DNA of 64,000 bases from Glaciihabitans arcticus. GTDB taxonomy: Bacteria > Actinomycetota > Actinomycetes > Actinomycetales > Microbacteriaceae. This document shows, in pieces, positions 1-64,000 of the stretch (positions are counted from its first letter, which is position 1; each line of letters begins with the position of its first letter). The stretch covers positions 2,232,001-2,296,000 of the forward strand of contig NZ_SISG01000001.1 in assembly GCF_004310685.1 (NCBI RefSeq), written 5' to 3'. The position numbers and the translations under genes are program-made. The notes beneath the pieces were generated by a model. The model ran no database searches, was not told where the DNA came from, and worked only from the letters and a program-made list of their open reading frames with translations.

Positions 1-392
1 CCATGACCTCGAGCAGGGCGGACTGCGTCTTGGCGCTCGCACGGTTGATCTCGTCGGCGAGCACGACGTTGGCGAAGATCGGTCCGTTGTGGAATTCGAA
101 CTCGCCCTTCTTCTGGTCGTAGACGGTGATGCCCGTGACATCGCCCGGCAGCAGGTCGGGAGTGAACTGGATGCGTGAGCTCGTGCCATCCACCGTCTGC
201 GACACGGCGCGAGCGAGCGAGGTCTTGCCGGTGCCTGGGAAGTCCTCGAGCAGGATGTGGCCCTCGCTGATCATCGCGGAGAGCACCAGCTCGATCACGT
301 GGTTCTTGCCGAGCACGGCCTGCTCGACGTTGTCGACCATCTTCGTGAAGGTCTCGGCGAACCACACGGACTGTTCTGGGGTGATCGGCATG
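1..392 (-). CDS. MoxR-family AAA ATPase (partial, C-terminus outside window)
   Basis: Only the first 130 residues are present because the gene runs off the left edge. The Walker A motif (FPGTGKTS) sits near residue 48 and the Walker B motif (VVLADEINRAS) near residue 112, with the spacing and wording typical of MoxR ATPases. MoxR proteins act as chaperone-like ATPases, usually beside DUF58 and transglutaminase genes. The ATG at 390-392 follows the giant Ig-like gene by 32 nt on the same strand, so it is probably co-transcribed with it and with the kinase upstream. The family call is firm; the substrate is unknown. Confidence 0.9.
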
Positions 393-424
393 GAGGTTCG
401 TGTTCCTTTGGTGTGGGGTAGAGG

Positions 425-3400
425 TTAGAAGCTGCAGTCGGTTTCGGAGTTCGCCGTCCACTGGTACGGCTGCAGGCCGGAGTTGGCACCGCCCCAGTTG
501 ATGGTTCCCGCGACGTTCCGCACCGTGGCCGCCGTGAGCGGGATATCGCGCGGGTTCGCACCCTCGTCGGGCGTGATGAAGTCGCCGTTCGCGCGCTCGT
601 AGCGCGCCTGGTCGATCGTTGCGGATCCGCCGGCGCCGCCGCCGACGTTCACGCTGAGGCGCGGGCGCACGCAGGTGACGCCCGAGACGTTCACGCTGAT
701 CTGCCACGAGCGGTTCGCATCGACCGGGTTGACCGTTCCGTGGCCCGAGCAGCGCTCGGAGCCGAAGACGTTGATGCAGTAGGCGGCGCCGATCGCGGGT
801 GCGCTGCCGGTGATGTCGGCGCCGCTGCCCTCGGAGTAGCCGCGGTACTTGATGTAGAAGCCGTCTTCGCCAGCGGGCGCGTCCTGGATCGAGATGCGGT
901 AGTTGCCGTCGCCGCTGCCGTCGCGCACCTTGTAGGTGAAGCCGGTCGGGGCGTCGGGCTGGTCGTACGGGAAGCCGCGGCTCACGTCGCCGACAGCGAG
1001 ACCGAAGCCGTTCGAGTAGCAGAAGAAGACGCCGTACTCGCGGTTCTTCGGCACGGTGATGGTCGAGGTCGTCGACTGGTAGCTGTTGGCAGGCGCCGTG
1101 GCGACGAGTTCGCCACCGGTCGTCGTGTTGATCGAGCAGGTGGGCTTCGTGCCGCGGTAGGCGATGAAGATGCTCTGCGGCGGCTTCGCGCTGAACTTGT
1201 CGTTCACGCCCGTGCCCGCGAGGGTGAGCGAATCCTCTGCCGAGTTGACGACGCCCGAGTCGGTGATGTTCGGCAGGCCGGCCACCTGCATGGTCTGCGT
1301 GTTCGTTCCACCCGCGTCGCCCTGTCCTCGGGGGATCTCGAACTGGCTGATCGGCGTGACCGAGACCTGCTGGCCACCGACCGGCAGCGAGACAGTGGTT
1401 TCGGTGAGCGCGCCGGTGCGGGGCAGCACGTTGTCCTTGCCGGTCACCCGGTAGGAGACGACGGTCGGGTCGGATCCGGTGATCGAGATCTTCACCGATC
1501 CGCGGTCCTGGCTCGTCACACCGTTCTGGTAAACGAGCGTGCGCTCCACGGTGCCCAGCACCGGGGTCGCGTAGGACCAGGCGAGAGTGGTGACGGGTGC
1601 GAGCGACTCGCCTGCGGAGTTGACCGCGTACGCACTGTAGGTGAGCTTCTCGCCGTTGGTGAGTCCGGTGATCTGCGTGCAGACTCCCGCGGTCGTGCAG
1701 GTGCCGACCTTCTTCGGTCCGGTCTTGATCACGAAGCCGGTGAGGTCGGGGTAGGCCGACGCCGAGGCGCCGGGGCTGACCTGAAGGCGGATGCTGCCGT
1801 CGTCGAATGCGGCCTGTTCGACCGAGTCGGGCGTCTTCGGGTAGCCGTGCAGATCGAGGATGAACGTGCCGCGACCGTCATCCGTACTCAACTTGCCCTG
1901 CGCGTCTTCGACGACGAACCGCACCTGGCACTTGGCGCCGGTGACGTCGGGCGCATAGGCGGCGCGGATGCGGGAGTTGTCGGCCACGGAGAATGTGACG
2001 CCCTCGCAGGTGGAGGAGGACTCGACCTTGACCAGCTTGAGCGGGGTGTTCTTGTAGACGTTGACCTCGCCGCCGCGACCGATCACGTTCACGACGCAGT
2101 CGGCCTTGCCCACAACGCAGGTCTCGTTGATGGTGCCGCCCTGCGGAAGGGCGGTCGGCGCGGGGCCGACCTTGACCGAGATGGTGCCAGAGGTGCCGTC
2201 GTGGCTGGTGAGGATGACCTTGACGATCTCCGTCTTGCCCGGCTTTGAGGTGTCGAATGACTCGACGGTCAGCGTGCGGTTGTCGGAGCCCAGGCTGATC
2301 TCGAACTGGTCGCCCGAGTACTCGATCGCGTAGGTGACCTCGTCGAAGCGCTCCTTGCCGCGCCACACGGTCATCTTGTGCAGGTCGAAGGTGCTGGGGC
2401 CGGCGGCCGGGCTCACGGTGAGCGAGGCGGGACGCAGCTCGGGCTGGGCGATCTCGGGTTCGACGGCGATCGGCACGAGCACATCGGAGTAGCTCTTCTG
2501 GCCCTGGAGCTTGACCGAGACGGTACAGGAATCGACCCATGGCTCACCCTTGCCCGCGTCGTAGCGCACCTTCGTGCCGGAGACGAGCGTGCAGGTGGCC
2601 TCCGCGCGAGCGCCGGTCGTGGTGATCTTCGCCTTCGGCGCGACGACGAGCGTCTCGTCGCGCGGAATCGCCATCAGTCGGTCGAGGTCGAACTCGACCG
2701 AGAGCTTCTCCTTGACGTTCTGCGGTCCGACGCCGCTCGCCAGCGCGAGGATGATGTCGTCGCGGCCCGGGATGTGCAGGTAGCCGTACGAGGCCACCTT
2801 CTCCCCGAAGAAGTTGTCGCCTTCGAGCTTGAACGGGATGACCGCCGACTTCTCGGGCAGCGCGCCACTGATCTTCCAGCCGTCGATCTCGAGGTCGCCC
2901 TGGTCTCCGTAGAAGCTCAGCTTGAGCTTCTTCAGTTCACCGGAGAGCCAGCTCACCTTGCCGGTAACGACGTCGATGCCGTCAGCGAAGCCCGCGCGCT
3001 GGTCGAGAGTTACGTAGGTATCGGCGATCTGCGGCCGGTCGGGAACGGCCTGCGGCACGACCTTGAGAACGATGAGGCCGATGCCGGTATCGCCCGTGGA
3101 GTTGACGACCGTGTAGATGAATGTCTTGGTGCCGAGCTCGGTGCCGGCGTTCAGCAGAACGCCCGACTCGTCGACACTGCCGATGAGTGCGTCGAGGGCT
3201 GCGGCTTCCTCGCTGCCCGCACGGGCATCCGGAATCACGTCGACCAGGGTGAGATCCTTGCCCGCCGGGTCGATGTCGTTCGCGGCGGGGTAGACGGAGA
3301 CCTTCTTGTCGTCGCCGACCTGCACCTCGACGTAGTCGCTGAAGGTGACGGGGCTCGGGTCGGACTGCGCATCGAGCACGCCGACGCGCACGCTCGCGGT

Positions 3401-6388
3401 CGCCGTCTTGCCCACCTCGTCCTTGACGCGGTACTGGAACTCGACGGGGCCTTTGAAGCCCGTAACGCTCGTGTAGATGATGGACTGGCCGTCGGCGGCG
3501 ATGGTCGCGGTGCCGCTCGTCGGCTGCTTCTCGATTCCGTCGAGCAGCACGGCGTCGCCGTCGGGGTCGAGACCGTAGTCGTCGAACGGGATGGAGACCG
3601 TCTCCCCCGCGAGCACACGCCCGGTCAGCGTGCGCGGCTGAGGATCGCCGTTCGCTCCGCGGGGCACGACCGTGATGCTGATCTTCGCGATGTCGGAGGC
3701 CGCGGGGGTCCCGGCCGAGTAGACGCCGTAGAAGAGCTCGTAGCGGCCCTCCTTCTCGGGGGCGATGTAACGCACGACCGAGCCGCGGGTGAAGGCGAAT
3801 CCGGACTTCGCCGAGTTCTCGAGCGCGTCGGGGTTGAGCACCATCGCGTTGCCATCGGCCGCGACGTCGTTCTCGAGCACGGGCACGTCGACATAGCTGC
3901 CGGCGCGCACCGACACCGCGTCGTCGAGCGCGATCGGCGCCTGCGAGCTCGATGTAGCGAGCTGGATGATCGTGGCCTCGCCCTGGATCGTGCCGCCGGC
4001 CGTGTTGGTTCCGTCGGTGATCGTGTAACGCACCGTGCCGAGCACGCCGGGCTGGCCGCTGGCCGTCTCACCCTTGACGCGGATCAGGCGGTGATCGACG
4101 ACGTTGACGTCGAGACCCGCGCCGTTGGCCGCACGCGGCAGGGCCTCGCTCAGCAGCAGCACCCGTCCAGCCGGGTTGGATACAGCCGAGAACACATCCA
4201 CGGTGGAGTCGAGCTTGGGCCGCACGAATACGGTGACCGGCGCGGTGGTGATGGCCTGCGTGTCGGCGGAGAGCACGGTGACGCGCACGATGGACGAGGC
4301 TTCGTTTGCCGCATCCTTGAGGGTGTAGGCGACGAGGAAGCTGCCCGCGTTCGGCGATTGGAACTGGAAGGTGGATCGGCCGTCGTTCAGGGAGACGAGA
4401 GAGCCGTCATCCGCCCCCGTATTGGCGGACGTGATCGTGATGCCGCCGTTGACGCCCGAGACGTGGTCGGTCGGGTCGATGGTGATCGGCTCGTTCGCGA
4501 TAGTCGTGACGGCGAACGGCACGGCGACAAGGCTCGGCGTCGGCGTGACCTGGATGTTGAGGGTCTTCTCGGTGATGCCGCCGCGCGCGTCGGCGACACT
4601 CACGACTACCGGGATCGCGCCGCCCTGTGCGGAGCTCGCGTTGGGGTGCTGGAAGACGATGTTGCCGTCCTGCGTTGCGGCGACGCTGCCGAGGTCGGAC
4701 GGCTTCTCCTTGCGCACCGACTTCACGTAGAGGGCGTCGCCCTGCGGGTCGACCCACGCGCTCAACACATTGGCGCGCACGGAGCCGCCGGGCAGAACCT
4801 CGACGGACGGCCACTCCTGCTGGCACTCGAGAACCCCACACCACACGGGCGCGGTCTGGTCGGTTTTGACGGTCAGGGTCACGGTGGTCGGCGCGGACGT
4901 CAGCCCGCCCTCGCGGGTGCCGTCGGTCACGGCGTAGGAGAACGTCGCCGATCCCTTCGCACCATCGGCGACCTGAACCGTGACCTGTTGGTCGTTGTTG
5001 GTGATGCTGAGCTTGCCGAACGACGCGGGCAGGGCGCTCAGCGTGCCGGGCGCGACGGTCAGCACGTCTTCGTTCGGGTCGTGGTCGTTGAGCAGCACGG
5101 GCAACTGCACGAGGGCGCCGGAGCGAACACCGAACGAGTCCTTGACGGCGACCGGGGGCTTGGCCTCGGTCACCTCCGTCGCGGTCTCGGTGTCCTCTTC
5201 GAGGTTCTCCTCCTGCGTCTCGGTGAGCGCCCAGTCCTGCGAGGAGGGCACGAGCTCGCCGTCGGGAACCGTCCAGACCCAGCCGCTCTGCACGTCGTTG
5301 AGGATGTACCGCGCACCGTTGCCACGGAACTGCGGCTGCGGGTCGGTTGCCAGCTCGGCACCCGCATAGTCGAGGGGCGTGCTCTCGCGGGTATCGCTGC
5401 TCCACAGGGTTCCGGAGGGGCCGTCGAGCCAGGCCGCGAGCACCGTGTCGCCGTTCGCCATCGGCTGGGCGGGCACACCGAGCGCCGCGTCGCCGCCGAA
5501 CTCGTCGGTCACCGACCCATCGCCCAGATTGATCGAGATCAGGATGTTCGAGCCGGCGATATAGACCCGGTCGCCGCCCTGCGCCGACGCCTGAAGAACG
5601 CCGGCACCGGTCAGGTCGGTGTCGACCGCGCCCAGGGCGGATGTCAGCACCTGGTCGCCATCGACGTCGAGCAGCACCCAGGTGGAGCCCACGACGGTGA
5701 GGGTGGAGCCGACCTCGGTCGGGCCGTCCTCAACCTGGTCGGTCCCGACGATCTCGCCAGTTTTTGTGTCGTAGCGCAGCACCGTGCCGTCGAGGCTCGA
5801 GTAGGAGTAGAGCATGCCGTCAGTGCCGATGGCGATAGCGTCGGAGACGTACTGGCGCGGATCCTCGCCCTCGGGCACCTCGTCGTCGGCGTAGGGGTCG
5901 ACCGACACCGGGTTCGCCTCCGCGCCCTCGTCGATGTCGGCGACGTAGACGTTGCCGTCGCCGGTCAGGTAGCCGACGAGGCTTCCCGTCGTCGTGACAC
6001 TCGCGGTTCCGGGCGGGGTGTCCCGCATCGCGCTCGACTCGCCGTCGATGTCCTCGGCGGCCTTCGCGTCGACATCGGCGACCTTGGTGTTGTTCTCGGC
6101 GAGCAGCAGCACCGAGTTCGCGGTCTGCACGATGTCGCTCGGCGCCTTGACGTTGCGCACCGTGTCGAGCTCGCGCAGGTCGGTATTGATGCGCGCGTAG
6201 CGGTTGGCCTCGCCGACCTGGAGTGCCCAGATCGAGCTGTCGTTGACGGGTGTCTGCTTGACGTCGAAGCCCTCGGCGACGACCGCGACGCCCACGAGCA
6301 GGCCGACGATTGCCACGGTCGCGCCACCCTTGATGAGGGAGACGCGAGCCTTGCGGCTCAGGCCGAAGCCGCGCTTGATGCGGGCCAT
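425..6388 (-). CDS. Giant membrane-anchored propeller/Ig-like/Fn3 protein
   Basis: A protein of 1987 residues. It has a short basic cytoplasmic tail and one membrane segment near residues 20-38. Residues of about 60-380 are beta-rich and read like a propeller. Several cadherin/Ig-like repeats follow, with the signature alternation of 'A-D-x-G-x-V-LxND' (for example near residues 405 and 840), and the C-terminal third holds fibronectin-III-like domains with paired cysteines. The start ATG shares one base with the kinase stop (TGATG at 6386-6390), which fixes the start and implies translational coupling; the frame stays open far upstream, but that part is the kinase region read out of frame. 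Likely a cell-surface scaffold or sensor whose cytoplasmic partners are the kinase and MoxR ATPase. Function unproven. Confidence 0.88.
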   Translation of the reverse strand: MARIKRGFGLSRKARVSLIKGGATVAIVGLLVGVAVVAEGFDVKQTPVNDSSIWALQVGEANRYARINTDLRELDTVRNVKAPSDIVQTANSVLLLAENNTKVADVDAKAAEDIDGESSAMRDTPPGTASVTTTGSLVGYLTGDGNVYVADIDEGAEANPVSVDPYADDEVPEGEDPRQYVSDAIAIGTDGMLYSYSSLDGTVLRYDTKTGEIVGTDQVEDGPTEVGSTLTVVGSTWVLLDVDGDQVLTSALGAVDTDLTGAGVLQASAQGGDRVYIAGSNILISINLGDGSVTDEFGGDAALGVPAQPMANGDTVLAAWLDGPSGTLWSSDTRESTPLDYAGAELATDPQPQFRGNGARYILNDVQSGWVWTVPDGELVPSSQDWALTETQEENLEEDTETATEVTEAKPPVAVKDSFGVRSGALVQLPVLLNDHDPNEDVLTVAPGTLSALPASFGKLSITNNDQQVTVQVADGAKGSATFSYAVTDGTREGGLTSAPTTVTLTVKTDQTAPVWCGVLECQQEWPSVEVLPGGSVRANVLSAWVDPQGDALYVKSVRKEKPSDLGSVAATQDGNIVFQHPNASSAQGGAIPVVVSVADARGGITEKTLNIQVTPTPSLVAVPFAVTTIANEPITIDPTDHVSGVNGGITITSANTGADDGSLVSLNDGRSTFQFQSPNAGSFLVAYTLKDAANEASSIVRVTVLSADTQAITTAPVTVFVRPKLDSTVDVFSAVSNPAGRVLLLSEALPRAANGAGLDVNVVDHRLIRVKGETASGQPGVLGTVRYTITDGTNTAGGTIQGEATIIQLATSSSQAPIALDDAVSVRAGSYVDVPVLENDVAADGNAMVLNPDALENSAKSGFAFTRGSVVRYIAPEKEGRYELFYGVYSAGTPAASDIAKISITVVPRGANGDPQPRTLTGRVLAGETVSIPFDDYGLDPDGDAVLLDGIEKQPTSGTATIAADGQSIIYTSVTGFKGPVEFQYRVKDEVGKTATASVRVGVLDAQSDPSPVTFSDYVEVQVGDDKKVSVYPAANDIDPAGKDLTLVDVIPDARAGSEEAAALDALIGSVDESGVLLNAGTELGTKTFIYTVVNSTGDTGIGLIVLKVVPQAVPDRPQIADTYVTLDQRAGFADGIDVVTGKVSWLSGELKKLKLSFYGDQGDLEIDGWKISGALPEKSAVIPFKLEGDNFFGEKVASYGYLHIPGRDDIILALASGVGPQNVKEKLSVEFDLDRLMAIPRDETLVVAPKAKITTTGARAEATCTLVSGTKVRYDAGKGEPWVDSCTVSVKLQGQKSYSDVLVPIAVEPEIAQPELRPASLTVSPAAGPSTFDLHKMTVWRGKERFDEVTYAIEYSGDQFEISLGSDNRTLTVESFDTSKPGKTEIVKVILTSHDGTSGTISVKVGPAPTALPQGGTINETCVVGKADCVVNVIGRGGEVNVYKNTPLKLVKVESSSTCEGVTFSVADNSRIRAAYAPDVTGAKCQVRFVVEDAQGKLSTDDGRGTFILDLHGYPKTPDSVEQAAFDDGSIRLQVSPGASASAYPDLTGFVIKTGPKKVGTCTTAGVCTQITGLTNGEKLTYSAYAVNSAGESLAPVTTLAWSYATPVLGTVERTLVYQNGVTSQDRGSVKISITGSDPTVVSYRVTGKDNVLPRTGALTETTVSLPVGGQQVSVTPISQFEIPRGQGDAGGTNTQTMQVAGLPNITDSGVVNSAEDSLTLAGTGVNDKFSAKPPQSIFIAYRGTKPTCSINTTTGGELVATAPANSYQSTTSTITVPKNREYGVFFCYSNGFGLAVGDVSRGFPYDQPDAPTGFTYKVRDGSGDGNYRISIQDAPAGEDGFYIKYRGYSEGSGADITGSAPAIGAAYCINVFGSERCSGHGTVNPVDANRSWQISVNVSGVTCVRPRLSVNVGGGAGGSATIDQARYERANGDFITPDEGANPRDIPLTAATVRNVAGTINWGGANSGLQPYQWTANSETDCSF

Positions 6389-7527
6389 CACAGGCCGCCG
6401 ATCACAACGGCGCCGACGATCGCGATGATGGCGAGCACCACAACGGATCCGGCGACCCAGAGCAGCGGCACGAGCGGGGACTTGCGGGCGCGGGCGGGAC
6501 CCTGGGTCAGCACAGCTTCGTCGTCGGGCCGGCGACGGTTGGCATCGGTGTTGACCGCGGTCGAACGGCGGGAGTTCTGGGCGACGGTCGACACCACCGG
6601 TCCGCGGTGCACGGCGTTGTCGAAGTTGACGGGGGCGTCGGCGGCGATCCAGTCGTCGGTCGCGACCTCGAGCGGGGTCGGCATCAGGCCGAGCTCGTGC
6701 TGCACGTGCTGCAGTTCCGTGGCCAGCTCGAGCATCGACGCCTGGCGCATCGCCGGGTCGCGGCTGAGGGCACGGGCGAGAGCCTGCTGAAGGCGCGCCG
6801 GGACATCCGGTCGCGCAATCGCAACGAACTTCGCCTTTGAGATGCGCGAGCTCAGCTGCTTCTGCTCGTTCGCACCGGCGCCATCTGCCTCGAACGGAGA
6901 GCGGCCGGCGAGCAGCGTGTAGAGGGTTGCGCCGAGCGCCCAGACCTCGGTGGCGATCGAGCCGGATGACCGCAGCTCGACGACCTCGGGGGCGCTCCAC
7001 GGCACCGACATGAGGATGACCTCGTCGTTGTCGGCGTTCGCGATCGAGCCGGCGATGCCGAAGTCGGCGAGTACCGGGGTGCCGAAACTCGTGATGAGGA
7101 TGTTGGAAGGCTTGATGTCGCGGTGCAGGAGACCTGTGCGGTGGGCGGTCTCGAGCGCGCTCGCGATCTTGACGCCGATGTTGAGCACCTCGCTCACAGT
7201 GAGCTGCTCCTTGCGGTACCGGCCGCCCATCGAGGCCTTGCACAGTTCCATCACGAGGAATGGCCGGCCGTCGGAGGAGATCGAGGCGTCGAAGACCGTG
7301 AGGATCGAGGGATGCGCGCTGAGCCTGGCCATCGAATCGGCCTCGGCATTGAATGTGCGCAGCACACTCTCGTCGACGATGTTCTGCAGCAGCACCTTCA
7401 CCGCGACCGAGCGCTTCGGCATGTTCTGCTCGAAAAGGTAGACATCGGCGAAACCACCGGAGCCGAGCAGGCGCGAGTATGTGTACCCGGCGAGCACCGG
7501 CGGCTGCGCGGGCAACCTCGTTGACAC
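6388..7527 (-). CDS. Membrane-anchored serine/threonine protein kinase
   Basis: A 379-residue Hanks-type kinase. Visible elements are the glycine loop GSGGFADV (22-29), the ATP lysine K44, E62 of helix C, the catalytic loop HRDIKPSN (D137) and DFG (D155). A disordered linker leads to a C-terminal membrane helix at about 350-375 with almost nothing outside the membrane, so it lacks the PASTA-type sensor of PknB. The GTG at 7527 is chosen because AGGAG lies five bases upstream; an ATG 30 codons earlier has no such site and would add a non-conserved tail. It is the first gene of the kinase/Ig-protein/MoxR operon and may phosphorylate its neighbours or their cytoplasmic tails. Confidence 0.9.
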   Translation of the reverse strand: MSTRLPAQPPVLAGYTYSRLLGSGGFADVYLFEQNMPKRSVAVKVLLQNIVDESVLRTFNAEADSMARLSAHPSILTVFDASISSDGRPFLVMELCKASMGGRYRKEQLTVSEVLNIGVKIASALETAHRTGLLHRDIKPSNILITSFGTPVLADFGIAGSIANADNDEVILMSVPWSAPEVVELRSSGSIATEVWALGATLYTLLAGRSPFEADGAGANEQKQLSSRISKAKFVAIARPDVPARLQQALARALSRDPAMRQASMLELATELQHVQHELGLMPTPLEVATDDWIAADAPVNFDNAVHRGPVVSTVAQNSRRSTAVNTDANRRRPDDEAVLTQGPARARKSPLVPLLWVAGSVVVLAIIAIVGAVVIGGL

Positions 7528-7655
7528 GGCGACTCCTGGGTTAGGCGGTACTGATCTCGCGCAGCTCTGCGACTGGGCGTGAACAAGGAGGTGTTGCCCA
7601 TAGACCGCTGGGTCCATAGAAGGATTCGGCTACCCCCGTGTCGCGCCGTGGCTCA

Positions 7656-7661
7656 ACTATA
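7656..7661 (-). promoter_or_regulatory. Candidate -10 of the kinase operon
   Basis: TATAGT on the minus strand, about 130 bases before the kinase GTG. No convincing -35 is visible at the usual distance, so this is only a candidate. Confidence 0.35.
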
Positions 7662-7692
7662 ACTGAGGGCACCTCGGGGCAGGAACAGCTGA

Positions 7693-7719
7693 GGCCCGGA
7701 GCAGTGAATGCTCCGGGCC
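7693..7719 (-). terminator. Terminator hairpin after rpoC
   Basis: A perfect 11-bp inverted repeat (GGCCCGGAGCA and its complement) around a 5-nt loop, 20 bases beyond the rpoC stop. The U-tract is poor, as is common in high-GC actinobacteria. It separates rpoBC from the kinase operon. Confidence 0.8.
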
Positions 7720-7739
7720 CCAGTTGTGGGTACTACTTG

Positions 7740-11621
<3,882 letters not shown>

Positions 11622-11672
11622 TTTATCTTCTCTCTTCGAAAAAAACTGTAGGTTCGTCGAACTCGGGTCGGT

Positions 11673-14600
11673 CTAGATCTCGTCGATGGACGAGGACTCG
11701 AACCGAGTGGAGATGTTGATGCCCAGCTCCTCCGCAGCGCGGAAGACCTCGTCATCCGTGTCGCGCAGGTTCACTACCGAGCCGTCGGCCGAAAGCACTT
11801 CGACGTTCAGGCAGAGTGACTGCATCTCCTTGATGAGGACCTTGAAGCTCTCGGGGATACCGGGCTCCTGGATGTTCTCGCCCTTGACGATGGCCTCGTA
11901 CACCTTGACGCGGCCGAGGATGTCGTCGGACTTGATCGTGAGCAGCTCCTGCAGTGCGTAAGCGGCGCCATAGGCCTCGAGTGCCCAGACCTCCATCTCA
12001 CCGAAGCGCTGTCCACCGAACTGCGCCTTACCACCGAGCGGCTGCTGCGTGATCATCGAGTACGGACCCGTCGAGCGTGCGTGGATCTTGTCGTCGACAA
12101 GGTGGTGCAGCTTGAGGATGTACATGTAGCCCACCGAGATGGGCTGCGGGAACGGCTCACCGGAGCGACCGTCGAACAGACGGGTCTTTCCGGTGGAGTC
12201 GATCATGCGCTCGCCGTCACGCGTGAGTGTGGTCGAGTCGAGCAGACCTTCGATCTCCTGCTCCAGGGCGCCGTCGAACACCGGGGTCGCGACCTTGGTG
12301 TTCGGTGCAGCCTTGAGAGCGTGCTCCGGGATGCCGGCTGCCCACTTCGGGCTGCCCTTGACTTCCCATCCCTGCTTCGCGATCCACCCGAGGTGGGTCT
12401 CGAGAACCTGGCCGAAGTTCATTCGTCCCGGGATACCGAGCGGGTTCAGGATGATGTCGACGGGCGTGCCATCCGCGAGGAACGGCATGTCTTCGACGGG
12501 CAGGATCTTCGAGATGACACCCTTGTTGCCGTGACGACCGGCGAGCTTGTCACCCGCGGTGATCTTGCGCTTCTGGGCGATGTACACGACGACGCGCTGG
12601 TTGACACCCGAGCCGAGCTCGTCGTCGTTGTCAGCGGAGAACTCCTTGACAGCGATGATCGTGCCCTCTTCACCGTGAGGAACCTTGAGCGAGGTGTCAC
12701 GCACCTCGCGGCTCTTCTCGTTGAAGATCGCGCGCAGCAGGCGCTCTTCGGCGGAAAGCTCGGTCTCGCCCTTCGGCGTGACCTTTCCGACGAGGATGTC
12801 GCCGGGGCGAACCTCTGCACCGATGCGGATGATGCCGCGCTCGTCGAGGTCTGCGAGCAGCTCAGGCGAGACGTTGGGGAGGTCACGGGTGATCTCCTCC
12901 TTGCCCAGCTTGGTGTCGCGCGCGTCGACCTCGTACTCCTCGATGTGGATGGACGAGAGAACGTCATCCTTCACGAGGTTCTGGCTCAGGATGATCGCGT
13001 CCTCGAAGTTGTGACCCTCCCACGGCATGAATGCCACGAGCAGGTTCTTTCCGAGTGCGAGCTCGCCGTTCTCGGTCGCGGGGCCATCAGCGATGACCTC
13101 TCCGGCCTCGATACGGTCGCCGGCGTTGACGATGACGCGGTGGTTGTACGACGTGCCCTGGTTGGAGCGGTCGAACTTGCGCAGGTAGTAGTCCTGCGTT
13201 CCACCCTCGTCGAGCTGGATCGTGACGGAGTCAGCGGAGACCTCAGCGACAACACCGGCCTTCTCGGCGGTCAGCACGTCGCCGGCGTCGATGGCCGCGA
13301 AGCCCTCCATACCGGTTCCGACGAGCGGGCTCTCCGAGCGCAGCAGCGGAACTGCCTGGCGCTGCATGTTGGCACCCATGAGTGCGCGGTTCGCATCGTC
13401 GTGCTCGAGGAACGGGATAAGGGACGTTGCCACCGACACCATCTGGCGCGGCGAGACATCCATGTAGCCGATCTGCTCGGTCGGGATCAGGTCGACCTCG
13501 CCACCCTTCTTACGTGCGAGCACGCGGGGGTCGGCGAAGTGAGCGTCTGCCGTCAGCGGTGCGTTTGCCTGGGCGACAACGAAGTCGTCCTCTTCACTCG
13601 CCGTGAGGTAGTCGATCGTGGTGGTGACCTTGCCGCCCACGACGCGACGGTACGGGGTCTCGATGAACCCGAACGCGTTGATGCGTGCGAACGACGCGAG
13701 CGAACCGATCAGGCCGATGTTCGGGCCTTCCGGAGTCTCGATGGGGCACATGCGGCCGTAGTGCGACGGGTGAACGTCTCGCACCTCGACGCCTGCACGC
13801 TCACGCGACAGACCACCCGGACCAAGCGCCGACAGGCGGCGCTTGTGGGTCAGACCCGCGAGCGGGTTGTTCTGGTCCATGAACTGCGAGAGCTGCGAGG
13901 TACCGAAGAACTCCTTGATCGCGGCGACGACGGGGCGCACGTTGATCAGGGTCTGCGGGGTGATCGCTTCGATGTCCTGCGTGGTCATGCGCTCGCGAAC
14001 GACGCGCTCCATGCGGGACAGACCGGTGCGGACCTGGTTCTGGATGAGCTCGCCGACCGCGCGGATGCGACGATTGCCGAAGTGGTCGATGTCGTCCACG
14101 TCGAGGCGGATGTCGACCTTCTTGCCGTCACGGACACCCTTGACAGTCGCGAGAGCGTTGTCGTGAACGGTGACGTTCGGGGCGGACGTGTCGTGCAGCG
14201 AGACCAGGTACTTGATGGTCGCGATGATGTCCTCGATGCTGAGCACCGAGTCGGTCAGGGCTGCATCGATACCGAGCTTGCGGTTGATCTTGTAACGACC
14301 AACCTTCGCGAGGTCGTAGCGCTTCGAGTTGAAGTAGAAGTTGTCGAGGAGGGCGCGGGCGGCCTCGGCGGCAACCTGCTCTCCGGGACGGAGCTTGCGG
14401 TAGATGTCCTTGAGGGCTTCTTCCTTGGTGAGGATGTTGTCCTTCTCGAGGGTCAGCTCGATCGACGGGAAGCCCTTGAACTCCTCGAGGATCTGCTCGC
14501 TCGTGAGGCCGAGGGCCTTGAGGAAGACGGTCACGCTCTGCTTGCGCTTGCGGTCGATGCGCACGCCGACCTGGTCGCGCTTGTCGATCTCGAACTCGAG

Positions 14601-15197
14601 CCATGCGCCGCGGCTCGGGATGATGCGAGCGGAGTAGATGTCCTTGTCGGACAGCTTCTCGGGGGTGCGGTCGAAGTAGACACCGGGCGAGCGCACGAGC
14701 TGGGACACGACGACACGCTCGGTGCCGTTGATGATGAAGGTTCCCTTGATGGTCATGAGCGGGAAGTCGCCCATGAAGACCGTCTGGGTCTTGATCTCAC
14801 CGGTGAGGTGGTTCATGAACTCGGCGTTCACGTAGAGCGGTGCGGCGAAGGTCTTGCCGCGCTCCTTGCACTCATCGATCGTGTACTTCGGCTCTTCGAG
14901 CTCCGGTCCGGTGAACGACAGCTGCATCGTCTCGCCGAGGTCCTCGATCGGAGAAATCTCCTCGAAGATCTCGTCGAGGCCGCTGCGTGACGGGAGGTCG
15001 GTGCGGCCCTGGGCCACACCCTCCGCCGTGCGCGTCTTCCAGACATCGTTGCCGACGAGCCAGTCGAAGCTCTCGGTCTGCAAAGCGAGCAGATCGGGAA
15101 CCGTCAGGGTGTCAGTAATCTTTGCGAAAGAAAGCCGCGATGCTGCGCGGCCGTTCTTGGTGGACTTTTTGGTGGACGCAGTGCGCGCAGCAGCCAA
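11673..15197 (-). CDS. rpoB: DNA-directed RNA polymerase beta subunit
   Basis: 1174 residues, starting at TTG 15197 behind a near-perfect GGAGGTT site. The frame is open 72 codons further upstream, but that stretch is the promoter region and is not RpoB-like. The rifampicin-binding segment is intact: [15 protein letters not shown] is followed by [13 protein letters not shown], with the wild-type Asp, His and Ser at the three classical resistance positions, so the sequence predicts drug susceptibility at this site. The C-terminal RpoB motif ends in SSIDEI. The ribosomal-protein genes rplJL do not precede it here; instead a divergent lipoprotein gene does. Confidence 0.98.
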
Positions 15198-15297
15198 GGA
15201 AATAACCTCCGTGGACCCCGTCGGGTCCTCATGCCGGTAGAAACCGACTGTCGGTAATGAATTTGCTCGCAGGGAACTCGATGAGATCCGCCCCGCC

Positions 15298-15325
15298 GTT
15301 ATACTCGGGGCGCTCACGTTGTCCG
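15298..15325 (-). promoter_or_regulatory. Candidate rpoBC promoter
   Basis: On the minus strand CGGACA (15325-15320) and TATAAC (15303-15298) are separated by 16 bases, about 100 bases before the rpoB TTG. The -10 is good and the -35 matches four of six consensus positions. Other promoters in the 280-base divergent region are possible. Confidence 0.45.
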
Positions 15326-15402
15326 CAATATGACGACGTGGATGACCTGGGAGCGCAAAGAACCACTCTAGTCCGGAATGACGCGCCGTGTCTACCAAAA
15401 TC

Positions 15403-15431
15403 TTGACCTGCATCCTCGATTCGGCTATAAG
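15403..15431 (+). promoter_or_regulatory. Sigma-70-type promoter of the lipoprotein gene
   Basis: TTGACC (15403-15408) and TATAAG (15426-15431) with an ideal 17-base spacer. Transcription would start near 15438, giving a leader of about 44 nt. A second -10 (TAAAGT, 15469-15474) lies 7 nt before the ATG and could give a leaderless transcript. Confidence 0.75.
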
Positions 15432-15481
15432 TACCGCTCCGGCTTCGCGACAGACCTGTATGCCCCGGTAAAGTTCTGGCC

Positions 15482-16252
15482 ATGCGCCCCGTTATCCGCA
15501 CCTCCGTCCTGTCCCTCACAGCCCTGCTGCTGGCCGCCACCGTGGCCGCGTGTTCATCCCCTGCCCCGGTGAAAGATGCTCCGGATGCCCCGGACTCCTC
15601 CTCCACGACCGGCGACCTGTCCGACTTCTCCCCCTATTACCCGGTGGCAGAGGGCAACGCGTGGGAGTACACCGCGACCTACCCGGACCCGGTGGGTATC
15701 GTCACCTACACCGAGACCATGACGAAGGTCGAGCAGGACGGCGACGAGGTGCGCGCCACCATCGCGCGCTCCTTCCATTACGAGAACGGCATGAACCCCG
15801 ACTTCGAACAGGACGTCGAGTACGTCTTCCACGAGGACGGCTCGCTCACCGTGCCGTACCAGTCGCTGCCCGACACCTCGGGCGCGAAGGTGACCGTGAA
15901 GAGCGGCGAGCTCGTCTGGCCGAGCACCAAGGAGTTCGAGGCCGCGACACCGAAGACCGGAACCATCGAGCTGACCTCCGAGGCCGCGGGCGTATCGCTC
16001 GACCTGAGCGCCGCATTCACGATCACCGGAGCCGGGGTCGAATCGGTGACGGTCAAGGCCGGCGACTTCGAGTCCCGCAAGCTCGCGCAGTCGATCGAGA
16101 TCTCGGTGCCCTCCCTCAGCGAGGAGACGTTCACCGTCGACACGACGACCTGGCTCGCGGAGGGCACCGGCATGGTGCGCACCGAGATCCCCGGCCTGTT
16201 CGGCGCCGGCGCGACAACGGTCGAGCTCGTGAAGTTCACGCCCGCCTCCTGA
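15482..16252 (+). CDS. Secreted lipoprotein, unknown function
   Basis: 256 residues with a lipoprotein signal peptide ending in VAAC (Cys about residue 24), then a Ser/Thr/Pro linker and a compact beta-rich domain ([21 protein letters not shown]) reminiscent of outer-surface DUF3108-like folds, though I cannot assign it firmly. It is transcribed divergently from rpoB and convergently with the glucoamylase-family gene; a hairpin terminator at 16265-16300 serves both. The N-terminal MRPVIRTS closely matches the first residues of that neighbour's signal peptide, which may be chance. Confidence 0.85.
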
Positions 16253-16264
16253 CCCGAAACAGCA

Positions 16265-16300
16265 AAAAGTGCTCCAACCCGACACGGGTGGAGCACTTTT
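16265..16300. terminator. Bidirectional terminator
   Basis: An 11-bp outer stem (AAAAGTGCTCC with its complement GGAGCACTTTT), one bulged A, and an inner ACCCG/CGGGT stem around ACA. A-rich and T-rich flanks make it work on both strands, between two convergent genes. Its outer stem is nearly identical to the hairpin at 17937-17970. Confidence 0.88.
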
Positions 16301-16310
16301 CGCTGTTTGG

Positions 16311-17840
16311 TCAGCGCAGCTTCGTACCGAAGACCTGCGCCTTCACGAGGGGCTTTACCGCTGAGCTGAAGGACTTGTCGACGAAGTAGTCCTTGAGCCG
16401 GTCATCCAGAAGCTCATTGCCGATTGCGGCCATGATCATCGACTGGTCGAGGCTCAGGTAGCGGTCGGCAACCGTGTCACTGCCCACCGCGACCGCATCG
16501 TAGAAGCCGCCGGGGCCGTAGGCGCCGAGCGTGTTCTTGATGCCGGACAGGTTGGAGAGCACGGCCTTCTTGTTGTAGGGCAGGGCGAGGAACGCGGCGT
16601 GCGGCGTCACCACGCCGTCACCGAACTCCGGCGAGGGATTGGTCGCCTCGCGGCAGCCCTCGTAGCCGACGTCGACGTTCGTCTTCTCGACGTCACTGCC
16701 GTAGCCGTCGGAGGAGATGCCGATCTCCTCGACTCCGTACTCCCGGTATTCGGCGAACGGGTCACTCGCGGGCGAGAAGCCCCAGTAGCCGTAGTCGGCC
16801 TCCTTCATGCCGTGGTGGATCTGCGCCTTCACGGTAGCCGGGTGGTTGAGACCCCACGAGCGCGGACCCCAGTCGGCCTCGGGCACGAAGAGGTCGGGCA
16901 TCAGCGCTTCGAACATGCTGCCGCCCCAGGCCGGAACGAGCTTCATGCCCGCGTAGGAATAGGTGCCCTCGTAGACATCGACACCGAGGTAGTTGCGGGT
17001 GACGCCGGTCGGCTTCTGCTCCTGCCAGCCGAAGTCGCATCCCTTGTCGGGCATGGTGCGGTAGGTGCCGTAGTACGCGGTCGGCGGGATGTCGCCCTTC
17101 GCGATGCCGATGTACGTCGCGATGCGCGCCTCGCTCACCGAGGTGTCGTACCAGTGGCAGGTGTAGAAGACGTCGGCGCCGGTGGAACCGTAATTGTCCG
17201 GCACGGCGCAGCCGTCCCCGGGAGGCGCGACCCAGAAGCCGCCGCGGTTGAGGCTGACCCCTTCGCGGGCATTGAGGTCATGGAACCATCCGAAGTCCAT
17301 GTCGTCGTAGAGCGACAGTGCTCGGGATGACAGGCGCGGCTCCCCCTCCGCGACCACGCGCAGCGCCGTGGCAAGCCAGCCGTTGTCGACGGTGGAGAGG
17401 AACGGGTGCACGACGTCCCCGCTGCTCGGCCAGGTCACGAGTTTCGCGCCATCGCTCGGCGCGTACCAGTTGTAGAACATGCCGCTCGGTTCGTGCTTCT
17501 CCATCGTCTCAAGGGAGGAGAGCGTTGCGGCAAGGCGAGCGCGGGCATCCTTCTTCGAAATGATGCCGAGGTCACGCGCGACCAGTGTCGACCACAGGTA
17601 GCCGCCGATGTTGGTGGGGCTCGTGTAGCCGGCGGGTGCGCTGAGATCGCCCTCGATGTTGTCGGCGGTGAGGCCGGTCGCCGGGTCGGTCATTGCTGCG
17701 AGGGACGTCCAGGTGTCCTTCGCGTATCTCTGAAGCTGCCGGTCTCCGGACCCACCCCCGCCGGCGCTTGCAGACAGCGGTGGGGCGACCAGAACGGCGG
17801 CGAGGCCGATGGCGATGGACGTGCGGATGACGCGGCGCAT
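16311..17840 (-). CDS. Secreted glucoamylase-family (PF10091, GH144-like) glycosidase
   Basis: 509 residues with a cleavable signal peptide (hydrophobic core at 8-20, then SASA). The mature protein has the alternating helix-barrel signatures of PF10091: TVDNGWLATAL, FGWFHDL, the diagnostic AWGGSMFEALMPDLFVPE block, WGFSPASDP and a C-terminal SLDQSMIMAAIGNEL. Related proteins include GH144 endo-beta-1,2-glucanases; the exact linkage cannot be read from sequence. The ATG at 17840 follows AAGGGAG. The gene stands alone between two near-identical terminators, and may feed the ABC-GH3 uptake operon at 22.6-30.3 kb (inference). Confidence 0.85.
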   Translation of the reverse strand: MRRVIRTSIAIGLAAVLVAPPLSASAGGGGSGDRQLQRYAKDTWTSLAAMTDPATGLTADNIEGDLSAPAGYTSPTNIGGYLWSTLVARDLGIISKKDARARLAATLSSLETMEKHEPSGMFYNWYAPSDGAKLVTWPSSGDVVHPFLSTVDNGWLATALRVVAEGEPRLSSRALSLYDDMDFGWFHDLNAREGVSLNRGGFWVAPPGDGCAVPDNYGSTGADVFYTCHWYDTSVSEARIATYIGIAKGDIPPTAYYGTYRTMPDKGCDFGWQEQKPTGVTRNYLGVDVYEGTYSYAGMKLVPAWGGSMFEALMPDLFVPEADWGPRSWGLNHPATVKAQIHHGMKEADYGYWGFSPASDPFAEYREYGVEEIGISSDGYGSDVEKTNVDVGYEGCREATNPSPEFGDGVVTPHAAFLALPYNKKAVLSNLSGIKNTLGAYGPGGFYDAVAVGSDTVADRYLSLDQSMIMAAIGNELLDDRLKDYFVDKSFSSAVKPLVKAQVFGTKLR

Positions 17841-17936
17841 GGAAACTCCCTTGTTCCTTGGTTATTCCACGGTCGCACGCAAACCGAACACCCGCAAGGT
17901 TTTGGAGCCAACGCACAGGTCGCCCCGAACCCGCGA

Positions 17937-17970
17937 AAAGTGCTCCACCGGGCGGCGGGTGGAGCACTTT
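17937..17970. terminator. Hairpin with the same core as 16265-16300
   Basis: A perfect 13-bp inverted repeat (AAAGTGCTCCACC and complement) around an 8-nt loop, lying between two divergently transcribed genes. As there is no gene ending here, its role as a terminator is doubtful; it could block antisense read-through or be a copy of a dispersed repeat. Confidence 0.7.
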
Positions 17971-17998
17971 CCGTCGGTTGGTGTGGCAGGGTCGGGGG

Positions 17999-18865
17999 GT
18001 GACAGAAATCGCCGCGATCGACCTGAAGCTCAGCGGCTACCGCGCCGTCATCGAGGACGACCGCTGGGTTCCGGGCAGCTTCAGCCTCGTCGTCGACGGC
18101 ACACCCCAGTCGCACGTGAACGCCGACGACCCCAGCCAGCTGTTCTTCGAGTACATCCAGCGCATGGGGCACGTGATCGACCAGCTCGGCCTGCCCGGGC
18201 AGCCGCTGACCGCGGTGCACCTCGGCGCCGGCGCGCTCACCATCCCCCGTTACGTCGAGGCCACCCGCCCGGGCTCGCGGCAGCAGGTGATCGAGCTCGA
18301 ACAGGACCTCGTCGACCTGGTGCGCACGCACATCCCGTGGCCGAAGTCCGCGTCGATCCGGGTGCGCTACGGCGACGCGCGCGACGTCGTGATCCGCCTG
18401 CCCGAAGGGTTGCGCGAGAGCGCCGACCTGCTCGTCATCGACATCTTCAGCGGCGCCCGCACCCCGGCCCACGTCACGAGCGTCGAGTTCTACCGCGAGG
18501 CGTGCACGCTCCTGCGCCCCGGCGGTGTGGTGCTGGTGAATGTGGCGGATGGCCCGGGGCTCGCCTTCGCGCGGTCGCAGGCAGCAACGCTGCTCGAGGT
18601 CACCGGCAACGTCGCGGCCCTCGCGGAGACGTCGATTCTCAAGGGCCGCCGCTTCGGCAACGTGGTGCTCGTCGGATCGAACGCGCCGCTCCCCCTCGAG
18701 TGGATGCCGCGGCTCCTCGCCGGCGGCCCGCACCCCTCCAAGCTCGTAGCCGGAACGGAGCTGCGCGACTTCATCGCCGGCGCCTCCGTGACCACGGACG
18801 CCACCGCGGCACCCTCGCCGCTCCCCTCGAAGAGCATCTTCCAGGTCAAGCCCCGCTCCGACTGA
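17999..18865 (+). CDS. Spermidine synthase-like methyltransferase-fold protein
   Basis: 288 residues from the GTG at 17999. The nucleotide-binding strand VHLGAGALTIPRY (73-85), the acidic ELEQDLV that follows and DLLVIDIFSGARTPAHV match the Rossmann-type fold of spermine/spermidine synthases. The usual second half of the polyamine pocket is not obvious, so polyamine synthesis is not assured; actinobacterial paralogs are generally uncharacterised. Starting further upstream would put the terminator hairpin inside the coding region. Confidence 0.75.
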   Translation: MTEIAAIDLKLSGYRAVIEDDRWVPGSFSLVVDGTPQSHVNADDPSQLFFEYIQRMGHVIDQLGLPGQPLTAVHLGAGALTIPRYVEATRPGSRQQVIELEQDLVDLVRTHIPWPKSASIRVRYGDARDVVIRLPEGLRESADLLVIDIFSGARTPAHVTSVEFYREACTLLRPGGVVLVNVADGPGLAFARSQAATLLEVTGNVAALAETSILKGRRFGNVVLVGSNAPLPLEWMPRLLAGGPHPSKLVAGTELRDFIAGASVTTDATAAPSPLPSKSIFQVKPRSD

Positions 18866-18872
18866 GTCGCTG

Positions 18873-18891
18873 CCACCCGTTCTCGGGGTGG
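18873..18891 (+). terminator. Weak terminator
   Basis: A 6-bp GC stem (CCACCC/GGGTGG) with a 7-nt loop, eight bases after the stop of the spermidine-synthase-like gene, followed by a modest T-rich run. Partial read-through into the next gene is likely. Confidence 0.5.
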
Positions 18892-18933
18892 AACGCTTAT
18901 TCTGAACCAAGCACTATCGCATCTGGAGTTCTC

Positions 18934-19512
18934 GTGACCATCATTCTCGGCTACGACCTCATCACCCTTCGTGAGAGGTTCGACCCTGAGGCTGCCGAAG
19001 AGCGCCTCGCCGAACTCGGCGAGCTGCGCAGCCGCGAGGCCCTCAACGAGAAGGTCGGCCTGCTGCGTATCCTCGGCCGGCTCGACGAGGCCTGGACGAT
19101 CGCCAATGAGGCCATGCGCCAGGCCCGCTTCACGGGTGACCGCGAGGAGCTGCTGCGCGCACGGGTGCGTCGCGCCCAGGTGCTGCAGTTCCAGGGCAAG
19201 CTCGACGCCGCCCTCATCGACCTGAGCGATTGTGTGGTCGAGGCGCACGCGCACGGCTGGGCAACCGCCGAGTCCTTCGCCCTGCAGCACCGCGGCAAGG
19301 TGCACTTCGACCTCGAGGACTACACGGCGGCCCGCGCCGATTTCCGTGACTCGCTCACCCTGCGCGTGCAGGTGAAGGCGCCGAGCGACCAGATCGACAG
19401 TTCGATGGTCGCCATCGCCGTCACCGAGTCATTCATGGAGAAAGCGGACCTGCAGAAGGCAGAACTCGACCGCATCGCGGCGGAGGTCGCTCCCGAGGGG
19501 GAGCCCGAGTGA
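18934..19512 (+). CDS. Small helical-repeat (TPR-like) protein
   Basis: 192 residues starting at GTG 18934 behind TGGAG. The sequence is built of amphipathic helices with TPR-like spacing (LNEKVGLLRILGRLDEAW, LRARVRRAQVLQFQGKLDAA, SFALQHRGKVHFDLEDYTAA), about three to four repeats and no signal peptide. Such proteins usually mediate protein-protein contacts. Its stop overlaps the start of the sugar-dehydrogenase gene by four bases, so the two are translationally coupled although their biochemical link is unclear. Confidence 0.75.
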   Translation: MTIILGYDLITLRERFDPEAAEERLAELGELRSREALNEKVGLLRILGRLDEAWTIANEAMRQARFTGDREELLRARVRRAQVLQFQGKLDAALIDLSDCVVEAHAHGWATAESFALQHRGKVHFDLEDYTAARADFRDSLTLRVQVKAPSDQIDSSMVAIAVTESFMEKADLQKAELDRIAAEVAPEGEPE

Positions 19513-20600
19513 CGCGTCATCCTCTTCTGATCGGCATTGCCGTCGTCGCCCTGCTGGCCGGCTGTACCGCACCCGGCCCCGGCCCGAATGGCCTCGCCCC
19601 GGGAGACGCCGAGGGTGTGCAGCCCGCGGGAGACGCCGAGGTCATCGCGAGCGACCTCACCACGCCATGGTCGCTGGTGCGTATGTCCGATGGCAGCACG
19701 CTGATCAGTGAACGGGATACCGCTCTCGTGCGACAGCTGCAGCCCGATGGGGAGTACGGCGACGACCTCGTCATCGACGACGTGGTGCCGGGCGGCGAGG
19801 GCGGCCTGCTGGGTATCGCGGTCGACCCGGAGGAGCAGTTCCTCTACTACTACGCGACCGCGGCCGACGACAACCGGGTGCTGCGGGCAGAGCTCTCGAA
19901 CGACGACGGCTGGTCGATCGGCGAGCCCGAGGTGATCCTCGAGGGGATGGCGAAGGCCGGCAACCACAACGGCGGCCGAATCGCGTTCGGGCCTGACGGC
20001 ATGCTGTACATCACGGCGGGCGACGCCGGCGACCCGGATCGCGCACAGTCGCTCGACTCGCTGGGCGGCAAGATCCTGCGGGTCGAGCCGGACGGCGCGA
20101 TCCCCACCGACAACCCGTTCGAGGGCTCCCCCGTGTACTCGCTCGGTCACCGCAACCCGCAGGGCATCGCGTGGGACGACGAGGGGCAGTTATTCGCCGC
20201 CGAGTTCGGACAGAACACCTGGGACGAGTTCAACCGCATCGACGCCGGATCCAACTACGGCTGGCCGATCGTCGAGGGCATCGGCGAGGTCGAGGGATTC
20301 GTCGACCCGCTCTACCAGTGGCCGACCAGCCAGGCGAGCCCGAGCGGGCTGCTCTACACGCAGGGCACCTTCTTTCTCGCGGCTCTGCGCGGCGAACGCG
20401 TCTGGGTGCTCTACCTCGACGGCGACCGGGTGAGCGCGGTGTCGTGGTTCGAGGGCGAGCACGGTCGCATCCGCCATGCCGCCGAGGGCCCGGACGGCTC
20501 ACTGTGGCTGCTCACGAGCAACACCGACGGCAACGGTGACCAGCGCGAGGGTGCCGACCAGCTGCTGCAGTACCGGCTGAACGAGCTCGTCGAGGGCTGA
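19509..20600 (+). CDS. PQQ-dependent sugar dehydrogenase-type lipoprotein
   Basis: 363 residues. The signal peptide ends in LAGC, so the mature protein is lipid-anchored outside the membrane. The six-bladed propeller hallmarks of soluble aldose/sorbosone dehydrogenases are present: TPWSL near the start, HNGGRIAFGPDG, YITAGDAGD, SLGHRNPQG and AAEFGQNTWDEFN. This family oxidises aldoses, usually with PQQ and Ca2+. GTG at 19509 overlaps the stop of the upstream gene (GTGA). No PQQ biosynthesis gene is in the window, so the cofactor must come from elsewhere in the genome or the medium. Confidence 0.85.
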   Translation: MTRHPLLIGIAVVALLAGCTAPGPGPNGLAPGDAEGVQPAGDAEVIASDLTTPWSLVRMSDGSTLISERDTALVRQLQPDGEYGDDLVIDDVVPGGEGGLLGIAVDPEEQFLYYYATAADDNRVLRAELSNDDGWSIGEPEVILEGMAKAGNHNGGRIAFGPDGMLYITAGDAGDPDRAQSLDSLGGKILRVEPDGAIPTDNPFEGSPVYSLGHRNPQGIAWDDEGQLFAAEFGQNTWDEFNRIDAGSNYGWPIVEGIGEVEGFVDPLYQWPTSQASPSGLLYTQGTFFLAALRGERVWVLYLDGDRVSAVSWFEGEHGRIRHAAEGPDGSLWLLTSNTDGNGDQREGADQLLQYRLNELVEG

Positions 20601-20652
20601 GTCCTGTGGACGCTCGCGGCGGGGAGTCACCCGCTCGGGCTAGCCTTAACGA

Positions 20653-21099
20653 ATGGCTGATCTCGACCGCGTGCGCCACTGGGCCGTTGCCCTCATCGCG
20701 CTGCACCTCGACGACAGCTGGAGCTTCCGCTTCGACAACGCCAAGACCCGTGCGGGGCTCTGCAACTACACCGACAAGCGCATCTCGGTATCGAAGTACC
20801 TCGCCGCCCGCTACGAAGACGACGAGATCCACCAGGTGCTGCTTCACGAGGTCGCCCACGCCATGGCGGGTTCGCGCGCGGGCCACGGGGCGAAGTGGAA
20901 GTCCGTTGCGGCCGATCTCGGTTACGAGGGAAAGCGCCTGCACTCCGGTGCGATCGCCGACGAGTTCGCCCCGTGGGTCGGGCACTGCCCGGCCGGTCAC
21001 GTGCACTACCGCTACCGGGCGCCCACGCGAATGCTCGCCTGCGGCAAGTGCTCGAGGCGGTTCAGCCTCGACCACGCGATCACCTGGAAGAAGCGCTAG
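20653..21099 (+). CDS. SprT-like zinc metallopeptidase-domain protein
   Basis: 148 residues. HEVAHA (H65, E66, H69) followed by H78 is a classic zincin metal site, and a C-terminal zinc ribbon (HCPAGH...CGKCSRRF) completes the SprT-like architecture. Eukaryotic relatives digest DNA-protein crosslinks; bacterial members are little studied. TAGCCT lies six nt before the ATG, so the mRNA is probably leaderless. Its 3' end overlaps the convergent SRPBCC gene by 20 bases. Confidence 0.88.
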   Translation: MADLDRVRHWAVALIALHLDDSWSFRFDNAKTRAGLCNYTDKRISVSKYLAARYEDDEIHQVLLHEVAHAMAGSRAGHGAKWKSVAADLGYEGKRLHSGAIADEFAPWVGHCPAGHVHYRYRAPTRMLACGKCSRRFSLDHAITWKKR

Positions 21100-21508
21100 C
21101 TCCCAGTTCGCCCGCCACGTGCTCGGCGACGAGCTTCCAGTGGCCGAGCATCATCTTGCGTTCGTTGCGGTCGGCGAGCTTCTCGTGGTGGAAGGAGATG
21201 GTCGTGCCGGTCACGGCCTCCTTGACGCGCACCTGCAGCGTCGTCGGGTGCGGCCAGTCTTCGGGATGCCACGTGAGCCTGATCATCGCATTCTCGCCGT
21301 AACTGCGCACCTCGCCCGAAACGCCATCCCGGGTCTTATAGGGCTTGCCCTTCTCGCGCGGGAGCGTGACCTCGCCGAGCCACAGCGCGACACCTTCGCC
21401 CATGAGGAACTCCCAGACCGCGGGCAGGTCTGCAGGTACCGTCGTGCGCACGCCGACCTCCCAGCCCGCGTCCTTGGTCTTGCCGGTGGTGTCTTCTGCG
21501 TGTGCCAT
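21080..21508 (-). CDS. SRPBCC (START/Bet v1-like) domain protein
   Basis: 142 residues, no signal peptide. The pattern VRTTVPADLPAVWEFL ... LGEV ... WHPEDWPHPTTLQVRV ... GHWKLVAEHV matches activator-of-Hsp90-type (AHSA1) SRPBCC proteins, which bind hydrophobic ligands. The ATG at 21508 is set by TATAGT exactly seven nt upstream (leaderless). It is divergent from the CGNR regulator and shares its promoter, so the regulator may control it in response to a small ligand. Confidence 0.85.
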   Translation of the reverse strand: MAHAEDTTGKTKDAGWEVGVRTTVPADLPAVWEFLMGEGVALWLGEVTLPREKGKPYKTRDGVSGEVRSYGENAMIRLTWHPEDWPHPTTLQVRVKEAVTGTTISFHHEKLADRNERKMMLGHWKLVAEHVAGELGASASSR

Positions 21509-21530
21509 GTAACCAACTATACTGGTTACC
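21509..21530. promoter_or_regulatory. Symmetric bidirectional promoter for two leaderless genes
   Basis: The whole 22-base gap between two divergent ATGs is an inverted repeat: GTAACCA, ACTATAC, TGGTTAC(C). On the plus strand TATACT (21518-21523) ends seven nt before ATG 21531; on the minus strand TATAGT (21521-21516) ends seven nt before ATG 21508. The two -10 elements overlap by four bases, so only one polymerase can occupy the site at a time. The GTAACCA/TGGTTAC arms may also bind a dimeric regulator. Confidence 0.75.
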
Positions 21531-22133
21531 ATGCGACACGCGACAGGGCCCGTCCGTCCGACCGGCCAGTGGTTCACCTCGCGTGACGGTCACCGCTGGT
21601 GGTTCGACTCCGGAGCGCAGGCGCTCGACTTCGCCTACACGGGCGGAATGGGCGACGGACGCAGTGCGTGGGAGCTCATGCACGGGGCATCCGACCTCGC
21701 CAGCTGGTTCGAGGGCCGCTTCGACGAGGTGACACGGGATGTCACGGACCGCGAGTTCTCCGACGCCCTCGGCCTGCGCGGCGCAATAGCCCGGGCCGTG
21801 ACCGCCGTGAGTCGCGGGGCGGCGCCCGACGGCGAAGACGTGGACGTCATCAACCTGTTCGCGGCGACGCCCGACATCCCGCCCGCACTCGAGGGTGGCA
21901 CCCGCCAGGCGGGACGAACCCGCGCCCGCGTCGGCCAGGCGATGTCCGAGCTCGCGCGCGAGGCCGTCGACCTGCTCGGCGATGACGGTCGGGAGCGGAT
22001 CCGGGAGTGCGCCGCAGCGGACTGCCAGATCGTCTTTTACGACGAGTCCCGCTCGAACAATCGCCGCTGGTGCTCGATGCAGCGATGCGGCAACCGCGCC
22101 AAGGTGCGCGCACATCGTGCGAAAACCGCTTAG
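21531..22133 (+). CDS. ABATE/CGNR zinc-finger transcriptional regulator
   Basis: 200 residues. The N-terminal two thirds follow the ABATE ligand-binding pattern (LDFAYTGG near the start, then RDVTDREFSDALGLRGAIARAV), and the C-terminus is a CGNR zinc finger: ECAAADC ... RWCSMQRCGNRAKV, whose four cysteines bind zinc and whose basic tail contacts DNA. Such proteins are putative stress or ligand-responsive regulators. Leaderless start (TATACT then 7 nt). Its stop shares four bases with the convergent lipoprotein gene. It is the natural candidate to regulate its own symmetric promoter. Confidence 0.88.
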   Translation: MRHATGPVRPTGQWFTSRDGHRWWFDSGAQALDFAYTGGMGDGRSAWELMHGASDLASWFEGRFDEVTRDVTDREFSDALGLRGAIARAVTAVSRGAAPDGEDVDVINLFAATPDIPPALEGGTRQAGRTRARVGQAMSELAREAVDLLGDDGRERIRECAAADCQIVFYDESRSNNRRWCSMQRCGNRAKVRAHRAKTA

Positions 22134-22615
22134 CCGAGGTCGCGGATCACTATCGAGTTCACCCTGCTGAGCTTCTGGTCGAAGGTCACCTCGTAGGGGA
22201 TGACCTCTTCCCACGCGTCGCCATCCAGCTCCTGGAGGGAGCGCGTGAAGTGCACGTCGTACGACACGGTGACGCTTTCGGCTGTGTTGTCGAGAACCTC
22301 CCAGTCGTCGATGGTCACCGCGCTGTCGAGCACCGTCTGGTTGCCGTTGCTCACACTCGTCGCGGCGGCCGCAACGGTCTCGAAGGGGGCGTCCGAGAGA
22401 AAGACGTCGTTGACAATCGACAGGCCCGCGATCCGGTCGATCAGCTCGCCCTCGTCGGCTCGCGGGTTCATCTGCAGACCGTCGATGCCCTGCAGCTCCT
22501 CGGCGAGCGCGGCGCCGAATCGGTCGAGTGCCTCGTCGTCGGGTTCGGGCACTGTCGCGCAACCCGCGAGCACAACGGTAAGCAGAAGGATCGGGGTCGC
22601 GCGCGCGAGCTTCAT
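22130..22615 (-). CDS. Small lipoprotein at the end of the uptake operon
   Basis: 161 residues with a lipobox VLAGC and no recognisable domain; the mature part is acidic and probably alpha/beta. It begins 10 nt after the GH3 stop on the same strand, so it belongs to the ABC-GH3 operon, but may simply be co-transcribed. The 3' end overlaps the CGNR gene stop by four bases (TTAG). Function unknown. Confidence 0.8.
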   Translation of the reverse strand: MKLARATPILLLTVVLAGCATVPEPDDEALDRFGAALAEELQGIDGLQMNPRADEGELIDRIAGLSIVNDVFLSDAPFETVAAAATSVSNGNQTVLDSAVTIDDWEVLDNTAESVTVSYDVHFTRSLQELDGDAWEEVIPYEVTFDQKLSRVNSIVIRDLG

Positions 22616-22625
22616 GACGGGGAGA

Positions 22626-24875
22626 CTACTCCACGACGGTGAAACCAACCGTGTGCAGTACGTCATCCCGAGACGACGGACCGATGAGCAGCTCGAACTC
22701 GCCGGGCTCGACCACACGGTTACCTGCGGCATCGACGATGGTGCACTCCGCAACGGAGACCTCCAGCTCGACGACGATCGACTGCCCCGGCGCGAGGTCG
22801 ACGTGGCGGTAGGCCTTGAGCTCCTTGTCCGCCCAGCTGGCCGAGGTGACGCAGTCGCGCACGTAGACCTGCACGACCTCGTGGGCAGGGCGGGTGCCCG
22901 AGTTGCGCAAGCGGACAGTGGCACGCACCGTGTCACCGGCGGTCACCCTCGGTGTCGAGATGGCCGCCCGGTCGTACTCGACCGTTGTGTAGCTGAGCCC
23001 CTCGCCGAACGCGAAGGCCGGGCGCTGGGTGAGATCTGCGTACCGGTCGCCGTGCTGGCCGCGGATCTGGTTGTAATAGGTGGGCTGCTGGCCGACGTGC
23101 TCGGCGAAGGAGATCGGCAGCCGACCGGTGGGCTCGATGCGACCGAGCAGAAGCTCGGCGATCGCGAGACCACCCTGCATGCCGGGGTTGGCGACCCACA
23201 CGAGTGAGGCGTCGCGCACGGCGTCGGGCAACACAAGCGGCTTGGAGGCGAGAAGCACGATGACGAGCGGGGTGCCGGTCGCGGCGAGCGCCTCGAGCAG
23301 GGCCCGCTGCCCGCCGATGAGCTCGAGCGTCGCGGTCGAGCGGCCCTCCCCGACCAGTTCGATGCGATCACCGACAACGGCGACGACCACGTCGGCATCC
23401 TGCGCGGCAGCAACGGCCGCGGCGATCCGCTGCGCGTCGGGCTCGGCCGGCACCACGATCTGCGGCCGGGGCTGTCCGTCGAGGAAAAGTGCGCCGGCCG
23501 GATTGTCGGCGAGGGTGAGGATGTCTGCACCGACCTCGTGGGTGACGGTCCAGTCGGCGGGTGCGAGCTGCCGCAGCCCGTCGAGCACGGTGCTGATCTG
23601 CTCGCGCGGGTGACCGTCGTCGAGCCAGTCGACCTGGCCGGAGGACCCGGCCCAGTCGCCGAGCTGGGTCTGAGCGTCGTCGGCGAGGGGGCCGACCACG
23701 GCGATCCGGCGTGCCGCGCCTTCCACGGGGAGGGTGCCGTCATTGCGCAGCAGCACGAGCGAACGCCGGGCGACCTCGAGGTTGAGGGCGGTGTGATCCG
23801 GTGCGGCCATGACCGCCCCGATGCGCTCGTCGTCGGGCATCCGCGGGTTCTCGAACAGCCCCAGGTCGAACTTGAGGGTCAGGATGCGCTCGATCGCCCG
23901 GTCGAGATCCGTCTCCGCGAGCAGGCCGAGCGCAACCGCATCCAGGGCACCCTCGAAGAACGCCGGGGTCGTCATGACCATGTCGTTGCCCGCGCGGATC
24001 GCCGCCGCGGCTGCGTGCGCGTGGTCGGGCTGGATCTTCTGCTCCCACACCATGCGGCCGACGTTGTCCCAGTCGGTGATGAGGGTGCCGGTGTAGCCCC
24101 ACTCGCCGCGCAGCACGTCGTTCAGCAGCCAGTTGTTCAGCGTGATCGGCACACCGTCGGTGGTCTGGTAGCCGATCATGAACGTCGCGCAGCCGGCCCG
24201 CGCCACCCGCTCGAACGGCGGCAGGAACCAGGAGCGAAGCTTGCGGTGGGAGATGTCGGCCTCGCTCGCATCACGCCCGCCCTGCGTCTCGGAGTACCCG
24301 GCGAAGTGCTTCGCCGTGGCGAGAATAGCTGTCGTGTCGCCAAGGCCATCGCCCTGGTAGCCGCGCACCATGGCCGCAGCGAGTTCGCCGATGAGGAACG
24401 GGTCTTCGCCGAAGGTCTCATCGATGCGGCCCCAGCGCAGATCGCGCGCGACGCACAGCACGGGTGAGAAGGTCCAGTGGATGCCCGTGGCCGCCACCTC
24501 GATGGCCGTCACCCGGGCGACCCGTTCGACCAGGGCTGGATCCCACGTGGCCGCCATCCCGAGCTGCGTCGGAAAGATCGTCGCGCCCTCCCAGAAGGAG
24601 TGACCGTGGATGCAGTCCTCGCCGACGATGAGCGGGATGCGCAATCGCGTCTCGCGTGTGAGTTCTGCGGCGCGCAGCACCCGCTCGGGCGACGTGTGCA
24701 GGATCGACCCGGCGAAGCGCTCGAGCACGATGTGATCGAGGTCCTCCCGGGCGTCGAACTGCATCATCTGGCCGACCTTCTCGGGCAGCGTCATGCGCCC
24801 GACGAGGTCGGCGACGCGCACCGAGGTCGGCAGCGAGACGTCGAGATAGGGCAGGAGGTCGGTGTGCAGGGTCAT
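22626..24875 (-). CDS. GH3 beta-glucosidase, cytoplasmic
   Basis: 749 residues without signal peptide. The TIM-barrel part carries KHFAGYSETQGGRD and GTLITDWDNVGRM; the Asp of TDWD (about residue 268) is the expected nucleophile. The second alpha/beta domain (AVVGPLADD, VVGDRIELVGEGRS) supplies the acid/base, and a C-terminal Fn3-like domain completes the common three-domain form. Start ATG shares one base with the permease stop (TGATG at 24873); the frame is open far upstream but the permease occupies that DNA in another frame. Position behind an importer indicates hydrolysis of imported beta-linked oligosaccharides. Confidence 0.93.
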   Translation of the reverse strand: MTLHTDLLPYLDVSLPTSVRVADLVGRMTLPEKVGQMMQFDAREDLDHIVLERFAGSILHTSPERVLRAAELTRETRLRIPLIVGEDCIHGHSFWEGATIFPTQLGMAATWDPALVERVARVTAIEVAATGIHWTFSPVLCVARDLRWGRIDETFGEDPFLIGELAAAMVRGYQGDGLGDTTAILATAKHFAGYSETQGGRDASEADISHRKLRSWFLPPFERVARAGCATFMIGYQTTDGVPITLNNWLLNDVLRGEWGYTGTLITDWDNVGRMVWEQKIQPDHAHAAAAAIRAGNDMVMTTPAFFEGALDAVALGLLAETDLDRAIERILTLKFDLGLFENPRMPDDERIGAVMAAPDHTALNLEVARRSLVLLRNDGTLPVEGAARRIAVVGPLADDAQTQLGDWAGSSGQVDWLDDGHPREQISTVLDGLRQLAPADWTVTHEVGADILTLADNPAGALFLDGQPRPQIVVPAEPDAQRIAAAVAAAQDADVVVAVVGDRIELVGEGRSTATLELIGGQRALLEALAATGTPLVIVLLASKPLVLPDAVRDASLVWVANPGMQGGLAIAELLLGRIEPTGRLPISFAEHVGQQPTYYNQIRGQHGDRYADLTQRPAFAFGEGLSYTTVEYDRAAISTPRVTAGDTVRATVRLRNSGTRPAHEVVQVYVRDCVTSASWADKELKAYRHVDLAPGQSIVVELEVSVAECTIVDAAGNRVVEPGEFELLIGPSSRDDVLHTVGFTVVE

Positions 24876-25849
24876 CGGGCTTCGTTCGTCGGAGTCGTGC
24901 GCACTGCGGTCACGGTGTCGTTGATGTTGAGACCCTTCTTCTTCATGGCGCGCGCACGCTCGCCCGCCGAGCGCAGGCGCGGGTTGACGTACTCGTCGAT
25001 GCCGAAGTTGATGAGGGAGAGCGCGACGCCGATGGCGGCGATGCAGAGGCCCGGGGGCAGGTACCACCACCACTGGTTCTGCCGGAACGCGCCCTGGGCG
25101 CTGGCCCAGTTGAGGATCGTGCCCCAGTTGTAGGTCGTCACCGGGATCACGCCGATGTACGACAGTGTGGTGAGGCCGAGGATCGCGGCGGTCACCGTGC
25201 CGACGAAGCTCGCGGCGATGAGGGCCATCAGGTTCGGCAGCATCTCGACAGTGATGATGCGGTGCAGCGGTTCGCCGTTGGCGCGCGCCGCCTGGATGAA
25301 GTCGCGATTGCGCAGCGACATGGTCTGCGCGCGCAGCACTCGCGCGCCCCATGCCCAGCCGATGAGGCCGAGCACGGCCGCGATGACCCACAGCGGCGGA
25401 TCCTCGAACATCGAGGCCACGATGATGATCAGCGGAAGACCCGGGATCACGAGGAAGACGTTGGTCAGAGCCGAGAGCCCCTCGCTCCGCCAGCCGCTGA
25501 GGTAGCCGGAGATCACGCCGACCACGATCGCGATGATCGTCGCGATGATCGCGGCCAGGAAGCCGACCACGATCACGCCGCGGGTGCCGTGGATCACCTG
25601 GCTGAGAACGTCTTCGCCGATGTGGGTTGTGCCGAGCCAGTGCTCGGGGGTCGGCGGCGAGAACCGCGCGCCGGGGTCGAGCTGGGTCGGGCTGTAGGGC
25701 GCGAGCACGTCCGCGAAGATCGCGACGAGCACAAAGAAGCCGAGGATGACGAGACCCGCGATCGACTTGCGGTTGCGGAACATCGCGAAGGCGGAACCGA
25801 ACCGCAGGCGCACGGTCGAGGTCGGGACGATGGTCAGTGGAGCGGTCAT
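24872..25849 (-). CDS. ABC transporter permease, DppC/OppC type
   Basis: 325 residues with an N-terminal membrane helix, an extracytoplasmic loop with PTPEHWLGTTHIGEDVLSQVIHGTR (the usual OppC motif, here in part) and five further helices. The EAA loop reads ARANGEPLHRIITVEMLPN. The C-terminal half has FRQNQWWWYLPPG and GIDEYVNPRLR as in other OppC proteins. It pairs with the DppB-like permease three nt upstream. Confidence 0.92.
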   Translation of the reverse strand: MTAPLTIVPTSTVRLRFGSAFAMFRNRKSIAGLVILGFFVLVAIFADVLAPYSPTQLDPGARFSPPTPEHWLGTTHIGEDVLSQVIHGTRGVIVVGFLAAIIATIIAIVVGVISGYLSGWRSEGLSALTNVFLVIPGLPLIIIVASMFEDPPLWVIAAVLGLIGWAWGARVLRAQTMSLRNRDFIQAARANGEPLHRIITVEMLPNLMALIAASFVGTVTAAILGLTTLSYIGVIPVTTYNWGTILNWASAQGAFRQNQWWWYLPPGLCIAAIGVALSLINFGIDEYVNPRLRSAGERARAMKKKGLNINDTVTAVRTTPTNEAR

Positions 25850-25852
25850 GGC

Positions 25853-26968
25853 TTAGGCACCCGTCTGGCGTGTACGTGGATCGAGGAACGCGTAGGCGAC
25901 GTCGGCGAGCACATTCGCGACGAGTACGGAGAGCGTGATGACGAGGAAGACCCCCTGCATCAGCGCGTAGTCCTTGGCGTTGGTGGCGTCGAGCAGCAGC
26001 TTGCCGACCCCCGGGTAGCTGAAGACCATCTCCATCACGATCGTGCCGCCGACGATGAAGCCGATCGACAGCGCGAAGCTCTGCACCTGCGGCAGCACGG
26101 CATTGCGGGCCGCGTACCCCCACAGCACGCGGCGGTTCGGCATTCCCTTGGCCTGCGCGACCATGATGTAGTCCTCGTCGAGCACGGTGAGCATCATGTT
26201 GCGCATGCCGAGCATCCAGCCGCCGAGCGAGGCGATGATGATCGTCACCGCGGGCAGGAAGCCGTGGTGCAGCACCTGCCCGATGAACTCGAGAGTCCAC
26301 TCCGGACTCATCCCGACCCCGTAGGCCTTGCCGATCGGGAACCACCTGAGGTTGACCGAGAACACGGCGATCGCGAGCAGCCCCAGCCAGAAGTAGGGGA
26401 TCGTGCTGAGGAAGGTGGTGATCGGGATCAGCGCGTCGAGTCTGCTGCCACGTCGCCAGCCGACGATCGCGCCACCGATCGTGCCGATCGCGAACGAGAC
26501 GATCGTGGCGAACCCGACGAGCCCCACGGTCCACGGGAGCGACTGGCTGATGACCTCGGCCACCGGGCGCAGTCCATGCAGGAGAGAGACGCCCAGGTCG
26601 CCACGCAGCAGGTGCGACCAGTAGTCGATGTACTGCTCGAAGAGCGACTTGTCGGTGTCCAGCCCGAGCAGCGCGCGCAATCCGTCGGCCGCCTCGGGGC
26701 TGATGTTGCGGTTGCGGGCGAGGTAGGCCGAGACGGCGTCGCCCTTCATCATGCGTGGCAGGAAGAAGTTGATCGTCACCGCCGCCCAGAGGGTGAACAG
26801 GTAGAACAGCGCGCGACCGCCGAGGAACCGCCAAGGGATGCGCGAGTGTCCCTTGCTCGCGGTCGTCGCGGTGGTGCCGACCTCGAGAGCATCGATGGTG
26901 TCGGTGTTGTTATCTCCCGAGGGAAGCGGTGCTTCCTCGGTGGGGATCTGGGGCTGCAGTGCGGTCAT
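25853..26968 (-). CDS. ABC transporter permease, DppB/OppB type
   Basis: 371 residues. A Thr/Pro-rich cytoplasmic leader of about 45 residues precedes the first helix; then a large periplasm-side loop, five more helices and the EAA loop VAQAKGMPNRRVLWGYAARNAVLPQ. RGDLGVSLLHG is the typical OppB element. It overlaps the upstream ATPase gene by four bases. The long N-terminal extension is longer than usual for the family. Confidence 0.92.
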   Translation of the reverse strand: MTALQPQIPTEEAPLPSGDNNTDTIDALEVGTTATTASKGHSRIPWRFLGGRALFYLFTLWAAVTINFFLPRMMKGDAVSAYLARNRNISPEAADGLRALLGLDTDKSLFEQYIDYWSHLLRGDLGVSLLHGLRPVAEVISQSLPWTVGLVGFATIVSFAIGTIGGAIVGWRRGSRLDALIPITTFLSTIPYFWLGLLAIAVFSVNLRWFPIGKAYGVGMSPEWTLEFIGQVLHHGFLPAVTIIIASLGGWMLGMRNMMLTVLDEDYIMVAQAKGMPNRRVLWGYAARNAVLPQVQSFALSIGFIVGGTIVMEMVFSYPGVGKLLLDATNAKDYALMQGVFLVITLSVLVANVLADVAYAFLDPRTRQTGA

Positions 26969-27783
26969 CGGTCGCCTCCCGCGGTACCGGACGAGCTTCC
27001 GGACATCGACGCGAAGAACTTCTCCGGGTCGGGACTCGCGGCTCTCAGTTGCTGTGTGTACGGGTGCTGTGGGCGCAGGATGACGTCATCGGCCGACCCG
27101 CTCTCCACGATGCGCCCCTGGTTGAGCACGATGATCTCGTTGCTGAAGTGCCGGGCCGTCGCGAGATCGTGGGTGATGTACAGCACACCCAGCCCCTCCT
27201 CGCGCTGCAGGTCGGCGAGCAGGTTCAGCACGCCCAACCGGATCGACACGTCGAGCATCGAGACCGGTTCATCCGCCACCAGGAATTTCGGGCGGGAGGC
27301 GAGGGCGCGCGCGATCGCGACGCGCTGGCGCTGGCCGCCAGAGAGTTCGTGGGGACGCCGTTCGGCGATGGAGTACGGCAGGCGCACACGGCCGAGCAGT
27401 CGGGCGACCTCGTCGTCGAGCTCGTCTTTGGGCACCACGCGGTCGAGGCGCAACGGGCGCTCCACGTGGTGGCGCACCGAGTGGTACGGGTTGAGCGAGG
27501 CGAACGGGTCCTGGAAGACCATACGCAGCTGCTGGCGGTAGGAGCGCAGTCCGCTGCCGTGCCGCGGGATCGGAGTGCCATCGATACGAACCTCGCCGCT
27601 TGAGGGCGTCTCGAGCTGCGTGAGGATCTTGGCGATCGTGGACTTGCCGCTGCCGGACTGGCCCACGAGGCCGATCGTCTGTCCGGATTCGAGGGTGAAG
27701 CTGACGTCATCCAGAGCCTTGATCTGGCCCGCGCCGCGAACCGTATAGATCTTGGTGACGGCGTCGAATTCGAGGAGGCTCAT
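26965..27783 (-). CDS. ABC transporter ATPase, DppF/OppF type
   Basis: 272 residues with Walker A GQSGSGKST, Q-loop MVFQDPF, signature LSGGQRQRV and Walker B FLVADEPVSML followed by the switch His in THD. Slightly short of the C-terminal extension that binds a 4Fe-4S cluster in some OppD/F proteins; no Cys-rich tail is visible. Start and stop overlap the neighbours by four bases each. Confidence 0.93.
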   Translation of the reverse strand: MSLLEFDAVTKIYTVRGAGQIKALDDVSFTLESGQTIGLVGQSGSGKSTIAKILTQLETPSSGEVRIDGTPIPRHGSGLRSYRQQLRMVFQDPFASLNPYHSVRHHVERPLRLDRVVPKDELDDEVARLLGRVRLPYSIAERRPHELSGGQRQRVAIARALASRPKFLVADEPVSMLDVSIRLGVLNLLADLQREEGLGVLYITHDLATARHFSNEIIVLNQGRIVESGSADDVILRPQHPYTQQLRAASPDPEKFFASMSGSSSGTAGGDR

Positions 27784-28604
27784 CGTGAGACCAGTCCTTT
27801 CTCACCGGTGAGGCGGGGGAACGACGACAGCAGCTTCTTCGTGTAGTCGTCCTGCGGGTCGGACCAGATGCGCTCTGCCGTGTTGATCTCCACGATCTCG
27901 CCCTCGCGCATGATGGCGATGCGGTCGCTGATCTCGAGCAGCAGCGGGAGGTCATGGGTGATGAAGATGACCGAGAAGCCGAACTTGTGGCGCAGCTCGG
28001 AGATCTGGCGCAGGATCTCGCGCTGTACGAGCACGTCGAGCGCGGTGGTCGGCTCGTCCATGACCATGAGCTGGGGGCGGAGCGCGAGGGCCATGGCGAT
28101 CATGACGCGCTGGCGCATGCCGCCCGAGAGTTCGTGCGGGAACGAGCGACGGCGCTCGCCTCCCACCTTGACGATTTCGAGCAGTTCGACGACGGCGTCG
28201 CGACGCTCCGACTTCGACATGGCCGGGCGGTGCACCTGGTAGACGTCCTCGAGTTGTGAACCGATCGTCGCTACCGGGTTGAGCGCGTTCATGGCGCCCT
28301 GGAAGACCATCGAGATCTTGTCCCACCGGAAACGACGCAGCTCCTCGACATCGAGCTGGCTGATCTCGACGTCTTCGCCCGAGCCGTCGTGGAAGACGAC
28401 CGAGCCGCTCGTGATCACGGCCGGCGCCTTGAGCAGGCGCTGGATGCCGTAGGCGAGTGTGGTCTTGCCGCAGCCGCTCTCCCCCGCGAGGCCAAGGATC
28501 TCTCCCCGCCGCAGAGTGAAGTCGACATTCCGCACGGCCTCGACCGGCGGTTCGACGTCGTACATGACGGAGAAGTTGTTTACGGAAAGGAGGGCGTCGC
28601 TCAT
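27780..28604 (-). CDS. ABC transporter ATPase, DppD/OppD type
   Basis: 274 residues. Walker A GESGCGKTT, Q-loop VFQGAMNALNP (the Gln-Gly form typical of OppD), signature LSGGMRQRV and Walker B LMVMDEPTTALD. It forms the heterodimeric motor with the OppF-type subunit. Its start is preceded by an intercistronic hairpin (28640-28670) and a weak ribosome-binding site, which should lower its synthesis relative to the binding protein. Confidence 0.93.
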   Translation of the reverse strand: MSDALLSVNNFSVMYDVEPPVEAVRNVDFTLRRGEILGLAGESGCGKTTLAYGIQRLLKAPAVITSGSVVFHDGSGEDVEISQLDVEELRRFRWDKISMVFQGAMNALNPVATIGSQLEDVYQVHRPAMSKSERRDAVVELLEIVKVGGERRRSFPHELSGGMRQRVMIAMALALRPQLMVMDEPTTALDVLVQREILRQISELRHKFGFSVIFITHDLPLLLEISDRIAIMREGEIVEINTAERIWSDPQDDYTKKLLSSFPRLTGEKGLVSR

Positions 28605-28639
28605 CGTTGGGTGTTCGCTTTCAGTCGCTGGCGCGCAGA

Positions 28640-28670
28640 CAGGGCGGGTGCACGGGGTACACCCGCCCTG
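28640..28670 (-). promoter_or_regulatory. Intercistronic stem-loop in the ABC operon
   Basis: A perfect 11-bp inverted repeat (CAGGGCGGGTG and complement) with a 9-nt loop, ten bases after the binding-protein stop and 36 before the next ATG. Without a U-tract it probably acts as a partial terminator or as a 3' stabiliser that raises binding-protein levels above the transporter subunits. Confidence 0.75.
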
Positions 28671-28680
28671 CTGCTGTGGA

Positions 28681-30333
28681 TCAGTTGCCGGGCTTCAGCT
28701 TCGTCAGGATCTGGACGATGCCGGGCTGGGTCGGATCTGCCGATGCGTACTGGTCGTCCTCGGTCGGGAACCCCACGTAGTTACGCGTGTTGTACTCGCC
28801 CAGGAGCGGGTGGGATCCCAGCGGGATGGCCGGGACCTCATCGACGAACGCCTTCTCCATAACGGCGAGGGCTGCCTTGCGCTCCTCGTCGGAGGAGGTG
28901 TTGGCGTAGGTGTTCAGCGCCTCGGTCACCTTCGGGTCGTCGAAGCGACCGAAGTTGAACTGGGCCTTGTTGTCGACGATCCACTTGGGGTCCATCGTCG
29001 AGGTGTACAGGCCGTAGGCGTTCCCGGTGTCCTCGAGCCAGTGGATGATCGCGTCGAAGGTGCCTTCCTGGCGAGCGGCATCCCAGCCGCCCCAGTCGGG
29101 CTGGTCGACCTTGACGTCGATGCCGAGGCCCTCCTTGAGTTCTTCGGCGAGAAGCGCCTGCTCGGTGTTCCAGTCACTCCAGCCCGCGGGCACGGAGATC
29201 GAGAACGAGACGGCCTCGCCGTCGGGGTCGATCAGCTTCTCCGACTTCCACGTGTAGCCGGCGTCGGTGAGGACCTGCCGGGCCTTCTCGATGTCGACCT
29301 TGTAGTTGTCGTCCTTGTACTCGGGGAGCACCTCGTCGTCGAGGAGATCGCCGAGACCGGTCTTGCTCCAGACCACCGAGCTGGCACCTTCACGGGCGAC
29401 ATCGACGTAGGCCTGGCGGTCGATCGTCCAGGCGAGGGCCTGGCGCAGCGCCACGTTGTTGAACGGCTTCTCCTGCAGGTTCATGAACAGCGTGCCGGCA
29501 CCCGCGGTGGGCGAGACGAGGAGGTTGTTCTTCTCGTCGGCGGCGAGGTAGCTGTCCTCGATCTGCGGGATGAAGGCCTGCGCCCAGTCGGCGTCGCCGG
29601 AGACGAGTGCCGTCGTGAGGGCCGCGTTGTCACCGTAGGAGACGTAGTTCAGCTGCGGAACAGCGAGCTCGCCGCCCCAGTAGTCGGGGTTGGCGGTCAG
29701 CGACACGGACTCGGTCGACCAGTTGTCGAGAACGTAGGGTCCGGTTCCGACAGCGAGGCCTTCGCCGGTGAGGGGATCGGTGTTCGGGTCGGCGATGTCC
29801 TTCCAGATGTGCTCGGGCACGATCGGCGTGTGCAGCACGCGCGCCTGGGCGGTGAATTTGGAGAGACCAAAGGTGATCTTAACCGCGTCACCATCGACGG
29901 CGATGTCGGTGATGTTGAGTCCACCGGTGTCGGTGAGCTTGCCGGACTTGATCATGTCGAAGGTGAAGACGATGTCGTCGGCGGTGAACTCGGTGCCGTC
30001 GCTCCAGTTGACGCCGCTGCGGGGCACAACCGTGAGCTCGGTGTAGTCGTCGTTCCATTCGACGCTCTCGGCCAGCCACGGCGTGGTGCCGAGGTCGCCG
30101 GTGGGATTCACGAGGGCGAGGGTTTCGAAGATGACCTTGCCATAGGCGTACTTGGATGCGGACGAGTCGCCGAGGTACGGGTTGTGCGACTCGGTGGTGA
30201 TCGCTCCGTCGGGCTTGGCGATGGTGAGAGCCGCGCCGCTGCCGGTCGACTCGGGTGCTCCTGTCCCGGCACAGCCGGACAGGAGAAGGGCCGCGGCTAT
30301 GCCTGCGGCGACGACGGTGGTTCTAAGCCTCAT
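28681..30333 (-). CDS. Family 5 solute-binding lipoprotein of the ABC importer
   Basis: 550 residues. Signal peptide ends LLLSGC; the mature protein has the family-5 pattern: ESHNPYLGD, IFETLALVNP, WSDGTEFTADDIVFTFD and KPFNNVALRQALAWTIDR. This family carries peptides but also cello- and other oligosaccharides; the GH3 gene in the same operon argues for a beta-glucoside. The ATG at 30333 follows GAAGGAG. First gene of a seven-gene operon ending at 22130, divergent from a TetR regulator. Confidence 0.9.
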   Translation of the reverse strand: MRLRTTVVAAGIAAALLLSGCAGTGAPESTGSGAALTIAKPDGAITTESHNPYLGDSSASKYAYGKVIFETLALVNPTGDLGTTPWLAESVEWNDDYTELTVVPRSGVNWSDGTEFTADDIVFTFDMIKSGKLTDTGGLNITDIAVDGDAVKITFGLSKFTAQARVLHTPIVPEHIWKDIADPNTDPLTGEGLAVGTGPYVLDNWSTESVSLTANPDYWGGELAVPQLNYVSYGDNAALTTALVSGDADWAQAFIPQIEDSYLAADEKNNLLVSPTAGAGTLFMNLQEKPFNNVALRQALAWTIDRQAYVDVAREGASSVVWSKTGLGDLLDDEVLPEYKDDNYKVDIEKARQVLTDAGYTWKSEKLIDPDGEAVSFSISVPAGWSDWNTEQALLAEELKEGLGIDVKVDQPDWGGWDAARQEGTFDAIIHWLEDTGNAYGLYTSTMDPKWIVDNKAQFNFGRFDDPKVTEALNTYANTSSDEERKAALAVMEKAFVDEVPAIPLGSHPLLGEYNTRNYVGFPTEDDQYASADPTQPGIVQILTKLKPGN

Positions 30334-30494
30334 TGCTTCTCCTTCGTGAAATGGATCTCTGCGCCGAGTATCACTACGAAAGAGTGTCACCTCAGCACTG
30401 AGGGTGATTGCAAAATTTAGCTTACAATCCAGTCAGCAAGTAAAACAAGCGCCGCGACACATTCCACGCCGCGGCCTGCGTACTCTTGTCCCTG
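30334..30494. promoter_or_regulatory. Divergent promoter region of the importer and TetR genes
   Basis: 161 bases, with an AT-rich island (about 30408-30450) that stands out in this genome. For the TetR gene TACTCT (30481-30486) lies eight nt before ATG 30495. For the importer I see only weak -35/-10 pairs, and no clean long palindrome for a TetR dimer. Location between a regulator and a transport operon makes an operator likely. Confidence 0.45.
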
Positions 30495-31160
30495 ATGAAA
30501 GGAAGTGCTGTGGTCCAGACCCGTCACCAGCCTCGGTCACGCCCTGAGACCCTGATCCGCCGACGCGAGATCCTCGATGCTTCGGTCGACATATTCGGGG
30601 CCAAGGGTTATACCGGGGGCACCCTGCAGGAGATCGCCGAACAGGTCGGCATGACGCACGCGGGCATCCTGCACCACTTCGGGTCGAAGGACCAGCTGCT
30701 GCTCGAGGTGCTCGAGCACCGTGACGAGACGGACGTGGCGCACCTGGAGGGGCAGCACATCCCTGACGGCCTGGCGCTATTCCGCCACCTCGTGAAGACG
30801 GCCTTCCTGAACGCCCAGCGCATCGGCATCGTGCAGGCCTACGCCGTACTGTCGGCCGAGTCGGTCACCGACGACCACCCGGGGCGCGAGTTCTTCCAGA
30901 ACCGCTACCGCAACCTCCGTGATGAGGTTTCCCACGCATTTCAGGTCGTCTGCGAGGAGCGCGGCGTCGATAACGTCGCGAATATTGCCGACGCCTCGGC
31001 CGCAATCCTCGCCGTGATGGACGGACTGCAGGTGCAGTGGCTGCTCGAGCCGACCGCGGTCGACCTCGGTCGTGCATCGCAGTTCGCCATCGAGGCGATC
31101 GTCGCCAGTGTGCTGCACCCGCAGCAGTCCGTGCTGACCGAAGAAACGATCAGCAGCTAG
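30495..31160 (+). CDS. TetR-family transcriptional regulator
   Basis: About 221 residues. The N-terminal helix-turn-helix is clear: RRREILDASVDIFGAKGYTGGTLQEIAEQVGMTHAGILHHFGSK. The C-terminal ligand domain resembles those of regulators with a DUF-type TetR_C. Two starts are possible: ATG 30495, near-leaderless behind TACTCT, or GTG 30510 behind AAAGGAAG. It is divergent from the ABC-GH3 operon and probably represses it, with the imported sugar or a product as likely inducer (inference). Confidence 0.88.
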   Translation: MKGSAVVQTRHQPRSRPETLIRRREILDASVDIFGAKGYTGGTLQEIAEQVGMTHAGILHHFGSKDQLLLEVLEHRDETDVAHLEGQHIPDGLALFRHLVKTAFLNAQRIGIVQAYAVLSAESVTDDHPGREFFQNRYRNLRDEVSHAFQVVCEERGVDNVANIADASAAILAVMDGLQVQWLLEPTAVDLGRASQFAIEAIVASVLHPQQSVLTEETISS

Positions 31161-31163
31161 CGG

Positions 31164-31466
31164 TTACTCGGTGACCTGTACTTCTTTCCAGAAGGCCACG
31201 TAGTTCGCGAAGTCCTTGCCGACGCGGTCGATGCCGCCCTGGTACGGAGTGGGGTAGCTCCACGCGCGGTCCTGCAGCAGCGTGTCGCCGTCCTTGACGG
31301 AGAAGTACTGGCACTCGCCCTTCCACGGGCAGGTGTAAGGGGTGGGGCTCTGCTCGAGGTACTCGCTCTTCACGCTCGACGGCGGGAAGTACCAGTTGCC
31401 CTCGATCGAGATGAGGTCTTCTTTGGGGGCTTCTGCGATGACCACATCGCCGAGTACTGCCTTCAT
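31164..31466 (-). CDS. DUF427 domain protein
   Basis: 100 residues, the normal length of a single DUF427 domain: GNWYFPPSSVKSEYLEQS, TCPWKGECQYFSV, and DRAWSYPTPYQG are family hallmarks. The biochemical role of the family is unresolved. ATG 31466 follows AAGGAG. Its stop lies three bases beyond that of the convergent TetR gene. Confidence 0.92.
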   Translation of the reverse strand: MKAVLGDVVIAEAPKEDLISIEGNWYFPPSSVKSEYLEQSPTPYTCPWKGECQYFSVKDGDTLLQDRAWSYPTPYQGGIDRVGKDFANYVAFWKEVQVTE

Positions 31467-31497
31467 GATTCTCCTTAGGGTCGTGTGCGGGACAACG

Positions 31498-32037
31498 CTA
31501 AGCCCGAAAGCTGAATTCCCTCATAACGAGGATGCCCGGCTGCGCGTTTGCCGTACGTGCCTCGACCAGCACCTGCTGCTCGCCGGCGGCCGCAAGCTCC
31601 TTGCCGGTGACGCTCGCGCTCAGCAGGTGGGACACCGCATGACGCAGTCCGCCGAACGAGGCACTCGCGGCCGCCGCCTCGGGGGATGTCGAGTCGAGGC
31701 CGACGGCGATGATCGCATCGATCACGGATCCGGCCGCGAGCAGGTCTTCGACGGCGAAACGCCCATCGTCGGCGCCGGCCGCGACGACGGAGATGATCAC
31801 CCGGTCTCCGAGATCGGCCTGACGCTCGAGCACCCACGCGGCGAGCGCGGCGCTGTTGCCGACCGTTCCCACAATGACGGCCGCATCGGTCTCGACGACG
31901 AGCGGATCGGGAGCCCCGGCGGTAGGCAGCGCATCCACCCAGATCAGGATGTGCGCCCCGGGGACGATGGCGGCCGCGCCCTCGAGCCCCCAGTCGAAAC
32001 GGACCTGGTACTGGGTCTGGTTGCGCGCTGCGTTCAC
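31498..32037 (-). CDS. ComB-like (2-phosphosulfolactate phosphatase family) protein, divergent
   Basis: 179 residues. The pattern of a ComB fold is visible (VRFDWGLEGAAAI near the N-terminus, GGLRHAVSHLLSASVTGKEL near the C-terminus), but it is shorter than usual (about 230-240) and the segment that reads VDVLRAT-like in true ComB is here VDALPTAG. The substrate is therefore doubtful and coenzyme M-type chemistry is not expected in this organism. GTG 32037 overlaps the EVE gene stop by four bases, so the two are co-transcribed. Confidence 0.65.
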   Translation of the reverse strand: MNAARNQTQYQVRFDWGLEGAAAIVPGAHILIWVDALPTAGAPDPLVVETDAAVIVGTVGNSAALAAWVLERQADLGDRVIISVVAAGADDGRFAVEDLLAAGSVIDAIIAVGLDSTSPEAAAASASFGGLRHAVSHLLSASVTGKELAAAGEQQVLVEARTANAQPGILVMREFSFRA

Positions 32038-32462
32038 TCTCTCACCGTAGCCGAGCCCATCTCCCTCGCGATCACGTCAAAGTCGTGCTGTGAGAGCTCG
32101 AGGTTGCCCCGCCGCAGCTGGAAACCCCAGTTGCTGTTGCCGCGGGTGAACTCGAGCACGTCGAGCAGGGGCGCGATCGGTGTGGCGTGAGCGGCGGTGT
32201 CGTAATCCACCGCACGCCGCCAGGGACGGAAGTCGCCGTCGGTCGCCTGCCAGATATCGCCCTCGGCGATCGTGCCGATAGCCGTGAACTCCCTGAGTGG
32301 CGCGCCCTCGGGGTGCGCGGTCTTCGGCGAGTAGAAGACGAGGCCGTCGCCGGGCTGCATCCGCAGGATCCCGGCCTTCGCGCCGTGGTTGGTCTGTACG
32401 ATTCTGAGCGCCGAGCCCTTCTCGACGTGGTTACGCTGCACTACTCCGAGCCAGAATCTCAT
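32034..32462 (-). CDS. EVE domain protein
   Basis: 142 residues. RFWLGVVQRNHVEKG, GDGLVFYSPKTAHPEG and EFTAIGTIAEG are typical of the EVE/PUA-like fold (former UPF0310), which is thought to bind modified nucleobases in DNA or RNA. The ATG at 32462 overlaps the ATG of the plus-strand neighbour's alternative start, so the two genes are back to back with no spacer. TAGAAC six nt before the ATG may be a -10. Confidence 0.88.
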   Translation of the reverse strand: MRFWLGVVQRNHVEKGSALRIVQTNHGAKAGILRMQPGDGLVFYSPKTAHPEGAPLREFTAIGTIAEGDIWQATDGDFRPWRRAVDYDTAAHATPIAPLLDVLEFTRGNSNWGFQLRRGNLELSQHDFDVIAREMGSATVRE

Positions 32463-32496
32463 GGCTCAGTTCTACCGCGTGCCACAGACTGAGGGC

Positions 32497-32961
32497 ATGC
32501 GCATCGTCCTGAAACTCGTGCTCGATTGTGAACCGGATGCCGCGTGGCGCGCGATCCGCAACCCACGGGTATTCCGTGCCGTCTCGTCGCCGCTCACCAC
32601 TTTCGTCTCGCTCGAGCCGCAGGGATTCCCCGAGACCTGGCCCGAGGGCGTGCACCACCTGTTCGGTCGCGCGTTCGGCGTGCTGCCGATGGGCGAGCAG
32701 ACCATCGACCTCGCCTTCCTCCGCCGCGGAAAGGTGCGCATGGTGCGCGACTCCGGCGAGGGTCTCAGCGGACCACTCGCCCTCGTCACCGCCTGGGAAC
32801 ACACCATGGCGGTCGCCGACTCGGGCGACGGGCGCACGCTCTACCGCGACCAGCTGCGCTTCTCGGCGGGCGCGATCACCCCCCTGCTCTGGCCCGTCTT
32901 CTGGGCGTTCTGGCAGTGGCGCGCGTTCCGCATGAGCCAGCTCGCGCCCACCTGGCGCTAG
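32497..32961 (+). CDS. SRPBCC-like protein of unknown function
   Basis: 154 residues. MRIVLKLVLDCEPDAAWRAI, then a long beta-rich body and a C-terminal hydrophobic helix (PLLWPVFWAFWQWRAF), which suggests a polyketide-cyclase-type SRPBCC fold with a possible membrane-associated tail. ATG 32497 is preferred because CAGACT lies six nt upstream; an in-frame ATG at 32461 would overlap the EVE start and has no ribosome-binding site. Divergent from EVE/ComB-like. Confidence 0.7.
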   Translation: MRIVLKLVLDCEPDAAWRAIRNPRVFRAVSSPLTTFVSLEPQGFPETWPEGVHHLFGRAFGVLPMGEQTIDLAFLRRGKVRMVRDSGEGLSGPLALVTAWEHTMAVADSGDGRTLYRDQLRFSAGAITPLLWPVFWAFWQWRAFRMSQLAPTWR

Positions 32962-32973
32962 TAGCGTTGCAGC

Positions 32974-33582
32974 ATGACCGCTCTCGAGGTAGCCGACTGG
33001 CGACGCCAGGTGTTCGCGATGTACGCCCAGGTGCGGGAGGCGACCGACCTCTACGCCGCGCACGACCTGTGGCGCCGCGAACGGGACCGACTCTTTGCGA
33101 CCCACCCGTCATCCCCCCTTCTGCCGGAGGATCTGGCTGAATTCACCGGGCTGCCGGTGCGGCCCTACGATCGCGACTGGCGCTTCGAGGTCGAGTTGCA
33201 GCCGGTGGAGTCGCGGCGCATGGAGGTCGAGACGGGCACCGACGGCATCGTGCCGTTCGACCTGATCGGTGTCGTGGATGTGCCCTCGGTCGGCACCCTC
33301 GACGTCTGGCGCCTCGCATCGTACGGTGGCGGCATCTTCCTGCCGCTCAAGGATGCGCTGGCCGGCTCACCGGGCGGAACCTACGGCGGCGGGCGCTACC
33401 TGCTCGACACGGTGAAGGGCGCGGATCTCGGCGCGACCGGCAACACGCTCGTGCTCGACTTCAACTTCGCGTACAACCCGTCCTGCGCCTACGACCCCGC
33501 GTGGGCCTGCCCGCTCGCCCAGCCGGGCAACACGGTCGCGGTCGAGATCCCCGTCGGCGAGCGGTATTCCGGCGCTCACTAG
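32974..33582 (+). CDS. DUF1684 domain protein
   Basis: 202 residues with the DUF1684 signatures GGGIFLPLKDALAGS, TYGGGRYLLDTVKGAD and DFNFAYNPSCAYDPAWACPLAQPGN; the last motif carries two cysteines and the family's conserved C-terminal proline-rich end. Function not known. The start is leaderless: TAGCGT six nt before ATG 32974. It ends 12 nt before the -10 of the helicase leader. Confidence 0.92.
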   Translation: MTALEVADWRRQVFAMYAQVREATDLYAAHDLWRRERDRLFATHPSSPLLPEDLAEFTGLPVRPYDRDWRFEVELQPVESRRMEVETGTDGIVPFDLIGVVDVPSVGTLDVWRLASYGGGIFLPLKDALAGSPGGTYGGGRYLLDTVKGADLGATGNTLVLDFNFAYNPSCAYDPAWACPLAQPGNTVAVEIPVGERYSGAH

Positions 33583-33593
33583 GCCCGCTCTGC

Positions 33594-33808
33594 TAGAGTG
33601 GAACCACTTGCAAGACCATGACGGTCTTCCTGCGTCGTAGAACGCTCCCTCTTCTCGCTCGTTCCTCTGCTCCTGTGCCTTCACCCGCCAGTGCACGAAC
33701 CGGCTCGTAGATATCTTCTCCGGCGATCGATTGCGACCATCGTCGCTCTCGCCACCAGTACGGATCGAATGGTCCGTGCACTGATGCCCGAAAGGCACCA
33801 CCCCTTTA
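33594..33808 (+). promoter_or_regulatory. Promoter and folded 5' leader of the DEAD-box helicase
   Basis: TAGAGT (33594-33599) is a -10, which would start RNA near 33606 and give a leader of about 200 nt. The leader folds extensively by inspection. Hairpin A: AAGACC/GGTCTT (33612-33617, 33623-33628). Long-range helix B: CAGTGCACGAACC with GGTCCGTGCACTG (33689-33701, 33771-33783), 12 of 13 pairs. Inside B, GGCGA/TCGCC (33722-33726, 33749-33753) encloses GCGAC/GTCGC (33733-33737, 33742-33746). A last hairpin TGCC/GGCA (33785-33797) precedes the ATG, with no normal ribosome-binding site. This is a strong candidate for a cis-acting RNA. Confidence 0.75.
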
Positions 33809-35272
33809 ATGACTGACATCTCATTCGGCGCGCTCGGCGTGCCCGCACCCCTCGTCGCGAAGCTCACCGAGCTCGGCAAGACCGAGGCGTTCCCGATCCA
33901 GGTCGACACACTGGCCGACACCATGAGTGGTCGCGACGTGCTCGGACGCGGCAAGACCGGCTCCGGCAAGACCCTCGCCTTCTCCATCCCGCTCGTCACC
34001 CGCCTCGGCGGCAAGCTCGCCGGTGGCAACCGCCGCCCGGGCCGCCCGCTCGCGCTGGTGCTCGCACCGACCCGTGAGCTGGCCACCCAGATCTCCGCCG
34101 TCATCGAGCCGCTCGCCGAGGTCTACGGCCTCAAGAGCACCACGATCTTCGGCGGCGTCTCGCAGCAGCGCCAGGTCGCGGCCCTCAAGGCCGGTGTCGA
34201 CATCGTCGTCGCCTGCCCCGGCCGCCTCGAAGACCTCATGAAGCAGGGCTTCGTCTCCCTCGACGCCGTCGAGATCACCGTGCTCGATGAGGCCGACCAC
34301 ATGGCCGACCTCGGCTTCCTGCCCGTCGTCACCAAGATCATGGACAAGACCCCGCAGTCCGGCCAGCGCCTGCTCTTCAGCGCAACGCTCGACAACGGAG
34401 TGGACAAGCTCGTCAAGCGCTTCCTCCACAACGAGGTGCTGCACTCGGTCGACGAGGCCACCTCACACGTCTCCGCCATGACCCACCACGTCTTCGAGGT
34501 GCCGTCGGTGAACGAGAAGAACGAGCTCATCCGCAAGCTCGCCTCGGGCACGGGTCGCCGCATCCTCTTCATGCGTACGAAGCACCACGCCAAGAAGCTG
34601 GCGCGCCAGCTGACCGACGCGGGCATCCCCTCGGTCGACCTGCACGGCAACCTCTCGCAGCCCGCGCGTGACCGCAACCTCGCGGCCTTCGCCTCGGGTG
34701 AGGTTCGCGTTCTCGTCGCTACCGACGTCGCAGCCCGCGGCGTGCACGTGGACGACATCGAGCTCGTGATCCACGTCGACCCGCCCATGGAGCACAAGGC
34801 CTACCTGCACCGCTCGGGCCGCACCGCCCGCGCCGGCAAGGAAGGCGAGGTCGTCACCCTCGTTCTCCCCGAGCAGCGTCGCGACACCGCAGCGCTCCTG
34901 CGCAAGGCGGCCATCACGGTCACCCCGCAGCAGGTCACCGCATCCTCGCCCGCCGTCGACAAGCTCGTCGGCGACGTGGCTGCCTACGTCACCCCCGCAC
35001 CCCGCGCTGCCGAGCAGCCGCGCGGACAGTCGCAGGGTGGACGCTCGCAGGGCGCCAACGCCCAGCGCAAGCGCGCCAACCGCGACGGCCAGCCGGCACG
35101 CACCGACCGCTCGGGTCGCCCCGCAGCCGAGGGCGGCGGACGCCAGCAGCGCAGCTCGCAGCAGCGCGCGGCAGGCTCCGGCCAGGCGTCGAGCGGCGGC
35201 CTCAAGGTCGGCGGACTCGTCGGCATGAGCCAGGGCGGCGGCGCTGGACGTCGTCGCAGCGGCGGCCGCTAG
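33809..35272 (+). CDS. DEAD-box ATP-dependent RNA helicase
   Basis: 487 residues. The Q-motif (TEAFPIQ), Walker A variant GRGKTGSGKT, PTRELA, DEAD box (VLDEADHMADLGF), SAT (FSATLD) and HRSGRTARAG define the family; it is closest in form to RhlE/DeaD. The C-terminal 100 residues are disordered and rich in Arg, Gly, Gln and Ser, an RNA-binding tail. Such helicases remodel mRNA and ribosome precursors, often under cold stress, and can bind their own leader. The unusual folded leader suggests autoregulation. A hairpin at 35299-35334 ends the transcript. Confidence 0.95.
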   Translation: MTDISFGALGVPAPLVAKLTELGKTEAFPIQVDTLADTMSGRDVLGRGKTGSGKTLAFSIPLVTRLGGKLAGGNRRPGRPLALVLAPTRELATQISAVIEPLAEVYGLKSTTIFGGVSQQRQVAALKAGVDIVVACPGRLEDLMKQGFVSLDAVEITVLDEADHMADLGFLPVVTKIMDKTPQSGQRLLFSATLDNGVDKLVKRFLHNEVLHSVDEATSHVSAMTHHVFEVPSVNEKNELIRKLASGTGRRILFMRTKHHAKKLARQLTDAGIPSVDLHGNLSQPARDRNLAAFASGEVRVLVATDVAARGVHVDDIELVIHVDPPMEHKAYLHRSGRTARAGKEGEVVTLVLPEQRRDTAALLRKAAITVTPQQVTASSPAVDKLVGDVAAYVTPAPRAAEQPRGQSQGGRSQGANAQRKRANRDGQPARTDRSGRPAAEGGGRQQRSSQQRAAGSGQASSGGLKVGGLVGMSQGGGAGRRRSGGR

Positions 35273-35298
35273 AACTTCACATTCCGATAGCACCACAG

Positions 35299-35334
35299 CA
35301 CACGCGCTCGGCCTCTCGGGGTCGGGCGCTTGTG
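35299..35334 (+). terminator. Terminator of the helicase gene
   Basis: A stem of about 15 pairs (CACACGCGCTCGGCC with GGTCGGGCGCTTGTG, including one mismatch and wobble pairs) and a 6-nt loop, 27 bases after the stop. Downstream sequence is only moderately T-rich. Confidence 0.7.
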
Positions 35335-35367
35335 GGTTAACGGCCCGGCTCGGGGGTACCGTGAAGC

Positions 35368-35853
35368 ATGAGCCGCGTCATCCGCCCCGCTGAGATTCGG
35401 GATGCCCCAGCGCTCGGCCGCGTGCACGTCGAGTGTTGGCGCGAATCGTACGGGCACTTCCTCAGCCCCGGGTTTCTGGCCGAACTCGACCCGGTCGCAC
35501 GCGGCGAGCGTTGGATCCGCACCCTGGGGGAGCCCCGCGCCGACGACAGGGTCGCCGTGCTCGAGGTCGACGGCGAGCTGCGCGGCTTCGCGATGAGCGG
35601 CGCCACCGTCGACGAGGATGCCCCGCGCGCCCACCAAGTGTACGCGATCTACCAGTACGCGACCGAGCACGGATCCGGTTCGGGCGCCGAGCTGCTCGAC
35701 GCCGTGATCGGCGATGAGCCCGCCTCGCTCTGGGTCGCGGAGCTCAACCCGCGGGCCCACAGCTTCTACCGCCGCAACGGCTTCGACTTCGACGGCACCC
35801 GCAAGGTCGAGCCCTCCTGGGAAGACCTCGTCGAGCTCCGCATGATCCGCTGA
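35368..35853 (+). CDS. GNAT-family N-acetyltransferase
   Basis: 161 residues. IRPAEIRDAPALGRVHVECWRESY is the typical N-terminal GNAT pattern; the acyl-CoA loop is present in reduced form (TEHGSGSGAELLDAV), followed by WVAELNPRAHSFYRRNGF, the usual motif B. Substrate unknown. TACCGT ends five nt before ATG 35368, so the mRNA is probably leaderless. The neighbour at 35918 is a distant paralog with the same CWRE(S/L)Y element. Confidence 0.88.
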   Translation: MSRVIRPAEIRDAPALGRVHVECWRESYGHFLSPGFLAELDPVARGERWIRTLGEPRADDRVAVLEVDGELRGFAMSGATVDEDAPRAHQVYAIYQYATEHGSGSGAELLDAVIGDEPASLWVAELNPRAHSFYRRNGFDFDGTRKVEPSWEDLVELRMIR

Positions 35854-35917
35854 CGGGCGCCTCGCCCACCAGTTCAGGGGGGTTCGCGGCGGAGGTCGGG
35901 ACTATACGATGAAGCGC

Positions 35918-36394
35918 ATGGCAGCTGAGATCCGTCGTGCAGAACCCGCAGACGTCGAGACGCTCGGCGCACTCCACTCGGGATGCTGGCGCGAGCTGTA
36001 TCCCACGGTCCTTCCCGCAGCCGTGCTCGACGAGCTGAGCCCCGCCATGATGTCGGGACTGTGGGCCAAGTTCGTCGCCCGCGGCGGAGCCTACGAGCAG
36101 TACGTGGCCGAGGTGGATGGCGCGGTCGTGGCCTTCGCCGGTATCGGGCCCGGTCGCGAGCCCGGATACGAGGAGGCTGTCGAGCTGTACTTCCTCTACG
36201 TGCATCCCGAATATCGTCGCAAGGGCATCGCCCGCCAGCTGCTCAAGACCGTGCAGGCGCACTACACCTGGCTGTGGGCCGGCAATCGCCCGGCGCAGCA
36301 GTTCTACAAGAAGGCGAAGTTCTACCCCGACAGCGTCGCCCGCGAGGGCAGCCTGTTCGGCGCACCGCTCGAAGAGGAACGCTTCAGCGGATAG
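35918..36394 (+). CDS. GNAT-family N-acetyltransferase, paralog
   Basis: 158 residues from ATG 35918; an ATG three codons earlier (35909) directly follows the -10 (TATACG) and would sit before the transcription start. Motifs: IRRAEPADVETLGALHSGCWREL, VHPEYRRKGIARQLLKTVQ (acetyl-CoA loop), WAGNRPAQQFYKKAKFYP. The CWRE element shared with the preceding gene suggests an old tandem duplication. Substrate unknown. Confidence 0.88.
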   Translation: MAAEIRRAEPADVETLGALHSGCWRELYPTVLPAAVLDELSPAMMSGLWAKFVARGGAYEQYVAEVDGAVVAFAGIGPGREPGYEEAVELYFLYVHPEYRRKGIARQLLKTVQAHYTWLWAGNRPAQQFYKKAKFYPDSVAREGSLFGAPLEEERFSG

Positions 36395-36401
36395 GCAGGC
36401 G

Positions 36402-36944
36402 CTACGGCAGCACGCCCACCGAGGCGAGAGCCGCGCGCAGAAGCGCGCCGCGACCGCCCTCCATGTCGGCGGCGATGCCGTCTGACGCGGCATCCTTCGG
36501 CGACATCCAGGTCAGCTCGAGCGCATCCTGGCGCGGCTCGCACGTTCCGGTGACCGGGATGACGTATGCCAGCGAGACCGCGTGCTGGCGGTGGTCGGTG
36601 AACTGGCTCGCGCCCGGCCACGGAAAGTACTCCGCCACCTGAAACGGCACCGGTGAGGCGGGCAGCAGGGGGAACGCCATCGGCCCGAGATCCTTTTCGA
36701 GGTGACGGAACAGCGCGTCACGGATCGTCTCGCCGTACATCACGCGCCCCGAGACCAGCGTGCGGGTGATGGAGCCCTCGGCTGACGCGCGCAGCAGCAT
36801 CCCGACCTCATTGACGCGGCCCAGGCCGTCGACACGCACCGGCACCGCCTCGACGTAGAGCAGCGGAAGTCGACGGCGGGTCTCGGCGAGTTCCTCATCG
36901 GAAAGCCAGCCGGAGTTCGGGTCGGGGGTGCCTACGGAGCTCAT
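36402..36944 (-). CDS. NUDIX-type protein (DUF4916-like)
   Basis: 180 residues. WLSDEELAETRRRLPLLYVEAVPVRVDG and GRVNEVGMLLRA, GRVMYGETIRDALFRHLEKDLGP follow the NUDIX fold, with the Nudix box degenerate: the REUxEE glutamates are replaced, as in the actinobacterial DUF4916 group. Catalysis of pyrophosphate hydrolysis is therefore uncertain. The start at 36944 (MSSVGTP) is preceded by CACAAT and GGAGC; a longer frame upstream is not conserved in type. Confidence 0.78.
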   Translation of the reverse strand: MSSVGTPDPNSGWLSDEELAETRRRLPLLYVEAVPVRVDGLGRVNEVGMLLRASAEGSITRTLVSGRVMYGETIRDALFRHLEKDLGPMAFPLLPASPVPFQVAEYFPWPGASQFTDHRQHAVSLAYVIPVTGTCEPRQDALELTWMSPKDAASDGIAADMEGGRGALLRAALASVGVLP

Positions 36945-36984
36945 GCTCCATTGTGACCCATCGCCGGGTGAAACCCGTGCGCTC

Positions 36985-37320
36985 TCAGTCGACGGCCACC
37001 CAGCGCCGCACGAGGTCGGTGATGATGGGAGCCTTCGCCGCGGCATCCTCTTCGGTATCGACCATCAGGATGCCGCGATCCTGCGTCGCCCACTTCAGCA
37101 ACCCGCTCGGGTCGTCGAAAGTGAAGGATGACGTGTCGTCGCGCACCTTCGCCCCGCGGTGGAAGATCAACTGCACCCCGCCCTTCGGGTGCATGCGCAT
37201 GGTCACCCGGTCCGTGTCGTTGAACACGAAGCTGGGGGCGTTCCACTTGACGTGTTCAGTGATGCCGTCATCGGCGGCAAGGATGGACGCGCGCAGGGAT
37301 TCCACTATCGCTTCGCTCAT
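36985..37320 (-). CDS. DUF1801 domain protein
   Basis: 111 residues, a single YdhG/DUF1801 domain: ITEHVKWNAPSFVF near residue 20 and the beta-strand HPKGGVQLIFHRGAKV are diagnostic. Function of the family is unknown; the fold binds small molecules. TAGGAT sits six nt before ATG 37320, so the transcript is leaderless. Same strand as the NUDIX gene, 40 nt upstream of it. Confidence 0.88.
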   Translation of the reverse strand: MSEAIVESLRASILAADDGITEHVKWNAPSFVFNDTDRVTMRMHPKGGVQLIFHRGAKVRDDTSSFTFDDPSGLLKWATQDRGILMVDTEEDAAAKAPIITDLVRRWVAVD

Positions 37321-37385
37321 GGGGACATCCTAGGAGCCTGCCCCGACACTCCCGCGGCGTCGGTGGTTCACGAGAAGATATACCG

Positions 37386-40300
37386 ATGGCCACCGTGCTC
37401 GACCGATTCTCTCCCGCGACGCGTGAGTGGTTTCTCGGCGCGTTCCCGGCACCGACCGCCGCGCAGCTCGGCGCGTGGGAGGCGGTGTCCTCCGGCTCGC
37501 ACGCCCTCGTCGTCGCGCCGACCGGATCGGGCAAGACCCTCGCGGCCTTTCTCTGGGCCATCGATCGACTGGCGTCGTCGCCCCCGCCCGAGAACGTGAT
37601 GCATCGCACGCGCGTGCTCTACATCTCCCCCCTCAAGGCTCTCGGCGTCGACGTCGAGCGCAACCTGCGCGCCCCGCTCGTCGGGGTGACCCAGACCGCC
37701 GCGCGGCTGGGCGTGCCTGCGCCTCCCGTAACGGTGGGGGTGCGATCCGGTGACACCACGACGCAAGACAGAAGGATGCTCGCGCGCACGCCCCCCGACA
37801 TCCTGATCACCACGCCCGAGTCGCTGTACCTCATGCTCACGAGCGCCGCAAAAGAGACCCTGCTCGGCGTCGAGACGATCATCGTCGACGAGATCCACGC
37901 CGTTGCCGCGACCAAGCGCGGCAGCCACCTCGCCCTCTCGCTCGAGCGGCTCGACGCCATGCTTCCGAAGCCGGCCCAGCGCATCGGTCTCTCGGCGACC
38001 GTGCGACCCATCGAGGAGGTCGCGCGCTTCCTCGGCGGCTCATCCCCGGTGAAGATCGTCGCGCCGCCCGCGCAGAAGACGTTCGACCTGCGGGTCGTCG
38101 TCCCGGTCGATGACATGACCGAGCTCGGCACGACCGCGGTGCTCGAGGGGTCATCCGCGGGCAATGCGCCCCAAGGATCGATCTGGCCTCACGTCGAGGA
38201 GAGCATCGTCGACCTGATCCTCGAGCACACATCCACGATCGTGTTCGCGAACTCTCGGCGGCTGGCCGAGCGGCTGACGGCGCGGCTGAATGAGATTTAT
38301 GCGGAGCGCGCCTCCGATCCCGAAAACACGCTCGAGGTTCCCTCCCTCGCAGGCTCGGTCGGCGCTGGGGTCGCGGCATCGCTGCGCGCTGCTCCTAGCT
38401 CCACCGCGCTCGCGGAGCGAGCTACTCAATCAGCGAAACTTCCAGCCCAGATGATGGCGCAGGCCGGCTCCACCTCCGGCGCCCCGCCCCTCCTCGCCCG
38501 CGCGCACCACGGCTCCGTGTCGAAGGAGCAGCGGGCCGACATCGAAGACGACCTCAAGAGCGGGCGGTTGCGGTGTGTGGTGGCGACGTCATCCCTCGAA
38601 CTGGGAATCGACATGGGTGCCGTCGATCTTGTGGTGCAGGTCGAATCTCCACCGAGTGTCGCGAGCGGGCTGCAGCGGGTCGGTCGCGCCGGGCACCAGG
38701 TCGGTGAGGTCTCGCGCGGGGTGCTGTTCCCCAAGCACCGGGCTGACCTCATTCACACCGCGGTCGCAACGGAGCGCATGCTGAGCGGCCAGATCGAGTC
38801 GATCTCGGTGCCCGCAAACCCGCTCGACGTGCTCGCCCAGCAGACCGTCGCCGCCGTCGCGCTCGAAGGGCTCGGTGTGGACGAGTGGTACGAGCTCGTG
38901 CGCCGCAGCGCCCCGTTCGCGACCCTGCCGTACAGCGCGTACACCGCAACGCTGGACCTGCTCGCCGGCCTCTACCCGAGCGACGAGTTCGCCGAACTGC
39001 GGCCCCGCATCATCTGGGATCGCGTCGCCAACACCATCACCGGCCGGCCCGGAGCGCAGCGCCTCGCGGTGACGAGCGGCGGCACCATCCCGGATCGCGG
39101 CCTGTTCGGGGTGTTCATGGTGGGCACCGAGTCCGCCACCACCGGCGGACGCCGCGTCGGCGAGCTCGACGAGGAGATGGTCTACGAGTCGCGCGTCGGC
39201 GACATCTTCGCGCTCGGCGCGACGAGCTGGCGCATTGAGGACATCACCCACGACCGGGTGCTCGTGAGCCCCGCCTTCGGGCAGCCCGGCAAGGTGCCGT
39301 TCTGGAAGGGCGACGGCCTCGGCCGCCCCTACGAACTCGGCGCCGCGATCGGCGCCTTCACGCGCGATGTCGCGACCGGCACCAGCGTCGAATCCCGGGC
39401 GCGACTGGCCGAGGTGGGCCTCGACGAGCGCGCCGTCAACAACCTCGTGGCCTTCGTCGGCGAACAGCAGGCGGCGACCGGGCACGTGCCGACCGACACG
39501 ACTCTCGTCGTCGAACGGTTTCGGGATGAGCTCGGCGACTGGCGCGTGATCCTGCACTCCCCGTACGGCATGCAGGTGCACGCCCCGTGGGCTCTCGCCG
39601 TGGGTGCGCGGGTGCGCGAGCGCCTCGGCATGGATGGCGCTGCCATGGCCAGCGACGACGGCGTCATCGTGCGCATCCCCGACACCGATGCCGAGCCTCC
39701 GGGCGCGGAGCTGTTCGTGTTCGAGCCCGGCGAGCTGGAGGACCTGGTCACGACCGAGGTCGGCGGGTCCGCTCTGTTCGCCTCCCGTTTCCGCGAGTGC
39801 GCAGCCCGGGCACTGCTGCTGCCGCGCTACAACCCGGGCAAGCGCTCCCCGCTCTGGCAGCAGCGGCAGCGTGCCTCCCAGTTGCTGGATGTCGCACGCA
39901 AGTTCCCGAGCTTCCCGATCGTGCTCGAGACGATCCGCGAGGTGCTGCAGGACGTCTACGATCTGCCCGCACTGACCCGACTGTCGGCGGATATCGCGAG
40001 CCGTCGCATCCGGATCGTAGAAACCGAGACCGAGCTGCCCTCGCCCTTCGCGCGCTCCCTGCTGTTCGGTTACGTTGCCGCCTTTATGTACGAGGGCGAC
40101 TCGCCGCTCGCCGAGCGCCGGGCCGCCGCTCTCTCGCTGGACTCCGGGCTGCTCGCCGAACTGCTCGGTCGCGCGGAGCTGCGCGAGCTGCTCGACCCGA
40201 AGGTGCTCGAGCAGACCGAGCTCGAGCTGCAGCGCCTCGCTCCCGACCGCCGCGCCAAGGGGGTTGAGGGCATCGTTGATCTCGTGCGTGTGCTCGGGCC

Positions 40301-42044
40301 GCTGTCGGTGCAGGAGATCGACGAGAGGTTGGTGCCGGATCTCGATACGGCCGCGGGCGGCCTACTCGATCAACTCGCACAGCTGGCCGGCGCCAACCGG
40401 GTGCTGCGGGTGACCATCGCCGGCACCGAGCGCTGGGCCGCGATCGAGGACTCGGCGCGGCTGCGCGACGCGCTCGGCGTTCCGCTGCCGATCGGCGTTC
40501 CCGCGGCGTTCATCGAGCCGGTGCCCGACCCGCTCGGCGACCTCGTCTCCCGCTACTCCCGCACCCACGGCCCGTTCGCCGCGCAGGAGGTCGCCACCCG
40601 CCTGGGTCTCGGCGTCGCCGTGGTGCTCGACGCATTGCGACGGCTCGGCGCCGATCGCCGAGTGGTCGAGGGCGAGTTCCGCCCGGGCGCAGCCGGCAGC
40701 GAGTGGGTCGACGCCGAGGTACTGCGCCGCCTGCGTTCCCGATCCCTCGCTGCCCTGCGCCACGAGGTCGAGCCGGTCGACGCCCCCACGCTCGCGCGCT
40801 TCCTGCCGGCCTGGCAGAACGTGGGATCCAAGCTGCGTGGTATCGACGGTCTCGCCCAGGTCATCGACCAGCTTTCCGGTGTCTCCCTGCCCGCCTCCGC
40901 GTGGGAGTCGCTTGTGCTGCCCGCCCGCCTGCGCGACTACACCCCCGCCTGGCTCGACGAACTGACCCTGTCGGGCGAGGTGGTCTGGGCCGGTGCCGGC
41001 GTGCTGCCCGGCAGCGACGGCTGGGTCTCCCTGCAGTTGGCGGATGCCGCTCCCCTCACGCTCCCTTCCCCTCTCGATCGTGACGCCGCAAGCGGCGACC
41101 TCACCGAGCTGGAGCGCGGCGTGCTGAGCGCCCTGAGCGGAGGGGGTGCGTACTTCTTCCGCCAGCTGCAGTCCACTCTCGCCACCGACGGCACACCTCC
41201 CCTGGACCGCGACCTGCAGCTCGCCCTCTGGAACCTCGTCTGGGCGGGCTGGATCACCAACGACACCCTGGCTCCGCTGCGATCCTTCCTCGGCGGCAAG
41301 GCACCGGCCGCCTCGAGGCCCCGATCCGCGCAGCGCAGCCGCGCCTACCGGCCACGCGTCTCGACGGCGGTTGCGCAATCCGGGCTGCCGGTCGTGAGCG
41401 GACGCTGGTCGCTGCTTCCCGACGCCGTGAGCGATCCGACCGTGCGCGCCAAGGCGATGGGAGAGCTGCTGCTCGAGCGGCACGGGGTCGTGACCCGGGG
41501 GTCGGTCGTGAGCGAGGGCATCCGGGGCGGCTTTGCGCTTGCCTACAAGGTGCTCAGCGGCTTCGAGGAGTCGGGCAAGGCGCGTCGCGGCTACTTCGTC
41601 GAGGGGCTCGGGGCCGCGCAGTTCGCGACCGGGCCGACCGTCGACCGGCTGCGCAGTTTCGGCCGCGCACCCGGCGAGACCGAGGAGCCGACAGTGGTGA
41701 CGCTCGCTGCGACCGACCCGGCCAACCCCTATGGCGCCGCGCTGCCCTGGCCGCAGGGCGAGGGGCACCGGCCGGGCCGCAAGGCGGGTGCGATCGTGGT
41801 TCTCGTCGACGGGCAGCTGGTGCTCTACGTCGAGCGCGGCGGCAAGACCGTGCTCACCTTCGGCTCGACCGAGGACCAGCTCGACCCCGCCGCCGTCGCC
41901 CTCGCCGAGGTGGTGCGCGGCCGCATCGGCAAGCTCAGCATCGAGAAGGTCGACGGCGAGTTCTCCATCGGCACCCCACTCGGCGACTCGCTGCAGCGCG
42001 CCGGCTTCGGCCCGAATCCCAGCGGCCTGCGACTGAGGGCCTGA
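37386..42044 (+). CDS. lhr: Lhr-family superfamily 2 DNA helicase
   Basis: 1552 residues, full length for actinobacterial Lhr. Walker A APTGSGKT (44-51), DEIH box (about 167-170), SATVRP, ATSSLELGIDMG and RVGRAGHQ motifs, then the winged-helix domain and the long Lhr-specific C-terminal region. Lhr unwinds DNA/RNA hybrids and takes part in repair of DNA crosslinks. The start ATG 37386 is backed by a TATACC box. Linker residues of about 315-360 are longer than in mycobacterial Lhr and contain a palindrome (38396-38450). The Nei/Fpg glycosylase gene follows two bases after its stop. Confidence 0.95.
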   Translation: MATVLDRFSPATREWFLGAFPAPTAAQLGAWEAVSSGSHALVVAPTGSGKTLAAFLWAIDRLASSPPPENVMHRTRVLYISPLKALGVDVERNLRAPLVGVTQTAARLGVPAPPVTVGVRSGDTTTQDRRMLARTPPDILITTPESLYLMLTSAAKETLLGVETIIVDEIHAVAATKRGSHLALSLERLDAMLPKPAQRIGLSATVRPIEEVARFLGGSSPVKIVAPPAQKTFDLRVVVPVDDMTELGTTAVLEGSSAGNAPQGSIWPHVEESIVDLILEHTSTIVFANSRRLAERLTARLNEIYAERASDPENTLEVPSLAGSVGAGVAASLRAAPSSTALAERATQSAKLPAQMMAQAGSTSGAPPLLARAHHGSVSKEQRADIEDDLKSGRLRCVVATSSLELGIDMGAVDLVVQVESPPSVASGLQRVGRAGHQVGEVSRGVLFPKHRADLIHTAVATERMLSGQIESISVPANPLDVLAQQTVAAVALEGLGVDEWYELVRRSAPFATLPYSAYTATLDLLAGLYPSDEFAELRPRIIWDRVANTITGRPGAQRLAVTSGGTIPDRGLFGVFMVGTESATTGGRRVGELDEEMVYESRVGDIFALGATSWRIEDITHDRVLVSPAFGQPGKVPFWKGDGLGRPYELGAAIGAFTRDVATGTSVESRARLAEVGLDERAVNNLVAFVGEQQAATGHVPTDTTLVVERFRDELGDWRVILHSPYGMQVHAPWALAVGARVRERLGMDGAAMASDDGVIVRIPDTDAEPPGAELFVFEPGELEDLVTTEVGGSALFASRFRECAARALLLPRYNPGKRSPLWQQRQRASQLLDVARKFPSFPIVLETIREVLQDVYDLPALTRLSADIASRRIRIVETETELPSPFARSLLFGYVAAFMYEGDSPLAERRAAALSLDSGLLAELLGRAELRELLDPKVLEQTELELQRLAPDRRAKGVEGIVDLVRVLGPLSVQEIDERLVPDLDTAAGGLLDQLAQLAGANRVLRVTIAGTERWAAIEDSARLRDALGVPLPIGVPAAFIEPVPDPLGDLVSRYSRTHGPFAAQEVATRLGLGVAVVLDALRRLGADRRVVEGEFRPGAAGSEWVDAEVLRRLRSRSLAALRHEVEPVDAPTLARFLPAWQNVGSKLRGIDGLAQVIDQLSGVSLPASAWESLVLPARLRDYTPAWLDELTLSGEVVWAGAGVLPGSDGWVSLQLADAAPLTLPSPLDRDAASGDLTELERGVLSALSGGGAYFFRQLQSTLATDGTPPLDRDLQLALWNLVWAGWITNDTLAPLRSFLGGKAPAASRPRSAQRSRAYRPRVSTAVAQSGLPVVSGRWSLLPDAVSDPTVRAKAMGELLLERHGVVTRGSVVSEGIRGGFALAYKVLSGFEESGKARRGYFVEGLGAAQFATGPTVDRLRSFGRAPGETEEPTVVTLAATDPANPYGAALPWPQGEGHRPGRKAGAIVVLVDGQLVLYVERGGKTVLTFGSTEDQLDPAAVALAEVVRGRIGKLSIEKVDGEFSIGTPLGDSLQRAGFGPNPSGLRLRA
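38396..38450 (+). repeat. REP-like palindrome inside lhr
   Basis: TAGCTC (38396-38401) and GAGCTA (38419-38424) enclose GCTC GCG GAGC, followed by CTACTCAATCAGCG. The composition (in-frame codons such as CTACTCAATCA) differs from the surrounding lhr DNA and the protein here has extra residues relative to the mycobacterial linker. I recall similar palindromes followed by a CTACTCAA-type tail as dispersed repeats in Microbacteriaceae, but did not search for them. Confidence 0.5.
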
Positions 42045-42046
42045 CC

Positions 42047-42823
42047 GTGCCCGAGGGAGATACCGTCTGGCTGAGCGCGCACAACCTCAACGCCGCGCTG
42101 GCCGGCACCGAGCTGACCGGCTGCGACCTGCGCGTTCCCGCCTTCGCGACAGTCGACCTCAGCGGCGAGATCGTGCACGAGGTGGTGAGCCGCGGCAAGC
42201 ACCTGCTGCATCGCATCGGCGACTTCAGCATCCATTCGCACCTCAAGATGGAGGGCTCGTGGCACCTGTACCGGCCGGGAACGCCGTGGCGCCGCCCCGC
42301 GTACAGCGCGCGGGCGGTGCTCTCGACCGAGGAGTGGACGAGCGTCGGTTTCTCGCTCGGCACCCTCGAGGTTGTGCCGCGGGAGGAGGAGCACACGGTC
42401 GTCGGGTTTCTCGGCCCCGACCTGCTCGGTGATGACTGGGATGCCGATCGCGCACTCGCGAACCTCGCCGCCGAGCCCGACGTGCCGATCTACGTGGCGC
42501 TGCTCGACCAGCGCAACCTCGCCGGCCTCGGCAACGAGTACGTCAACGAGTTGTGCTTCCTGCGCGGGGTGCTGCCGACCCGGCCGGTGTCGAGCGTCGA
42601 CCTGCCCGCGTTTGTCAGCCTCGGCCACCGGCTCATTAACGTCAACAAGGCGCGCTCGATCCGCGCGACCACGGGCGACCTGCGCCCCGGCAAGCAGTCC
42701 TGGGTCTATCCGCGGGCGGGCAAGCCCTGCCGCCGCTGCGGTACGAAGATCCTCACGGGGAAGCTGGGTCCGACTCCGCTGATCCAGCGCGATACCTTCT
42801 GGTGCCCGCGCTGCCAAACCTGA
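42047..42823 (+). CDS. nei: DNA glycosylase of the Nei/Fpg family (endonuclease VIII type)
   Basis: 258 residues starting at GTG 42047 with PEGDT in place of the Fpg PELPE; the N-terminal Pro is the catalytic nucleophile and Glu the second active residue. The H2TH region (DQRNLAGLGNEYVNELCF) and a C-terminal zinc finger (CRRCGTKI ... TFWCPRCQ) are complete. These enzymes excise oxidised pyrimidines. Directly behind lhr, so the two form a DNA-repair operon. The last 71 bases overlap the convergent VanZ gene. Confidence 0.93.
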   Translation: MPEGDTVWLSAHNLNAALAGTELTGCDLRVPAFATVDLSGEIVHEVVSRGKHLLHRIGDFSIHSHLKMEGSWHLYRPGTPWRRPAYSARAVLSTEEWTSVGFSLGTLEVVPREEEHTVVGFLGPDLLGDDWDADRALANLAAEPDVPIYVALLDQRNLAGLGNEYVNELCFLRGVLPTRPVSSVDLPAFVSLGHRLINVNKARSIRATTGDLRPGKQSWVYPRAGKPCRRCGTKILTGKLGPTPLIQRDTFWCPRCQT

Positions 42824-43199
42824 GCAGCGCGACGCCGACGAGCACGCCGAGGAGCGCGCCGCCCGAGTTCAACAGCACGTCGTTGACATCTGCGATCCGG
42901 GATGGGATGCCCAGCTGCACGACCTCGATGATCACCGTCACGAGCACGGCCGCTCCCAGCGCGAGCATCCACCGCCGTGTGAGCAGCACGAACAGCAGTC
43001 CGATGGGGGCGAACATCAGGATGTTCGCCAGGAAGTCGGCGTCGTCGACGCGGGGTCCGGATGACGTTGCCGCTGCCGCGACACCCCCGCGGAACAGGGC
43101 ATTGAACACGAGGGTCGGGAAGCCGGCCGAGGTCAGCGTGGCTGCCGCCACGGCGCCCAGGTACAGCGCCGTCACGATGCGCAGCCAGAGGATTCCCAC
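42753..43199 (-). CDS. VanZ-family membrane protein
   Basis: 148 residues with four membrane helices and the VanZ signature DVLLNSGGALLGVL preceded by GIPSRIADVND. VanZ proteins relate to teicoplanin resistance, but most are of unknown function. GTG 43199 is chosen because TACCGT lies seven nt before it (leaderless); GTG 43208, three codons earlier, would overlap the -10. Its C-terminus overlaps the nei gene by 71 bases on the other strand. Closely similar to the VanZ half of the gene at 44022. Confidence 0.85.
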   Translation of the reverse strand: MGILWLRIVTALYLGAVAAATLTSAGFPTLVFNALFRGGVAAAATSSGPRVDDADFLANILMFAPIGLLFVLLTRRWMLALGAAVLVTVIIEVVQLGIPSRIADVNDVLLNSGGALLGVLVGVALLRFGSAGTRRYRAGSAESDPASP

Positions 43200-43350
43200 T
43201 CGCTCCACGGTACGCAGCCGTCTCGCCCGGTGCGTCAGCCCAGCGAGGTATCCGCCTCCGCCTTTGGGATTTCCTCAAAAAGATAGACAGACCGGGTGCC
43301 CTTGTCGATAGGGTTGCCGGAGTCCACCCACCTCGACGGAAGCAGCACCG

Positions 43351-44025
43351 ATGACCGACGCCCAGGCAAAGCCCACCGTTCACGAACTTCCGCCCGAGAA
43401 TGTCGGCCGCGGACTCCTGTTCTCGCTCGCCGTCATCCCGGTCGGCGTGATCCTCTGGGTCGTCGTCTGGAGCCTCGGCTTCATCGCTGCCATCATCGCC
43501 GCTCTCGTCTCGATCGGCGCCGTATGGCTGTACCGCAAGGGATCCGGCGGTCGCGTCAGCTTCGTCGGTGTCATCGTCGTTGCGGTCGTCACCCTCGTAA
43601 CCCTCGTGATCGCGTTCCTCGGCGGACTCGTTGCCGACTACGCCGCGGCCATCGCCGCCGAGATCGGCGGAACGCAGCTCGACGCGCTCGCCTACCCCGA
43701 TTTCTGGACCTTCTTCGGTCTCGACCTGCCCGCCATGCTCGAGGGCAACGGCCTCAACCTGCTGCTCGCGCTCGGCTTCGGAGTGCTGGGCGCGTTCGGC
43801 ACCCTGCGCGCCGTTTTCGCCGAAGCGAAGGCCGCACCCGCTGCGGCGTACAGCTTCCCGCTCGCGCAGGAGGCGCCCGCCGAGCCCGCCGCCCAGTTCG
43901 GCACTGCTCCGGCCGTTACGCCCGACCTCAACGCGATCCCCGCTTACGAGGTGCCGCCGGCCGCAGCGGTTCCCGCCGTCGAGCCGACCGCCCCTCCCAC
44001 GCCGGAGACCGACCCGCGCGTCTAG
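43351..44025 (+). CDS. Integral membrane protein, unknown function
   Basis: 224 residues: four membrane segments (about 26-62 in two helices, 71-95, 130-150) and a Pro/Ala-rich cytoplasmic tail of 60 residues without conserved motifs. ATG 43351 is preceded by GGAAGCAG. It sits between two VanZ genes on the opposite strand; its stop overlaps that of the VanZ-amidase gene by four bases (CTAG). I do not recognise the family. Confidence 0.75.
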   Translation: MTDAQAKPTVHELPPENVGRGLLFSLAVIPVGVILWVVVWSLGFIAAIIAALVSIGAVWLYRKGSGGRVSFVGVIVVAVVTLVTLVIAFLGGLVADYAAAIAAEIGGTQLDALAYPDFWTFFGLDLPAMLEGNGLNLLLALGFGVLGAFGTLRAVFAEAKAAPAAAYSFPLAQEAPAEPAAQFGTAPAVTPDLNAIPAYEVPPAAAVPAVEPTAPPTPETDPRV

Positions 44026-45002
44026 TCGACCAGGTGCCAGAAGCTGTAGCTGCCGCCGCGGCCGTCTTTCGCGAGGGCCTCGTCGACGCCCTGCCGCTCG
44101 CGGTCGTTGGAGTGGCTCGCGTAGCGGATGACCGCGCCTGAACCCTCGTCTGCGACGCTCACCACGATGCCGGTGTGATCCGGCCTGCCGTTGCTGTCCC
44201 AGTCGAACTGCACGAGGTCGCCGGGTGTCACGCGGTCGCGCGCCGAGGCATCCAGAACTGTCGCCAACTCGGGCTTGCCTGCGAGGTAGTCGCGCAGGGC
44301 GGTCGAGCTGATCCACGCGTCGCTATAGCTGTGGTGGCCGTCGGGCGAGCGGCGGTGCCACCACTGGTCGGTCTGCTCCCAGCCGCGGGCGATGAGGGTC
44401 TGGCTCGCGAAGTTGACGCAGTCGGTCGTGTCGAGGGCGCCGTACTCGCCGGCGTTCCGGGAGTTCCAGTACGTGCCGACGTAGTCGAGCTGCGCCGCGA
44501 CGTGACCCGTCTCGGCGCGGGCGAGCGGTGGCGCGACCATGCCGCCGGTGGTCGAGAGCAGCACTGCACCCAGGGCGACCACGCCCGCCGCGCCGAGCAG
44601 CGCGACCCGACGCCGGAGCAGCGTTGCGAGCACGCCGAGAACGATGCCGAGTGCCCCGCCACCCGTGTTGGCGAACACGTCGCGCAGGTCGGATACGCGC
44701 GACGGGATTCCCGCCTGCACGAGCTCGATGGATGCGGTCAGCCCGAACACGAGAAGCAACGCGAGCCACCAGCGTCGGGGTCCGGCCAGCAGGAGCAGCA
44801 GCATCCCGAGCGGTACGAACATCGCCACGTTGGCCGCGAACTCGAGGCTCGACGGGCTGGGCGCGCTGCCGGGGAGCAGCTCGGTCATGCCCCTGAACAG
44901 GTCGAGGGCGCCGGAGACGACCCAGGTCGGGCCGAGAGTGGCGAAGGCCACGAGGGCGAGATAGCTGACGGTGAGCCCGATCAGCAGGCGGCGATTCTTC
45001 AT
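44022..45002 (-). CDS. VanZ-amidase fusion protein
   Basis: 326 residues in two parts. Residues 1-155 are a VanZ membrane domain with the GIPSRVSDLRDVFANTGGGALG signature seen in the neighbour. Residues 170-326 are an Amidase_6-type domain (PF12671): DTTDCVNFASQ (Cys nucleophile), WWHRRSPDGHHSYSDAW, GDLVQFDWDSNGRPDHTGIVV (His) and YASHSNDRE. Topology places the amidase outside if the VanZ part has an even or odd helix count that ends outside, which I cannot settle by eye. Leaderless start: TAGCGT, six nt, ATG 45002. It may act on peptidoglycan. Confidence 0.85.
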   Translation of the reverse strand: MKNRRLLIGLTVSYLALVAFATLGPTWVVSGALDLFRGMTELLPGSAPSPSSLEFAANVAMFVPLGMLLLLLAGPRRWWLALLLVFGLTASIELVQAGIPSRVSDLRDVFANTGGGALGIVLGVLATLLRRRVALLGAAGVVALGAVLLSTTGGMVAPPLARAETGHVAAQLDYVGTYWNSRNAGEYGALDTTDCVNFASQTLIARGWEQTDQWWHRRSPDGHHSYSDAWISSTALRDYLAGKPELATVLDASARDRVTPGDLVQFDWDSNGRPDHTGIVVSVADEGSGAVIRYASHSNDRERQGVDEALAKDGRGGSYSFWHLVD

Positions 45003-45084
45003 GATTCGACGCTACGGAGCGGCGAACGCCACGGAATCGGCCGGGCGGACGCACGGCGTCATCCCTCAGAGCGAACCGCGGGAA

Positions 45085-45735
45085 CTACTCGAGCAGCGCG
45101 TGGTCGTGCGCGAAGATGACCAGCTGCACCCGGTCGCGCAGACCGAGCTTGCCGAGGATCGTGCTGATGTGCGATTTGACGGTGTGCAGGCTGAGGAAGA
45201 ACTCCTCGGCGATCTCGCTGTTGCTGAGCCCCCGCGCCGCCGACTGGAACACCGTGCGCTCGCGCGCCGAGAGCGTCTCGTAGGTGGCGGGCGCCGGCGT
45301 CGGAGCGGCTGTCCGGGGCGCGAACAGTTCGGCGAGGTCGGCAGGCGCGATCACGGACGACCCGCTGTGTACGGCCCGCACCGCGGCGCAGAGGAAGTCG
45401 GGGGTCGAGTCCTTGAGCAGAAACCCGCTCGCCCCGAAACGCATCGCGGTCGCGGCTGCCAGGTCGAGGTTGAAGGTGGTGAGCACGATCACGCGCGGAG
45501 CCTGATCGGGGTTGCGCTCGAACAGCTGCCGGGTCGCCTCCACGCCGTCCATAACGGGCATCCGGATGTCCATGAGCACCACATCGGGACGAGTCGCCTC
45601 GATCACGGTGAGCGCCTGCGCCCCGTCGCCCGCGGTGCCCACGACCTCCATGTCCGACTGCGCCGAGATGATCACGCCGACGCCCTCACGGAACAGCGCC
45701 TGATCGTCGACCAGCACCACGCGTATCGCGCTCAC
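45085..45735 (-). CDS. NarL/LuxR-family response regulator
   Basis: 216 residues. Receiver domain with D10, D11 and phospho-acceptor D56 (VVLMDIRMPVMDG), then a LuxR helix-turn-helix (LSARERTVFQSAARGLSNSEIAEEFFLSLHTVKSHISTILGKLG). It is coupled with the histidine kinase gene upstream (stop and start overlap by four bases). No target operon is visible nearby, such as the ABC transporter that often accompanies such pairs. Confidence 0.93.
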   Translation of the reverse strand: MSAIRVVLVDDQALFREGVGVIISAQSDMEVVGTAGDGAQALTVIEATRPDVVLMDIRMPVMDGVEATRQLFERNPDQAPRVIVLTTFNLDLAAATAMRFGASGFLLKDSTPDFLCAAVRAVHSGSSVIAPADLAELFAPRTAAPTPAPATYETLSARERTVFQSAARGLSNSEIAEEFFLSLHTVKSHISTILGKLGLRDRVQLVIFAHDHALLE

Positions 45736-46928
45736 AGCGCGGCCACCGGTAGCCGCGCTGCGAGGATGAAGCTGCCTCCGCGACCTTCGTCGGTGATCCC
45801 GTATTGCAGTTGACCGCCCACGCGCTCGAGTCGCTGCCGCATCCCGGCCAGACCGGAACCGGAGTGCTCGCCGATGGTCGGGGCACCGCCGACCGGCACG
45901 AGATTACGCACCTCGATCTGCAGCGCGTCGGCCGTCCAGCGGCGCGAGACCCGGATAGCGCTCGCCCGATCCGAGTACTTGAGTGCGTTGGTGAGCCCCT
46001 CCTGCAGAACCCGGTGCGCGGTCTCGGCGCGCAGGGCGTCGAGCGGCAGCGGGTCGCCCGCCACGGTGCTGTCGATGCGCGCGCCGGCCCGCGTGACGTT
46101 CTCGATGAGTCCGTCGAGGTTGTGCCGCAGCGACAGCTGGCCCGTGTCGACCGCCTCGATATCGCTCAGCACCTGTCGAACCTCGCCGAGGGAGCGGCGG
46201 GCGGTGTCGGCGATGGCTGCGGCGGCCTTGCGCATCGCTGCGTCATCCGAAGCATCGATGTATTGCACCGAGTCGGACTGCGCGATGATGACCGCGAGCG
46301 AGTGGCCGATCACGTCGTGCACGTCACGCGCGAGTTCGGCCTTGTCGTTGGCGAGGGTGGCGAGCACGGCGAGACGACGCGATTCCTCCTCGGCGGCGAG
46401 GCGCGCATCGGTGATGGCCTGGCGCTGGCGCAGCAGCCGGGCGGCGAGGCCCGCGAGCCACGCGCCGCCGAGCACACTGCCCGGCACGATCACCAGCACG
46501 GCGACGCGGCGGCGCAGCGAGCCGGTGTCGGCCGGGATGACGTTCCACGCCCACGAGTAGGAGGGCGCGAGGTAGATCACCGCCACCACCGTGCCGATGA
46601 GCACCGACATGGCGGCGATCACGAGCAGCCACTTGCGACCGTGCGCGACGGCCGAGTACAGCACGATGACCGTGCCGATCTGCAGGAAGGAGATGTCCTG
46701 GTCGGTCGCGATCTGCGCCATCGCCGAAAGCCAGGCCAGACCGAGTGCCACCGACGGGGCGATGCGGCGGCAGATCAGCGCGGCGATCATGATGACGAGG
46801 GCGAGCCAGGTGGCACGGGGCAGCAGTCTCGCGGTCGTGACCCACAGGCCGAACGCCCCGAACAGCAGGGCGAGCACGAGGTCGAGTGTGAGATTGACGC
46901 GCGCGGGGAGCAGGGGTGCGGTTCTCAC
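45732..46928 (-). CDS. NarL-type sensor histidine kinase
   Basis: 398 residues with six predicted membrane helices in the first 165 residues and no extracellular sensor domain. HisKA_3 phospho-acceptor motif ARDVHDVIGHSLAVII with the central His; ATPase domain near the C-terminus (GLTNALKYSD, GSGLAGMRQRL). The membrane part may itself sense envelope stress. GTG 46928 lies six nt after TAGTTT (leaderless). Confidence 0.93.
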   Translation of the reverse strand: MRTAPLLPARVNLTLDLVLALLFGAFGLWVTTARLLPRATWLALVIMIAALICRRIAPSVALGLAWLSAMAQIATDQDISFLQIGTVIVLYSAVAHGRKWLLVIAAMSVLIGTVVAVIYLAPSYSWAWNVIPADTGSLRRRVAVLVIVPGSVLGGAWLAGLAARLLRQRQAITDARLAAEEESRRLAVLATLANDKAELARDVHDVIGHSLAVIIAQSDSVQYIDASDDAAMRKAAAAIADTARRSLGEVRQVLSDIEAVDTGQLSLRHNLDGLIENVTRAGARIDSTVAGDPLPLDALRAETAHRVLQEGLTNALKYSDRASAIRVSRRWTADALQIEVRNLVPVGGAPTIGEHSGSGLAGMRQRLERVGGQLQYGITDEGRGGSFILAARLPVAAL

Positions 46929-46962
46929 CCCTCAAAACTAGGGATGACGACCCCGCACTGCA

Positions 46963-47382
46963 TCAGCCCAGAGGACGAGATCCGCGGCGCTCGGCCAACA
47001 GCGGGAACAAGTGCAGTTCGCTGAGTGGCGCGACCACGAGACCGTGATCCTCGCCGAGGGTGATCCAGCGCAGCTCCTCGATCTCCGCGGCCACGGCCAC
47101 CGGCCCGTTGACCGTCACGAAGAAGACGTCAGAATCGACCGTATGGTCGGGCTCGTTTGCGGCCTCCGCCTCGAAGCGGCCCCAGTATTCGAAGTCGCCG
47201 GGGTCGAGCACAAGGCCCAGCTCTTCGTTGAGTTCGCGGGCGAGGGCGTTCTGCGGCAGCTCGCCTGGCTCGATCTTGCCGCCGGGCTGCATCCACGAAG
47301 TGGTGCCGCGCTTACGGACAAGCAGGACACGGCCCACGTCATCCACCAGCACTGCTGCGACTATTCGAAGAACTGTGGACAC
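46963..47382 (-). CDS. NUDIX hydrolase
   Basis: 139 residues with an intact Nudix box: GKIEPGELPQNALARELNEELGL, where the REL(N)EE glutamates bind metal. MutT-like size and the preceding VRKRGTTSWMQPGG fit nucleotide-pool cleaning or a related pyrophosphatase. GTG 47382 lies seven nt after TAGCGT, so the mRNA is leaderless. Not coupled to the histidine kinase (34 nt gap). Confidence 0.9.
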   Translation of the reverse strand: MSTVLRIVAAVLVDDVGRVLLVRKRGTTSWMQPGGKIEPGELPQNALARELNEELGLVLDPGDFEYWGRFEAEAANEPDHTVDSDVFFVTVNGPVAVAAEIEELRWITLGEDHGLVVAPLSELHLFPLLAERRGSRPLG

Positions 47383-47439
47383 GGTGACAACGCTACGTCA
47401 CCCATTGGCCGATGCCGTCTCGCGGCGTACCGTCGGGGT

Positions 47440-47562
47440 ATGACTGAAATCAGCACCGAAAAGGACAAAGACACCACGCCCGACGGATCGACGTCCGACG
47501 ATCAGGACTTCCAGAACCCGGAGACCGAAGAAGACACCGCGTCGGGCGGTCCCGCCGACTAG
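47440..47562 (+). CDS. Small acidic protein, 40 residues
   Basis: MTEISTEKDKDTTPDG..., almost entirely hydrophilic and strongly acidic with no predicted structure. TACCGT lies six nt before ATG 47440, the same leaderless arrangement as other genes here, which supports it being real. Its stop overlaps that of the next, convergent gene by four bases (CTAG). Function unknown; similar acidic micro-proteins are common but unstudied in this group. Confidence 0.6.
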   Translation: MTEISTEKDKDTTPDGSTSDDQDFQNPETEEDTASGGPAD

Positions 47563-47765
47563 CTGCGGGCCTCCCCCGCTATCGAGTGCAGCTGCGCCTC
47601 GGTCACCGAGATGCCGGCGTCGGTGAACCGCTGGCGGAGCGCTTCGACGAGGTCGGTGACGTGCCCGGCGGCGAGGTCTCCCCGGGTCTGTTCGACGATC
47701 CCGTCGATCTGTGCGCTGGTGAGGGATTCGTTGCTGCCGTCCTGGACGGGCTCATTCATGGTCAT
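47559..47765 (-). CDS. Small protein, 68 residues, unknown
   Basis: A mostly helical, acidic protein (LTSAQIDGIVEQTRGDLAAGHVTDLVEALRQRFTDAG). GATCAT lies six nt before ATG 47765, so a leaderless start is plausible; a second ATG at 47759 is in frame. A longer upstream frame exists but lacks protein-like composition. It is convergent with the acidic 40-residue gene. No family recognised. Confidence 0.65.
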   Translation of the reverse strand: MTMNEPVQDGSNESLTSAQIDGIVEQTRGDLAAGHVTDLVEALRQRFTDAGISVTEAQLHSIAGEARS

Positions 47766-47889
47766 GGGGCCATGATCGACCTCGGGACTGGGAGCATGCC
47801 CGGAACGGCTCGGTCGAGTGCGAAGGCGAAGGCGAGGAACAATCCCCGCAGAGTATGCCTCGGCGCCAAAGCTGAGTAGCGTCGAGGGA

Positions 47890-49509
47890 ATGACTGGCGC
47901 ACTTTTCCTCGTGATGGCCGTCATCGCACTCGGAATCATGGCGCTCGGGCACCGCAAGGGCTTTCAGCCCTCGCTCGTGATCCTGCTCGTCGCGGGAGCG
48001 GCATCCTTCATCCCGGCGGTGCCGCGGCTTGAGCTCGAGCCGCACCTCATCCTCGGTCTGGTGATGCCGCCGCTGCTCTACGCGGCCGCCGTCAACTTCT
48101 CGTTCTTCACCTTCGTGCGCAACTTCAAGCCGATCGTCGGTCTCGGGTTCACCCTCGTGCTCGTGACCACGGTGATCATCGGCTTCTTCACCTCGTGGAT
48201 CGTGCCCGCGATCGGTGTGGCCGGAGCGTTTGTGCTTGCCACGGTCGTCTCCCCGCCCGACACCGTGACCATCGTCAGCCACGGTAAGGAGCTGGGCCTG
48301 CCGCGCCGGGTCGTCGCGATCCTCACGGGCGAGAGTCTCGTCAACGACGCCGCGGCCCTCACCTTCTTCTCTCTCGCCGTCGCCGCTGCGGCCGGCACGC
48401 ACACCTTCATCAGCAACCCGTTCTGGCTGTTCGTCTACGGCTGCGTCGTCGGCATCGTCATCGGATGGGTGCTCGGAGTGATCGCCATCACCGTGCGGTC
48501 GCTGCTCGGCAGCCCGGCCCTCGAGACGGCGCTCGGCCTGATCCTGCCGTTCGCCGCCTACTTCGTCGCCGAGTCCTTCCACGCATCGGGGGTGCTCGCG
48601 GTAGTCATCGCCGGCTTCACCGTGAGCATCGGCACCCAGTACAACCCGGGGCGCGAGACCCGCGGAGTCGACTTCCGCACCCGCAGCATGGAGCGGCAGG
48701 TCTGGCCCGTCATCGAGACCGCGCTCGAAGCCTTCGTCTTCGCCTATATGGGCCTGCAGGTGCGCTGGGTCATCGAGGATCTTGCGGAGACCGAGTACAG
48801 CTTCGGCGAGGCCCTGGGCCTCGGGTTGCTGGTGCTGCTCGCCGTCATCCTCATTCGTATCGCCTGGGTCGCCGCGCTCTACGGCAAGGGGCTGTTCGAC
48901 GCCTGGATCTTCGCGAAGCGGGCAGCGATCGACCCGTCTGACCCGCGAGTCGTGCGACGTATGCAGCAGGTCGAGCGCATGGAGCAGCGCCAGGCCGAGC
49001 GTGAGGAACGATGGCGCGAGCGCGACGAGCGTTGGGCGGAGCGACGTCCCGACCGCCAGAAGATCGAGCGCCCGAAGCGCCAGCGGAACATGCGGCAGCC
49101 CCCGCGCCCGCTGTCGTGGAAGGAGAGCCTGCTCGTCTCCTGGACGGGCATGCGCGGCATCGTCACGCTGGCCGCCGCCGGCTCCATCCCGCTGGTCGAC
49201 GGGTTCGGCGAGGAGTTCCCGGGCCGCACGCTGATTCAGTTCATCGCGTTCACCGTCGCGATCGGCACCCTCCTGCTGCAGGGTCTCACCGTTCCGCTGC
49301 TGGCCCGACGGTTGAAGATCGACGTGACGGAAGAGGACGCCGAGGAGGAGCGCCAGCTCGCCTCCGCGCAGGCCGTCGCCGACGCCGCAGAGGGCTTCAC
49401 CGCGCAGCGCGACGCGGTCTCCATGGCTGTGCGCAATAACGAGATCGAAGACGAGGCCGCCCGCATCATCTTCGAACGCATCGACCGCCAGGAAGCCGCC
49501 GCCCAGTGA
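47890..49509 (+). CDS. CPA1-family Na+/H+ antiporter with a charged cytoplasmic insert
   Basis: 539 residues with about 12 membrane helices. ATVVSPPDTVTI and LTGESLVNDAAAL (the conserved ND pair) are the ion-binding CPA1 motifs. Between the last helices, residues of about 350-405 form a long Arg/Glu-rich stretch (RRMQQVERMEQRQAEREERWR...) that should fold as a single charged helix. ATG 47890 lies seven nt after TAGCGT. Its stop overlaps the start of the following CDF gene, so both exporters are made together. Confidence 0.93.
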   Translation: MTGALFLVMAVIALGIMALGHRKGFQPSLVILLVAGAASFIPAVPRLELEPHLILGLVMPPLLYAAAVNFSFFTFVRNFKPIVGLGFTLVLVTTVIIGFFTSWIVPAIGVAGAFVLATVVSPPDTVTIVSHGKELGLPRRVVAILTGESLVNDAAALTFFSLAVAAAAGTHTFISNPFWLFVYGCVVGIVIGWVLGVIAITVRSLLGSPALETALGLILPFAAYFVAESFHASGVLAVVIAGFTVSIGTQYNPGRETRGVDFRTRSMERQVWPVIETALEAFVFAYMGLQVRWVIEDLAETEYSFGEALGLGLLVLLAVILIRIAWVAALYGKGLFDAWIFAKRAAIDPSDPRVVRRMQQVERMEQRQAEREERWRERDERWAERRPDRQKIERPKRQRNMRQPPRPLSWKESLLVSWTGMRGIVTLAAAGSIPLVDGFGEEFPGRTLIQFIAFTVAIGTLLLQGLTVPLLARRLKIDVTEEDAEEERQLASAQAVADAAEGFTAQRDAVSMAVRNNEIEDEAARIIFERIDRQEAAAQ

Positions 49510-50411
49510 TCACCGTGCTGATCGCGTTCGGGGCGAACCTGCTGGTCGCGATCGGCAAGACGATTGCCGCGGTTCTCACCGGGTCCGCGTCGATGGTGGC
49601 CGAGTCCGCGCACTCCTGGGCTGACACGGGCAACGAGATCTTCCTCCTGATCGCGGAACGGCGGTCGGCGCGCAAGCCGGACGCGCGGCATCCTCTCGGC
49701 TACGGCAAGGACGCCTACATCTGGTCGATGTTCGCCGCCTTCGGACTATTCACGGCGGGGGCCGTGGTGTCGATCCAGCACGGCATCCAGGAGCTGATCG
49801 ACCCCGAGCCGGCCGACAACTTCGCCATCGCGTACATCGTGCTGGCCGGGGCGTTCGTTCTCGAGGGCGTGTCGTTCATGCAAGCGTTCCGCCAGACGAA
49901 GTCGTCGGCGAGACAGCGTGGGCGCTCGCTGCTTGGCCAGGTGCTGCAGGGTTCCAACCCGACGGTTCGTGCCGTCTTCTTCGAGGATGCCGCAGCTCTC
50001 GCCGGCCTCCTCATCGCCTTTATCGGGGTGCTCGCCCACCAGCTCACCGGTTCCCCCGTCTTCGACGCGATCGGCTCCATCGCCGTCGGACTGCTGCTCG
50101 GGGTCGTGGCGATCGTGCTCATCGACCGCAACCGCCAGTTCCTGCTGGGCCAGGCGATCGACGAACCCACGCGCGAGCTCGTGCTGCAGCGCCTCAAGGA
50201 TCGCCCCGAGATCGACCGGGTCACCTACCTGCACCTCGAGTTCCTCGGCCCGGAGCGCCTGTTCCTCGTGGCCGCGATCGACCTCGTCGGCAATGCGGCA
50301 GAGGATGACGTCGCCCTCACCCTCCGTTGGCTCGAGCGCGAGCTGGAGGGCCACGAGTTCCTCGGCGAGGTCGTGATGACGCTCTCGGCGAAGGATGAGC
50401 CGTCGCTCTAG
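49506..50411 (+). CDS. Cation diffusion facilitator (CDF) transporter
   Basis: 301 residues. SMVAESAHSWADTGNE and FEDAAALAGLLIAF bear the paired metal-binding Asp/His of CDF helices II and V (SAHSWAD, EDAAAL), and the C-terminal cytoplasmic domain follows. Exports divalent metals, commonly zinc, cobalt or manganese, in exchange for protons. Start GTG 49506 overlaps the antiporter stop by four bases (GTGA); coupling with a Na+/H+ antiporter fits a common proton economy. Confidence 0.92.
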   Translation: MITVLIAFGANLLVAIGKTIAAVLTGSASMVAESAHSWADTGNEIFLLIAERRSARKPDARHPLGYGKDAYIWSMFAAFGLFTAGAVVSIQHGIQELIDPEPADNFAIAYIVLAGAFVLEGVSFMQAFRQTKSSARQRGRSLLGQVLQGSNPTVRAVFFEDAAALAGLLIAFIGVLAHQLTGSPVFDAIGSIAVGLLLGVVAIVLIDRNRQFLLGQAIDEPTRELVLQRLKDRPEIDRVTYLHLEFLGPERLFLVAAIDLVGNAAEDDVALTLRWLERELEGHEFLGEVVMTLSAKDEPSL

Positions 50412-50492
50412 CTCTTCAAATACGTGACGACTATTCGCCGTTTGCTGTTTTCGTGCTTATGATCATTTCCAAGCGTTTGCATCGATCACCCG

Positions 50493-50498
50493 TATATT
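50493..50498 (+). promoter_or_regulatory. Candidate -10 of the DUF7882 gene
   Basis: TATATT, in the most AT-rich part of the 113-base gap; transcription would start near 50506, leaving a leader of about 19 nt that contains the ribosome-binding site. No good -35 seen. Confidence 0.4.
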
Positions 50499-50524
50499 GA
50501 GGCGCGCCGTTGGTGGAGTCAAAA

Positions 50525-50845
50525 ATGGGAACACTTTCTTACGGCGACGGACAGGTGGCCGAGTTTGACGATCGCGCGCTTGCGCACCTGCAGATCGTCA
50601 TCGGCGCGAAGCTGAGACGGGGAGAGTGCTTCTACTTCAGCTGGGTCGAAGAGGGCAGGGTCTCCGACACCCGCACCTCGCTCTGGATGAATCCGATGAT
50701 TCCGCTCGTCTACAAGTTCTCGGGAAGCCGACCGCCCACGATCAACCGGCGCTGGATCGACGATCTGGCCCTCGCTGCCAACACCATGTCCGGCTTGCGG
50801 CTCGTTCCCGAGCCCGCGAATCACGGCAACGGCGACCACGACTGA
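50525..50845 (+). CDS. DUF7882-type protein
   Basis: 106 residues. MGTLSYGDGQVAEFDDRALAHLQIVIGAKLRRGECFYFSW is the recurring N-terminal pattern of a small actinobacterial family sometimes misnamed 'ATP-dependent DNA ligase'; there is no ligase motif. GGTGGAG six bases upstream fixes ATG 50525 over an upstream ATG at 50510. Function unknown. Confidence 0.85.
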   Translation: MGTLSYGDGQVAEFDDRALAHLQIVIGAKLRRGECFYFSWVEEGRVSDTRTSLWMNPMIPLVYKFSGSRPPTINRRWIDDLALAANTMSGLRLVPEPANHGNGDHD

Positions 50846-50917
50846 CCCTCTGTCGGTGGTCGCGTCGTACGATCGACTCGCAGAGGCCGGCTGCTCCGAA
50901 ACACCAGGGAGCCCGCC

Positions 50918-51214
50918 ATGGTCACGATCACCGAGGTGCCGCCGCGGCGCCGCTACCAGCGCCCGCTGTGGGAGCTTCGGGATGACGGCGGCCGGCTCGT
51001 GGGCTGGGTGCGCCAACACGTCATCCGGGGTTCGAGCAGTGTCTTCTACAAGGCGATCGGCGTGCACCCGCAGACCGGCGAGCACGTGACGCTCGAGAGT
51101 TCGACCGACCGCGAGGAGCGATTCGCCTGCATCCTGAGCTTTCTTGCCAACCCGGAGAGCGTGCGCGGAGTGCACTGGCACCCGCGTGGGCCTGCCGTGG
51201 CCGGGCATGAGTAA
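50918..51214 (+). CDS. Hypothetical protein, 98 residues
   Basis: A small basic protein with beta-rich pattern (YQRPLWELRDDGGRLVGWVRQHVIRGSSSVFYKAIG). AGGGAG lies six bases before ATG 50918. I do not recognise it; similarity in size and position to the DUF7882 gene before it suggests they share regulation. A hairpin terminator begins two bases after its stop. Confidence 0.65.
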   Translation: MVTITEVPPRRRYQRPLWELRDDGGRLVGWVRQHVIRGSSSVFYKAIGVHPQTGEHVTLESSTDREERFACILSFLANPESVRGVHWHPRGPAVAGHE

Positions 51215-51215
51215 A

Positions 51216-51245
51216 GCCCTGTGCCCGACCCGACGGACACAGGGC
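51216..51245 (+). terminator. Terminator
   Basis: An 8-bp perfect stem (GCCCTGTG/CACAGGGC) with a loop of 14, directly after the stop of the preceding gene. The rest of the 51215-51483 gap holds a GACATC palindrome and the promoter of the next gene. Confidence 0.7.
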
Positions 51246-51344
51246 AATCACTGACTCGCGTGCTCACACCTACCAACAGTGACGGCCCGACGCTGCGTGA
51301 TCGAAGGGCGACTGAAGCTCCGGATTCCTGCGCGATTCAGATGC

Positions 51345-51362
51345 GACATCAACGTAGATGTC
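51345..51362. promoter_or_regulatory. Inverted repeat upstream of the FAD oxidase
   Basis: GACATC, six bases, GATGTC. The position, about 120 bases before the ATG of the aminophosphonate-type operon, fits an operator for a dimeric regulator. No regulator gene is adjacent. The -10 TAGGGT (about 51469-51474) lies nine nt before the ATG. Confidence 0.45.
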
Positions 51363-51483
51363 CCTATGTGTTCATGCTCGCCCTCGTGGGCATCTCGCGC
51401 AATATCGCGGGGCTCGCTCCCGGCCTTCTCGCAGCAATCACGACCCTTTTCGCGACTCTTCGTTTCGATAGGGTGAGTTCACG

Positions 51484-52602
51484 ATGAACAATTCCTTCGA
51501 TGTCGTGGTGGTCGGCTCCGGCATCGTCGGACTCGGTTCGGCTTTCGCCGCCATTCGCCGCGGCCTCAGCGTTCTCGTGGTCGATCGCACGAACGTTCCG
51601 CAGGGCGCGAGCATCCGCAACTTCGGGCACCTCTGCATCAGCGCGCAGTCGGGTGAGGCGCGCGGGTACGCCGACGCATCCCGCGAACTCTGGCTGCGCC
51701 TGTCGCGAGACGCGGACTTCTGGCTGCGCGAATCCGGCACGCTCATCGTCGCCCGGCACGCTGACGAATTCGCACTTCTCCAGGCCTCGGCCGACGACGG
51801 ACTCCTACTGCTCAGCGCTGCGGAGTTCGAAACCACCGCGCCCATCGCTCCCGGCATCGCCGTCGGCGGCGCACACCTCACCGCCGACCTGCAGGTGAAC
51901 CCGCGCACGGCGGCCCCCGCGATTGCCGCGTACCTCGAATCCCTCGGTGTCGAATTCCGGATGCGCACCTCCGTCGGCAGCCTTGAGCCCGGGCGCGTCC
52001 ACACCTCCCGCGGCGTCGTCGAGGCGGGAACGATCGTGGTGGCGGTGAACCACGACATTGACCAGTTGCTGCCTGAACTCGCCGAGCGCGTCGGGATCGT
52101 GCGCTGCTCGCTCGACATGATTCGCGTGCGCGCGACGGTCACCCTCGACGCTCCCCTCCTCACCGGCTGGTCGCTGGTGCGCTACAGCCGCTTCGCGTCC
52201 CTGCCCGAAGCCGCCGCGGTGCGGGAGAGGCTGCACGCCAAGCGCCCCGACCTGGGCGCGCTCGACCTCAACCAGATGTACACGCAGCTGCCCGATGGGT
52301 CGCTCATCATCGGCGACACCCACGCGCGCGGGGTGTCCGTAGTGCCCTTCCAGCCCGAGGGCGCGGCCGAGCTGCTGCTCGCGGAGGCGCAATCCCTGTT
52401 TGGGATACCCGCCCCCACCGTGATCGAGCGCTGGCAGGGCGTGTACGCGAGCGGCCCCGACGAGTTTCTGCGGGTGGAGGCGGAGCCGGGCATCCTCGTT
52501 CTCGCAGCGACAACGGGCATCGGCATGACCACAGGACTCGGCCTCGCCGAACACAGTCTCGCGGCGCGTTTCGGCGCCGTCGCCTCGGAAGGGACACCAT
52601 GA
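51484..52602 (+). CDS. FAD-dependent oxidoreductase of the TIGR03364 type (aminophosphonate oxidase candidate)
   Basis: 372 residues. DVVVVGSGIVGLGSAFAA is the N-terminal FAD-binding motif; the rest follows the D-amino-acid-oxidase fold (GASIRNFGH, LQVNPRTAAPAIAAYL, GIGMTTGLGLAE). The TIGR03364 clade is recognised by its constant neighbour, a phosphonatase-like hydrolase, which is exactly what follows here with a four-base overlap. Related enzymes oxidatively deaminate 2-aminoethylphosphonate or its N-methyl form to phosphonoacetaldehyde. No phosphonate importer is in the window. Confidence 0.88.
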   Translation: MNNSFDVVVVGSGIVGLGSAFAAIRRGLSVLVVDRTNVPQGASIRNFGHLCISAQSGEARGYADASRELWLRLSRDADFWLRESGTLIVARHADEFALLQASADDGLLLLSAAEFETTAPIAPGIAVGGAHLTADLQVNPRTAAPAIAAYLESLGVEFRMRTSVGSLEPGRVHTSRGVVEAGTIVVAVNHDIDQLLPELAERVGIVRCSLDMIRVRATVTLDAPLLTGWSLVRYSRFASLPEAAAVRERLHAKRPDLGALDLNQMYTQLPDGSLIIGDTHARGVSVVPFQPEGAAELLLAEAQSLFGIPAPTVIERWQGVYASGPDEFLRVEAEPGILVLAATTGIGMTTGLGLAEHSLAARFGAVASEGTP

Positions 52603-53270
52603 CCGCGATCGAACTCGTTGTGCTCGACATGGCCGGCACGACCGTGCTCGACGGCGGGGTGGTCGAGCGAGCGTTCCAGCGGGCCTCCGAGCGCACGGGC
52701 GTCGCCGACCGCCTGCCCTGGGACGATGCGCTCGCCTACGTGCGGCGCACGATGGGCATGTCGAAGATCGACGTCTTCACGCACCTGAGCGGTGGGGATG
52801 TGGCGGCCGCCACGGCCGCGACCGCCGCCTTCGAGGGTGCGTACGCCGAGCTGGTCGCCGAGGACGGGATCACCGAGATACCGGGTGCGGCTGCAACGAT
52901 TCGATCGCTGCGGGATGCGGGCCTCACCGTCGCCCTGACCACCGGATTCTCGCCGATGACCCGGGATGCGATCCTCACCGCCCTGCACTGGCACGACCTG
53001 GTCGACTTCGCGCTCTCGCCCGTGGACGCGGGGCGGGGGCGTCCTGCGCCGGACATGATCCTGCTGGCCGCCCTTCGCGCGCAGGTGAGTTCGGTTTCCG
53101 CGATCGCCGTGGCCGGGGACACCACGAGCGACGTCGATTCGGGACTGCGAGCCGGTGCCGGGCTGGTCGCGGGGGTACTGAGCGGCGCGCACGGCCGGGC
53201 CCAGTTCGAGGCGGCGGGCGCGCACGTGGTTCTTGCGGACGTGACGGAGCTGCCCGCGGCGCTCGGCTAG
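52599..53270 (+). CDS. Phosphonatase-like HAD hydrolase (PhnX/TIGR03351 type)
   Basis: 223 residues. The HAD nucleophile motif is VVLDMAGTT (D10), where the AGTT form is that of PhnX; K56 in TMGMSKID corresponds to the Schiff-base lysine of phosphonoacetaldehyde hydrolase. HAD motif III/IV is GRPAPDMIL and AVAGDTTSDVDSG. This supports hydrolysis of the C-P bond of phosphonoacetaldehyde to acetaldehyde and phosphate, the logical second step after the FAD oxidase. It overlaps that gene by four bases. Confidence 0.88.
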   Translation: MTAIELVVLDMAGTTVLDGGVVERAFQRASERTGVADRLPWDDALAYVRRTMGMSKIDVFTHLSGGDVAAATAATAAFEGAYAELVAEDGITEIPGAAATIRSLRDAGLTVALTTGFSPMTRDAILTALHWHDLVDFALSPVDAGRGRPAPDMILLAALRAQVSSVSAIAVAGDTTSDVDSGLRAGAGLVAGVLSGAHGRAQFEAAGAHVVLADVTELPAALG

Positions 53271-54112
53271 CGCAGCTCGCGGCCCGCGCGCTGCTCGAGC
53301 AGTTTCATCCCGAGCAGTTCGCCGTCGATCGGGCCGAACTCGTCGAGTGCCTCGCGGTGCGTGCGGGCGACCAGGTCCGTGAGCTCGATCGGGGTGCCGT
53401 GCTCGCGCGCGAGGGCCGTGACCGAGTCGAGCTCCTCGACGACGCGGTCGATGCCGAACGTCGCGAGATAGTCGCCGTCGAACAGCGCGGGAAGGTGCTG
53501 GGTGATGAACGCACTGCCGCCGGCGCTTCCGGCGAGCGCCTCGCGCAGCGGTCCGGGCTCGATGCCCTGCGCCTGCCCGAGCAGCAGCGCCTCGGCCACC
53601 GCGATCGCCTGCCCGAACCAGAGCGTGTTAGCGAGCAGCTTGGTCGTGTAGCCGGCGGTCACGTCGTCGCCCATGATCGTGGACGTGCCGAGCACTCCCA
53701 GCACCGGTGCGATCCGGTCTCTGGATGTCTCGGCTCCCCCGACGAAGAACGTGAGTTCCCCGGCCGCCGCGGCACCCGGCCCGCCGCCCATCGGTGCGCC
53801 TACACTCGCGACCCCGTGCTCGGCGAGGGCACTCGCGATCTCGATGGCCGCCCGCGGATCCGCGCTCGTCAGGTCGAGCCACAGGGTGCCCGGCGTCATC
53901 GTGATCTCGGCCATCACCGCACGGAGCTCGGGCGTGCCGGGCAGCACCGTGACCAGGATGTCGACGGAGGCGGCGAGCGCCTGGGCGTCATCCATCGTGC
54001 GACCGGAATCGGGGCGCGAATCGTAGCTGGCGACGGCGAACCCGGCGGCGGTCAGGCGTGCCGTTATGGGCCCGCCCATGCGGCCCAGTCCGATGATGCC
54101 GATGCGTTCCAT
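53267..54112 (-). CDS. NAD(P)-binding 3-hydroxyisobutyrate dehydrogenase-type protein
   Basis: 281 residues. ERIGIIGLGRMGGPITARL is the N-terminal dinucleotide fold; substrate loop GAPMGGGPGAAAAGELTFFVGG replaces the canonical DAPVSGG form, and the catalytic lysine region reads YTTKLLANTLWFG. Substrate uncertain. CACGAT lies six nt before ATG 54112. It is convergent with the phosphonatase gene, sharing four bases (CTAG). Confidence 0.88.
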   Translation of the reverse strand: MERIGIIGLGRMGGPITARLTAAGFAVASYDSRPDSGRTMDDAQALAASVDILVTVLPGTPELRAVMAEITMTPGTLWLDLTSADPRAAIEIASALAEHGVASVGAPMGGGPGAAAAGELTFFVGGAETSRDRIAPVLGVLGTSTIMGDDVTAGYTTKLLANTLWFGQAIAVAEALLLGQAQGIEPGPLREALAGSAGGSAFITQHLPALFDGDYLATFGIDRVVEELDSVTALAREHGTPIELTDLVARTHREALDEFGPIDGELLGMKLLEQRAGRELR

Positions 54113-54191
54113 GGGGTTATCGTGGCACGAAAGGCCAGCAACACCCGATTGGCCTCTTGCCCCGTTGCGCCCGGGCCGGTTGGCTCGGACA

Positions 54192-54602
54192 ATGACCTTC
54201 CGCTTCTCCGCCGAGACCACCGAGATGGACCGACCGCGCATCCTCGGCTGGCTCGCCGACGAGTCCTATTGGGCCCAGGGCCGCGCGGCCGACGTGCACG
54301 ATCGGGCGATGGACAACTCCCTCAACTTCGGCATGTTCGACGAGGCCGGCGAGCAGGTCGCGTACGCACGCGTCATCACTGACTTCGCCACGTTCGCGTG
54401 GCTCTGCGATGTCTTTGTCTCGGATGACGTTCGCGGCCAGGGCGTCGGCGTCGCCCTCATGCGCGGCGTGCACGACATCCTGGAGCCCATGCATCTGAAA
54501 CGCTGGGGTCTCGTCACGGCCGATGCGCACGGGCTTTACGAGAAGTTCGGCTTCAGCGAGCTGGAGAAGCCGGAGATGTGGATGGCGCGGCTCGCGAGCT
54601 GA
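54192..54602 (+). CDS. GNAT-family N-acetyltransferase
   Basis: 136 residues. ADESYWAQGRAADVHDRAMDNSLNFG, YARVITDFATFAWLCDVFV and DDVRGQGVGVALMRGV (acetyl-CoA loop) match small GNAT acetyltransferases of the YjdJ/PA-like group. The ATG 54192 is chosen over upstream in-frame starts in the neighbouring gene. Substrate unknown. Stop abuts that of modC. Confidence 0.88.
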   Translation: MTFRFSAETTEMDRPRILGWLADESYWAQGRAADVHDRAMDNSLNFGMFDEAGEQVAYARVITDFATFAWLCDVFVSDDVRGQGVGVALMRGVHDILEPMHLKRWGLVTADAHGLYEKFGFSELEKPEMWMARLAS

Positions 54603-55328
54603 TCAGGCCTCGCCGCGTCCGCTCAGCAGTCGTCGGATGTAGGCGGTTGCTGGAGTCGCCTCGATCTCTGCGAGGGTTCCGCGCTGCGACACCCGCCCCG
54701 ACTCGATGACCAGCACCTCGTCGGCAAGAGCGACCACGTCCTCATAGTCGTGGCTGACGAGGATGGTGTGGCCGGAGAATCCCCCGAGGTGGAGGGCGAC
54801 CTCCGCTCGAACGTCCGCGCGCACCTCGACGTCGAGCGAGGCGAAGGGCTCGTCCAGCACCAGCACGGAGGGCTCGGCCGCGAGAGTGCGGGCGAGCGCG
54901 ACGCGCTGCGCCTGTCCGCCCGAGAGCTGGCGGGGACGCTGCGCCGCGAGGGACGTTATGCCGAGGCGGTCGAGCCAGGCGGTGGCGTGCGCCGTGGCAT
55001 CCTCTCGACCGATGGAGCGCGGGCCGAACGCGACGTTCTGCAGCACGGTGAGGTGCGGGAACAGCAGATGGTCCTGGAAGACGACGCCGACCCGACGCTT
55101 GTCCATCGGCAGGTCGGTGCCGGCGCTGGTATCGGTGAGCACTCGATCGCCGACGAGGATGCGGCCATCCCGCACCTCAACGAAACCGGCCAGGGCGCCG
55201 GCGAGGCTCGACTTGCCCGCGCCGTTCGGTCCGACGATCGCGAGAGTGCGGCCCTCGGCGAGCGAGAACACGACGTCGAGGTCGAAGCCGCCTCGCGCGA
55301 GCCGGACCGCCACTTCGAGGCGGGTCAC
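54603..55328 (-). CDS. modC: Molybdate ABC transporter ATPase
   Basis: 241 residues. Walker A GPNGAGKSS, Q-loop VVFQDHLLF, signature LSGGQAQRV, Walker B VLVLDEPFASLD. It lacks the C-terminal MOP regulatory domain of classical ModC, but a MOP-type domain occurs on the HTH protein of the same operon. Overlaps modB by four bases. Confidence 0.9.
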   Translation of the reverse strand: MTRLEVAVRLARGGFDLDVVFSLAEGRTLAIVGPNGAGKSSLAGALAGFVEVRDGRILVGDRVLTDTSAGTDLPMDKRRVGVVFQDHLLFPHLTVLQNVAFGPRSIGREDATAHATAWLDRLGITSLAAQRPRQLSGGQAQRVALARTLAAEPSVLVLDEPFASLDVEVRADVRAEVALHLGGFSGHTILVSHDYEDVVALADEVLVIESGRVSQRGTLAEIEATPATAYIRRLLSGRGEA

Positions 55329-56131
55329 GAGCTGAGTCCTGCGGTCCAGCGGTCGCGCAGGCTCACGAGCACCACGATCGACACGACGATGAGAACGAGG
55401 GACAACGCTATGGCGGCATCCGGATCACGCTGCAGCTCGAGGTAGGTCGCGATCGGCAGGGTCTGCGTGACCCCCGGAAAGCTGCCGGCGAACGTGATGG
55501 TCGCCCCGAACTCGCCAAGCGCGCGGGTGAAGCAGAGTAGGGCGCCCGCCCCGATGCCGGGCGCGATGAGTGGCAGCGTGACGCGGCGGAAGATCGTGAA
55601 GCGAGACGCGCCCAGCGTGCCGGCGGCGATCTCGAAGCGGCGATCGGATGCCCGGAGCGCACCCTCCACCGAGAGCACAAGGAACGGCATCGCCACGAAG
55701 GTCTGCGCGATGACGACGGCAGCGGTTGTGAACGGGATCGTTATCCCGAACCAGTCATCGAGCGGCTGGCCGATGAGACCGCGGCGACCGAGGAGGAGGA
55801 GCAACGCCACACCACCCACGACCGGCGGCAGCACGAGCGGAACCGTGACGAGGGCGCGCACCAGCCGACGCGGAACGGCGGGCCAGTCGACCGACGATGC
55901 GAGCACAAAGGCGAGCGGGACGCCCAGCAGCAGGCTGAGCACGGTCGTGAGCCCCGCCGTGCCGACCGAGAGGCCGAGCGCCTGCAGCACGGTCGGACGG
56001 GAGAGCAGTTCGGGAAGCTGCGCCCACGGCGCCCGGATGATGAGCCCGAGGAGGGGCAGAACGAGAAGCCCCAGCGCTATCCCCGCGGGGATCCAGAGCG
56101 CTGGGGCAATCGAGGAAGACCTACGGCGCAC
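55325..56131 (-). CDS. modB: Molybdate ABC transporter permease
   Basis: 268 residues with five to six membrane helices. The EAA loop is AAGTLGASRFTIFRRVTLPLIAPG; FTRALGEFGATITFAGSFPG is the ModB/CysT hallmark. The GTG at 56131 overlaps the modA stop by 11 bases; a longer upstream frame lies entirely in modA. Works with ModA and ModC to import molybdate. Confidence 0.92.
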   Translation of the reverse strand: MRRRSSSIAPALWIPAGIALGLLVLPLLGLIIRAPWAQLPELLSRPTVLQALGLSVGTAGLTTVLSLLLGVPLAFVLASSVDWPAVPRRLVRALVTVPLVLPPVVGGVALLLLLGRRGLIGQPLDDWFGITIPFTTAAVVIAQTFVAMPFLVLSVEGALRASDRRFEIAAGTLGASRFTIFRRVTLPLIAPGIGAGALLCFTRALGEFGATITFAGSFPGVTQTLPIATYLELQRDPDAAIALSLVLIVVSIVVLVSLRDRWTAGLSS

Positions 56132-56882
56132 CGAACCCCCAGGTCTGCAGCAGCTCCTGGCCCTCGGGCGAAAGCACCCACGCGACGAACGCATCGGCGG
56201 CTTCCGCGTTCTGCGAGTCGGCGAGCGTCGCGATCGGGTAGAGGTTCACGGCCTCGCTCGCTTCGGAGAACTCGATGCCGAGCACGGCGTCACCGGCGGC
56301 GAGCACATCGGTCTTGTAGACCAGGCCGGCGTCGACCTCGCCGAGCTCGACCTTGGTCAGCACGGCCTTGACGTCCTGCTCGTAGGTGTCGGGGGTGATC
56401 GTCAGGCCGGTTGCGTCGAGCACCGTGACGGTCGCGGCTCCGCACGGCACCTCGGCAGCGCAGAAGGCCACCTTCAGGTCGGCGTTCTCGAGGTCGGCGA
56501 GCGCCTTCACACCGGCCGGGTTGTCGGTCGGCACGGCGAGTTCGAGGATGTTGGAGACGAAATGGGTGGGGTCGCTCGCAAGCGACGCGTCGACGACGGT
56601 CGCCATGGTGGCGGGGCTGGCGGCGGCGAACACGTCGACCGGGGCGCCCTGCACGATCTGCTCGGCGAGCGCCGAACTGCCGCCGAAGTTGAAGGTGATC
56701 GCAACGTCGGGGTGCGCCTTCACAAACTCGCTCTTGAGCTGCTCGAACGACTCCGTGAGCGATGCGGCGGCGAACACGGTGATGCTGCCGCTCAGGGTGT
56801 CCTCCGACGCGGCCGGAGCGGGCTCCGCCGGCGCGCAGCCGGCTAGCGCGAGCACGGCGGCTACCGCGAGCACCCTTCTCAT
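56121..56882 (-). CDS. modA: Molybdate-binding lipoprotein
   Basis: 253 residues. Lipobox ALAGC; FAAASLTESFEQL, NFGGSSALAEQI and GAPVDVFAAAS are the classical ModA oxyanion-binding segments. Overlaps both the HTH gene upstream and modB downstream, so the transport operon is tightly coupled. Confidence 0.95.
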   Translation of the reverse strand: MRRVLAVAAVLALAGCAPAEPAPAASEDTLSGSITVFAAASLTESFEQLKSEFVKAHPDVAITFNFGGSSALAEQIVQGAPVDVFAAASPATMATVVDASLASDPTHFVSNILELAVPTDNPAGVKALADLENADLKVAFCAAEVPCGAATVTVLDATGLTITPDTYEQDVKAVLTKVELGEVDAGLVYKTDVLAAGDAVLGIEFSEASEAVNLYPIATLADSQNAEAADAFVAWVLSPEGQELLQTWGFGAP

Positions 56883-57277
56883 GGGATCTCGATGACGACG
56901 TTGGTGGCTTTGACGCTCGCGGTTGCGAGCGATCCGGGTTCGAGGCCGAGCTCGTCGGCGGCTTCGCGGCTCATCAGCGACACGATGCGGAACGGTCCGG
57001 CCTGCATGTCGACCCGCGCCATCACGCCGTCCTTCGTCACTTTCGTGACGATTCCGGTGATGCGATTGCGTGCAGAGGCGCGGGACGACGGGAACGCCGT
57101 GGAGAGTGCGGATTCGGCGGCGAGCTCCTGCGCGAGCGAGGCGAGTTCGGCGCCCCTGATCACCGAACGCCCGTGCACTTTGTGCAGGGTGAGCCGACCG
57201 GCCTCCGACCAGCGACGCACGGTGTCGTCACTCACTCCCAGCAGCGCGGCTGCTTCGGTTACTCGGAAATCCGTCAT
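56879..57277 (-). CDS. HTH-TOBE (Mop-like) molybdate-responsive regulator
   Basis: 132 residues: an excisionase/MerR-type helix-turn-helix (FRVTEAAALLGVSDDTVRRWSEAGRL) followed by a single TOBE/Mop domain (SARNRITGIVTKVTKDGVMARVDMQAGP...). This architecture is typical of actinobacterial regulators that sense molybdate, a functional analogue of ModE. First gene of the modABC transcript. TAAGAT lies six nt before ATG 57277 (leaderless). The target is likely the shared 97-base region with moeB. Confidence 0.9.
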   Translation of the reverse strand: MTDFRVTEAAALLGVSDDTVRRWSEAGRLTLHKVHGRSVIRGAELASLAQELAAESALSTAFPSSRASARNRITGIVTKVTKDGVMARVDMQAGPFRIVSLMSREAADELGLEPGSLATASVKATNVVIEIP

Positions 57278-57283
57278 GCGTCG

Positions 57284-57368
57284 ATCTTATTGCCGCCTGT
57301 GCGGGTCATTCCACGCGATTATGGCGCGGATGCGGAACTCTCAGCCGTGCGGCGCGACCTGCGACAAT
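57284..57368. promoter_or_regulatory. Divergent promoter region between the mod and moe/moa operons
   Basis: Minus-strand -10 TAAGAT (57289-57284) and plus-strand -10 GACAAT (57363-57368) are each six nt from their ATG. About 70 bases lie between them and could hold the binding site of the HTH-TOBE regulator; I see no clean long palindrome. Confidence 0.6.
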
Positions 57369-57374
57369 GGCGAC

Positions 57375-58448
57375 ATGGAGTCGGACACCGCGCGCTACGC
57401 GAGACAGGTCGCGCTCCCCGGCTTCGGGAGCGGGGCGCAGCAGGCGCTCGGGGCATCCCGCGTGCTCGTCATCGGAGCGGGCGGGCTGGGCAGCACGGTC
57501 ATCCCCGCGCTGGTCGCGGCCGGTGTCGGTTCGCTGACTGTTGTGGATGACGATTCCGTCGAGCTCAGCAACCTGCACCGCCAGTACGTGCACTCCACGG
57601 CCGACGTCGGCCGCAACAAAGCGGAGTCGGCGAGCGCGCGGGCGCTGCAGATCGCTCCGGCCGTGATGACCCCGGTTGGCGAACGTCTAACCGCCGCCAA
57701 CGCTCTCCCCCTGTTCGCCGACCACGACCTCGTCATCGACGGCAGCGACAACTTCGTCACCCGCTACCTCGTGGCCGACGCGGCCGAGCTGAGTGGCATC
57801 CCCGTCGTGTGGGGCGCCGTCTCGCAATACGGTGGGCAGCTCAGCGTCACGACGCCCGGCGGCCCCGGCTACCGCGACCTGTTTCCCGCACCGCCCTCTC
57901 CCGGCTCGGTGCTCTCCTGCGAAGAGGGCGGCGTCTTTCCCGCGACGGTCGCCGTGATCGGCGCGCTCATGGCCGGTGAGGCGCTCAAACTGCTCACTGG
58001 AGTCGGCTCACCGCTCGTCGGGCGCGTCACCGCCTACGACGCGCTGGGCGGGAGCTTTCGGGAGCTCCAGTTCGGCCCCGATCCGCAGCGCTCGGCCGTG
58101 ACAGCCCTCGTGGACTATGAGGCGTTCTGCGGGGTCGAGAAGCGGTCGACCGATGTTTCGGCGCGTGAGTTGAGCGGGATGCATCCGCTCATCATCGACG
58201 TGCGGGAGGCCTGGGAGGCGGAGATCGCGGCGCTGCCGGACAGCCTGCTCATCCCCCTCGGATCACTCGAGTCGGTCGCCCCGACCCTCGACCCCCACGC
58301 CGACATCGTGCTCGTCTGCCACCACGGCATACGGTCGGCGCAGGCGCTCGGCCTGCTGCAGTCGCTCGGCTTCAATCGTGCACGGCACCTCACCGGCGGC
58401 ATCGACGCGTGGGCTCGCGAGATCGACCCGACCATGGCGAGGTACTGA
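57375..58448 (+). CDS. moeB: MoeB-type sulfur-carrier adenylyltransferase with rhodanese domain
   Basis: 357 residues. ThiF/E1 domain: SRVLVIGAGGLGSTVIPAL, DDDSVELSNLHRQ and DGSDNFVTRYLV; the zinc-binding CxxC pairs usual in MoeB are absent. C-terminal rhodanese domain ends in VLVCHHGIRSAQA with the active Cys. It adenylates MoaD and can transfer sulfur to its C-terminal glycine. GACAAT lies six nt before ATG 57375; leaderless first gene of the molybdopterin operon. Confidence 0.93.
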   Translation: MESDTARYARQVALPGFGSGAQQALGASRVLVIGAGGLGSTVIPALVAAGVGSLTVVDDDSVELSNLHRQYVHSTADVGRNKAESASARALQIAPAVMTPVGERLTAANALPLFADHDLVIDGSDNFVTRYLVADAAELSGIPVVWGAVSQYGGQLSVTTPGGPGYRDLFPAPPSPGSVLSCEEGGVFPATVAVIGALMAGEALKLLTGVGSPLVGRVTAYDALGGSFRELQFGPDPQRSAVTALVDYEAFCGVEKRSTDVSARELSGMHPLIIDVREAWEAEIAALPDSLLIPLGSLESVAPTLDPHADIVLVCHHGIRSAQALGLLQSLGFNRARHLTGGIDAWAREIDPTMARY

Positions 58449-59638
58449 TGCACCGCATTCCCGTCGACGAGTACGTCGCGATCGTGGCCAACCACCTGCG
58501 CGACGCCCTCGCCCCGCGCACCGAGACCGTCGCCCTCGGAAAAGCGCTCGGTCGCGTCACCGTCGCCCAGGTGCTCTCGCCCGTCGACCTGCCCCTGTTC
58601 CGCAACTCGCAGATGGACGGCTTCGCAGTTCGTGCCCGGGATGTCGCGAGCCCCCCGGTCACCCTCCCGATCGCAGGCATCATCGCCGCGGGGGCCGCCG
58701 AGCCGACCAGCCTGCCCGCCGGGGCCGCGATGCAGATCATGACCGGCGCGGTCATCCCCGAAGGGTCGGATGCGGTGGTGCCCGTCGAGGACACGACCAG
58801 CACCGGCGCGACGGTCACCGTTCTGAAGAGTCGAGCCCAGGGTGAGTTCGTGCGCGAGGCCGGCAGCGACGCGCGCATCGGCGACACACTTCTGCCCGCG
58901 GGGCTCACGCTCGCGCCGAGGCACCTCGCCGTGCTCGCGGCGGCCGGGATCGCGAGCGTCGACGTGCGTGCCCTTCCCAGGATCGCCGTCGTCACCACCG
59001 GTGCCGAGCTCATCGCGCCGGGCGTCGAGCCGCTCCTCGGCCAGCTCTTCGATGCGAACGGTGTTGCCCTCGCGGCGCTCGTCGAGTCCAGCGGCGCGGT
59101 CGTCAGCGCGCTCGTGCGCAACGACGACGACGTGGTCGCCTCGCTCGACCTCGCGCTGCGCGAGGCTGCCGTCGACACGGATCTCATCCTCACCTCCGGC
59201 GGCATCTCGATGGGCGAGTTCGAGGTGGTGCGCGAACTTCTCGAACCGTTGGGCGCGACGGTCGGCACGATCGCCATGCAGCCCGGCGGCCCACAGCTGC
59301 TCGGGGCGTTCCACGGCATTCCCGTGATCGGTTTTCCCGGCAACCCGGTCAGCACGCAGATCTCGTTCGAGGTGCTGGTCGCGCCGCTGCTGCGTGCGGC
59401 AGCGGGACGCGCGCCTGCCGAGAAGAGGCATCACACGGTGGAGACGGCGATCGACTCGGTCCCCGGCAAGCGGCAGTTCCTGCGCGGGCGCATCACCGAC
59501 GGCAACGCGGTGAGCATTGTGTCGGGACCGGGGTCGCACCTGGTCGCGGGGCTCGCGGCATCCGACGTTCTGATCGACATCCCGGCCGAGACCACACGTG
59601 TCGAAGCGGGCGACACAGTGGAGACCTGGACCCTATGA
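58448..59638 (+). CDS. moeA: Molybdopterin molybdenumtransferase
   Basis: 396 residues. FRNSQMDGFAVRA, GAVIPEGSDAVVPVEDT, and TSGGISMGEFEVVRELL are conserved MoeA segments; GFPGNPVSTQISFEVLV completes the domain III motif. MoeA inserts molybdate into adenylylated molybdopterin. ATG shares a base with the moeB stop (TGATG at 58446-58450). Confidence 0.95.
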   Translation: MHRIPVDEYVAIVANHLRDALAPRTETVALGKALGRVTVAQVLSPVDLPLFRNSQMDGFAVRARDVASPPVTLPIAGIIAAGAAEPTSLPAGAAMQIMTGAVIPEGSDAVVPVEDTTSTGATVTVLKSRAQGEFVREAGSDARIGDTLLPAGLTLAPRHLAVLAAAGIASVDVRALPRIAVVTTGAELIAPGVEPLLGQLFDANGVALAALVESSGAVVSALVRNDDDVVASLDLALREAAVDTDLILTSGGISMGEFEVVRELLEPLGATVGTIAMQPGGPQLLGAFHGIPVIGFPGNPVSTQISFEVLVAPLLRAAAGRAPAEKRHHTVETAIDSVPGKRQFLRGRITDGNAVSIVSGPGSHLVAGLAASDVLIDIPAETTRVEAGDTVETWTL

Positions 59639-60594
59639 GCGAACTCAGCCACCTGGACTCCGACGGCCGCGCGCGGATGGTCGACGTCGGCGGCAAGGCC
59701 GTGACCCACCGCACGGCGACCGCGAGTGGACGCCTCGTCACCAGGCCCGACGTCATCGCCCTCGTGCGAGCGGACGACCTGCCCAAGGCCGACGTGCTGG
59801 CCACGGCGCGGATCGCGGGCATCGCGGGGGCGAAGCGCACAAGCGACCTCATCCCGCTCTGTCACCAACTGCCGCTGAGTTCGGTGAAGGTCGACTTCGA
59901 CTTCGGCGAGGACTCGATCGGCATCACCGTGACCGCCCGCACCACCGGGCAGACCGGTGTGGAGATGGAGGCGCTCACCGGCGTCGCCATCGCCGGTCTC
60001 ACCCTGCACGACATGATCAAGGCCGTCGACCCGGCAGCCGTGCTCACCGACGTGAGGCTCGACGACAAGACCGGCGGCAAGCGCGGGCACTGGACGCGCG
60101 AGGAATCCACCGAGGTGCGCCCCGCGACCGCCGCGGTGCTCGTCGCCTCGACCGCTGGAGCTGCAGGCACACGTGTCGATACGACCGGCCCGACGATCCG
60201 CGACTGGCTGATTGCGCGCGGCTACGCGGTCGACGAGGTGGCCATCGTGGCCGACGCCGACGTCGCCGCCGGGCTCGCGAGCCTGCTCGCTGCAGCACCC
60301 GCCGTGATCATCACGACCGGCGGCACCGGCATGAGCCCCACCGACCGCACCCCCGAAGCGACGCTTGCCGTGATCGACCGGGAAGTGCCCGGAATCGCCG
60401 AGGCCATCCGCGCGCGCGGCCTGCTGAAGACCCCGAAGGCTGCACTCAGCCGTGGAGTCGTCGGCACGGCCAACGGCACCGTGATCGTCAACCTGCCCGG
60501 ATCGACCGGGGGCGTCTCCGACGGCCTCGAAGTGCTCACCGACGTGCTCGAACACCTCGTGGCGCAGGTCGCCGGTGGCGGTACGCATGCCTGA
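59635..60594 (+). CDS. moaC: Bifunctional MoaC-MogA/MoaB fusion
   Basis: 319 residues. The N-terminal 158 are MoaC: MVDVGGKAVTHRTATASG, IPLCHQLPLSSV and GVEMEALTGVAIAGLTLHDMIKA, and convert the radical-SAM product of MoaA into cyclic pyranopterin phosphate. The rest is a MogA/MoaB adenylyltransferase: TTGGTGMSPTDRTPEAT and LPGSTGGVSDGLEVL. Such fusions occur across Actinobacteria. Overlaps moeA by four bases. Confidence 0.95.
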   Translation: MSELSHLDSDGRARMVDVGGKAVTHRTATASGRLVTRPDVIALVRADDLPKADVLATARIAGIAGAKRTSDLIPLCHQLPLSSVKVDFDFGEDSIGITVTARTTGQTGVEMEALTGVAIAGLTLHDMIKAVDPAAVLTDVRLDDKTGGKRGHWTREESTEVRPATAAVLVASTAGAAGTRVDTTGPTIRDWLIARGYAVDEVAIVADADVAAGLASLLAAAPAVIITTGGTGMSPTDRTPEATLAVIDREVPGIAEAIRARGLLKTPKAALSRGVVGTANGTVIVNLPGSTGGVSDGLEVLTDVLEHLVAQVAGGGTHA

Positions 60595-61000
60595 CGTGCT
60601 CGCGATCGTGACGACCGATGTTCTGGATGCCGCTGCGCTCGAGCACTTCGTAGCCTCCGACGAGAACGGCGCTCTCGTGACGTTCCGCGGCATCATCCGC
60701 AACCACGATCACGGTTCGGCGGTCTCCTCCCTCGAGTACTCGGCTCACCCGGAAGCCCAGCGCTTCCTCCACGAGGCATGCGCAGCGATCGCGAGCGAGA
60801 CAGGGCTGCGGGTCGCGGCCGCCCATCGCATCGGCACCCTGGGCATCGGCGACGTCGCCCTGGTCGCGACGGTCGCCGCCGCTCACCGGGGCGAGGCGTT
60901 CGCCGCCTCCGAGCGCCTCGTCGACCTGATCAAGCAGACGGTGCCGATCTGGAAGCGCCAGCACCTCGCCGACGGCGCCACCGAGTGGGTCGGGCTCTAG
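60587..61000 (+). CDS. moaE: Molybdopterin synthase large subunit
   Basis: 137 residues. GALVTFRGIIRNHDHGSAVSSLEY and AAHRIGTLGIGDVALV, then KQTVPIWKRQ with the catalytic lysine. Together with MoaD it adds the dithiolene sulfurs. ATG 60587 overlaps the previous stop by eight bases; GTG 60575 is also possible. Confidence 0.93.
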   Translation: MPDVLAIVTTDVLDAAALEHFVASDENGALVTFRGIIRNHDHGSAVSSLEYSAHPEAQRFLHEACAAIASETGLRVAAAHRIGTLGIGDVALVATVAAAHRGEAFAASERLVDLIKQTVPIWKRQHLADGATEWVGL

Positions 61001-61025
61001 GCAACTCCTGCACCGCGGCACTAGC

Positions 61026-61042
61026 CTGATCAACAATCAGGT
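61026..61042. promoter_or_regulatory. Small inverted repeat before the Mo oxidoreductase gene
   Basis: CCTGAT, CAACA, ATCAGG, directly before the ribosome-binding site GGGAG. A TAGCCT -10 overlaps its left arm (61023-61028). It could be an operator or a small hairpin limiting translation. Confidence 0.45.
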
Positions 61043-61053
61043 TGGGAGTCGCC

Positions 61054-61647
61054 ATGGCTGGATTCACTCGAGGTTTCTCAGGACGACAGCGCGAGGAGAG
61101 CCCCGAGCTCCCTCCGGGTCAGTTCCTCACCCACGACTTCCCCGTGCTCTCCGCGGGTCCGACGCCCCGCGTCGACCTCGACGAGTGGGAGTTCTCGATC
61201 AACACCGAGACCGGCGAGAAGCACAGCTGGGACTGGGCGGCCCTGCAGGCTCTCGCCATCGATGACGTGAGCACGGACATCCACTGCGTGACGCGCTGGT
61301 CGAAGCTCGGCACGTCATGGCGCGGCGTCTCGCTCGACACCCTCTTCGCCGAGGTGGAGACCTCGTACGACTACACGATGGCGCACTCCTACGGCGGCTA
61401 CACGACGAATGTTCCGCTTGACGACCTGCTCGACGGCAAGGCCTGGATCGCGTTCGAGTTCGACGGAGAGCCACTCGACCCGGAGCACGGCGGGCCGGCG
61501 AGGCTGCTCATCCCGCACCTGTATTTCTGGAAGAGCGCGAAGTGGATTCGCTCGATCGAGATGACGGCGGACGACGACCCCGGGTTCTGGGAGCAGAACG
61601 GGTACCACATCTACGGTGACCCCTGGCAGGAGCAGCGCTATTGGTAG
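61054..61647 (+). CDS. Cytoplasmic molybdopterin-dependent oxidoreductase (sulfite oxidase fold)
   Basis: 197 residues comprising just the Moco-binding domain of the sulfite-oxidase/MsrP family: STDIHCVTRWSKLGTSWRGV supplies the Mo-ligating Cys (C78), and TMAHSYGGYTTNVPLDDLLDG and LDPEHGGPARLLIPHLYFWKSAKW complete the pocket. No Tat or Sec signal, so unlike MsrP it stays in the cytoplasm. It is followed directly by a flavin reductase gene and a DUF6510 gene, which may form its redox chain. Substrate unknown. Confidence 0.88.
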   Translation: MAGFTRGFSGRQREESPELPPGQFLTHDFPVLSAGPTPRVDLDEWEFSINTETGEKHSWDWAALQALAIDDVSTDIHCVTRWSKLGTSWRGVSLDTLFAEVETSYDYTMAHSYGGYTTNVPLDDLLDGKAWIAFEFDGEPLDPEHGGPARLLIPHLYFWKSAKWIRSIEMTADDDPGFWEQNGYHIYGDPWQEQRYW

Positions 61648-62360
61648 TGGGCCGCTGGAAGTCGGGCCGGGTTGTGAGCACCCGCGAGGAGACGCCGAGC
61701 GGCCGCAGCATCGTGCTCGACGTGCCCGGCTGGGGCGGCAACATCGCCGGCCAGCACGTGGACGTGCGACTGACCGCTGAGGACGGCTACACCGCCACCC
61801 GGTCGTATTCGATCGCGAGCGCCGATGGCAGTGACCGTATCGAGCTGGCCGTCGACCGGCTGCCCGACGGCGAGGTGTCGCCATTTCTCGTCGACGTGCT
61901 CGCGGTCGGCGACGAGCTCGAGGTGCGCGGACCGCTCGGCGGCTGGTTCGTCTGGAAGCCCGAGCAGACCGAACCGGTGCAACTGATCGCCGGCGGTTCG
62001 GGCATCGTTCCGATCGTGGCGATGATCCGCGCGCACGCCGCGGCTGGCAGTAGGGCCCGGTTCGAGCTGCTCTACTCGGTGCGCACGCCGAGCGACGTGT
62101 TCTTCGCGAGCGAGCTCGAGGGGCTCACCACGACCTACGGACGCACCACCGTCTATACCCGCGAAGTGCCGACTGGATGGCCCGTGCTCCCCGGTCGCGT
62201 CACGCGCGAGGTTCTGGCCGAGCACACGATCCCCGCGTCCGAGAGGCCGAGCGTCTTCGTGTGCGGACCCACCGGATTCGTCGAAGCCATCGCGGACTGG
62301 CTCGTGGAGCTCGGACACGACCCCGCCCGCGTCAAGACCGAGCGTTTCGGAGGAACCTGA
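61641..62360 (+). CDS. FNR-type flavin reductase lacking a 2Fe-2S domain
   Basis: 239 residues. FAD-binding RSYSIASA, NAD-binding IAGGSGIVPIVAMI and C-terminal VFVCGPTGFVEAI are typical of ferredoxin-reductase-like enzymes, but the plant-type ferredoxin domain usual for phthalate-dioxygenase-type reductases is missing. TTG 61641, with GGAG eight bases before it, is the best start; GTG 61647 is possible. It probably passes electrons between NAD(P)H and its operon neighbours. Confidence 0.88.
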   Translation: MVVGRWKSGRVVSTREETPSGRSIVLDVPGWGGNIAGQHVDVRLTAEDGYTATRSYSIASADGSDRIELAVDRLPDGEVSPFLVDVLAVGDELEVRGPLGGWFVWKPEQTEPVQLIAGGSGIVPIVAMIRAHAAAGSRARFELLYSVRTPSDVFFASELEGLTTTYGRTTVYTREVPTGWPVLPGRVTREVLAEHTIPASERPSVFVCGPTGFVEAIADWLVELGHDPARVKTERFGGT

Positions 62361-62611
62361 TGACTCATGTTGATGGCAACGTGCTCGCCGGCACCCTGTC
62401 GGAGATCTTCGAGCAGGACATGACGACCGCTGCGGGCGAGTGCGCAGGCTGCGGCCACACCGCCGAGCTTGCGGTCGCTCTCGTCTACCTTAGCGGCGCG
62501 GGCACCGTGGTGCGCTGCTCGACTTGCGGTGATGTGCTGTTCACCATCATCGACGTGGACGGCCACCCGCGCATCAACCTGAGCGGTGTCGCGCTGCTGC
62601 GGATGCCCTAG
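62360..62611 (+). CDS. DUF6510 protein with two CxxCG knuckles
   Basis: 83 residues. Two knuckles, C28-x2-C31-G and C53-x2-C56-G, are 25 apart, the layout of a zinc ribbon or a rubredoxin-like iron site. The protein is otherwise small and soluble. Start ATG shares a base with the reductase stop (TGATG). It always follows the pair here as the third gene; it may be an electron carrier or a structural zinc protein. Its stop shares four bases with moaD (CTAG). Confidence 0.85.
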   Translation: MTHVDGNVLAGTLSEIFEQDMTTAAGECAGCGHTAELAVALVYLSGAGTVVRCSTCGDVLFTIIDVDGHPRINLSGVALLRMP

Positions 62612-62847
62612 CCTCCGGCGAAGGGCGGGAGCACGTCGACGCGGTGCCCGAGCGCACGGGCGTCATCCCGACTCACCACACCGTCGACGAGGAAGGATCC
62701 GGAGGCGAGGACGCGCTGCATGGGCTCGCCGTACGCATCCTTCAGAATCGTTCGAAGCTCGCCGACCGTGGTCGCCGATAGCGTCTCCTCCTCGGTGCCG
62801 GCGGCCTCTGCTGCAGCGGCGAAGTAGCGCACGAGAACCTCAGCCAC
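62608..62847 (-). CDS. moaD: Molybdopterin synthase sulfur carrier subunit
   Basis: 79 residues, a beta-grasp ubiquitin-like protein ending in the required Gly-Gly (PPFAGG), which is adenylated by MoeB and thiocarboxylated. GTG 62847 overlaps the moaA stop by eight bases, so it is coupled to moaA. Confidence 0.93.
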
Positions 62848-63907
62848 CGATCGCACCCATGCTGCGGATGGGCCGCACGAAGTCGGCGCGCTCCATGCCG
62901 TGACCGGCCTGCTTGCCCCACATGGCGGCGCGCCACCAGTCGGCGATGGTCTCGTCGTCGGCACCGCCGCGCATCAGACCGCGCATGTCGGTCTCGTCGT
63001 CGCCGAACAGGCAGGAGCGCACGGTGCCCTCAGCGGTCAGGCGGGTGCGATCGCAGGCTGAGCAGAAGGAGCGAGTGACCGAGGCAATGATGCCGACTGT
63101 CTGCGGGCCACCGTTCACAAGCCACTCTTCGGCCGGGGCCGAGGGGTCTTCGCGGCTCGGAGAGCTCACATCGAAGCGAGCGCCGAGCACGTCGAGCAAC
63201 TCGGCCGCGTCCACCATGTTGTCGCGCGCCCAGGCTTCGTCGGCGTCGAGCGGCATCTGCTCGATGAAGCGCAAGCGGCAGTTGTTGGCGAGCGACCACT
63301 CGAGCAATTCGGCGGCACCGGCGAGGGTGTCGCGCATCAGCACGGCGTTGATCTTGAGGGGGGTGAGCCCGGCCTCCTGTGCGGCGCGGATGCCGAGGAA
63401 CACCGCGGGCAGCCGGTCGCGACGAGTGAGGCGCGCGTAGTGGTCGCGGTCGACGGTGTCGAGGGAGATATTGATACGCGTGAGGCCGGCGGCCACGAGC
63501 TCGTCGATGCGCTTGTCGAGGCCGATACCGTTCGTCGTCATCGAGATCGATGCGCCCTCGGCGACCGCGGAGCTCAGCCCGATGATCTCTGCGAGGTCGG
63601 CGCGCATCAGCGGTTCGCCGCCGGTGAAGCGCACGTCGGTGATGCCCAGGTCGCGCACGCCGATGCCCACGAGTCGGGCGATCTCGGGAGCGGTCAGCAG
63701 GTTCTCGCGCGGAATGTTCGGCAGCCCCGCCTCGGGCATGCAGTAGGTGCACCGCAGCGAGCACTTCTCGGTGATCGAGACCCGCAGGTCGTGGGCCGTT
63801 CGGCCGAACTGGTCGATCAGGCCGGGCGAATGCGGGCGCCCGAGAGCCTGCGGCCGGGCAGCGGGGTCACGCCTGGCGCTCGGGATCCCCAGCGAGAGAC
63901 GCGTCAT
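62840..63907 (-). CDS. moaA: GTP 3',8-cyclase (radical SAM)
   Basis: 355 residues. CSLRCTYC (C49, C53, C56) binds the SAM 4Fe-4S cluster; FTGGEPL is the SAM-binding GGEP motif; the C-terminal [10 protein letters not shown] ... SCLFG binds the second cluster, and the protein ends in GG as MoaA should. It starts the molybdopterin pathway from GTP. The first 28 residues are longer than usual and poorly conserved. TACAGT lies six nt before ATG 63907 (leaderless). Confidence 0.95.
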
Positions 63908-63913
63908 CGCTTC

Positions 63914-63931
63914 ACTGTACCTTGCTACCGT
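63914..63931. promoter_or_regulatory. Back-to-back -10 elements of two leaderless genes
   Basis: TACAGT on the minus strand (63919-63914), six nt from the moaA ATG, and TACCGT on the plus strand (63926-63931), six nt from ATG 63938. The two genes share a 30-base promoter region. Confidence 0.65.
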
Positions 63932-63937
63932 TGTGAC

Positions 63938-64000
63938 ATGACCGGCATGGAAGGCCCCCGGGCCGGTAACCGCAACATCGAGTCCTACGCGTTGATTGCT
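63938..64000 (+). CDS. Start of a probable GH15 (glucoamylase/trehalase-like) protein, partial
   Basis: Only 21 codons are present: a short lead-in, then [11 protein letters not shown], which resembles the first conserved block of actinobacterial GH15 enzymes (IEDYALIGD-type). Leaderless start behind TACCGT. The call rests on this short motif and needs the sequence beyond the window. Confidence 0.45.

Follow-up and report, generated by a model that had tools for sequence, protein, structure and literature searches.

A conserved and almost certainly cis-regulatory leader RNA upstream of a DEAD-box RNA helicase gene in actinomycetes

Described leader RNAs and the helicase locus

In Escherichia coli, the degradosome genes rne and pnp are controlled through their own structured 5' leaders, and the Actino-pnp motif precedes the gene for PNPase, which also belongs to RNA metabolism. 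The leader reported here, from a 64,000-nt stretch of the Glaciihabitans arcticus genome (the window, i.e., the whole stretch of DNA that was analyzed; part of a 3.17 Mb assembly, G000:C1:2232001-2296000), is set beside the E. coli leaders for a similar idea of self-control and not by sequence comparison. Actino-pnp (RF01688) is likewise an actinobacterial cis-regulatory RNA, according to the consulted part of its description (PMC2864571), but its covariance model has no match at the gathering threshold in the window or in 16 relatives. The Synechocystis gene crhR also encodes an RNA helicase, with expression that responds to cold, and is subject to temperature-dependent autoregulation by the helicase itself, as stated in the part of the report consulted (PMC3485376); that bacterium, however, is unrelated, the likeness does not extend to a comparison of RNA elements, and autoregulation of the present gene is only inferred.

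The first-pass annotation of this DNA had named no RNA family for the leader, and Rfam 15 agrees. At gathering thresholds it has no match in the window or in the 16 relatives, and at E ≤ 5 the interval 33500–33900 yields only chance-level similarities to STnc250 (14.4 bits, threshold 42) and Flavi_ISFV_xrRNA (13.8 bits, threshold 50). No description of the helicase leader was found in the literature searched, in which a 2017 list of 224 candidate RNAs was only assumed to be covered by Rfam. The family appears to be new, while its kind, the structured leader of an RNA-metabolism gene (e.g., Actino-pnp), is already known. It offers a defined, testable RNA element for helicase-level setting and cold sensing in actinobacteria, including mycobacteria; it can be searched for with the covariance model, and cold-shock data published for mycobacteria, in the parts consulted, point to a probable orthologue of the gene.

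The leader extends from about 33606 to 33808 as the 5' untranslated part of the helicase mRNA. The encoded helicase has a Gly/Arg/Gln-rich tail, as read by eye, and matches the NCBIfam models RhlE2, DbpA, RhlE, and CshA, in each case under the model's own cutoff. Its closest named relatives among the matches listed are from Microbacteriaceae, with Salinibacterium at 82%. A DUF1684 gene (32974–33582) ends 11 nt upstream of the -10 element of the leader promoter, and a similar gene end was seen upstream of the leader in one relative (L010). Two tandem genes of GNAT-type acetyltransferases (35368–36394), the first with an Acetyltransf_1 match barely over the cutoff, lie immediately downstream of the helicase gene, and a large helicase of the Lhr type (1552 aa, 37386–42044; four Lhr winged-helix domain matches) is encoded nearby.

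Conserved elements and covariation of the leader

Downstream of a conserved -10 element, the leader comprises the P1 hairpin, a near-invariant core (GCGTCGTNGAACGC) and its pyrimidine tract, a hairpin in two tiers (B), and a hairpin (C) that holds the Shine-Dalgarno (SD) sequence (Table 1). The rows read show a recurring order upstream of helicases: the -10 element, ACTTG, P1, CTGCGTCGTNGAACGC, a pyrimidine tract, a GGCGA...TCGCC hairpin, a variable linker, a GAAAGG hairpin, and the start codon. The nested GGCGA/TCGCC and GCGAC/GTCGC helices and the two separate hairpins listed in the first-pass annotation (now P1 and C) are all present on reading the sequence.

Table 1. Elements of the helicase locus, in window coordinates
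Element	Position	Strand	Description	Basis
-10 element	33594–33599	+	TAGAGT, leader promoter	Read in the sequence; TANNNT conserved among leaders
P1	33612–33628	+	5' hairpin; arms 33612–33617 and 33623–33628	Both-side changes at 6/6 pairs
Core	33632–33645	+	GCGTCGTAGAACGC, near-invariant; possible mini-hairpin GCGT(CGTAGA)ACGC	CGTCG invariant in A1/A2
Pyrimidine tract	33646–33690	+	C/T-rich, G-poor, presumably single-stranded	Pyrimidine excess
Long-range helix	33689–33783	+	33689–33701 with 33771–33783; 12 Watson-Crick pairs and one A.C mismatch; local to the present genome	Hand count
Hairpin B (module B)	33722–33753	+	Two tiers: GGCGA 33722–33726/TCGCC 33749–33753 around GCGAC 33733–33737/GTCGC 33742–33746	Inner-stem covariation
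Hairpin C	33785–33797	+	TGCC(CGAAA)GGCA; holds SD GAAAGG 33790–33795	Leader comparison; 16S 3' end
DEAD-box RNA helicase gene	33809–35272	+	487 aa	Pfam DEAD and Helicase_C matches

The core is the most conserved element of the leader and had gone unmentioned in the annotation. Its CGTCG is invariant in alignments A1 (n = 32) and A2 (n = 59), whose sequences were partly chosen with that motif. The pairs of the possible mini-hairpin hardly vary and hence are beyond the reach of covariation; some rows from Demequina and Nocardia have lost a pair. The core occurs in lineage-specific versions, namely, CGTCGTGGAACG in Mycobacterium, CGTCGATGAACG in Arthrobacter, and GCGTCGCAGATTGC in Demequina, and it may resemble a stretch of 23S rRNA (possible rRNA mimicry). 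A leader peptide was also considered (TTG at 33608 and ATG at 33618 open short frames here); it was rejected because, in the alignments inspected, differences in P1 length among relatives break the frame.

By predicted fold energy, the window leader does not stand out (z = -1.37; 20 of 200 shuffles equally good), so that energy alone is insufficient for the case. In a plain MAFFT alignment that was fitted to no structure (n = 59), all five pairs of the hairpin B inner stem change on both sides, and 98.1% of hairpin B cells are paired vs. 30–60% when the partners are slid. P1, with both-side changes throughout, has 73.9% of its cells paired in a second alignment of this kind (n = 59), and the loss of pairing is at least partly due to rows aligned out of register. 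RNAalifold, run unaided on 32 sequences, proposed the same helices. A covariance model (R1) was built from these 32, and among 64 distinct non-seed sequences 91.8% of cells pair vs. 30–58% for slid partners; these sequences (alignment A4) were fitted to R1 and hence lean towards the model.

We further applied a home-made tree-based test in the manner of R-scape, using the G statistic with average-product correction and 100 null sets in which the substitutions of each branch of a FastTree tree were moved to random columns. For the 64 non-seed sequences it yielded eight pairs with E < 0.05 among 10,153, seven of them in the model; P1 accounts for three of the eight, the inner stem of hairpin B for four, and the internal loop of the same hairpin for one. 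The module alignments A2 and A3 were chosen by motif expressions, so that this selection accounts in part for the unchanging core and GGCGA (the outer stem of hairpin B is almost invariant in rows picked with GGCGA), but not for the covariation of P1 and the inner stem. The leaders of orthologous helicases thus carry compensatory changes in P1 and the hairpin B inner stem, which was the check proposed with the first-pass annotation and bears out its claim of a structured leader RNA in front of a DEAD-box helicase. On these comparisons, we consider it almost certain that the element is a conserved cis-regulatory leader RNA of actinomycetes.

The internal loop of hairpin B shows a coupled change at A4 columns 202 and 249–250, GGCGAACGGAT..CTTCGCC vs. 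GGCGATCGATT..TCTCGCC, which suggests either further pairs or a protein-recognition motif; additional pairs at columns 205–250 and 206–249 are hinted at in the same alignment.

The annotation had given prominence to a 13-base long-range pairing. This helix is present in the window, with one mismatch, but it is not conserved. The duplex between the two linkers has a mean z of -0.66 over 86 leaders, only 12% of which fall below -2, while the present genome scores -3.07; these 86 are the leaders of sufficient length among 89 with a recognized core and hairpin B, a set with seven doubtful core forms and with wrong anchoring of L011 and L135. The helix is therefore ruled out as a family feature. The second linker, with its last 20 nt omitted, folds on itself in many relatives (mean z = -2.31; 63% below -2).

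Promoter position, distribution, and the start-codon hairpin

Of 116 leaders, 95 have a TANNNT beginning 34–58 nt upstream of the core, compared with 17 that have one in a control window 86–110 nt upstream, which is often coding sequence; at least one row of this count (L135) is anchored on a wrong core. The position of the motif suggests that transcripts start at about the base of P1, i.e., probably at 33606–33608 in the window. The -10 element that had been marked on first reading is thereby supported, and its conserved location about 200 nt before the helicase ATG argues, as far as the sequence tells, against a transcription start close to the ATG.

With the leader as blastn query, 82 of 199 genomes of the family had matches (E ≤ 0.01). 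The model R1 matched 156 of the 199 at E ≤ 0.001, leaving 43 without a match; the helicase itself is found at E ≤ 1e-130 in 181 of 199, and several genera of the family keep it without a leader detectable by the R1 search. In the genome of origin, R1 has a single strong match (113.7 bits; the next scores 15.9). R1 matches occur in 27 of 296 genomes of the class sample, where the helicase adjoins 24 of 28 listed matches; no helicase was seen around the remaining four, which are marginal (E from 7.7e-4 to 0.008). In the phylum sample, five of 246 genomes match, all from the same class, and one of these (G303) is a marginal non-helicase match. The helicase is next door at all 28 further family loci fetched (L148–L175), and all strong matches with checked surroundings precede one orthologous DEAD-box helicase. 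The leader is thus consistently placed between the promoter and the start codon of a single orthologue group.

Among the loci compared, L004–L032 were identified through leader similarity and L033–L112 through the helicase, whose N-terminus, used in a scan of named genomes, gave at least 80 loci. As a duplicate of L009, L042 was omitted from the R1 searches of helicase-selected loci. Among L033–L104 (n = 71), 62 match R1 at E ≤ 0.01 (a number that includes 16 from the seed), and four of the eight loci L105–L112 match at E ≤ 1e-4. Loci without a match are L075 (cut short), L081, L086, L089, L092, L104, L108, L109, and L110, together with four mycobacterial helicase loci (L078, L082, L084, L107). 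Non-seed Demequina leaders (L056, L061, L070) score 80–85 bits, and those of the Arthrobacter type only 22–39 bits. By the R1 search, the leader occurs in mycobacteria and other actinomycetes. Ten genomes surveyed for related helicases (E ≤ 1e-60) each have one member at 71–100% identity, representing the leader-bearing group, and one to three other DEAD-box members at 36–53%. We saw no sign of a larger regulon in the genome of origin, where the core pattern with one mismatch occurs 36 times vs. 28 for a reversed control and no second R1 match comes near the top score.

At the start-codon end, GAAAGG occupies the loop and 3' arm of hairpin C, 13 nt before the ATG, and it can serve as a ribosome-binding site because the 3' end of the genome's 16S rRNA contains the complementary ...CACCTCCTTTC. 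The final hairpin before the ATG noted in the annotation stands, but its statement that the ATG lacks a normal ribosome-binding site does not. After removal of loci with less than 60% identity or lacking the N-terminus, 169 leaders (139 distinct) were retained; within 45 nt of the start, the 139 contain GAAAGG (76), GAAAGA (22), GAAAG (12), AAAGG (2), or none of these (27).

Hairpin C is frequent and variable. Its GCCNGAAAGGC form is present in 49 of the 66 leaders folded together with the gene start, in which GAAA is predicted to be mostly open (0.80) and the GG of the SD to be unpaired at only 0.03 on average. The CC-loop-GG form is missing in 61 of 139 leaders. In the 78 that have it, the fourth pair is T-A (50), another standard pair (4), G.A (15), or unpaired (9); the G.A cases read as a register effect of one more loop C. 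Three compensated variants were found (L063, L110, L124). In many Microbacteriaceae rows the SD can pair with a CUUUC upstream of hairpin B; this pairing was set aside, as it is absent from the window leader and from the mycobacterial rows read.

Cold response and possible modes of control

The mycobacterial orthologue of the helicase is, by elimination, probably MSMEG_1540 of Mycobacterium smegmatis: in the part of the source consulted, MSMEG_1930 is named rhlE and MSMEG_5042 deaD (PMC6299477). By the same reasoning, MSMEG_1930 would fall outside the leader-bearing group. Six genomes of family f10, which we take to be mycobacterial because the leader of one member (G373, locus L132) is identical to that of M. 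colombiense (L083), have a leader-bearing member at 71–75%, a paralogue at 41–44%, and, in three of the six, a DeaD-like protein at 36–37%. A MiaE_2 gene adjoins the 41–44% paralogue in a genome of the mycobacterial type (L195, 2941–3645) and the 40% paralogue of the window's own genome (L199, 658–1377); Rv3211, rhlE of M. tuberculosis, presumably has a ferritin-like neighbor as well.

The consulted parts of published surveys list MSMEG_1540 among genes enriched in rapid growers (PMC6985099) and report that in the cold it rises 9.71-fold at 2 h, 2.04-fold at 5 h, and 3.49-fold at 24 h (PMC10454040), and that its mRNA exceeds expectation on knockdown of RNase E (rne), an effect read by the authors as transcriptional (PMC10641625). 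The cold induction and the RNase E effect make the thermosensing or helicase response suggested at first reading plausible. As MSMEG_1930 is also up in the cold (5.01 and 2.52; PMC10454040, same part), the induction extends beyond the presumably leader-bearing gene, and this, together with the transcriptional interpretation of the RNase E effect, means that promoter control could explain both.

Comparison of the leaders and of the strong matches examined yields a promoter position, P1, the core, hairpin B, a frequent hairpin C, and one helicase orthologue group. An arrangement in which the 5' part is conserved and the output devices close to stop or start signals vary more is in keeping with a regulatory leader, which probably tunes the amount of helicase, for instance in the cold. 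In the reading that we prefer, with a probability of about 0.6 as a whole, this new cis-regulatory RNA family would keep helicase output low by default and be relieved through feedback or cold. Output would be lowered by partial burial of the SD in hairpin C and, in some Arthrobacter-type relatives, by a terminator-like hairpin in the leader; relief would come when helicase or RNA-remodeling capacity is short, as after a shift to cold. The likeliest route would be feedback, with the helicase, or a degradosome that it may serve, recognizing P1-core and/or hairpin B and then promoting termination, cleavage, or translational closure. The nature of the gene and the published expression data, in the parts consulted, make feedback in the cold the likeliest trigger; taken by itself, such control of the helicase via the leader has somewhat less than an even chance. 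Tentatively, P1, the core, and hairpin B could act as a sensor of RNA-unwinding capacity read by the helicase or degradosome, with lineages exchanging the output among an SD hairpin, a Rho tract, and a terminator.

Several other explanations were weighed against this feedback model. That the leader is ordinary untranslated sequence with helices due to chance or shared ancestry is scarcely credible: its ordinary fold energy would allow it, but the both-side changes far exceed those in shuffles and slides, most of the significant pairs under the tree-based null belong to the model, and conservation extends across families. A compact conserved core with covarying helices might equally belong to a metabolite riboswitch controlling the helicase; this is very unlikely given a single kind of downstream gene in the loci examined, where the four non-helicase matches are marginal, and the lack of an Rfam match. 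A pure RNA thermometer, in which hairpin C and the linkers would by themselves, without a protein, make access to the SD depend on temperature, would be in line with the burial of the SD GG in a small, often conserved hairpin and with the cold induction of the probable orthologue. We consider it improbable, because the most conserved parts, the core and hairpin B, lie at a distance from the start codon and cooling is not predicted to make the SD more accessible: over the 66 folded leaders, mean predicted accessibility hardly changes between 37 and 10°C, and pairing of the window's hairpin C is predicted to tighten on cooling (from 0.62 to 0.95). The M. smegmatis induction is, moreover, seen at the mRNA level in the consulted part of PMC10454040.

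This last observation would suit a transcription attenuator, in which the core and C/U-rich tract load Rho, or a terminator acts in Arthrobacter-type leaders, so that read-through is set by the leader, with antitermination in the cold by a Csp-type or other factor. The 45-nt tract of the window leader (49% C, 13% G, 4% A) might be a site for Rho or for a cold-shock protein. Its pyrimidine excess is found on either strand of the 64-kb window only in 45-nt stretches starting at 33642–33646, and many relatives have a shorter CTYCCTCTTCTC-like tract after the core. A script count made without a shuffled control finds a hairpin with a trailing T run ahead of the core in eight of 16 leaders of the CGTCGATGA type, although one of the eight (L094) is probably just P1; in several Arthrobacter-type leaders, GATGTGC and GCACATC flank a GC-rich hairpin and T run on the 5' side of the core. 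On the other hand, only 61% of leaders have more than two C per G over the first 25 nt past the core, no terminator-like site was found on the + strand of the window leader, and only 16 T-run sites, many of them weak, were counted in 15 of 139 leaders, again without a shuffled control; a general terminator scanner did not list the Arthrobacter terminators of L080 and L091. Attenuation as the main mechanism is rather unlikely on this balance.

A minor observation concerns six of the relatives (L080, L085, L087, L091, L096, and L097), in which a terminator-like hairpin lies about 180 nt before the start codon. Their GATGTGC and GCACATC segments could form P1 around that hairpin, and the 5' arm contains an ATG a few nucleotides past the likely transcript start.
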